A DNA stretch of 32,771 bases, from the NCBI GenBank assembly GCA_027485575.1, contig JAIXQU010000120.1:1-32771 (forward strand), given 5' to 3'. Under the pieces are notes generated by a model. The model saw only the letters and a list, made by a program, of their open reading frames with translations. It made no database searches and was not told the origin of the DNA. Positions 1 to 32,771 of the stretch are shown piece by piece (within the stretch, counting starts at the first letter, position 1; every line of letters starts with the position of its first letter). This stretch comes from Cytophagaceae bacterium. GTDB lineage: Bacteria; Bacteroidota; Bacteroidia; Cytophagales; Flexibacteraceae. Both the position numbers and the translations under genes were made by a program.

Positions 1-628
1 GCATTGCCTGTTGAACTCCTTCGCCGCTCACATCTCTTGTGATAGAGGCATTATCACCTTTTCTGGCAATTTTATCGATTTCATCAATGTAAACGATACC
101 TCTTTCGGCAGCTTTAACATCATAATCCGCAGCCTGAAGAAGTCTGGTTAAAATAGTTTCAACATCTTCTCCAACATAACCAGCTTCGGTAATGACAGTT
201 GCGTCAGCGATACAAAAAGGAACATTTAACTTTTTGGCCAGCGTTTTTGCAAGATAAGTTTTACCTGTCCCTGTTTCACCGACCATGATGATATTCGATT
301 TTTCAATCTGGACTTCATCCTCTTTGATCTTACCTTGTTCAAGCCTTTTGTAATGGTTATAAACCGCAACTGAAAGAATTTTCTTCGCATCATCCTGACC
401 AATTACATACTCATCCAAATGCCTTTTCATGTCTACCGGCTTAATCAGATGAAGACCACCAGAATTGCTGGATAGTGGCTTTTTTTCCTGAGTATTTATC
501 TCATCTTCAAGAATTTCATATGCTTTCTCTATGCAAAAATTGCAGATATGAACATCCGGTCCTGAAACCATAAGGATTACATCCTTTTTATTCCGGCCAC
601 AAAAAGAGCAACTAATAGTTTTTGCCAA
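1..628 (-). CDS. clpX: ATP-dependent Clp protease ATP-binding subunit ClpX (N-terminal part, cut by window edge)
   Basis: ClpX is the AAA+ unfoldase that recognises tagged proteins and feeds them into ClpP in the cytoplasm. About 209 residues are present; the C-terminal half lies beyond position 1. The N-terminal zinc-binding domain shows Cys7, Cys10, Cys29 and Cys32. The Walker A motif GETGTGKT is at 117-124, the pore loop GYVG follows in EAGYVGED, and the Walker B motif is IVYIDEIDK. The start is a TTG at 628-626, because an in-frame TAG lies upstream and the protein begins [10 protein letters not shown] exactly as the family does. It lies downstream of clpP but is separated from it by an intrinsic terminator. 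A TATATTTA sequence on the minus strand (661 to 654) is close to the -7 consensus and could drive clpX separately. Identity is secure. Confidence 0.95.
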
Positions 629-660
629 GTGAAGAGTGGTTAGGTTTTTATTCTAAATAT

Positions 661-690
661 AAAAAAACAGTCACGCTCGAGGCGTGACTG
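661..690 (-). terminator. Intrinsic terminator between clpP and clpX
   Basis: A perfect 9-bp stem (668-676 with 682-690, arms CAGTCACGC and GCGTGACTG) closes a 5-nt loop. On the minus strand it is followed by a run of seven T. It sits 42 bp past the clpP stop and about 33 nt before the clpX start, so it should end most tig-clpP transcripts. Confidence 0.85.
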
Positions 691-732
691 CAAAAGTATC
701 ATTATTTTGGAGGAGTTCCGGGATATAAAAAA

Positions 733-1425
733 TTATACCTTGCTTAAAACTTCATCAATCAAACCATAATCTTTGGCTTCAGATGCCTTGAACCATTTAT
801 CGCGTTCAGAATCAGTTTCAATTTGTTCTTTGGTTTGACCCGTATGACTGGCAAGGATTTCATAAAGTTCTTCCCTGAGTTTTACAATTTCTTTGGCAGT
901 GATTTCAATATCAGTCGATTTTCCCTGAGCACCTCCGGAAGGTTGGTGAATCATAACTCTGGCATGGGGAAGGGCTGACCTTTTCCCTTTTGCGCCTCCG
1001 GCCAACAAAACAGCGCCCATAGATGCTGCAAGAGAAGTACAAATCGTGGAAACCTCCGGAGAAATAAACTGCATTGTATCATATATTCCCATCCCTGCAT
1101 AAACAGAACCTCCAGGAGAGTTAATATACATCATTATGTCTTTTTTGGGATCAGCAGATTGCAAAAACAACATTTGAGCAATTACAATATTTGCAATCTG
1201 GTCATCTACCGGAGTTCCAAAAAATATAATCCTATCCATGATTAACCTTGAAAACACATCAATCTGGGCAAACCTTACTGGTCTTTCCTCAATAATATAT
1301 TGTGTTGTGTTTTCAACCACAGGTCTGGAAATATCTCCGATGTGGCTCATGTAATCATCTATTGTATGACCGCTAATTCCCTGATGGTGAACAGCGTATT
1401 TTCTAAATTCATTTTGAAGATTCAT
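733..1425 (-). CDS. clpP: ATP-dependent Clp protease proteolytic subunit ClpP
   Basis: ClpP is the serine protease that forms the two-ring proteolytic chamber used by ClpX. The 230-residue length fits the Bacteroidota form, which has a longer N-terminus than E. coli ClpP. The catalytic triad is visible: Ser135 in AASMGA, His160 in MIHQPSGG and Asp209 in SERDKWF. The spacing of 25 and 49 residues equals that of E. coli S97-H122-D171. The motif SPGGSVYAG at about 103-111 is also typical. The gene starts 31 nt downstream of the tig stop and is very likely co-transcribed with it. A strong terminator follows. Confidence 0.97.
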
Positions 1426-1456
1426 TTTCCGAAATATTGGTTTTGTAACTGCAAGA

Positions 1457-2803
1457 CTAATTCAATTCTTCAACCAATTTATTAAATTCTTCAATCGGAA
1501 TTGCTTTTCTGACAATTTTTCCCTTTTCAAGAACCAATGCAGCGATTTTGGCAGATAAAGATTGTTCGGCCATATTATCTCTATTGTTCTTGTCCTTTTC
1601 GTTAAGGAAGGAAACAGCATATTGGTCAAGAAACTCGTCTCCCAATTTGCCATAACCCATTTGCTGAAAATCTCTTCCTATTTTTTTCTTGGCGGCGTCA
1701 ATTAAATCCTGCTCAGAAAGTTGAATTTGATTGTCAGAAGCGATCTGGTTTTTAATCAAACTCATCTTCATTGAATTGATATACCTTGGAATAAAGTCAA
1801 TCACCTCTTGTTCACTCATTTTGCCTTTAACTCTGCCGGAAATGACCTTTTGAACAACATCTTCTGCCAATACCATATTGGTATTATCAAATATATGCTT
1901 CTCAAGTGAAAGCTGATAAAATGACTCAGATTCCTGCTCATAGGTGTCTCTAAACATTTCTTTAACCTTTTCCCGAAGTTCTGCTTCACTATGCGCCTGG
2001 TCTTTGCCAACTACTTTATCAAAAAATTCCTGATTAAGCTCCGCTGGCTCCTGAGTACTTATTTCCATTATCTCAAGGGTATAAAGACCGGAAAAATCTT
2101 TGTCTATTGCATTTTTTCCAAAGTTTCCCGTCACATATTTTATCTCTTCAGCATCAAAAGCCTCTTCAATCGGAAACTCAACTATTTCACCAACTTTTTT
2201 TCCAATAAATTGAGATTGGTAACCCGTTTTAATTTTTGAAAATGGAAATGAGGATTCGGGTTGCTCAAAAGATCCATCCGCAGATTTTAAGAAACCTTTG
2301 ATTAAATCCCCTTCCTTAATGGCTTCCCCTTTGGTCATTGGTCCATATCTTTTCTGAAGATCAGAAATAAAATCAGTGATTTTAGCCTCATCAACTTCAA
2401 TCTCAGGATATGTCAGGGAGATGCTTTCCACAGCAGGATATTTTATCTCCGGCCTTATTGCCACATGGAATGCAAATTTCATTGTACTACTTTCATTCTG
2501 ATCCTCTTCAGAGGGAACAAAATTTTCTGCTATCAAATCACCTAAAACATCAATTTTATTTTCCTTGATGTAGCTATCTACTGATTTGTTGATAACCGCA
2601 TTAATTGCATCACCTTTCAAAGAAGGCCCATACATTCTTTCTACCAAAGCAGGGGGAACTTTTCCAGGTCTAAAACCCTTCATCTGAACCTTTTTGGCAT
2701 ATTCCTTTATTTTGGATTGATAATCACTTTGATAATCAGCAGGTTCGACATTTACTGTCAAAAGCGCTGAAGAGTTTTCCTTAAGTTCGAATTGAATTTC
2801 CAC
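1457..2803 (-). CDS. tig: Trigger factor (ribosome-associated chaperone, peptidyl-prolyl isomerase)
   Basis: Trigger factor binds the ribosome exit tunnel and shields nascent chains. The 448-residue protein has the ribosome-binding signature [17 protein letters not shown] at about 43-59. A region at about 150-240 occupies the FKBP-like isomerase position, and a long helical C-terminal arm follows. Bacteroidota trigger factors are diverged and the isomerase part may be inactive; I did not find the usual FKBP aromatic pocket by eye. The start is a GTG at 2803, which gives [13 protein letters not shown], the expected beginning of the ribosome-binding domain. It lies just after the tRNA-Leu terminator, so its promoter must fall in the short AT-rich gap or read-through must occur. 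clpP follows. Confidence 0.93.
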
Positions 2804-2832
2804 GATTCTTATTTTTTCGATTTAATTAAATT

Positions 2833-2862
2833 AAAAAGCCCCATTTTTAAAATGGGGCTTTT
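2833..2862 (-). terminator. Terminator of the tRNA-Leu gene
   Basis: The two arms, AAAAGCCCCATTTT (2834-2847) and AAAATGGGGCTTTT (2849-2862), can pair over almost their whole length. On the minus strand the hairpin is followed by TTTAATTTAA. It lies between the tRNA and the trigger factor gene and fits the end of the tRNA transcript. The symmetric sequence could work in both directions. Confidence 0.75.
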
Positions 2863-2871
2863 CCTGATTTG

Positions 2872-2953
2872 TGCGGATGAAGGGACTCGAACCCCCATGC
2901 CTCGCAGCGCTAGATCCTAAGTCTAGTGCGTCTACCAATTTCGCCACATCCGC
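2872..2953 (-). tRNA. tRNA-Leu, anticodon UAG
   Basis: Read on the minus strand, the acceptor arms GCGGATG and CATCCGC pair perfectly. The anticodon stem CTAGA/TCTAG closes the loop CTTAGGA, so the anticodon is TAG, which reads CUN leucine codons. The D-loop motif TTGGTAGACGC and a long variable arm (class II) are typical of tRNA-Leu. The T-loop is TTCGAGT. CCA is not encoded: after the discriminator A comes CAA. Confidence 0.96.
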
Positions 2954-2963
2954 AATCGGGCCG

Positions 2964-2994
2964 CAAAAGTAGAGATACTATTTCTTTCTCCAAA
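2964..2994 (-). promoter_or_regulatory. Bacteroidota-type promoter of tRNA-Leu
   Basis: On the minus strand a TTTG (2994-2991) is followed after 19 nt by TACTTTTG (2971-2964), an exact match to the Bacteroidota -7 element TAnnTTTG. The predicted start lies only a few nucleotides before the tRNA 5' end at 2953. This is the best promoter match in the window. Confidence 0.75.
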
Positions 2995-3091
2995 TTTTTA
3001 CAGCCATTTTCTTTTTCTTTTCTTTTGGTTTTATCATAACATTCATAAAATGAATCGAATAGTTTTGACAAAACTCTCAACGAAAAGCATT

Positions 3092-3832
3092 TTATGCCTT
3101 AACTGGTTTGATTTTTATTATGCCAACAAGGTCCAATAACTTAATTACCGGATAGGTCGGGTCGAACTCAAACCATTTAACACCAAAATTAATCCGGTTT
3201 GGTAATTTGTGGTGGTTGTTTTGGTACAATTCTCCCATCATCAAAAAGTCCATGGCAAGAGAATTTCTACTTTTATCGTTGTTGTCAAAGTTCTGGTAAC
3301 CGTACATGTGACCGCTCCAGTTTACAATTGCACCATGAACTGGTCCCATCAAAAAGTGAATTGGAAGCAGCAAATAAAGATACCACATATCAGCTGGAAC
3401 AAGCCATACATATATTAAAACATAAAAAGTTCCCCAGCCCAATCGGCTCATCCAATTGTCACCCAAATTTTCAATGAATTTCCAATCCGGCAAATTGGCA
3501 GTGAATCGCTTTTCAGCTTCCTCCCTGTAATTCAGAATGTTATTGTAGATATCTTTGGTTTTCCACATCATAGTAAAAACGTTTGAAGCATGATGTGGCG
3601 TGTGCGGATCCTTTTCGGTGTCAGAATATGCATGGTGCATTCTGTGTAAAACTGCGTAAGCCCTTGGACTTAAGTAGGATGAACCTTGAGTGATGTAAGT
3701 GAATGCAAAAAAGAATTTTTCCCAGAATTTGTTCATGACGAACATACCGTGAGCGGCATATCTGTGCAGGAAAAAGGTTTGAGAAAAGAGCGATAAATAC
3801 CAGTGGATGACAAAGAAAAGAATAATAACCAC
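3092..3832 (-). CDS. Membrane fatty-acid desaturase (acyl-CoA/acyl-lipid desaturase family)
   Basis: This is an integral-membrane di-iron enzyme that introduces a double bond into a fatty acyl chain, probably at delta-9. The three histidine boxes are HRYAAH (23-28), HRMHH (63-67) and QNNHH (204-208). An extra His175 is in NWSGHMYG, the site expected for an additional iron ligand. Four or so hydrophobic segments surround them. The start is a GTG at 3832 directly after an in-frame TAA, so no longer form is possible. The 246-residue length and the absence of a cytochrome b5 domain fit the bacterial class. It appears to be a single gene, 102 nt downstream of the NTPase gene. The exact substrate and double-bond position cannot be read from the sequence. 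Confidence 0.9.
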   Translation of the reverse strand: MVIILFFVIHWYLSLFSQTFFLHRYAAHGMFVMNKFWEKFFFAFTYITQGSSYLSPRAYAVLHRMHHAYSDTEKDPHTPHHASNVFTMMWKTKDIYNNILNYREEAEKRFTANLPDWKFIENLGDNWMSRLGWGTFYVLIYVWLVPADMWYLYLLLPIHFLMGPVHGAIVNWSGHMYGYQNFDNNDKSRNSLAMDFLMMGELYQNNHHKLPNRINFGVKWFEFDPTYPVIKLLDLVGIIKIKPVKA

Positions 3833-3934
3833 TTAGAAATGAAGATTAAGTAAAAAAATTAGAATGTTTATTTGGTGAATAATTTGTTCACAATACAAAG
3901 AACGGATAATTGTGTGAAATTGTTGAAAAAGAAT

Positions 3935-4453
3935 TTAAGATATATTTATTTGATGTGGTGGCAGGCCTCTTAAAAAATCAATAACACTTATCACTTTACA
4001 ATCAGATATTTGATATTTATCAATAAATTCTATTAGCATGGACTTTCTAACCACCACCAACAATTGCAATTCCGGGTCCTTGAGAATAATTGCAAGTGAC
4101 TCAGAGAGAATGGAATGAAAGCCGGAGTTTCTCATTTCTAATGGTCCAATTTCATCAAAAACAACAAAACGTAAACCTGATTGGTTCAATCCTTTTGAAA
4201 TTGAATCAATTGCTTTTTCAAAAGCAAGCCTGCTAAATTTATATCTACCGACCTCAAAAGCAGACTCTTGTTCCCTGGCTTCCATTGGCCATTTTTCACC
4301 TGTTTTTGCATCCTCAAAAATTCTACCTCCGATGTCTTTAGGACTTAAAACTCCAAACACGTTCGAAACCTGCTCTTTCCATTTCAAAATTGCAGTAGTT
4401 TTTCCAGAGTTGATCTCGTCTGAAAGTACAACTATCCTATTCATTGTCCGCAT
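3935..4453 (-). CDS. THEP1-like nucleoside triphosphatase (NTPase_1 family)
   Basis: This is a small P-loop NTPase of 172 residues. SDEINSGKTTAI at about 11-22 is a Walker A motif whose usual first Gly is missing. VLSP and GGR follow at about 35-44, and the Walker B motif VVFDEIGPLEMR is at 97-108. DEIGPLE and the early GGR are hallmarks of the THEP1/NTPase_1 family, whose members hydrolyse nucleoside triphosphates in vitro; the cellular role is not settled. The start may be ATG 4453 or ATG 4444. The second overlaps the last codons and stop of the upstream membrane-protein gene (ATGAATAG), which points to translational coupling. I infer that the two proteins act together. Family assignment is likely; function is unknown. 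Confidence 0.75.
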   Translation of the reverse strand: MRTMNRIVVLSDEINSGKTTAILKWKEQVSNVFGVLSPKDIGGRIFEDAKTGEKWPMEAREQESAFEVGRYKFSRLAFEKAIDSISKGLNQSGLRFVVFDEIGPLEMRNSGFHSILSESLAIILKDPELQLLVVVRKSMLIEFIDKYQISDCKVISVIDFLRGLPPHQINIS

Positions 4454-5456
4454 GAAACAGGTTAAAAAGCAGTATTTTCAGAAACAGTTTCAGGTTTGAA
4501 AGCCTGGCACCAGACCTTTTCCATGATTCTACCACCAAAAACTTAACCTCCGGAATTATGGAGTGAATATCGGCAATTTGACCGGCCAGTTCACCTTTTT
4601 TTCCTTTTAGCCATTGCCGGATTATCCTTGTTAAAACAGGCTGAATAATTAAAAACCAGGTACTTAGAATTATAAAAAACCTTAAAATCAACTCGAAAAT
4701 TTTATTTGCTGGCAGAAAAGCTTTTTCAGGTTGCAGCAAGGCCTGAACAAAAAAGAAAACCGCAAAAACCCAAAGCACGAAAATGCCAAGCCTGACCTTT
4801 TTTTGTCTTTTCCCAATCTTTGGAGAAAGAGGTTCTTTCATTGAAATTCCTTGTGTATTTATCTTCATTACTCCATTTTGTTCTTGAAAACTTATTTTGG
4901 AAAGCCTCCAGCCACACCAACCCAGGAATGCCCCAACCAAAAAATGCATGGCCAGATATCCGGCAGCCAATACAATAGAAAACTGGCTAAATTGTTCTAT
5001 TCCAGTGGTTTTTACCAACCAAACATCCACAGCTTCCCAAAACTCAGCGCCATACAAAAAAACCAAAACCAGAATCCTTTGCGTTGCTGACTCCAGCATT
5101 GTAATAATTCCAAACAAGATACTTGCCAAAGCAAAAACTGATTTCCTTTTCAGTAAAAACTCTCCCAAAACACCTTGAAAGAATACGGCCAGATAAGCCG
5201 GTGCCGGACTATGGGGACTTAGCATCATTTTAAAAATGGCAACCAGGATCATTGCCTTAATAACTGAACCTTTTGCTGGAAAATGATGTGCGATTAAAAT
5301 TATGCAAATCATGGCAGAGCCGCCAACAAAAAGTCCGGAAACTGGTAATTTTAAGACGTGAATGATGCCACCAAGGAAAGCTTCAATTAAAATCCAAAGG
5401 GCAATTAGCCTGATATACAGTTTGTTATTAACGGTTTTACTTTCTATTGGAATCAT
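4437..5456 (-). CDS. Polytopic membrane protein of unknown function, coupled to the THEP1-like NTPase
   Basis: The 339-residue protein has about five or six hydrophobic segments in residues 15-185, a hydrophilic linker at about 186-222, and two more membrane segments at about 223-241 and 255-275. A basic helical tail at 280-339 includes ESWKRSGARLSNLK. The N-terminal half, with LPVSGLFVGGSAM, SPHSPAPAYLAVFFQG and a following GE, recalls a substrate-binding (S) component of ECF-type transporters. The tail recalls the coupling helices of an EcfT protein. Both are impressions, not assignments. It overlaps the NTPase gene downstream and starts only 9 bp from the divergent xdhA start, so the two transcription units share regulatory DNA. 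A link to molybdenum, purine or cofactor supply is inference. Confidence 0.75.
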   Translation of the reverse strand: MIPIESKTVNNKLYIRLIALWILIEAFLGGIIHVLKLPVSGLFVGGSAMICIILIAHHFPAKGSVIKAMILVAIFKMMLSPHSPAPAYLAVFFQGVLGEFLLKRKSVFALASILFGIITMLESATQRILVLVFLYGAEFWEAVDVWLVKTTGIEQFSQFSIVLAAGYLAMHFLVGAFLGWCGWRLSKISFQEQNGVMKINTQGISMKEPLSPKIGKRQKKVRLGIFVLWVFAVFFFVQALLQPEKAFLPANKIFELILRFFIILSTWFLIIQPVLTRIIRQWLKGKKGELAGQIADIHSIIPEVKFLVVESWKRSGARLSNLKLFLKILLFNLFHADNE

Positions 5457-5465
5457 GAATCTGAT

Positions 5466-6920
5466 TTGTCAATTTTAGGCGCATCAAATAACCTGATTTT
5501 GATTCGATTCATCCTCAATAAAAAAGAAATTCAGACAGCACTTCCGCCCGGAACATTGCTCCTGGATTTTATTCGGTATCACCAACACCAAATGGGTACC
5601 AAAATTGGTTGCCGGGAAGGTGATTGCGGTGCCTGCTCTGTTTTAGTCGGCGATTTCAAAAATAAAAACCTGCATTATCAATCTGCAACATCTTGTCTTA
5701 CAGCACTTGGCAATGTGCACGGCAAGCATGTAATTTCTATTGAAGGCTTGAACATGGCGGAATTAAACCTTGCCCAACAAGCCATGAAGGACGAATCGGC
5801 AACCCAGTGCGGATTTTGTACACCAGGCTTTGTGGTTTCTCTTTCAGGTTTTTGCCTGACCGAACAGGAACCAACTGAAGAAAATGTTCTGGCTGCCATT
5901 TCAGGAAACATTTGTCGTTGTACCGGATATAAATCCATTGAAAAAGCAGCTGGAACTGTTTGTAAGTCGCTGGAAAACAGAGGAAATGAATCGCCTATTG
6001 ATTTTGCCATCAGAAAAAATTATTTGCCGCAATACCTTACAGAAATTCCAGCCCGATTACTTGCCTTAAAGCAAAATCTGAATGGAGCCTTACAACCAAA
6101 AACAGCAAAACCAAAATTTTTGGGTGGAGGAACGGATTTATATGTGCAGCAACATGAAACCATGCACCATGAAGACATTGACTTTTTATTTGACCAATCA
6201 GACTTAAAAGGCATTGTTCAAAAAGGAGATATTTGTGAAATAGGTGCGGCTTCTACGGTTACAGACATGTTGGAATCGCCTGTTTTTCAGGCATATTTTC
6301 CTAATTTAAAACAAATAGGAAAACTGGTTTCCTCGGAACCAATCCGCAACATTGCAACCATTGCAGGCAATATCATCAATGCTTCTCCTATTGGCGATTT
6401 AAGTATTTTCTTTCTGGCTTTGGATGCAAAAATTCATCTGAAGAATGGAAATGAAAAAAGGATGGTTCCTTTACGTAGTTTATACCTGGGCTATAAAAAT
6501 CTGGACCGGTTGCCAGAAGAAATTGTGGAGAAAATCTCTTTCAAACTTCCTGATGAACAGTCTAAAATAAATTTTGAAAAAGTTTGTAAGCGGACGCATC
6601 TGGACATTGCCTCGGTCAATTCGGCTTTATTTGTAGAACTTGAAGAAAACAAAATTCTCAATGCGGGATTATCTGCCGGAGGCGTTGGACCTGTGCCACT
6701 TTTCCTTCCAAAGAGCTCCGCTTTTCTGTCTGGAAAAACGGTTTCCATTGAACTTTTAGAAGAACTTTTAGAATTGATTCAAACCGAAATCTCACCCATC
6801 AGCGATGTCAGAGGGACCGAAACTTACAAAAGGACATTGTTGCACCAACTTGTAAAAGCACATTTTTCGGTAATGTTTAAAGAGCTGGATGTGAAACAAT
6901 TAATGAATTTATCTCTATGA
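5466..6920 (+). CDS. xdhA: Xanthine dehydrogenase small subunit (2Fe-2S and FAD domains)
   Basis: This electron-transfer subunit of a molybdenum hydroxylase carries two [2Fe-2S] clusters and FAD and passes electrons to NAD. The first cluster ligands are Cys49, Cys54 and Cys57 (GCREGDCGAC) with Cys77. The second cluster has Cys115, Cys118 (QCGFC), Cys150 and Cys152 (NICRC). The FAD domain shows FLGGGTDLYVQQ at about 216-227 and AGNIINASPIGDLS further on, followed by the CO-dehydrogenase flavoprotein C-terminal domain. The start is uncertain: TTG 5466 gives the full frame, while TTG 5499 gives MIRFILNKKE, a natural beginning. The stop overlaps xdhB by 4 bp (ATGA). It is divergent from the membrane protein/NTPase pair. 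Confidence 0.92.
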   Translation: MSILGASNNLILIRFILNKKEIQTALPPGTLLLDFIRYHQHQMGTKIGCREGDCGACSVLVGDFKNKNLHYQSATSCLTALGNVHGKHVISIEGLNMAELNLAQQAMKDESATQCGFCTPGFVVSLSGFCLTEQEPTEENVLAAISGNICRCTGYKSIEKAAGTVCKSLENRGNESPIDFAIRKNYLPQYLTEIPARLLALKQNLNGALQPKTAKPKFLGGGTDLYVQQHETMHHEDIDFLFDQSDLKGIVQKGDICEIGAASTVTDMLESPVFQAYFPNLKQIGKLVSSEPIRNIATIAGNIINASPIGDLSIFFLALDAKIHLKNGNEKRMVPLRSLYLGYKNLDRLPEEIVEKISFKLPDEQSKINFEKVCKRTHLDIASVNSALFVELEENKILNAGLSAGGVGPVPLFLPKSSAFLSGKTVSIELLEELLELIQTEISPISDVRGTETYKRTLLHQLVKAHFSVMFKELDVKQLMNLSL

Positions 6921-9187
6921 AAAATATTGATTCAAATTCGCATCTCAGGGGTGAATCCATTTATCTGGATGATGTTCCTTTGGTGGCCGGGACGCTTTTT
7001 GCTGCAGCTTTTGGTTCGCCCCATGCCCATGGAAAAATTCTGAATCTTGACCTAAGCGAGGCAGAAAAAATGCCAGGCGTAGCTCGGATTTTCACTTACA
7101 AGGATGTGCCCGGCGAAAATCAAATTGGCGGAATTGTGCCAGATGAGCCGCTTCTGGCTGAACATCATGTGCATTTTCAGGGCATGCCGGTTGCTTTGGT
7201 CGTAGCAGAAAGTGTGGAAGAGGCCAAAATGGCCATGAAAAAAATTAAGATTGACATTGAGCCATTACCCATCATTACAGATCCCCGGGTTGCCAGAGAA
7301 AAAGGCGAATTGATAGTTCCTCCACGCACCTTTAAGATTGGGGATGTGGATGCAGCCTGGAGCCAATGCGCTCATATTGTGGAGGGTACGGCAGATACTA
7401 ATGGACAGGAACACTTATATATTGAAACCCAGGGCGCTTATACTTTTCCCCTTGAAAACGGGTCTATTCGGATAATTTCCTCTACGCAAGGCCCAACTGC
7501 TGTGCAAAGGCATGCAGCCATCTGCCTCGGAATTCCCATGCACATGCTGGAGGTGGATGTTACCCGATTGGGCGGCGGATTTGGCGGAAAAGAAGACCAG
7601 GCTTCCATGTGGGCCATTTTGTGTGCGTTGGCAACTTACCATCTGAAACGACCAGTAAAATACAGTCTGGACCGGATGGAAGATATGCGGATGACAGGCA
7701 AGAGAAATCCGTATTCCTCAGATTTTAAAATCGGTCTGGATAAGGACCTCAATATCATTGCCTACGAATCCACCTATCACCAAAATGCGGGTGCTGCGGC
7801 AGACCTTTCACCTGCGGTATTGGAGCGGACTTTGTTTCACAGTACCAACAGTTATTTTGTTCCAAACGTAAAAGCGACTGCGTATTCCTGCCGCACAAAT
7901 TTGCCTCCTAATACTGCTTTCCGTGGTTTTGGTGGCCCGCAAGGCATGTTTGTCATAGAGGCGGCAATTCACAAAGCTGCAGAAACGATTGGCGTGCCTG
8001 CCTGGGAAATTCAATCCAGAAATCTGATAAAAACCGGTGATGAATTTCCATTTGGGCAAATAGCGGAAAGCGAAGCAAAGGAATGTTGGGTGGTTGCAAA
8101 CCAGATTTTCGAACCCGAAAAAATCGAAAAGGAAATAAAAGCTTTCAACGCTGAAAATGTCCTTTTCAAAAAAGGCATGTCTTTTATGCCCATTTGCTTT
8201 GGCATTTCTTTTACGAAAACGCCTATGAATCAGGCTCGTGCCCTCGTTCATGTATATACTGATGGTTCTGTTGGGGTGAGTACTGGCGCAGTAGAAATGG
8301 GCCAGGGCGTCAATACGAAGATGCTTCAGGTGGCAACTCAGATTTTTTCAATCCATCCCAACCGGGTTAAAATTCATACAACCAATACTTTTCGAATAGC
8401 CAATACTTCTCCTTCTGCTGCATCGGCTACGGCTGACTTAAACGGAAAGGCAGTTGAAATCGCATGCAATGCCATTTTAGACAGACTCAAAACCATCACT
8501 GCAGAGAAATTTTCTGTTTCCGAAACGGAGGTTTCCATTGACAATGAAGAAGTTCTGATTAAAGGAAGTCCAGTTGGATACAATTGGTCTCAGCTCATTC
8601 AGGATGGATATTTGAAACGCATTGCCCTTTCTGAACATGGGCATTATGCACCTCCCGGTTTGCACTACGATGCCAAAATTGAAAAGGGTCATCCTTTTGC
8701 CTACCATGTGTTTGGAACGGCGATTACAGAAGTAACGGTCGACTGCCTTAGAGGTACCTATCTGGTTAATTCTGTGAAAATTGTGCATGATTTTGGGACC
8801 AGTATGAACACAGCCATTGACCGCGGACAAATAGAAGGCGGCCTTGTGCAGGGCATCGGTTGGATGACACTTGAAGAAATCGTGTATGATGAAAATGGCC
8901 GCTTGCGTTCCAATGCACTTTCCACCTATAAAGTGCCTGATATCTATTCCGTTCCAAAAGAAATTGACATCAAATTTCTGAAAACAGAGAAGGACAATAT
9001 GGCCATTCTGAAATCAAAAGCTGTGGGAGAACCGCCACTCATGTACGGAATCGGGACTTATTTTGCCCTTAGAAATGCCATCAAAGCATACCGGCCGGAT
9101 GCTGAAATGGAGTATGCCACACCGATGACACCCGAAAGAGTTTTGATGGGATTGGTGGGGAAGAAGCAAGAAAAAGTGACTGTATAA
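6917..9187 (+). CDS. xdhB: Xanthine dehydrogenase molybdopterin-binding subunit
   Basis: This is the catalytic subunit that binds the molybdenum cofactor and hydroxylates purines such as hypoxanthine and xanthine. The 756 residues include the MoCo contacts GGGFGGKE (219-226) and VEMGQG. By family alignment from memory, Glu255 in DRMEDM matches bovine E802, Arg336 in FRGFGGPQG matches R880, and Glu705 in VGEPPL matches the catalytic E1261. Keeping all three favours a true xanthine dehydrogenase over an aldehyde or CO enzyme. The start ATG overlaps the xdhA stop, so the subunits are translationally coupled. No xdhC-type sulfuration or insertion gene and no MoCo synthesis gene follows in the window. 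Confidence 0.93.
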   Translation: MKNIDSNSHLRGESIYLDDVPLVAGTLFAAAFGSPHAHGKILNLDLSEAEKMPGVARIFTYKDVPGENQIGGIVPDEPLLAEHHVHFQGMPVALVVAESVEEAKMAMKKIKIDIEPLPIITDPRVAREKGELIVPPRTFKIGDVDAAWSQCAHIVEGTADTNGQEHLYIETQGAYTFPLENGSIRIISSTQGPTAVQRHAAICLGIPMHMLEVDVTRLGGGFGGKEDQASMWAILCALATYHLKRPVKYSLDRMEDMRMTGKRNPYSSDFKIGLDKDLNIIAYESTYHQNAGAAADLSPAVLERTLFHSTNSYFVPNVKATAYSCRTNLPPNTAFRGFGGPQGMFVIEAAIHKAAETIGVPAWEIQSRNLIKTGDEFPFGQIAESEAKECWVVANQIFEPEKIEKEIKAFNAENVLFKKGMSFMPICFGISFTKTPMNQARALVHVYTDGSVGVSTGAVEMGQGVNTKMLQVATQIFSIHPNRVKIHTTNTFRIANTSPSAASATADLNGKAVEIACNAILDRLKTITAEKFSVSETEVSIDNEEVLIKGSPVGYNWSQLIQDGYLKRIALSEHGHYAPPGLHYDAKIEKGHPFAYHVFGTAITEVTVDCLRGTYLVNSVKIVHDFGTSMNTAIDRGQIEGGLVQGIGWMTLEEIVYDENGRLRSNALSTYKVPDIYSVPKEIDIKFLKTEKDNMAILKSKAVGEPPLMYGIGTYFALRNAIKAYRPDAEMEYATPMTPERVLMGLVGKKQEKVTV

Positions 9188-9247
9188 GAGCAAAGATAAG
9201 AATTTGGGGCTGCCCTTCGTGCCTCAGGTCGGGCCAACCATTCCAAT

Positions 9248-9272
9248 CTTTTGTTTCGTTCCTAAACAAAAG
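9248..9272. repeat. Perfect 9-bp inverted repeat
   Basis: CTTTTGTTT (9248-9256) and AAACAAAAG (9264-9272) are exact reverse complements around a 7-nt loop. It lies 60 bp past the xdhB stop. No T-run follows on either strand, so it is a poor terminator; it may belong to a dispersed repeat family. Confidence 0.7.
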
Positions 9273-9345
9273 GATTTCCACTCATGTCCCTCAGCCAGCT
9301 AAACCCAGGTTCCAGAATAAAACCAGCTGTATGGGTTCAGTAATA

Positions 9346-9458
9346 TATATAAAGTCTAATTTGAATTTACAATTTGCCTTAGTCATTTCTCCACTGGAGA
9401 AACTGGAATGAGGTCCAACTAAAAATAGAAATTGTAAATTCTTTTTGGACTTTATATA
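9346..9458. repeat. Large imperfect inverted repeat (MITE- or REP-like)
   Basis: TATATAAAGTC (9346-9356) pairs with GACTTTATATA (9448-9458). After 6-nt unpaired spacers on both sides, GAATTTACAATTT (9363-9375) pairs with AAATTGTAAATTC (9429-9441). The 53-nt centre holds a further small hairpin. Both arms are symmetric in layout, as expected for a folded transposon relative or an RNA hairpin. Confidence 0.75.
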
Positions 9459-9600
9459 AATCAAAAGTAGGATTGATTCGTGAAGACCCAGGCGGGGTAA
9501 AAACCTTAAGGACACTTACCCATGCGTAGATTGCTTTCTGAAAATAAATCGACCGCTTCGCGGTAATGGAATCAAAGAGTCAAAGAGACAAAGAGTCTTT

Positions 9601-11217
9601 TTAATCCCTGAGGCAGCGAACACTAAGGCCATCTCGCACACCGTAGTTGGCCCGACCTGAACTGGCATTGTAGGATACCAGAAGCCGCATCCAGGGGTTT
9701 GGGATTGTCGGAAAGAACTCCGTGGAGGACCACCAGAGGCCTTCGTTGCCAATGCCGTTGTAAGGTCCATTGCCGTAACGATTGCCGCCAGGAAGGCCTG
9801 AAAAACCGCTCTCGTTCGTTGCTCCGGCGTTGGGAGCATTCCAAAGGGTTGAGGTACTTTTAAGCTTGCCAGCCACGTTCTGGGCCTCGCCTCTGCTTCC
9901 TGCCAAATCCGCTTCCGTAGTACTCATGCCCAAGGAAATTTCAAGCGTCTTCCACTCCCCATCAGTGGGTACATGCCAGCCAACAGGGCATAGGTTTCTG
10001 CTGTCTGCAACCGCATACCAGTTGTACAACTTACCATAGGTCGTATTGTTGGCGGCATCGTTGTTGTAAATGGCATATGCGCCTGTAGTTGTGTTCTGCC
10101 ATTCAGTATCGCTCAGATTCGTTGGTATCGGATCACCGTTGCGGTATTTACTTACTTTTAAGTTTTCTTTCATCCATACCTGTGTGCCAATCGTTACCGT
10201 GGTGTAGGTGTTGCCATCTACATCCACTGGATTGGAAGAAGGGCAAATACCACCTGTAGTCCAGGTTAGTACGCCATTACAAAGAGTAAGTATTTGACCG
10301 TTACTACCCGGGTTCAGCGTCGTCCATGCGGTGCCGTTCCAGTACATCATCTGGTTGGTTGTTGTGCCATTGGCAAAGCCCGGGCCGGATGGACCTGTTG
10401 CTCCGGTTTGGCCTGCTGCTCCGTTGCAGATGTATCGGGTCAGACTTGTATTGATCTCTGAGGTTTCCAGAATGCTGTTGCCATTGGCATCTATGCCTGT
10501 TTCAATCTTTGTGCCTCCTGTGGTGCAATTTGCGCCAGCGGCTTCCGTACTTGTTTTTACCAAACTGATTTTGCCATCGGCGCCAGAAGGGCCGGTTGCA
10601 CCTGCTGCGCCGGCAGAACCAGCCGGGCCGGCAACTCCTTGTGTGCCTTGAGGTCCTTGCGGGCCTGTCGGGCCAATTGGTCCCTGAGGTCCCGCTGTGG
10701 CTGGAGTTGGCTCCCATTTGCCGGTGCTTTGGTTGTAAGCCAATACATAACCGTTCTGTGCGCCTTGCAGATTTACTCCTTTTAACTCTTCGGCGCTCCC
10801 CGCCGCAAAGGCATAGAAACTGCTGGCCAGTTCCAGTTGGCCCAGACTGGTAAAGGGTGTGTTCGGTACCGTTTGGTATTCTACTTCCATCCAGAAGCCG
10901 CCTTCTTTCCAGGGAATGGTTTCAAAAGTGGTACTCGGTGCGCCGTTGCAGCCGATCCCCAACACATTTCGATTTAACTGCAAACTGATAAAACCATTGG
11001 CATTGGATACATCCTGGTGCAAAGCACAATATACCAAAGGGCCGCTTTGCCCGCCTTTTTTAAAGGTAAGCCGTATGCTCACCGGGGTGTTCACCAAAGG
11101 CTGGTTGTTGGCATCGCGTACCACTGCCGAAAAGCTCACCACTTGCGGTATGTTGCTTTGCGCCAGTACTGCGGTGCTTAGAATGGATAATAATAAAAGA
11201 AGGTAAATGGATTTCAT
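9601..11217 (-). CDS. Secreted collagen-like / FISUMP domain protein
   Basis: This is a 538-residue exported protein. A signal peptide ends at about residue 19 (VLA-Q). Residues 22-140 form a beta-rich region. A collagen-like Gly-X-Y stretch covers about 176-215 and a short second one 266-282. Between them is a Cys-containing module (Cys231, Cys264) of the type often found between collagen repeats, here ending in RYICNG. Residues about 330-538 are a Fibrobacter succinogenes major paralogous (FISUMP) domain, with DGNTYTTVTIGTQVWMKENL, KLYNWYAV, CPVGWHVPT, WWSST and the ending VRCLRD. It likely acts at the cell surface; the ligand is unknown. It lies 33 nt downstream of the T9SS-tail protein gene. 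Its DNA is visibly richer in G+C than its neighbours. Confidence 0.85.
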   Translation of the reverse strand: MKSIYLLLLLSILSTAVLAQSNIPQVVSFSAVVRDANNQPLVNTPVSIRLTFKKGGQSGPLVYCALHQDVSNANGFISLQLNRNVLGIGCNGAPSTTFETIPWKEGGFWMEVEYQTVPNTPFTSLGQLELASSFYAFAAGSAEELKGVNLQGAQNGYVLAYNQSTGKWEPTPATAGPQGPIGPTGPQGPQGTQGVAGPAGSAGAAGATGPSGADGKISLVKTSTEAAGANCTTGGTKIETGIDANGNSILETSEINTSLTRYICNGAAGQTGATGPSGPGFANGTTTNQMMYWNGTAWTTLNPGSNGQILTLCNGVLTWTTGGICPSSNPVDVDGNTYTTVTIGTQVWMKENLKVSKYRNGDPIPTNLSDTEWQNTTTGAYAIYNNDAANNTTYGKLYNWYAVADSRNLCPVGWHVPTDGEWKTLEISLGMSTTEADLAGSRGEAQNVAGKLKSTSTLWNAPNAGATNESGFSGLPGGNRYGNGPYNGIGNEGLWWSSTEFFPTIPNPWMRLLVSYNASSGRANYGVRDGLSVRCLRD

Positions 11218-11250
11218 ATGACTAAAATTGATTGATTTTTTGAATTGAAT

Positions 11251-11733
11251 TTATTTTGATTTTATGATTTTGTAGGTGCCCAGTTTCTCAAGGCCCTTGA
11301 TGATTTGAAGTGTGTACATACCGGCTGCTACATCTTTTAGCATCAGGCGCACATGGCTGGATTTTACCTGCTCTTTTCTCACCTCCTTTCCATTGGCATC
11401 GAGTAAAACCAGAAATTGTCCGGCTGGGTCGCCCGATTTCCAGTCAATAAAAACCTCATCCGAACTTGGATTAGGATATACCGATACATCCACCGTTGGA
11501 CGGTCCATTGTTTTTACCTGCAAAGGTGCGTAGGTACTTTTGCCATATTCGGAAGCTACCGTCAGCGAACCGGCGCCGCCACTCATATAACTTCCAAAAG
11601 GCGAACCCGCCACCGGTTGGAAATTGTTGTTGTCTGAAGCCAGACCCGAAAACTGGATCCGCTCGATGCTTTGGGCATTGGCCGAAAACATCAGTAAAGC
11701 CGAAAAAGTTGAGGTAAGAAGAAAGATTCGCAT
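11251..11733 (-). CDS. Small secreted protein with T9SS type A sorting domain
   Basis: This 160-residue protein has a signal peptide (cleavage near ANA-Q, residue 20), a short Gly/Ser-rich region (about 25-75), and a C-terminal T9SS sorting domain from about residue 82. The sorting domain shows VYPNPSSDEVFIDW, the DANGKEV turn, VAAGMYTLQI and the basic end KIIKSK. It should cross the inner membrane by Sec and the outer membrane by the type IX system. There is little room for a functional domain, so it may be a surface or carrier protein working with the downstream FISUMP protein, which has no sorting tail. The two genes are 33 nt apart and probably form an operon. The function of the middle region is unknown. 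Confidence 0.85.
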   Translation of the reverse strand: MRIFLLTSTFSALLMFSANAQSIERIQFSGLASDNNNFQPVAGSPFGSYMSGGAGSLTVASEYGKSTYAPLQVKTMDRPTVDVSVYPNPSSDEVFIDWKSGDPAGQFLVLLDANGKEVRKEQVKSSHVRLMLKDVAAGMYTLQIIKGLEKLGTYKIIKSK

Positions 11734-11754
11734 GGTGATTTTTTTTTTTATTTA

Positions 11755-11789
11755 TGGTGTAAAGAAATGTACTTTAACCCATTACACCA
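11755..11789. promoter_or_regulatory. Inverted repeat in the promoter region of the T9SS-tail gene
   Basis: TGGTGTAA (11755-11762) and TTACACCA (11782-11789) are exact 8-bp reverse complements with a 19-nt spacer. They enclose TACATTTC on the minus strand, which is one base from the -7 consensus. This could be an operator for the 11733-9601 gene pair, or a 5'UTR hairpin. Confidence 0.4.
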
Positions 11790-11844
11790 AAAATGACAGC
11801 AAATTTGCTTTGGAGAAAAGACTCTCTTAAACCCGCTCTCAAAT

Positions 11845-11891
11845 GGAGCGTGGTTGAGCCACGTTCCGGTTAATTTTTGGCCTCCGGCCAA
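11845..11891. repeat. Two adjacent hairpins
   Basis: GGAGCGTGG (11845-11853) pairs with CCACGTTCC (11859-11867) with one mismatch around the loop TTGAG. TTGGCC-TCC-GGCCAA follows at 11877-11891. Neither has a good T-run. They look like parts of repeat elements. Confidence 0.5.
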
Positions 11892-12006
11892 TTCAAACAT
11901 TTTTGGAATAATCCACAAAATTAATCCTGTTTCTTTCTGATAATAAGTTGGTTATGTAAGCCAGATGCCTATGAATGGAACGAATCACGCTAAGACGTGA
12001 CCCGAT

Positions 12007-12089
12007 AAAGGTGACCAGGAATTCCCCATCTGCCGCCGGGCAGGTATTCCGATGCTAAACTGCTTCAAATCAGAAACTTCGTCACCTTT
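12007..12089. repeat. Nested inverted repeat
   Basis: The outer arms AAAGGTGAC (12007-12015) and GTCACCTTT (12081-12089) are exact complements. Inside, CTGCC (12030-12034) and GGCAG (12039-12043) form a tight hairpin flanked by GGAAT and ATTCC. A T-rich run (TTTTCTTTTTTATC) begins at the right arm, so on the plus strand it could act as a weak terminator. Confidence 0.5.
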
Positions 12090-12269
12090 TCTTTTTTATC
12101 CGGAGCGCTGCAACATATTTTGAGTAAAAGATGCTGATTTTTTACCTCTCAGCCTCTCATAACGAAGTCCTGACGACAAATCCGGTTAATAGAAAATCCA
12201 AAATCTTTAGATAACTGAATTCATGCCAATTCTTTCACATATTTGCCTCTTCAAGTCCTCTAATATTCT

Positions 12270-13286
12270 ATGCGTGTAATTGCTCTACTTATCGTTTTTG
12301 CCATTCCTGATTTGCTATCAGGTCAACCCAAAAAACCCGGCAATGCACCTCCAGCAAAGGTTACAGCCCTTGATATGATTAAACAGGTAAAAGAAGTTTT
12401 TGGCAAACTTGACTACCACCAAAGAGTCAAATTTATCAATGACGATGGGCTTACAGGTTATGAACTGGAAACCAGCAAAAAAACCTCTTTTGAAAGTGAT
12501 GCCTTTTGGAAGTCAGAAAGCGACACGCTGGGGTATTTATACGAATTCCCAAGACCCATTAAAGACTCTATAGATGTGGTAAACAAAGGCAAAATATCCT
12601 ATTACCCACCAGGGGGAGAAAATATCTTATCCGCATTTAACTGGTCCAAAGTGATAAAAAGGAATGGTGACACCCTGATAGTTCCTTTTGACGCATCTCA
12701 AGCCAAAAACCCTTACGGCAAGCAATTTGACTGGACACATCCCGGAAACTTCAAAAATTATTCCAGGGCATGGATTTTTCCAGCTTCAATGAAACCTGTG
12801 GCTTATAAATGTAACCGAAAAGGCACCTGGACATTAAATAGAAATGTGCTTCAGTTTATAGCTGAACCCAATCAAAATGAATTTAATTTTGAGCTTAAAT
12901 ACCTAAAGCAAAACGTTTTAATCAAAGAACTGGGAGGAAGACCTGTTACTTATATCAAAGAGATAAAAATAGAAAGTGATACAGTTTTTATGGAATTGAA
13001 GGACGATCAGGAAGAAGATGGGGACAGGGTCTCGCTCTATTATGATAGAGAATGGATTGGCAAAAACATTCAGGTCACAAAGCATCCTCTTCGCCTTTTC
13101 CTGCCGGTTTCTTTTGGTTCGGAGGGTTCCTCGTTTATTCTGCATGCAGAAAATGAAGGCCGCATGCCTCCGAATACAGCCGAGGTTACCATTTTTACCG
13201 GAGACAAAAGATATTCTGTAACCCTCTCCTCTTCAAGAAATGCCAGTTCCGGAATAATTTTGAAACGTTCAACGCCCAAAAAGTAG
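12270..13286 (+). CDS. Secreted protein of unknown function
   Basis: I do not recognise a named family for the whole 338-residue protein. It starts with a signal peptide (MRVIALLIVFAIPDLLSG, cleavage near Gln19). A middle region (about 30-235) contains many aromatic and charged residues, including KQFDWTHPGN and a tract with two Cys-free sheets. The C-terminal 95 residues, with DRVSLYYDREWI, HPLRLFLP and LHAENEGRMPPNTAEV, resemble a beta-sandwich module I associate with secreted Bacteroidota proteins, where AENEG and PPNTA are recurrent. It lacks a T9SS tail, so it may stay in the periplasm. It stands alone, transcribed away from the repeat-rich segment and converging with the acyltransferase gene. 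Confidence 0.8.
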   Translation: MRVIALLIVFAIPDLLSGQPKKPGNAPPAKVTALDMIKQVKEVFGKLDYHQRVKFINDDGLTGYELETSKKTSFESDAFWKSESDTLGYLYEFPRPIKDSIDVVNKGKISYYPPGGENILSAFNWSKVIKRNGDTLIVPFDASQAKNPYGKQFDWTHPGNFKNYSRAWIFPASMKPVAYKCNRKGTWTLNRNVLQFIAEPNQNEFNFELKYLKQNVLIKELGGRPVTYIKEIKIESDTVFMELKDDQEEDGDRVSLYYDREWIGKNIQVTKHPLRLFLPVSFGSEGSSFILHAENEGRMPPNTAEVTIFTGDKRYSVTLSSSRNASSGIILKRSTPKK

Positions 13287-13357
13287 TTTTAAAAGCTTTA
13301 AAAAAATCCTATTGCTTAATCTGGGTTAAAAACTGAAGAGATATTAAAATCAGCGTT

Positions 13358-13996
13358 TTAATCAATTTTCACTGCCGGAATTCCTGCATAAATTCCGGAT
13401 TGTTGAATAGAATTTAAGACCACGGCCCCCATTCCGATGGTAACATCGTCTGCAATAGTCACCCCTTGCCGCACGGCAGCATTAGAACCAATATAAACAC
13501 GTTTCCCAACAGTACAATTTCCATTTATATTGGCTCCCGGGCCGGTTGAAAAAAAATCACCCGCTTGAAAATCATGTCCGATGGTTGAACCATAGTTGAC
13601 CTGTGCATGGTTTCCAATCTGAATGTTGCAAGTGATTACAGACCCGGCAGAAATCACAGATCCTTGTCCAATTTCAACCCATTCAGAAATAATGCATGAA
13701 GGATGAATAATGGTACCGAACAAGGCATTTTTGGGCAAAGTCTGCAAAGCATCTGCCCTCGTTTTTGAATTTCCTATCGCTAAAATGATATGGAATTTTT
13801 CAAAATCAAGTTGAGATTGAGGAACAACTTTACAATTCATTAAGGTTCGTTCCTGGTAAATCTCATCCGGTTCCGTAAAAATCACCCTACCCTTATAGTC
13901 AATTTTCATATCCTTCCAGGCCTCAATCAGTTGGCATAATATATCCCTTGCCCCACCGCCAGAACCAATCAAAGCTATTTTATCCCCTACAACCAT
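13358..13996 (-). CDS. NeuD-like sugar O-acyltransferase (left-handed beta-helix)
   Basis: The 212-residue protein has an N-terminal nucleotide-sugar-type fold (IALIGSGGGARDI at about 7-19; the FHIILAIGN strand) and a C-terminal hexapeptide-repeat beta-helix from about 95 to 212. The repeats include IGQGSVISAGSVI, IGNHAQVNYGSTIGHD, VGKRVYIGSNAAV and IADDVTIGMGAVV, ending in YAGIPAVKI. The His in TIGHD is the expected catalytic base of this NeuD/PglD family, which transfers acetyl groups to amino sugars using acetyl-CoA. Surface polysaccharide genes are usual neighbours, but none is seen here. It lies 27 nt downstream of the large PAS/HPt gene on the same strand, so the two may be co-transcribed. 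Confidence 0.85.
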   Translation of the reverse strand: MVVGDKIALIGSGGGARDILCQLIEAWKDMKIDYKGRVIFTEPDEIYQERTLMNCKVVPQSQLDFEKFHIILAIGNSKTRADALQTLPKNALFGTIIHPSCIISEWVEIGQGSVISAGSVITCNIQIGNHAQVNYGSTIGHDFQAGDFFSTGPGANINGNCTVGKRVYIGSNAAVRQGVTIADDVTIGMGAVVLNSIQQSGIYAGIPAVKID

Positions 13997-14023
13997 TATA
14001 ACTATTTTTATCTCATTGTTAAG

Positions 14024-16732
14024 CTAAATCCCGATTTTTTCCTTTCTTGAATACTCTTTAATCTGGGCGGCTACCTCTTTGCAGATGCGGGAAACCTTTT
14101 TCACCAAAGAATCTTTTTCTTTCCTGGATATTTTCTTTCCACTTTCCGTCATTTCTATCGAGTCTTTCAATACGTTTTCAAGAGACCGAATTTCAAATGT
14201 TTTTGTTGTCGCTCTAATTTTATGTAGGAGAAACTTCAATCCCTCTGCATCAGATTTCTCAATATGGGTGGAGAAATTTTGCAGGCATTCTTCCAAACTT
14301 TTAAAATATGTTTGAAATAGTTTAGCCATAAATTTCTTATCTCCTTCCGTGATTTCCAGAACTTTATCAAAATTCAGGTCAATTTCATTTTCCTGAATAT
14401 AAACAGGTTTGGATTCTGAACCAGATTTTGAAAACAACCATACCTGTTCAATCAATTCCTGACTTGAGCCTGGAAATGGTTTAGGCTCAACAAACGACTT
14501 AAGTGTTTGATTGCTTATTTTATCATTTGTATCTGACTGAAAAAACAGCAGTTTGACATTTTTTTCCAGAAAGATTTCAAAGGGAAGTTGTTCTAATTCT
14601 TTCAGATTCTTTCCCCACCAAATTACAAGGTCGAAATCTGTTTTTTCCATCACTCTGTTTATGCTTGCAATGGATGGCACCATTACAACTTTTGCCCCGT
14701 TAAACTTTAACTCCTCCTCAACCCATATAACATGTTTCTCAATGATGGGTCCCAGAAGGACCGTTTTTCCCTTTAAAATCAGAATAGGTTTAATCAGTTT
14801 TTCCGGAGAAAAATTATTGAAAGGGATAAGTGGAAAAGAAAAAGTAAAAAATCCATCTGACTCATTCGCCAAATACCCTTCACTTTGCCACATCTTAATT
14901 AAAAAATATAAACTGTAATGTAGTTGACTACCTTCAAAATAATTGATACCTGAAAAGTCAAGAACAAGAGAAAGTGACTTCGTTTGAACCTCACCTGAAT
15001 CAACAAAAACAGAGGCCTTAATGGGTAAAGTACTTCCAAATCCAGATATCTCATTCAGTAACTCTGTGAGTAAACACTTTGGAATCATCAGTATGGATTC
15101 ATCTTTATCCGGAAGAGAAATTCTCAAATCGATGCCTTTCCAAACTGGAAGATTTACCTGGAGTACTATATTCAAATCAATCAACGTCATTGGATATGAA
15201 TAAAAACCAGGAACCTTTCCAAAAAATTGATTTCTAAGTAATTCGACCTTGATCGTCCTGAATGATTTGGCGAGTTTTAAAATTATATCAGCAGTAGTTG
15301 AATCACTCAACTCCGCTGAAGGATAAGAAACACTTGCCTCACTTTTCTGGCACAAAAAAGTCAACCTGTCCAATACTTCCATTTGGGCTTCAATTCTTCG
15401 GTATCTGTCAGTTAGGTTGACACCCATTCCAACAAAATAATTTAAATTCCCAACAGAATCCATTATGGGTGAAAGCTCCCTGATGTAATAAGACAATTCA
15501 AGATTGGCATCCAGGTTAAACTCTTCAAAACGAACTGGCTCTCCCATCAACCTTACTTCATCCATTTTTGACTTTCGTGAGAGTAGTTTATTTAGATTTT
15601 TGTGGTTCATTTTGGCATAATCTTCATCAGACTTTCCAATAAGCCAGGCATTTATAGCCGGGTCCTTAACCGCAGAAGGATTGATGTAAACATATTTCTC
15701 TTCCGAATTTAAAACAGCAATGTCAAAATTTGAATTTTCAAAAATTTGCTTAAAAAACATAAGCTCAGATTCTCTTTTCAATTCCTCTTTTTTCTCCTTG
15801 CTGATGTCAATCAGAAAAACCAGAATAAGGTCATCTTTATTTACAAGCTCAATTTTAAAGACTTGTTCATTACTCGATTCATTAACGTAAATGGCATCTG
15901 AGGAGCCTTCAATAACCAATTGATAAAGGTTCAATGAAAGTCCTTTTAAGCTTATTCCCTGAATTTCATACCAGTCAAGTCTGCAAACATTCAAAAAAGA
16001 CTGATTGGCCCAAATCAGATTATGCTCAATTTCCTTCTTTTCATTTTTATTCTTTTTTACTATAAAAACGGGCAAATGGAAGGCTTGAAATAAGGAATCG
16101 ATGCCTTTTGCAAAAACCATTTTTCCCTTTCCGACATCGGATTGAATTGAAAGATCATGAGCAAAACCTTGTACCAGTTCAATCAAGCCTTCTTTGCTAA
16201 AATCCATTCTTAAAAGCAAACCTATGGAGACAGCCTCACCAAATCGGTTACTGACTTCTAAAACTTTATAGCTGCTTCGTAACTTTGTTTTGTATTGATT
16301 TTCATAAAACCCGGAAATCTCAGCCATATTTTCTGGTGAGATCAGTTGGGTATAATTAAGGAGAAGCAACTCATCCTCATTGTAACCCAGTTTATTAAGC
16401 AATGCCGGATTTGCAAATTTGAATTGGCCTTTATAATCCATCTCAAACAAAAATCCGTCTGATTTTTCCACCAGAGATTTAAATCGATTCCCTTGATTTG
16501 AAAGGTTCTTTAGCTCCTCCTTTTTTAGAATTAATTCGCTTTCCAACAACTTCTTCTCACCAAAGTTGATTTGATTTAATTCCTCAATTTCAATAATTTG
16601 TCTTTTTATCTGTTCATTTTCATGACTCACCCTGGCTAAAACCTTTTTTTTAGCTTCCAATTTTCTAAATAAATAAAAAATGGAGGAAAAGGCTAAAAGT
16701 GAAACAAGAATCGTGATTACAAAAATGAACAT
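14024..16732 (-). CDS. PAS-containing hybrid signalling protein with degenerate kinase and receiver domains and a C-terminal HPt
   Basis: The 902-residue protein has one N-terminal membrane segment (1-22), a coiled coil (about 25-80), a PAS domain (about 82-145), a divergent middle sensor region (about 210-310) and another PAS (about 325-445). Residues 480-640 resemble a histidine kinase, with an N-box-like LLTELLNE (554-561) and DFSG where DxGxG is expected. I see no phospho-accepting H-box and no second Gly-box. Residues about 650-770 resemble a receiver: EPKPFP keeps the conserved Lys-Pro-Phe, but VIWWGKN stands where the phospho-Asp should be. The C-terminal HPt retains His837 in LLHKIRAT. 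So it looks like a pseudokinase with a possibly working HPt. A gene with a receiver is divergent; an acyltransferase gene follows. Confidence 0.8.
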   Translation of the reverse strand: MFIFVITILVSLLAFSSIFYLFRKLEAKKKVLARVSHENEQIKRQIIEIEELNQINFGEKKLLESELILKKEELKNLSNQGNRFKSLVEKSDGFLFEMDYKGQFKFANPALLNKLGYNEDELLLLNYTQLISPENMAEISGFYENQYKTKLRSSYKVLEVSNRFGEAVSIGLLLRMDFSKEGLIELVQGFAHDLSIQSDVGKGKMVFAKGIDSLFQAFHLPVFIVKKNKNEKKEIEHNLIWANQSFLNVCRLDWYEIQGISLKGLSLNLYQLVIEGSSDAIYVNESSNEQVFKIELVNKDDLILVFLIDISKEKKEELKRESELMFFKQIFENSNFDIAVLNSEEKYVYINPSAVKDPAINAWLIGKSDEDYAKMNHKNLNKLLSRKSKMDEVRLMGEPVRFEEFNLDANLELSYYIRELSPIMDSVGNLNYFVGMGVNLTDRYRRIEAQMEVLDRLTFLCQKSEASVSYPSAELSDSTTADIILKLAKSFRTIKVELLRNQFFGKVPGFYSYPMTLIDLNIVLQVNLPVWKGIDLRISLPDKDESILMIPKCLLTELLNEISGFGSTLPIKASVFVDSGEVQTKSLSLVLDFSGINYFEGSQLHYSLYFLIKMWQSEGYLANESDGFFTFSFPLIPFNNFSPEKLIKPILILKGKTVLLGPIIEKHVIWVEEELKFNGAKVVMVPSIASINRVMEKTDFDLVIWWGKNLKELEQLPFEIFLEKNVKLLFFQSDTNDKISNQTLKSFVEPKPFPGSSQELIEQVWLFSKSGSESKPVYIQENEIDLNFDKVLEITEGDKKFMAKLFQTYFKSLEECLQNFSTHIEKSDAEGLKFLLHKIRATTKTFEIRSLENVLKDSIEMTESGKKISRKEKDSLVKKVSRICKEVAAQIKEYSRKEKIGI

Positions 16733-16785
16733 TTGATGAAATTATAACTACATCATAAAGAGATACAAGATTATACATTTTTGGC

Positions 16786-16793
16786 CAAATATA
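16786..16793 (-). promoter_or_regulatory. -7 element upstream of the 902-residue signalling gene
   Basis: TATATTTG on the minus strand matches TAnnTTTG exactly and lies 54 nt before the ATG at 16732. A TTTG at 16811-16808 is only 14 nt away, shorter than the usual spacing, so the -33 element is doubtful. Confidence 0.45.
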
Positions 16794-16904
16794 TTTTCTG
16801 AGATATCCAAAAAATGGGAATTTCAGAAATATAACATTGCATAGAGTAAATTACCCCTGAATTTTAACCCATTTTTTGCGTGATTTATCGAGCAAATTTA
16901 GTTA

Positions 16905-16932
16905 TTAAACCGTTTAGAGATGTTTTAAACCG
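16905..16932. promoter_or_regulatory. Paired TTAAACCG repeats, possible operator
   Basis: TTAAACCG occurs at 16905-16912 and again at 16925-16932, exactly 20 bp apart, about two helical turns. Each copy is part of a small palindrome (TAAAC-C-GTTTA at 16906-16916; GTTT-T-AAAC at 16922-16930). It lies 30 bp upstream of the plus-strand TACTTTTG element. The regulator is unknown. Confidence 0.4.
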
Positions 16933-16961
16933 AATAGACCTAAAGTTAAAAACTATTGTAT

Positions 16962-16969
16962 TACTTTTG
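16962..16969 (+). promoter_or_regulatory. -7 element on the plus strand, leader of the receiver gene
   Basis: TACTTTTG matches TAnnTTTG exactly. No good TTTG is found 19-20 nt upstream. A transcript from here would start near 16976 and meet the terminator hairpin at 17004 almost at once. Confidence 0.45.
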
Positions 16970-17003
16970 TTACAGTTTTAAGTGGTTGAGTAGTTTAAGT
17001 TGT

Positions 17004-17044
17004 ATGGACGTCGAATTAAATTAGTTCGATGTCCATTTTTTTTT
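17004..17044 (+). terminator. Intrinsic terminator in the leader of the receiver gene
   Basis: ATGGACGTCGAA (17004-17015) pairs with TTCGATGTCCAT (17025-17036), with one G-T wobble, around a 9-nt loop. Nine T follow (17036-17044). No gene ends just before it on this strand, so it should act on a short leader or small RNA started in the intergenic region. Confidence 0.85.
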
Positions 17045-17188
17045 AAATGGTACAAAGGATATTTCCAACTCCCATTCAAACCAATATTTAATACTTTTCC
17101 CTACACTTTTGTAATCGAAACCAATCGAGCAAACTCCATTGGATTTCCGGAAAAGCATTCTTCATCTTTACAAAACTTAGAAAATCCT

Positions 17189-18025
17189 ATGAAAGCGGGA
17201 TTACTTGCCGATATAATTTTGGGTGAAAGCCCGCATTTAAAGGGTCTAGCCAGACATTTCAATCTAATTCTGGTGGATGCAAATTCCAGAATAACAGGCT
17301 TTAACAACAATTTGTTAAAGAACACAATGAAAAAGGAAAGTCAGATTATCCACCAAAATTTTGCTATGTTTTTTGATTCTGAGGAAGGAAAAGCCAATTT
17401 ATCTACAACGATAAAGACAGCATTAAATGGCCAGCCTTGTTCCATTCAATTTAGCCTTTTAGAAGCAAGAACAACTTTTAAGGGTGTAGTACTTCCAATA
17501 TATGATGAAAACCAATTTCCGGATGGATTAATCATCATTGCAAAAGAAGAAAAGAAAATTGCCGTAGAAAAAGAAGAATTGGATGATTTCTGGGCAATGG
17601 CTACCAAAATGATAGAAGAAGCAGGAATTAGTTCCTCGAGCGAAGTCATTAAGGAGTCTGAAAAGCTTAAGAAACCAAAAATATTATTGGTTGAAGACAA
17701 GGACCATTTGGTGGCTTCTGTTTTCAAAAGCATTCTATCCAACTATAATGAAGAAGCAATAATAGCGCCTAGCGGAGAGGCTGCATTACTGATGGCAAAG
17801 AAATTTAAACCCAATGTTATCATTTGCACCTACAACCCCATTGGTCAAATGTCAACATTGGAAATAGCAGACCAATTCAAGAAGAAATATAGTGCAAACA
17901 CAATTTATATCAGTCAGGATGGAGGGGAACTCCGGATTGAGGATGGTTGGTTAGATATTCATGTAAAAAATCATTCTGAAACTGTTTCAAAGATATTGGA
18001 TTTGATCAATCAACTTTATTGGTAA
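17189..18025 (+). CDS. PAS-receiver protein with non-canonical (Asp-less) receiver
   Basis: From ATG 17189 the protein has 278 residues. A PAS-like domain covers about 22-118 (FNLILVDANSRITGFN at the start, DGLIIIAKE at the end), then a charged linker, then a receiver at 163-277. The receiver begins PKILLVEDKD with the acidic pair Glu169-Asp170, but the strand that should end in the phospho-acceptor Asp reads VIICTYNP, placing Thr214 there. Ser242 and a Lys near 260 occupy the other conserved positions. It has no DNA-binding or output domain. I prefer this start over TTG 17000 because the extra 63 residues have odd composition and include a terminator hairpin. It is divergent from the PAS/HPt protein and probably its partner. 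Confidence 0.75.
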   Translation: MKAGLLADIILGESPHLKGLARHFNLILVDANSRITGFNNNLLKNTMKKESQIIHQNFAMFFDSEEGKANLSTTIKTALNGQPCSIQFSLLEARTTFKGVVLPIYDENQFPDGLIIIAKEEKKIAVEKEELDDFWAMATKMIEEAGISSSSEVIKESEKLKKPKILLVEDKDHLVASVFKSILSNYNEEAIIAPSGEAALLMAKKFKPNVIICTYNPIGQMSTLEIADQFKKKYSANTIYISQDGGELRIEDGWLDIHVKNHSETVSKILDLINQLYW

Positions 18026-18033
18026 TCAATCCA

Positions 18034-18041
18034 TAAATCTG
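18034..18041 (+). promoter_or_regulatory. Possible -7 element of the structured RNA
   Basis: TAAATCTG differs from TAnnTTTG at one base. It lies 9-16 nt past the receiver-gene stop and would place a transcription start near 18048, just before the closing stem of the RNA. No -33 element is seen. Confidence 0.25.
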
Positions 18042-18049
18042 TGTGAGAG

Positions 18050-18182
18050 AAATACTTGAGAACGTTTGGAAAGTGTGTTCTCCAAACCTCCAGGATGGCA
18101 TAGGCCCTGCCCATACCCGCCGGACTCAAGTACTACCTTACCTTTTTTTCAAGCCATCTCTTTAAAAAGAGGTGGCTTTTTT
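18050..18182 (+). ncRNA. Candidate structured RNA with three-way junction
   Basis: Three helices can form together. P1 is TACTTGAG (18053-18060) with CTCAAGTA (18125-18132). P2 is GTTTGGA (18064-18070) with TCCAAAC (18081-18087). P3 is TCCaGG (18089-18094) with CCGGA (18120-18124), extended by ATGGCA (18095-18100) with TGCCCAT (18108-18114). The junction strands are very short (AAC, C and none). An alternative helix GAGAAC (18058-18063) with GTTCTC (18077-18082) excludes both P1 and P2. A good terminator follows at 18151. It could be a stand-alone RNA, for example of the 6S-Flavo type, or the 3' end of the receiver mRNA. I cannot assign a family by eye. Confidence 0.5.
18151..18182 (+). terminator. 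Intrinsic terminator downstream of the structured RNA
   Basis: AAGCCATCTCTTT (18151-18163) pairs with AAAGAGGTGGCTT (18166-18178), with one wobble, and is followed by TTTTTTG. On the minus strand no T-run follows, so it serves the plus-strand transcript and not bioB. Confidence 0.85.
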
Positions 18183-18213
18183 GTTTACGATTTTATTGAT
18201 ATAGAATTTTCCC

Positions 18214-19197
18214 TTAGGCAACAACCAACGCTTCTGAATCCTTAAAGGATTTCCTGGGGCGAAGGTTTAGGGTTTGAAACAGCTGTTGGTCATGGTCAAC
18301 TCCCGGATTTGGTGTGGTTAGCAACCTTTCCCCACTAAAAATTGAGTTTGCACCTGCCATAAAACAAAGCGTTTGCTCCTCATCGCTCATCATTACTCTT
18401 CCTGCAGATAGCCTTACCATTGCTTTGGGCATCATAATTCTTGCGGTAGCTATCATTCTCACCATATCCCATACCGGCACTTTAGGTTGTTTCTCCAAAG
18501 GCGTTCCTTCCACCGGGACCAAAGCATTTACAGGAACAGACTCCGGATGGCCGGGCATGTTGGCCAATGTTATCAACATTTTCACCCTGTCAGTCACGGT
18601 TTCACCCATGCCTATGATTCCCCCGGAACAGACAGAAATGCCGGATTTCCGAACATTCTCCAATGTATGGATTCTGTCATCAAACTGCCGGGTGCTGATG
18701 ATTTCATTGTAAAAAGTATCACTGGTATCCAGATTGTGGTTATAAGCATATAAACCAGCTTCTTTAAGCCTTTCTGCCTGAGAATCAGTAATCATACCAA
18801 GCGTGCAGCAAACTTCCATATCCATGGCATTTACGCCTTTAACCATGTCGATTACTTTATCAAAATCGCGGTTGTCTCTAACTTCACGCCACGCAGCGCC
18901 CATGCAAAACCTTGTGGAGCCTTTTGATTTTGCTTCTGAAGCAGCAGAAAGAACCTCATCTACTTCCATCAATTTATGAACCTTCACATCTGTGTGATAC
19001 CTTGCTGCCTGTGGGCAATAGGCACAATCTTCGGGGCAACCCCCAGTTTTTACTGAAAGGAGGGTACAAACCTGAACTTCCTGCCCATCATGAAACTGGC
19101 GATGCACTGTTGCAGCCCGGTAAACAAGATCAAGAAAAGGAGAATTATAAATCGCCTCAACTTCTGCAAGGCTCCAGTTATTTCGAATTTCGGTCAT
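18214..19197 (-). CDS. bioB: Biotin synthase
   Basis: BioB is a radical SAM enzyme that inserts sulfur into dethiobiotin in the last step of biotin synthesis. The 327-residue length is normal. The SAM-binding [4Fe-4S] ligands are Cys54, Cys58 and Cys61 in GGCPEDCAYCPQ. Downstream are the family motifs FCMGAAWRE, EVCCTLGM, YNHNLDTS, GGIIGMGE and RLSAGR, which supply the Cys residues and the Arg of the sacrificial [2Fe-2S] cluster. The start ATG 19197 gives MTEIRNNW. No other biotin genes are nearby, so it stands apart from the rest of the pathway. The DUF4834 gene is 148 nt upstream on the same strand. Confidence 0.97.
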   Translation of the reverse strand: MTEIRNNWSLAEVEAIYNSPFLDLVYRAATVHRQFHDGQEVQVCTLLSVKTGGCPEDCAYCPQAARYHTDVKVHKLMEVDEVLSAASEAKSKGSTRFCMGAAWREVRDNRDFDKVIDMVKGVNAMDMEVCCTLGMITDSQAERLKEAGLYAYNHNLDTSDTFYNEIISTRQFDDRIHTLENVRKSGISVCSGGIIGMGETVTDRVKMLITLANMPGHPESVPVNALVPVEGTPLEKQPKVPVWDMVRMIATARIMMPKAMVRLSAGRVMMSDEEQTLCFMAGANSIFSGERLLTTPNPGVDHDQQLFQTLNLRPRKSFKDSEALVVA

Positions 19198-19345
19198 TGG
19201 TTTGGCCGGATATTTTGTTCTGATTTAAAGCATGCAATTAAGGCAAAAGACTTTCGAATTGGAAAATTGAATTCTTAATTGACTTAATTTTTAGCTGCTG
19301 ATTTAATTTTTGATTGGATATTGATTGTAAAAAAAGCAAAAAAAA

Positions 19346-19609
19346 TTATTTTACTTCCTCATAATCAACATATTCACCCAGGTCTTTTGTGGTTTTTCCT
19401 GGAGGTTTGGCTTGAGGATTTCCAAAAGATTCTACCTTAATATCCCCTTCTGGTCTTGGTTGCTGGAATCCACCACCCCCAAATCCACCTGAATATTGGA
19501 AAGTCTTCCCAGCATTTTTCTTTAGCCAATACCTGAAGGCAATCTTAAAAATAAACTTAACTACCTGCCAGATGAGGTAAAAAATAATAAGTGTGCTAAT
19601 AAATCGCAT
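19346..19609 (-). CDS. DUF4834 family small membrane protein
   Basis: This 87-residue protein has one N-terminal membrane helix (about 3-27: ISTLIIFYLIWQVVKFIFKI), then a basic stretch, a Gly-rich segment FGGGGFQQPRPEG (about 43-55), and a short acidic end (LGEYVDYEEVK). The layout and the EYVDYEE ending match the DUF4834 family, found in Bacteroidota and without a known role. A TACTTTTG element 68-75 nt upstream may be its promoter. It precedes bioB but a 148-nt gap makes co-transcription uncertain. Confidence 0.75.
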   Translation of the reverse strand: MRFISTLIIFYLIWQVVKFIFKIAFRYWLKKNAGKTFQYSGGFGGGGFQQPRPEGDIKVESFGNPQAKPPGKTTKDLGEYVDYEEVK

Positions 19610-19676
19610 AGGTCCTTAAAACTGTTCACGGCCTGTTTGAGTTTGCAAAAATTTGCTCAATGGCAGTATTTGAGTA

Positions 19677-19684
19677 CAAAAGTA
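19677..19684 (-). promoter_or_regulatory. -7 element upstream of the DUF4834 gene
   Basis: TACTTTTG on the minus strand matches TAnnTTTG exactly. It is also half of the palindrome GTACAAAAGTAC. A possible TTG -33 element is 15 nt away, closer than usual. Confidence 0.4.
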
Positions 19685-19738
19685 CAGTTTGTTTGGGTTC
19701 AATGGATGTTTTTGAGTTAATCCTTTTAAATTCTTGAA

Positions 19739-19746
19739 TATCTTTG
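19739..19746 (+). promoter_or_regulatory. -7 element directly before mtaB
   Basis: TATCTTTG matches TAnnTTTG exactly. The last base is 9 nt before the ATG at 19756, so transcription would start within a few bases of the start codon and the mRNA would be almost leaderless. A TTTG at 19711-19714 lies 24 nt upstream, slightly far. Confidence 0.45.
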
Positions 19747-19755
19747 CAACCCGCT

Positions 19756-21105
19756 ATGAAAAAAGTTGCCTTTTACACGCTTGGCTGCAAGCTCAACTAT
19801 GCTGAAACTTCCTCTATATCAAGAAGTTTTGAGGCCAAAGGATTTGAAAAGGTGACATTTGGTGAACCCACGGACTTGTATATAATTAACACCTGTTCGG
19901 TGACTGACCATGCAGATAAAAAATGCAGGAAAGTGGTTTCCGAAGGTTTGAAAATTTCTCCATCCGCCAGAGTTGTCATTATTGGCTGTTATGCCCAATT
20001 GAAACCTGAGGAAATAGCTGGGATACCGGGAGTTGACCTTGTTTTAGGTGCAAATTCAAAGTTCGAGGCTGTGGACCATGTTCAGAAATTGGGGCCAAAA
20101 ACTGTGGCTAAAGTTATTGCCGGGGAAATCGAAAATACCAAAGACTACCACAGTTCTTATTCATTGTCAGACAGAACCAGAACATTTTTGAAGGTTCAGG
20201 ATGGATGTGATTATCCATGCACCTATTGCACCATTCCGTTGGCAAGAGGCAATAGCAGAAGTGACACCATAGAAAATGTGGTGAAAGAGGCCATAAAAAT
20301 CGGAGAAACCGGGGTCAAAGAAATTGTCCTGACAGGTGTAAACATCGGTGACTTTGGGATTCAGAATGGCATACGGAAAGAAAAGTTTTTCGACCTTGTG
20401 ATGGCTTTGGATGAAGTTGATTTGATTTCCAGATTTAGAATTTCAAGCATTGAGCCCAATTTGCTCAGGGATGAGATTATAGATTTTGTAGCGACCAGCA
20501 AACGGTTTGTTCCCCATTTTCATATTCCTCTTCAATCTGGCAGCAATGAAATTTTGGGCCTGATGAAAAGGCGGTACAAAAGAGAATTGTATGTAGACAG
20601 GGTAAACCAAATTAAAAAAGTAATGCCCAATGCCTGTATTGGTGTGGATGTCATTGTTGGATTTCCAGGAGAAACGGATGCGCATTTTCTTGAAACCTAT
20701 CAATTCTTAAACGAACTGGGCATCAGCTATCTGCATGTTTTTACTTATAGTGAAAGGGCAAACACAGAAGCTTCAACAATGAAAGGTAAAGTTCAGGGAG
20801 GGCACAAATCAGACCGCTCAAAAATGCTGCATATTTTGAGTGAAAAGAAAAGACGGTCTTTCTATGAAACCCAGATAGGAAAAATGGACCAGGTGCTTTT
20901 TGAGTCCGCAGTTACAGGTGGAATGATGGAAGGTTTTACCAGAAACTACGTGAAAGTAAAAACAGCCTACGACCCTCTTTGGGTAAATTCGGAGGTAAAT
21001 GGTTTTCTCAATCACATTGATACCGATGGCGTAGTTGTGTTTACCGAATTTCCCGAAACCAAGCCAATAGAGGAAAAAACCTCTACCATTCCTGTTTTGG
21101 TCTGA
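19756..21105 (+). CDS. mtaB: tRNA (t6A37) methylthiotransferase MtaB
   Basis: MtaB converts t6A37 of ANN-decoding tRNAs into ms2t6A with two [4Fe-4S] clusters and SAM. From ATG 19756 the protein has 449 residues. The N-terminal cluster ligands are Cys11 (TLGCKLNYAE), Cys47 (NTCSVT) and Cys78 (IIGCYAQ). The radical SAM ligands are Cys151, Cys155 and Cys158 (GCDYPCTYC). HIPLQSGSNEIL and DVIVGFPGET follow, and a TRAM-like RNA-binding domain ends the protein at about 375-440. CKLN and the spacing mark MtaB rather than MiaB or RimO. I take the ATG rather than the TTG 12 nt upstream because the TTG overlaps the -7 element. Confidence 0.93.
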   Translation: MKKVAFYTLGCKLNYAETSSISRSFEAKGFEKVTFGEPTDLYIINTCSVTDHADKKCRKVVSEGLKISPSARVVIIGCYAQLKPEEIAGIPGVDLVLGANSKFEAVDHVQKLGPKTVAKVIAGEIENTKDYHSSYSLSDRTRTFLKVQDGCDYPCTYCTIPLARGNSRSDTIENVVKEAIKIGETGVKEIVLTGVNIGDFGIQNGIRKEKFFDLVMALDEVDLISRFRISSIEPNLLRDEIIDFVATSKRFVPHFHIPLQSGSNEILGLMKRRYKRELYVDRVNQIKKVMPNACIGVDVIVGFPGETDAHFLETYQFLNELGISYLHVFTYSERANTEASTMKGKVQGGHKSDRSKMLHILSEKKRRSFYETQIGKMDQVLFESAVTGGMMEGFTRNYVKVKTAYDPLWVNSEVNGFLNHIDTDGVVVFTEFPETKPIEEKTSTIPVLV

Positions 21106-21447
21106 CCAAAACTGAAGCCTTCGTTACATTTAAACCGGATTTGAATAAAAAACTTTTGAAGTTAAATTTTGGCGAGGTATTGCTTTGCTTTTCTGTTTCC
21201 AACCAAGATAAAATCTAACCTTCAATTCAGAACAAAGCAGGGATTGTATACTTCCAATTGCGGAAATAAAATTTTAACCCCGAAAATGCCCTTGTTGGAT
21301 TGGTTGCAGGAAGTTTCGAGGTATTGACGACGGTATAGGATGCAAAAGGAATTTTCATAGATTTCGGAAAAATCCGGCCAATCCTATGATTGCTGGATTA
21401 AAAATCAGAAAATTGTAATTAATAGATTAGCTTCTTCAAAAACCAAT
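21106..21447. other. Non-coding gap after mtaB
   Basis: I see no gene in these 342 bp. A 19-nt perfect palindrome with a one-base centre (GTTTTGGTC/GACCAAAAC, 21094-21112) spans the mtaB stop but has no T-run. The 10-bp sequence CGAGGTATTG occurs at 21173-21182 and 21317-21326. No clear promoter for the next gene was found. Confidence 0.5.
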
Positions 21448-23316
21448 ATGAAACCAAATCCTATCCAGTGGATTCTAATTTTCACCATTTTTAGCCTTAC
21501 ATTTTCCTGTAAAGAAAAATCAAAAGAAAAAGACCAAAATACCATGATAAAAGACTGGCATTCAGCAGCAAAACCAGAAGAAGCTGTAGTAACCCACGAG
21601 GATTTAGACCTGAAAATTGATTTTGAAAAAAAAGTAATTGAAGGAATTGCTATGCTTTCAGTTTGGAATAAATCAAAAGGAACAGAACTATATATCGACA
21701 CGAGAAACCTTGAAATCACAAACATTTTCCTTGAAAAAGATGGCAACAAAACTGAATTTGAATTTCTGGAAGAAAAGCCATTTATGGGTAAACCACTGAA
21801 AATCAAAATTTCAAATTCTGAAAAACAAAAAGTTATCATTGTCTACAAAACGACCCAAAATTCGGATGCCCTTCAGTGGCTGGAACCAAGCCAGACAGCA
21901 GGCAAAAAACATCCATTCCTGTTTACACAGGGACAAGCCATTTTAAGCAGAACATGGTTTCCTTGCCAGGATAGTCCTGGAATTCGATTTACGTGGTCAG
22001 CCAACGTAAATCTCAAAAATGAGTTGGAAGCCATTATGTCGTCTGAAATCCGAAGCGCAGATTCCACCACTGGCCGTTATCATTTTGAAATGCCAAAACC
22101 AGTTCCTGCTTATCTGGTGGCACTTGCTGCCGGGAACCTTGCTTTCCAGAAAATTGATGATAGAACCGGAGTTTTTGCAGAGCCGGAAATGCTGGAAAAA
22201 TCGGCCTATGAATTTGGCGAAATGGGCAAAATGGTTTCTGCTGCAGAAAAATTATACGGACAATACCGATGGGGCAGATACGATGTCCTGGTTTTGCCGC
22301 CCAGTTTTCCTTTTGGGGGAATGGAAAATCCATGTGTCACCTTTGCAACGCCCACAATTTTGGCTGGCGACCGTTCATTGACCAGTTTGATAGCCCATGA
22401 ACTTGCGCACTCCTGGTCTGGAAATCTGGTTACCAATGCCACCTGGGATGATTTTTGGCTCAATGAGGGATTTACTGTTTATTTTGAAAGAAGGATAATG
22501 GAGGAGCTGGAAGGCAAAAACTATGCGGATATGCTGGCAGTTTTGGGCCACCAGGAATTGACAGGAACTTTGGAAGACCTTGGCAATAAATCTGAATCAA
22601 CCCATTTGAAACTAAAACTGACAGGCAAAGACCCGGATGATGGCATGAATGATATTGCTTATGAAAAAGGATATCTTTTCCTGTATCACCTTGAGAATCT
22701 TGTGGGAAGAGAAAAATGGGATGCTTTTGTGAAAAAGTATTTTGATGACAATGCATTTCAATCAATGACTACGGAAAGTTTTGTAGAATATCTGAAATCC
22801 AATCTTTTACATATCAACCAGATAAGTGAAGAAAAGGCAGCAGTTGCATCCTGGATTTACCAACCAGGTTTGCCGGCAGGTTATCAGATTCCATCTTCTC
22901 TCCGGTTTCAATCGGCAGGGAATGCAGCCCAAAAATTTGGCCAAACCGGCAAAATAGACAAGAGCCAGACCCAGATGTGGAGCAGCCATGAATGGTTGCA
23001 TTTTTTACGGGCACTTCCAAAAACGGTAGATAAAACCCAAATGGCAGTATTGGACGATAACTTTAATTTCACCCAATCAGGAAATAATGAAATACTATTT
23101 GAATGGCTTAACCTTAGTATCAAAAATCAGTATTTACCGGCCTATCTTGCTCTGGATAAGTTTCTTACCCATATTGGAAGAAGAAAATTTGTCCTTCCTC
23201 TGTATAAAGAATTATTAAAAACACAGGAAGGAAAGGCCCTTGCAACAAAAATATTTGACCATTCAAAAGCCAATTACCATTCGGTGACAAGGCAAAGCGT
23301 GGAAGGGTTGTTTTAA
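21448..23316 (+). CDS. M1 family aminopeptidase, lipoprotein (leukotriene A4 hydrolase-like)
   Basis: This is a zinc metallopeptidase that removes N-terminal residues from peptides. A lipoprotein signal ends in LTFSC with Cys21, so the enzyme is anchored to a membrane facing the periplasm or the surface. The exopeptidase motif GGMEN is at 290-294. The zinc site HELAH (317-321) with Glu340 in NEGFT completes HExxH-18-E. The C-terminal part (about 470-622) is a helical domain like the one in leukotriene A4 hydrolase, which makes this the M1 subgroup closest to LTA4H. The 622-residue length fits. It is a single gene; a degenerate T9SS-tail sequence follows directly. Confidence 0.92.
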   Translation: MKPNPIQWILIFTIFSLTFSCKEKSKEKDQNTMIKDWHSAAKPEEAVVTHEDLDLKIDFEKKVIEGIAMLSVWNKSKGTELYIDTRNLEITNIFLEKDGNKTEFEFLEEKPFMGKPLKIKISNSEKQKVIIVYKTTQNSDALQWLEPSQTAGKKHPFLFTQGQAILSRTWFPCQDSPGIRFTWSANVNLKNELEAIMSSEIRSADSTTGRYHFEMPKPVPAYLVALAAGNLAFQKIDDRTGVFAEPEMLEKSAYEFGEMGKMVSAAEKLYGQYRWGRYDVLVLPPSFPFGGMENPCVTFATPTILAGDRSLTSLIAHELAHSWSGNLVTNATWDDFWLNEGFTVYFERRIMEELEGKNYADMLAVLGHQELTGTLEDLGNKSESTHLKLKLTGKDPDDGMNDIAYEKGYLFLYHLENLVGREKWDAFVKKYFDDNAFQSMTTESFVEYLKSNLLHINQISEEKAAVASWIYQPGLPAGYQIPSSLRFQSAGNAAQKFGQTGKIDKSQTQMWSSHEWLHFLRALPKTVDKTQMAVLDDNFNFTQSGNNEILFEWLNLSIKNQYLPAYLALDKFLTHIGRRKFVLPLYKELLKTQEGKALATKIFDHSKANYHSVTRQSVEGLF

Positions 23317-23318
23317 AA

Positions 23319-23709
23319 TTGCAACCATTTTCAGACTGTAATTACAGAAGAAGCCTGAGGTCAGCAGGTCCTTTTCCTTTGGCCTCAGGTCAATCTACCA
23401 AATACACAATCGCCAGTTTGATAGCCCATGGCCAAAGCAACCTTCAAAATCTGACCGGATTAGCTAGTCTTTCTGACCAACTGGACACCCTTCTTTCTAG
23501 CCTCAAGGTTTCACAAAGACCAGGAAGAAAAACAATTAAAAATCCAAATATTTATCCCAATCCTGATAATGGGAAGAATTCAACTTGAAACCAGTTCAGA
23601 AAAACGGATTTCAACGCTTGACCTTTCCAATTTAAGACATGGAATTTATTTCATCTATATAGTGTCTGAAGGTGAAACTTCAATTAAAAGGTTTATAAAA
23701 AACCAATAG
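23319..23709 (+). pseudogene. Remnant of a T9SS-exported protein, frameshifted in its sorting domain
   Basis: The frame from 23319 reaches NIYPNPDNGK, the start of a T9SS sorting domain, and then hits a stop at 23586. Moving by one base (near 23575) restores IQLETSSEKRISTLDLSNL, then HGIYFIYIV and a basic end RFIKNQ, with a stop at 23707-23709. About 20 residues usually found between these parts are missing, so there was a frameshift and probably an internal deletion. No signal peptide or passenger domain remains. An inverted repeat CTGAGG/CCTCAG near 23355-23390 lies near its left end. It is most likely the decayed 3' end of a larger gene. Confidence 0.7.
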
Positions 23710-23714
23710 TGAAG

Positions 23715-24680
23715 TTATCCAACCAGAATCCCCACATTCTTAAGCATATCCGCCACCATTTCTTTTAATCCGAATTGGTGTTTCCATCCCCAATCCTTTC
23801 GGGCAACAGAATCATCCAAATCATTTGGCCATGAATCTGCAATCTGCTGCCTGAAATCCGGAGCATATTTCAATTCAAAATCGCCAAACTGACTCCTGAT
23901 CTCATCAGCCAACTGCTGGGGAGTAAAGCTCATCCCATTTAAATTATATGCTGATCGGATTGTGATTCTGGATGCCTCGGCTTCCATCAACTCAAGGGTT
24001 CCTCTCAATGCATCAGGCATATACATCATTGGCAAGGCCGTGTCTGGCCCAAGAAAAGATGTAAACGATTTATCCTGAACTACTTTATAAAAAATATCAA
24101 CGGCATAATCTGTAGTACCACCACCCGGAGGTGTTTTGTAACTTATCAAACCCGGATATCTGATGCTGCGGACATCCAAACCATAATTTATAAAATAATA
24201 ATCGGCAAGCCTCTCCCCTACCAGTTTGGTAATTCCATACACTGTGGTTGGGTCGGTGATGGTATGTTGTGGTGTTGGATTTTTTGGTGTATGTGGACCG
24301 AATGCGGCAATAGAACTTGGCGAATACACTTTAAAGACTTTTTCAGAAGCCGTTTTTGAGATATCCAATACATTCATAAAACCAGCGATGTTTACATCCC
24401 ACGCCAAGGTAGGATTTTTTTCGGCTGCTGCAGAAAGAATGGCCGCCAGGTGATAAATCTGGGTTGGCTGAAAACGATTTACCAATTGACCAAGGCCATT
24501 TTTGTCCAGAACATTTATCTTTTCAAAAGGTCCTGATTTAAGACTTTCTGACCTGGGGTCAATTAAGTCTGTGGCCAAAACCTGAACTTCTCCGTAAATT
24601 TTCCTAAGCTCTTCAACCAACTCTGTTCCAAGCTGCCCACAGGCCCCTGTAACCAATATTTTTTCTTTTCTTATCTGCAT
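23715..24680 (-). CDS. L-threonine 3-dehydrogenase, SDR type
   Basis: This enzyme oxidises L-threonine with NAD to 2-amino-3-ketobutyrate, the first step of threonine breakdown to glycine. The 321-residue protein has an extended short-chain dehydrogenase fold: TGACGQLG (11-18) binds NAD, Ser122 or Ser123 with Tyr148 and Lys152 (YGITK) form the catalytic set, and SIRYPGLISYK with PPGGGTTDYAVD is the signature of the threonine dehydrogenase branch rather than of UDP-glucose epimerases. The ATG at 24680 gives MQIRKEKILVTG. It stands alone; the partner 2-amino-3-ketobutyrate CoA-ligase (kbl) is not in the window. A pseudogene lies 5 nt past its stop on the other strand. Confidence 0.9.
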   Translation of the reverse strand: MQIRKEKILVTGACGQLGTELVEELRKIYGEVQVLATDLIDPRSESLKSGPFEKINVLDKNGLGQLVNRFQPTQIYHLAAILSAAAEKNPTLAWDVNIAGFMNVLDISKTASEKVFKVYSPSSIAAFGPHTPKNPTPQHTITDPTTVYGITKLVGERLADYYFINYGLDVRSIRYPGLISYKTPPGGGTTDYAVDIFYKVVQDKSFTSFLGPDTALPMMYMPDALRGTLELMEAEASRITIRSAYNLNGMSFTPQQLADEIRSQFGDFELKYAPDFRQQIADSWPNDLDDSVARKDWGWKHQFGLKEMVADMLKNVGILVG

Positions 24681-24809
24681 TTGGTGTAATCTGACTTGAC
24701 TGGCAAATTAATGCCATTTATTTTTCTCATGGTATATCCATTTGAATAAAATTAAATCATCAAAACCTCAGTCGGTTTTCTGAATTTGCGGCCTCAATTG
24801 GAAGAGAAA

Positions 24810-26609
24810 ATGAAAATAGCTGCAGCCGCATTAAATCAAACACCGCTGGATTGGGTTGGAAATTTCAATAGGATCGAATTGGCCATTCAACAAGCGAAAG
24901 AACAAAAAGTAAGCCTGCTTTTGCTTCCCGAGTTATGCATATCTGGCTATGGCTGTGAAGATTATTTCTTAATGCCCTGGATAGTTGAAAAGGCCAAACA
25001 GGTACTGCTGGAAATGATTTTGCCACTTAGCCAGGATCTTTTGGTGGTTGTTGGCTTGCCATTTGAACATAAGGGCCAGGTTTTTAATACACTGGCAATG
25101 GTTTACAATCATAGCGTTTTAGGCGTTTGCGGAAAACAAATACTCCCAAAATCCGGGGTCTTTTATGAGCCACGCTGGTTTGAGCCTTGGCCTTCCAAAA
25201 AGGTAGAAACCATTTTTATAAACAACCAAACATGCCCAATCGGGGATTTTACTTTACAATTTCAAGGTTTAACGCTTGGATTTGAAATTTGTGAAGATGC
25301 CTGGCATCTGGAAAAGAGACCCGCCATTGTTGGTTCTGCAAAAAATGCAGACTTAATTTTAAATGCCTCTGCTTCAAACTTTGCAAGGGGAAAACAGGAC
25401 GACAGGCATGCCATCATTACCAGTTTAAAAGGTAGAAATGATGCTTATTACTTGTACACAAATTTATTAGGCAATGAATCTGGAAGGCTCATTTTTGATG
25501 GAGAAATCATTTTTGGGTCAGAGGGTGAAATTGGTTTTTATTCTAACCGGTTTTCTATGCAGGATATTGTTTTGGAAACTTTTGAAATTGATTTTGAAAG
25601 ACCTGCCTTCAAAGCAGTCGAACAAAAAGAAGAAGATGAATTTGAAGATTTTACAGATGCCGTTTGCCTTGCTCTTTTCGATTATTTAAGAAAATCAAAA
25701 AGCAAAGGATTTGCGCTTTCATTGTCTGGTGGAGCCGATTCGGCAACCTGTGCCATTTTGGTTTCAGAAATGGTTAAAAAGGCATCAAATCAATTTTCCA
25801 AACCAGAATTAGAACAAAAACTTGGATTTAAACTTAATGGAAATTCATCAAAAGAATGGGTCAATCAAATCTTAATTTGTGCCTACCAGGGAACTGAAAA
25901 CTCAGGAGACATAACCCGAAATGCAGCCAAATCGGTTGCTGAAGAAATTGGGGCTCAATTTTATTCATGGGAAATTGATGCAATGGTGAAAGGATTTACA
26001 TCCATAACTGAAAACATTGTAGGTAGGCCACTTGACTGGAATTCAGATGATTTGGTTTTGCAAAACATTCAGGCAAGAACACGTGCACCCGGAATCTGGA
26101 TGTTGGCCAATTTCAATAATTTTTTATTGTTAACCACTAGCAACAGAAGTGAGGGTGATGTGGGCTATTGCACTATGGATGGTGACACCGCAGGGAGTTT
26201 GGCGCCCATAGCCGGTGTGAGTAAAAACTTTATCCGGAAATGGCTCCTCTGGGCAAAAAACACGCTGGGATATTCAAGTCTTGAATACATTATCAATCAG
26301 GCCCCAACTGCGGAACTCAGACCTAAAAAAAACAAGCAGACAGATGAAGCCGATTTGATGCCTTATGACTTGTTGGAAGCCATTGAAATTCAAATGATTT
26401 TGGAAAGAAAAAGTCCTGAAGAAACACTTCAGAATCTTTTAAAAATCAGACAAGAAAACCCAGAGTACATCCGGAAAGAAATAGAGAAGTTTATTGGAAT
26501 GTGGAAAAGAAGCCAGTGGAAACGAGAGAGAATGGCACCTTCTTTCCATTTGGATAAATTTAACATAGACCCAAAAAGTGGTGGCCGGTTTCCTATCCTA
26601 TCTGTATAA
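24810..26609 (+). CDS. nadE: Glutamine-dependent NAD+ synthetase
   Basis: NadE amidates deamido-NAD with ATP and ammonia released from glutamine. From ATG 24810 the protein has 599 residues. The N-terminal nitrilase-type glutaminase has Glu41 (LLPELCISGYG), Lys109 (GKQILPKSGVFYE) and Cys161 (EICEDAWH). The C-terminal synthetase has the P-loop SGGADS (306-311), TSNRSEGDVGYCTMDGD and PTAELRP. I take ATG 24810 (MKIAAAALNQ) over TTG 24786, which would add eight unlikely residues. A metallophosphoesterase gene follows after 2 nt, so the two form an operon. Confidence 0.96.
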   Translation: MKIAAAALNQTPLDWVGNFNRIELAIQQAKEQKVSLLLLPELCISGYGCEDYFLMPWIVEKAKQVLLEMILPLSQDLLVVVGLPFEHKGQVFNTLAMVYNHSVLGVCGKQILPKSGVFYEPRWFEPWPSKKVETIFINNQTCPIGDFTLQFQGLTLGFEICEDAWHLEKRPAIVGSAKNADLILNASASNFARGKQDDRHAIITSLKGRNDAYYLYTNLLGNESGRLIFDGEIIFGSEGEIGFYSNRFSMQDIVLETFEIDFERPAFKAVEQKEEDEFEDFTDAVCLALFDYLRKSKSKGFALSLSGGADSATCAILVSEMVKKASNQFSKPELEQKLGFKLNGNSSKEWVNQILICAYQGTENSGDITRNAAKSVAEEIGAQFYSWEIDAMVKGFTSITENIVGRPLDWNSDDLVLQNIQARTRAPGIWMLANFNNFLLLTTSNRSEGDVGYCTMDGDTAGSLAPIAGVSKNFIRKWLLWAKNTLGYSSLEYIINQAPTAELRPKKNKQTDEADLMPYDLLEAIEIQMILERKSPEETLQNLLKIRQENPEYIRKEIEKFIGMWKRSQWKRERMAPSFHLDKFNIDPKSGGRFPILSV

Positions 26610-26611
26610 CT

Positions 26612-27127
26612 ATGGAACCCTATCAAATAGGCATTTTTAGCGATACACATGGCTGGCTGGACCCAGCCTTAATTGAGCATTTTGCTGACTGTCAGGAGGT
26701 ATGGCATGCAGGCGACATTGGTGATTTGGCCATTTTGGAAACCTGGAGAAGAAAAGGAAACGTCAGGGCGGTTTGGGGAAACATAGATGGAAATGAGGTG
26801 AGAAAAGCCACCAAAGAATATTTCTATTTTGAGGTTCAGGGTTTTCCTATATTAATGCTCCACATTGCCGGAAAGCACCCAAGATATACACCTCAAACAA
26901 ATGCCTTAATCAAACAACTAAAACCCAAAATGCTGGTTTGCGGCCATTCGCATATTTGCAGGGTAGTAAAAGAAGGTGGAGTTCTTTATGTCAATCCCGG
27001 TGCGGCAGGAAAACACGGTTTCCACAACATCCGGACGGCTTTGAAAATGAAATTTACAGATGGAAAACCGACTGAGGTAAAGGTAATTGAATTGGGCCCA
27101 AGGTCAGATCGAATTATCGCCTCATAA
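26612..27127 (+). CDS. Metallophosphoesterase, YfcE/MJ0936 family
   Basis: This 171-residue calcineurin-like phosphodiesterase has the full set of metal ligands: Asp11 and His13 (FSDTHG), Asp35 (HAGDIGD), Asn57 (WGNIDG), and GHSH with VNPGA further on. YfcE-type enzymes cleave phosphodiester bonds in small substrates in vitro and their natural substrate is usually unknown. The gene begins 2 nt after the nadE stop and is surely co-transcribed; a role in nucleotide turnover is possible but inferred. Its last 14 bp overlap the end of batD on the other strand. Confidence 0.92.
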   Translation: MEPYQIGIFSDTHGWLDPALIEHFADCQEVWHAGDIGDLAILETWRRKGNVRAVWGNIDGNEVRKATKEYFYFEVQGFPILMLHIAGKHPRYTPQTNALIKQLKPKMLVCGHSHICRVVKEGGVLYVNPGAAGKHGFHNIRTALKMKFTDGKPTEVKVIELGPRSDRIIAS

Positions 27128-28604
27128 AGCTCAAAACCAGGGTAACCACAGCCATAAAACCGATAGAAATATTGATCCAAAAAAGCCATTTATGGGCTTT
27201 CCTTGTTTCCCCGATGGGTGTATTGTCTGCCTTTTCAATCATACCATAAAATGAATCTTCAGCCGTGGCAGAAGCCTTCGAATTCATTTTTTTACTTTCA
27301 CTTACCTTTAAAACTCCAGAAGGCCTGAGGGTATCATAGGTCATCGTTTTTACATTAAAATAGACCCAATTGAAGGATTTATTTAATTCGATGCTGCCAA
27401 TTTCTTTTGGAATGATGAGGTATGAGAAAACCTTTTGGCCTGTAATTCTTCCACCTGCCCGTTGCACAGTTTGATTTGTATTGGGTGAATACACATCCAA
27501 TAATTCGGATTTAATTTTCTGAGGTTCTGGAATATAACTAATATTTCCTTCGCCTTTTATGGCCAATTCAAACCCAACTCCCTGGTTAAGACCTACTAGT
27601 TTTTTCCCTATCTTTTCCTCCATAACAAACTGACCTACAGCTACATTTCCCTTTAAAGGGTGTGGAGGCAAATCCTTGACTTTAATCGATATTGGTTTTG
27701 AATAAAATGGCTTGATTTCTTCTTTCCTGTTGGCCCCAAAAAAATTAGATCCGGCAATTTTATAGCTTACCATATCGAGCTTAAGCTGAGGAATAGAAAA
27801 TGACTTGGCCACCAACGGAAAAAGGGTCGCCTGATAAATCCGATATTCCGTATAGCCTTTTTTTCCAATTTTCACTTTTCGGGGTACAATTTCTTCGATA
27901 CCAAAGTTTTCTTCCCAGCAATTGGAGGGCTTCAGCTTTTTAACCAGTTCAGAAAGCTGTGACCCGAGATTATAAAAGTCCAGCTCCGCCTGATTTTCAT
28001 CCGATACAAAAAAAGATAATATCAGATTTATGCCTTCGCCAGCCCAAATTTCCTTCTTATCGGTTTGAACTGAAAAAAAAGCATCCGGCTTTACATCTTT
28101 AAAATCCTGGGACTGCCCCTTGCCAAAAAAATCTTCAAAAGGGTCATAAGCAAATGGATTTGCCCCAAATGGATTGGTTGATTTTTGATCGACCGGCGGT
28201 CCAACTTTGATAATGCACCCCGGAGATCTTGTTGCCATTTTTCCTACTTTCATTTCAAAGGGAGGAAGCTTAAAAACGCCCTCTTTGGTTGGCATATAGT
28301 TTTGAATGATACTCGTTTCGTTACTTACCTGCCCATTGATGTTGCGCATCGAGGAAGAAGAGGATGTTCCTGCTTTGGAAAATCCCGGGATATTCGGAAA
28401 GGCACTATATTCCTGAATATCATAGTTTTCTGCATTTAGTGTTACGGTAAAAACTTCATTAGAACCAATTTGATTGGGACCTAAAACTATTTTCAATTTC
28501 TGCGCAAATGCGCCGTTCATCACATTTAAGCAAAAGAAAAAAAACAGTGACCTGCGGGTTATAAAATTTAAAAAAACAAGATTCATTTTTTTAATGGCTG
28601 ACAT
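27114..28604 (-). CDS. batD: BatD family protein
   Basis: BatD proteins are membrane-anchored and belong to the Bat (Bacteroides aerotolerance) system. The 496-residue protein has a signal peptide (about 1-35, ending GAFA-Q), repeated beta-sandwich domains beginning LKIVLGPNQIGSNEVF, family motifs such as IPGF and YMPTKEGVFKLPP, and a single C-terminal membrane helix (about 470-492: WLFWINISIGFMAVVTLVL). A promoter at 28615-28646 would give a 22-nt leader to the second Met (28586), which starts MNLVFLNF and may be the true start. No batA, batB, batC, batE or MoxR gene is beside it, so it appears detached from the usual cluster. It overlaps the phosphoesterase gene tail to tail. Confidence 0.85.
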   Translation of the reverse strand: MSAIKKMNLVFLNFITRRSLFFFFCLNVMNGAFAQKLKIVLGPNQIGSNEVFTVTLNAENYDIQEYSAFPNIPGFSKAGTSSSSSMRNINGQVSNETSIIQNYMPTKEGVFKLPPFEMKVGKMATRSPGCIIKVGPPVDQKSTNPFGANPFAYDPFEDFFGKGQSQDFKDVKPDAFFSVQTDKKEIWAGEGINLILSFFVSDENQAELDFYNLGSQLSELVKKLKPSNCWEENFGIEEIVPRKVKIGKKGYTEYRIYQATLFPLVAKSFSIPQLKLDMVSYKIAGSNFFGANRKEEIKPFYSKPISIKVKDLPPHPLKGNVAVGQFVMEEKIGKKLVGLNQGVGFELAIKGEGNISYIPEPQKIKSELLDVYSPNTNQTVQRAGGRITGQKVFSYLIIPKEIGSIELNKSFNWVYFNVKTMTYDTLRPSGVLKVSESKKMNSKASATAEDSFYGMIEKADNTPIGETRKAHKWLFWINISIGFMAVVTLVLSFMRR

Positions 28605-28614
28605 ACAATGTTTT

Positions 28615-28646
28615 CAAAAGTGAAATCAAAAATCTGGTTGTCCAAA
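28615..28646 (-). promoter_or_regulatory. Promoter of batD
   Basis: On the minus strand TTTG (28646-28643) is followed after 20 nt by CACTTTTG (28622-28615), one base from TAnnTTTG. Transcription would begin near 28608, which favours the second Met of BatD (28586) as start. Confidence 0.5.
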
Positions 28647-28757
28647 ACGTTTATTTTTAAGATAAATCCAGATTAAAATTTTATTATTATCTTCAAAACA
28701 ACTTGCAAGTTAAAAACTAAGTTTTCATTTTTACACCACACCTTAACCAAGTTAATT

Positions 28758-28946
28758 ATGACATCTATGCTTGAATATTTTAAAATGATTTTGAAAAAGG
28801 TAAGTTTTGAGAGGTCTTTATTTGAAAAAGAATTAAAAAAAGCAATTTCCAGGTTGGTTGGAAATGAAATAAAAGAACTCAGGGATTGGTGCTATCAGAA
28901 CTTTTCTGTGAGGCACCGTGTTGTACTGGACAAGTGTTTTAAGTAA
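28758..28946 (+). CDS. Small conserved-looking protein of unknown function
   Basis: This is a 62-residue basic, helical protein (or 59 residues from the second ATG at 28767, MLEYFKMILKK). It has no signal peptide or membrane helix. The pattern KVSFERSLFEKELKKAI, then EIKELRDWCYQNF, resembles a small cytoplasmic family I recall from Bacteroidota, but I cannot give it a name. Support for a real gene: its own intrinsic terminator begins 7 nt after the stop, the composition is protein-like, and nothing overlaps it. The upstream gap is AT-rich, with TAAGTTTT near 28714 as a weak -7 match. Function unknown. Confidence 0.65.
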   Translation: MTSMLEYFKMILKKVSFERSLFEKELKKAISRLVGNEIKELRDWCYQNFSVRHRVVLDKCFK

Positions 28947-28952
28947 AAATTC

Positions 28953-28980
28953 AATCCCGCTGAAGTCGGGATTTTTTTTT
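28953..28980 (+). terminator. Intrinsic terminator of the 62-residue protein gene
   Basis: AATCCCG (28953-28959) pairs with CGGGATT (28967-28973) around a 7-nt loop, followed by a run of nine T. It starts 7 nt past the stop codon. Confidence 0.88.
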
Positions 28981-29407
28981 GAACCAGCGCAATTCTTTTT
29001 GCTCTAACCAGAATTTCAAATCAGGCGGGCTTCTAAAAAATTTGGCACCAGTATCATTTAAATAGCTGAAATTGAATGAAGACCTTAATTAAATATAAAT
29101 CAAATATTTAAGAAAAAAACTGACGCTTTCAAATTGAATCTATATTCACTCTGAATCATAAAATTGAACGTAAGAAAAGGTAAAATACCCTGTTTTTGGG
29201 TCTTAATCCCATTTTAAATTACAAGGTAATTTTTGTTTATTCTTGATTTTTTAGATTTATTAGAAATTAAGTCACTGAAAGGCAAAGCTTTACATATTAT
29301 CCCGGAAAAAGCCTTTTTAACCAAATTTTCATCCTGCTTGAGCATTGTCTTATAATTATTCAGACTTTTTAATTTAGTTTTGCCGATAACCATAAAACCA
29401 ATTTGTT
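28981..29407. other. AT-rich non-coding gap before the protease gene
   Basis: No gene is supported in these 427 bp. A weak hairpin ACCC-TGTTTTT-GGGT lies near 29190. A -7 element for the protease is at 29375. The rest is low-complexity A+T. Confidence 0.5.
29375..29382 (+). promoter_or_regulatory. -7 element of the protease gene
   Basis: TAGTTTTG matches TAnnTTTG exactly, 26 nt before the GTG start, predicting a leader of about 19 nt. The -33 element is not evident. Confidence 0.45.
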
Positions 29408-32400
29408 GTGAAAAAATCAATATTACAAATCATCATCATTCTTGTAACTCTGTGTTCTATGCAGGGATTTGCACAGAAAGGATCTGGAACTGCTTCTGAA
29501 TCCAGGGATTTAACCGGCAGTCCATACTACCACTATACACCAGATGGTAAGGCATTTTTTGAACTTTCCGGCCAAAAAATTCTAATCAAGTTTCAATCAC
29601 AAATCAGTTTTGAGGAACAAAACAGGATTCTTTTAAAAGAGCAACTTTTATTGCCTCTTACCAAAGAAATGGCATTGCCGGCACCAAAAGTTTTGCTTGC
29701 AGAATTAAGGAAAGGAGCAACTGAAAAGCAAATTCTTGAATTGGTTGAAAGGTTGAACCAAATCTCTTCTATTGAATACGCAAACCCATTTTTGATTTAC
29801 AATGATGGTACATCCGAAGCTGCTCTCAACCGGTTTATCGTAAAACTTAACAACAGTTCGGATTTTTCCAAAATGCAAAAACTGGTTTCAGAATATGGTG
29901 CTTCAATTGACGAACAATATAAATATGATGCAAATCTTTATTTCATAAAGGTAGGCAAATCTTCTAAAATGAGGGCTCTTGAAATGGCAAATGCGTTTTC
30001 TGAAACAAAATTATTTGCTGCTGCCGAACCTGATATGCTTAAGCTTTTAAAAAGGTATAATACAAATGATCCCAATCTTGCCAATCAATGGTCATTAAAC
30101 AACACAGGCTCAGCAATACAGAACAACGGTACGCCAGGTGCAGACATGAAGGTGTTTTCTGCCTGGGGAATCAGCACGGGTTCTTCCACCCTTAAAGTTG
30201 CCATTATAGATGAAGGTGTGGATTTGGTTCACCCGGATTTGGTTGCCAATTTACTTCCCGGTTTTGATGGAACTGGTCTTGGTAGCAATGGTGGACCAAG
30301 TGGAAACGATGCCCACGGCACGGCTTGTGCCGGTATTGTGGCAGCTGCTGGAAACAATGGAGTTGGAATTGCAGGTGTAGCTTACAGTTGCAAAATTATC
30401 CCTGTTCGGATAGCATATTCATCCGGGACAAGTTGGGTAACCACCTCTGCTCAAATTGGAACATCTTTGGATTGGGCCTGGAATCAAGGTGGTGCAGATG
30501 TGTTGAGCAATAGTTGGGGAGGCGGTAGTTCATCTACATTAATTAACGATCCTATTGCAAGGGCTGTTACACAAGGGCGTGGTGGAAAGGGGGCTCCGGT
30601 TCTTTTTGCAGCTGGAAACAGCAATGGCGCAAACAGTTATCCGGCAACATTAACCAATGTAGTTTCTGTGGTGGCAATGAGTATGTGTAACCAAAGAAAA
30701 AATCCAAGCTCATGTGATTTAGAAACTTTTTGGGGTTCTAACTTTGGCACAGGAGTTGACGTTTCTGCACCTGGTGTAAAAATATATACGACGGATATAT
30801 CTGGCACAGCTGGGTATAGTTCAGGAAATTACACAGCTACATTTAATGGAACTTCATCTGCCTGTCCAAATGCAGCAGGTGTTATGGCATTGATATTGTC
30901 TGTTAACCCTAATTTGACCAATGCCCAGGCAAGACAAATTCTTGAATCCAGCTGCGACAAAGTCGGTGGATACATTTACAACAGCAGCGTAAGCGGCCAA
31001 CCAAACGGAACCTGGAGTACAGATCTTGGCCACGGAAGGGTAAACGCTTTTACTGCTCTGCAATTGGCAAATCCACAACCATGCACAACTCCAACAGTTG
31101 GAGGAACTGCAACCGGTCCAGCCAGTTTTGCATCAGGAAATAACGGTACATTTGTTTTGACCGGATCAAATGGTAGTGATATTCAATGGCAGGCTTCCAA
31201 TAATGGTGGTACTTCATATTCTGATATTGGTGGTGCAACCAGCGCAACTTCAGCCTTTACTTTGGCTGGTGGTACATATTTGATACGGGCAGCTGTATCC
31301 AGGATAAACTGTACGGTATCCTATTCAAATGTTTTAAATTTAACCGTAACATCGCCGGTTGGTGATGTTTTAGGCAATCCAATCGTTATCTCAAGCTTTC
31401 CATTTTCTACTACGGTTTCCAATGCCAGTGGATTTTCAAATGCTTATACCGGTACAAATAATCAGGCATCTGCAGATATCTTTTTCAGATTTACTACGGG
31501 ACCATGTACAGATAGTATAACTGTTTCCACATGTGCTTCTGCTTTTGATACATATTTACATTTACTTAATTCTTCAGGAACCTGGATTTCCTCAAATGAT
31601 GACAATGGCCCCCTTTGCACAGGAACAAGGGCTTCAATGAAGTTTTTGGTTACGCCAAATACCACTTATTTTATTGTGGCAGAGGGATATGGAACCGCAA
31701 CTGGCTCAATTATCCTTTCTATAAATCAAAGGGATAATCCCGTCTTTACTACCAACATTTCCGCTGGAGGTCCACTCACATTTTGTCAAGGCGGTTCTGT
31801 GGTATTAACTGCAGGTGCTGGTTCCAGCTACCTTTGGAGTAATGGGGCCACTACCTCATCAATTACAGCAAATGCAAGTGGAAATTATTCGGTTACAGTT
31901 ACGAATGCAAATGGTTGTGCGGCAAGTGCTTCAAGTACAGTAACAGTAAATCCGAACCCTACAGTTTTTAATACTTCCGGAGGCGGTTCATATTGTTTGG
32001 TACCAGGAACGGGTACAAGTGTTAATTTATCAGGCTCCCAATCAGGAGTTTCTTACGACTTCAAGTTTACCGCTGGCGGAACTGCAGCCACTTTATCTGG
32101 AACTGGGTCAGCCTTAACTGCAACAGGAATAACCGGTACTGGCACCATAACAGTTTTGGCCACGAATTCAACCACAGGTTGCTTTGCCAATATGAACGGT
32201 TCTGCATCTGTGATCCCTCAAACTGCCAGCCTGTATTTCAGAGACCAGGATGGAGATGGTTTTGGGGATGCAGGAAATTCAACGCAGGCCTGTTCAACAC
32301 CAATTGGTTATGTATCGAACAACACCGATTGCGATGACAACAATTCAGCAGCGAACACTACTCAATCATTTTTTGTAGATGCGGATAATGATGGTTTTGG

Positions 32401-32771
32401 TTCTACAACAACTGCGATGCTTTGCAGTGCCACTGCTCCAGCAGGATACTCAACCAACAACACCGATTGCAATGACAACAATTCGGCAGTGAACACACCT
32501 CAACCTTATTTTGTGGATGCCGATGGTGATGGTTTTGGTTCTACAACAACTGCGATGCTTTGCAGTGCTACTGCTCCAGCAGGATACTCAACCAACAATA
32601 CCGATTGCAATGACAACAGTGCTGCAATCAATACTCCTCAATCCTATTTCGTTGACAGCGATGGTGATGGTTTTGGGTCTACGACAACTGCGATGCTTTG
32701 CAGTGCCACTGCTCCAGCAGGATACTCAACCAACAACACCGATTGCAATGACAACAGTGCTGCCATCAATA
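29408..32771 (+). CDS. Secreted subtilisin-like (S8) protease with PPC-like, Ig-like and MopE-type repeat domains (cut by window edge)
   Basis: The frame is open from GTG 29408 to the window end, 1121 residues. A signal peptide ends near GFA-Q (about residue 23). A long propeptide precedes the catalytic domain, which starts near residue 220. The triad is Asp268 (IIDEGVD), His303 (DAHGTACAG) and Ser483 ([12 protein letters not shown]); Asn404 (AAGNSNG) forms the oxyanion hole. DEGV and GTSSA replace the more common DSGV and GTSMA. Then come an Ig-like segment (about 560-645), a PPC-like beta-sandwich with Cys pairs (about 648-773), two more Ig/SprB-like repeats (about 785-940), and at least four metal-binding repeats from residue 942. 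A T9SS tail is expected beyond the window. It is a cell-surface or secreted enzyme, probably for protein degradation. Confidence 0.9.
32231..32771 (+). repeat. Tandem 135-138-bp repeats encoding MopE-like metal-binding units
   Basis: Units start at 32231 (45 codons), 32366, 32504 and 32642 (46 codons each; the last is cut). Each encodes a DxDxDGFG loop, two Cys, the turn PAGY or PIGY, and NNTDCNDN. The pattern fits the putative metal-binding motif found in MopE. The second to fourth units are almost identical at the DNA level, including many third codon positions; the first is clearly diverged. Confidence 0.85.

What the first reader, a model, noticed from the sequence alone, without database searches (positions are those of the whole stretch)
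3935..5520. A membrane protein and a THEP1-like NTPase coupled to each other and divergent from xanthine dehydrogenase
The membrane-protein gene overlaps the NTPase gene (ATGAATAG), and its start is only 9 bp from the xdhA start, so the two units must share regulatory DNA. The membrane protein has an N-terminal part like a transporter S-component and a C-terminal part with coupling-type basic helices, while the NTPase is of the THEP1 family with a degenerate Walker A motif and not of the ABC type. This could be an undescribed uptake or insertion module for molybdenum, its cofactor or a purine, working with the hydroxylase. The gene layout is seen; the functional link is inference.
Basis: partly seen in the sequence, partly recalled or inferred. 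Interest (0 to 1): 0.62.

Follow-up and report, generated by a model that had tools for sequence, protein, structure and literature searches.

The report
Likely molybdenum cofactor import system
The two genes appear to encode an unrecognised importer that lets bacteria with molybdenum enzymes, but no genes to make the molybdenum cofactor, take the finished cofactor from their surroundings, which the prevailing view says cells do not do.

Summary
The gene pair is real. The membrane protein (4437-5456, -) matches no known sequence family. Its N half has the fold of vitamin-transporter S components (ten best PDB matches). Its C half is related to a separate "T-like" protein. The overlapping gene is a THEP1-type NTPase (PF03266). 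Relatives occur across Bacteroidota and Ignavibacteria, often beside molybdenum-cofactor genes (MOSC, XdhC, MobA, MocA, XDH). Split versions form an operon S-T-TonB receptor-(NTPase); all 7 found sit behind a Moco riboswitch (RF01055), as does one fused version with a receptor. One distant genome encodes S, T and NTPase as a single protein. The window's genome has xanthine dehydrogenase but no detectable MoaC, MoeA or ModB. In 79 genomes, all 19 with XDH/DMSOR-type enzymes but no MoaC carry the module; 0 of 24 genomes lacking both MoaC and the module have such an enzyme (p=2e-7). Best reading: an ECF-like importer of finished molybdenum (or tungsten) cofactor, which would explain published "orphan molybdoprotein" organisms. 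Transport is inferred, not shown; the NTPase as motor is likely but open.

The parts
4437..5456 (-). Fused S-like/T-like membrane protein, 339 aa, no known sequence family
   Evidence: no match in Pfam, NCBIfam, PDB sequences; AlphaFold2 mean pLDDT 87.3, pTM 0.85
4890..5444 (-). N-terminal S-component-like domain (residues 5-189); in 50 relatives W21, E25, G29, G30, H33, P38, G41, K76, P81, P84 are invariant
   Evidence: VIA-align: ten best chains are all ECF S components (5edl Z 10.9 over 167 residues); homologous to separate S-like proteins (hhalign E 5e-24); conservation
4455..4790 (-). C-terminal T-like domain: membrane helix(es) and amphipathic helices (about residues 223-334)
   Evidence: hhalign to separate T-like proteins, probability 90, E 1.5e-6; helices in the model
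3935..4453 (-). THEP1-type NTPase (PF03266), 172 aa, overlapping the membrane gene; alternative start at 4444
   Evidence: model matches 2i3b (E 9e-7) and 1ye8 (E 5.5e-6)
5457..5465 (.). 9-bp gap between divergent starts of membrane gene and xdhA (xdhA start uncertain)
5466..6920 (+). Xanthine dehydrogenase small subunit-like (2Fe-2S and FAD), likely client of the imported cofactor
6917..9187 (+). Xanthine dehydrogenase molybdopterin-binding subunit-like; cofactor-binding motifs intact

Best explanation
The pair is the inner-membrane part of an importer for the finished molybdenum (or tungsten) pterin cofactor. The S-like half binds the cofactor on the outside; the T-like half anchors it and passes on the energy of the THEP1-type NTPase on the inner face, as the ECF module drives vitamin S components. 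In split versions a TonB-dependent receptor brings the cofactor across the outer membrane, and a Moco riboswitch plus terminator turns the operon off when cofactor is plentiful. Inside, the cofactor is tailored (MobA, MocA, XdhC) and put into enzymes such as the neighbouring xanthine dehydrogenase. Shown: gene structure, folds, homology, operons, riboswitches, missing biosynthesis genes. Inferred: substrate, direction of transport, and that the NTPase is the motor.
For: (1) Own genome (completeness 100): XDH present; MoaC, MoeA and ModB undetected. (2) Among 53 MoaC-negative genomes, XDH/DMSOR-type enzymes occur in 19 of 29 with the module and 0 of 24 without (Fisher 2e-7; by genus 17/26 v 0/20, 1.9e-6). 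Among enzyme-bearing genomes, 19/19 MoaC-negative and 13/26 MoaC-positive carry it. The other 10 module-bearing MoaC-negative genomes have a MOSC match. (3) Moco riboswitch RF01055 (53-97 bits, threshold 36) ahead of 7/7 split operons and one fused TonB-receptor operon, each followed by a terminator-like hairpin and T run. (4) Operon neighbours act after molybdopterin: MOSC, XdhC, MobA, MocA, or are molybdoenzymes. (5) S-component fold; TonB receptor gene after the T-like gene. (6) One natural S-T-NTPase fusion (L091).
Against: No transport or binding data. 13 of 26 MoaC-positive genomes in the panel also have the module. The window and about 60 other fused loci have no riboswitch. 13 of 42 module genomes show no NTPase_1 match of 30 bits or more, though that search scored only part of the candidates and missed two NTPases seen by locus. 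Two genomes (G001, G005) have a weak sulfite-oxidase-type match without MoaC, MoeA or module. T-like is not shown to be EcfT. Free Moco is described as very unstable (PMC9793310), so the form taken up is unclear.
Confidence: 0.75

Rival explanations
1. The module imports molybdate or tungstate, which is then made into cofactor in the cell.
For: Moco riboswitches also control molybdate transporters (PMC2408646). 13 of 42 module genomes have MoaC. Most module genomes lack a good ModB match.
Against: In 27 of 29 MoaC-negative module genomes MoeA, the Mo insertase, is also undetected, so molybdate could not be used. Known S components mostly take up small organic molecules (own knowledge), and a TonB receptor suits a large scarce ligand rather than a small oxyanion.
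Confidence: 0.1
2. The module imports a Mo-free precursor (cyclic pyranopterin or molybdopterin), finished inside by the cell.
For: Two module genomes (G439, G730) have MoeA but no MoaC. Linked MobA/MocA act on late intermediates.
Against: MoeA is undetected in 27 of 29 MoaC-negative module genomes and good ModB matches occur in only 1 of 29, so Mo insertion looks impossible in most.
Confidence: 0.1
3. The membrane protein and NTPase are a cofactor-handling or insertion complex at the membrane, with the NTPase acting like MobB or a chaperone; not a transporter.
For: Adjacency to XdhC, MOSC, MobA. THEP1-family proteins are slow NTPases whose role in the cell is unknown (PMC2700126, abstract). 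Weak MobB similarity (E 0.06-0.1).
Against: S-component fold; TonB receptor in the same operon; presence where biosynthesis is missing.
Confidence: 0.05
4. The pair imports a purine for xanthine dehydrogenase.
For: Divergent from xdhAB in the window; close to purine-type hydroxylase clusters in L065, L066, L074.
Against: Relatives sit with nitrate-, arsenate-, thiosulfate- and DMSO-reductase-type enzymes, MOSC and MobA and behind Moco riboswitches.
Confidence: 0.02

Closest known systems
ECF-type vitamin transporters (S components YkoE, RibU, FolT, PanT)
   Same: S-component fold of the N half; separate or fused membrane partner; NTP-hydrolysing partner; used in place of biosynthesis
   Different: No ABC-type ATPase in the locus; NTPase of THEP1 type instead; partner not recognisable as EcfT by sequence; S and T often fused; substrate predicted to be Moco
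Vitamin B12 uptake (TonB receptor BtuB, inner-membrane importer, cobalamin riboswitch)
   Same: TonB receptor plus inner-membrane importer under a cofactor-sensing riboswitch; scavenging by non-producers
   Different: Unrelated inner-membrane parts; different cofactor and riboswitch class
THEP1 / NTPase_1 (PF03266; 1ye8, 2i3b)
   Same: Sequence family above Pfam cut-off and closest solved folds
   Different: Here tied to a membrane protein by overlap or fusion; family function otherwise unknown
ModABC molybdate importer
   Same: Serves molybdenum enzymes; can be under Moco riboswitches
   Different: Unrelated proteins; no match in the window's genome; useless without Moco biosynthesis
Dietary Moco uptake by Caenorhabditis elegans (PMC9793310)
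   Same: Finished cofactor acquired from other organisms
   Different: Animal; the word 'transporter' does not occur in that paper's text

Membership tests
ECF transporter | S-component fold in the substrate-binding membrane subunit | tested here: met
   Ten best VIA rows are ECF S components, Z 10.9-7.7 over 147-174 residues at 4-6 A; unrelated rows begin at 7.7. The tool warns that Z under 13 can be common for helical folds; Foldseek alone was weak, best 4z7f E 0.36.
ECF transporter | T component homologous to EcfT/CbiQ with coupling helices | tested here: inconclusive
   No Pfam, NCBIfam or PDB sequence match; C half not modelled alone; homology only to the T-like partner
ECF transporter | ABC-type EcfA ATPase encoded with the S/T proteins | tested here: not met
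   Linked ATPase is PF03266, nearest folds THEP1. ABC ATPases elsewhere in the genome were not examined.
THEP1 / NTPase_1 (PF03266) | Profile match above the curated cut-off and THEP1 fold | tested here: met
   43.9 bits v 23.9; 2i3b E 9e-7, 1ye8 E 5.5e-6
THEP1 / NTPase_1 (PF03266) | Intact Walker A GxxxxGK[ST] and Walker B | tested here: inconclusive
   First Gly is Asp in the window; GKTT and DE kept; most relatives intact
Moco riboswitch (RF01055), in related operons | Covariance-model match above gathering score ahead of the operon | tested here: met
   8 operons, 53-97 bits v 36; none in the window
Moco riboswitch (RF01055), in related operons | P3 stem, reported to mark Moco- rather than tungsten-cofactor-type RNAs | tested here: not met
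   P3 positions missing in L088 and the corresponding stretch is short in all 8; P3-lacking RNAs go with tungsten cofactor in PMC2408646
Xanthine dehydrogenase XdhAB | 2Fe-2S, FAD and Moco-binding domains with conserved motifs | tested here: met
   bit scores are below the NCBIfam equivalog cut-offs (338 v 467; 780 v 849.5)

The most novel reading that the evidence does not exclude
This is the first bacterial import system for finished molybdenum/tungsten cofactor: a new ECF-like transporter class with a THEP1-type NTPase instead of an ABC ATPase. It makes Moco a scavenged 'vitamin' for many Bacteroidota and Ignavibacteria and explains orphan molybdoenzymes in genomes without Moco biosynthesis.
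Probability: 0.65. Interest if true: 0.95.

Novelty: new variant of a known kind. Interest (0 to 1): 0.86.

Why it matters
The stated prevailing view is that cells needing Moco must make it themselves (PMC9793310). A survey found 292 bacteria (305 counting nitrogenase carriers) with molybdoenzymes but no complete Moco pathway and could not explain them (PMC6147048). A Moco importer would explain at least part of them, make Moco a shared good in microbial communities, give THEP1-family NTPases a first biological role, and offer a route to deliver the cofactor, of interest for Moco deficiency. It is directly testable in laboratory E. coli.

Tried and rejected
Sequence search of both window proteins against the PDB: nothing; of the S-, T- and fused profiles: no relevant hit. 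Single-protein scan of genome contigs: nothing; profile A3 too diverse; A4 worked. hemE beside two loci (L018, L029) and sugar-nucleotide genes beside many Ignavibacteria loci were judged bystanders. Molybdate, purine and insertion-machine readings were considered and ranked low. Fused loci were scanned for riboswitches: only L105. Literature searches for a Moco importer, Moco salvage or auxotrophy found none, in an open-access library only. Distance decay of Mo genes around the module is modest (7% of ORFs within 3 kb v 2-5% beyond), so neighbourhood alone would not carry the claim. No coordinates were available, so the conserved polar residues were not mapped.

Full report
OBSERVATION. The gene layout is as described. 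The NTPase ORF (3935-4453, -) overlaps the membrane-protein ORF (4437-5456, -), whose stop lies in ATGAATAG; 9 bp separate its ATG from the first possible start (TTG 5466) of a divergent xanthine dehydrogenase operon. The xdhA start is uncertain, because the family model begins at residue 13. XdhA/XdhB carry the expected domains and intact cofactor and iron-sulfur motifs, so they look like working molybdoenzyme subunits. The NTPase is PF03266 with the THEP1 fold. Its Walker A differs by one residue, first Gly to Asp, while GKTT and the Walker B DE are kept.

THE MEMBRANE PROTEIN. It matches nothing in Pfam, NCBIfam or PDB sequences. With 50 aligned sequences AlphaFold2 gives a confident model (pLDDT 87.3, pTM 0.85). 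Foldseek alone is weak (best FolT, E 0.36), but realignment puts ten ECF S components at the top, Z 10.9 to 7.7, on residues 5-189. The tool cautions that such Z values can arise for helical bundles; what persuades is that all ten are one family. The C half (about 223-339) has membrane and amphipathic helices. Invariant W21, E25, G29, G30, H33, P38, G41, K76, P81 and P84 lie in the S-like half.

RELATIVES AND GENE CONTEXT. Profile searches found the protein in 13 of 390 genomes of the order and 33 of 395 of the phylum, and 62 named loci, mostly Ignavibacteria (Melioribacteraceae, Ignavibacteriaceae) with Pontibacter, Hymenobacter and Ferruginibacter. In the window's order the usual unit is MOSC - membrane protein - NTPase. 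A congener has XdhC - membrane protein - NTPase. L102 reads membrane protein - NTPase - MocA - XdhC. L106 and L101 have MobA-like and molybdopterin oxidoreductase genes; L072, L019, L094 and L134 have Mo hydroxylase genes. Of 83 dereplicated loci, 38 have the NTPase within 200 bp and 28 a Mo gene within 5 kb, 6 of them a Mo hydroxylase. Many contigs are short, so these are minima, and distance decay is modest; context alone would be suggestive only.

SPLIT AND FUSED FORMS. In seven genomes the two halves are separate genes in an overlapping operon: S-like (about 200 aa), T-like (about 182 aa), TonB-dependent receptor (about 640 aa) and, in four of the seven, the NTPase, next to Tat-exported Mo enzymes of NapA, DMSO-reductase II and ArrA type. 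In L088 MobA follows. Profile comparison shows the S-like proteins are homologous to the N half (E 5e-24) and the T-like proteins to the C half (E 1.5e-6, probability 90). In L091 a single 557-aa ORF holds S-like, T-like region and NTPase, beside ygfK/ssnA-type genes. This fusion is direct evidence that the parts work together.

RIBOSWITCH. An unbiased Rfam scan found the Moco riboswitch RF01055 ahead of the S-like gene in all seven split operons (53-97 bits, threshold 36) and ahead of TonB receptor - fused membrane protein - NTPase in L105 (68.6 bits; that receptor's apparent frameshift falls at an N in the assembly). No other RF01055 match occurred in the scanned loci, close to a megabase in all. 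Each aptamer is followed by a hairpin and T run before the first gene, the layout of an off-switch. The aptamers lack stem P3, which Regulski et al. 2008 link to the tungsten form of the cofactor (PMC2408646); so the ligand may be the Mo or the W form.

MISSING BIOSYNTHESIS. In the window's genome (completeness 100, contamination 0.29) XDH is present but MoaC, MoeA, ModB and MOSC give no match. In a panel of 79 genomes (42 with the module, 37 without; sampled by module status, which leaves odds ratios unbiased) 53 lack MoaC. Of these, XDH- or DMSOR-type enzymes occur in 19 of 29 with the module and in none of 24 without (Fisher 2e-7; by genus 17/26 v 0/20, 1.9e-6). DMSOR-type was counted from PF01568 matches of about 40 bits or more, leaving out the roughly 1000-aa frames with short partial matches. 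Seen the other way, all 19 enzyme-bearing MoaC-negative genomes carry the module, against 13 of 26 MoaC-positive ones (p 1.6e-4). MoeA is also missing in 27 of the 29, and a good ModB match (140 bits or more) occurs in 1 of 29 against 10 of 26. Single-contig genomes are among them (G509, G517), so assembly gaps are not the reason. The ten module genomes with neither MoaC nor XDH/DMSOR enzymes all have a MOSC match. Exceptions: G001 and G005 have a weak sulfite-oxidase-family match without MoaC, MoeA or module; G412 has only MOSC. NTPase_1 matches of 30 bits or more occur in 29 of 42 module genomes and 1 of 37 others (p 2e-10; two of the 29 come from locus inspection).

MECHANISM. The simplest account of all this is import of the finished cofactor: TonB receptor (where present) across the outer membrane, S-like domain as binding protein, T-like domain plus NTPase as energy module, riboswitch for feedback, and late tailoring genes and apo-enzymes as clients. 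Molybdate cannot help cells without MoaC and MoeA; purine does not fit nitrate- and arsenate-reductase contexts. Substrate, direction and the motor role of the NTPase are inferred. The motor role is the least certain step: 13 of 42 module genomes show no NTPase_1 match, though that search scored at most 39 candidates per genome and missed two NTPases seen by locus.

COMPARISON WITH KNOWN SYSTEMS. It works like ECF vitamin importers and the BtuB-type B12 route. As an ECF member it meets the S-component test, is inconclusive for EcfT and fails the ABC-ATPase test at the locus, so it is filed as a variant, not a member. No description of a bacterial Moco importer was found in the searched library. 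Peng et al. 2018 report hundreds of organisms with molybdoenzymes and no Moco pathway as unexplained (PMC6147048), and Moco uptake is described as contrary to the prevailing view (PMC9793310).

Noticed in passing
window 9223-9304 (-): Flavo-1 sRNA (RF01705, 47.2 bits) just downstream of xdhB.
   Followed up: no
window 2872-2953 (-): tRNA gene between the GTG-started ORF 1457-2803 (trigger-factor-like by eye) and the fatty acid desaturase.
   Followed up: no
L060:1741-2085, L069:4237-4587, L078:7380-7799, L088:6162-6491: A small AhpD/carboxymuconolactone-decarboxylase-like protein (by eye) lies directly upstream of the membrane or S-like gene in four loci; in L088 it sits between the Moco riboswitch and the S-like gene. 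Possibly a redox partner.
   Followed up: no
L090:3852-4436 and L092:3762-4352: Second, more divergent S-like proteins without T-like partner or riboswitch, next to cytochrome and sensor genes; possibly another substrate.
   Followed up: partly
genome G703, contig C37:17794-18730: An NTPase_1 gene directly beside a MOSC gene, away from the membrane protein on C166: NTPase-MOSC linkage without the transporter gene.
   Followed up: no
genomes G001 and G005: Sulfite-oxidase-family genes (about 70 bits) in genomes without MoaC, MoeA or the module: exceptions, or another import route.
   Followed up: no
L063, L067, L070, L073, L076, L077: PhsA-like Mo enzyme, 4Fe-4S, NrfD-like and YedE-like genes recur 3-5 kb from the module on the other strand.
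   Followed up: partly
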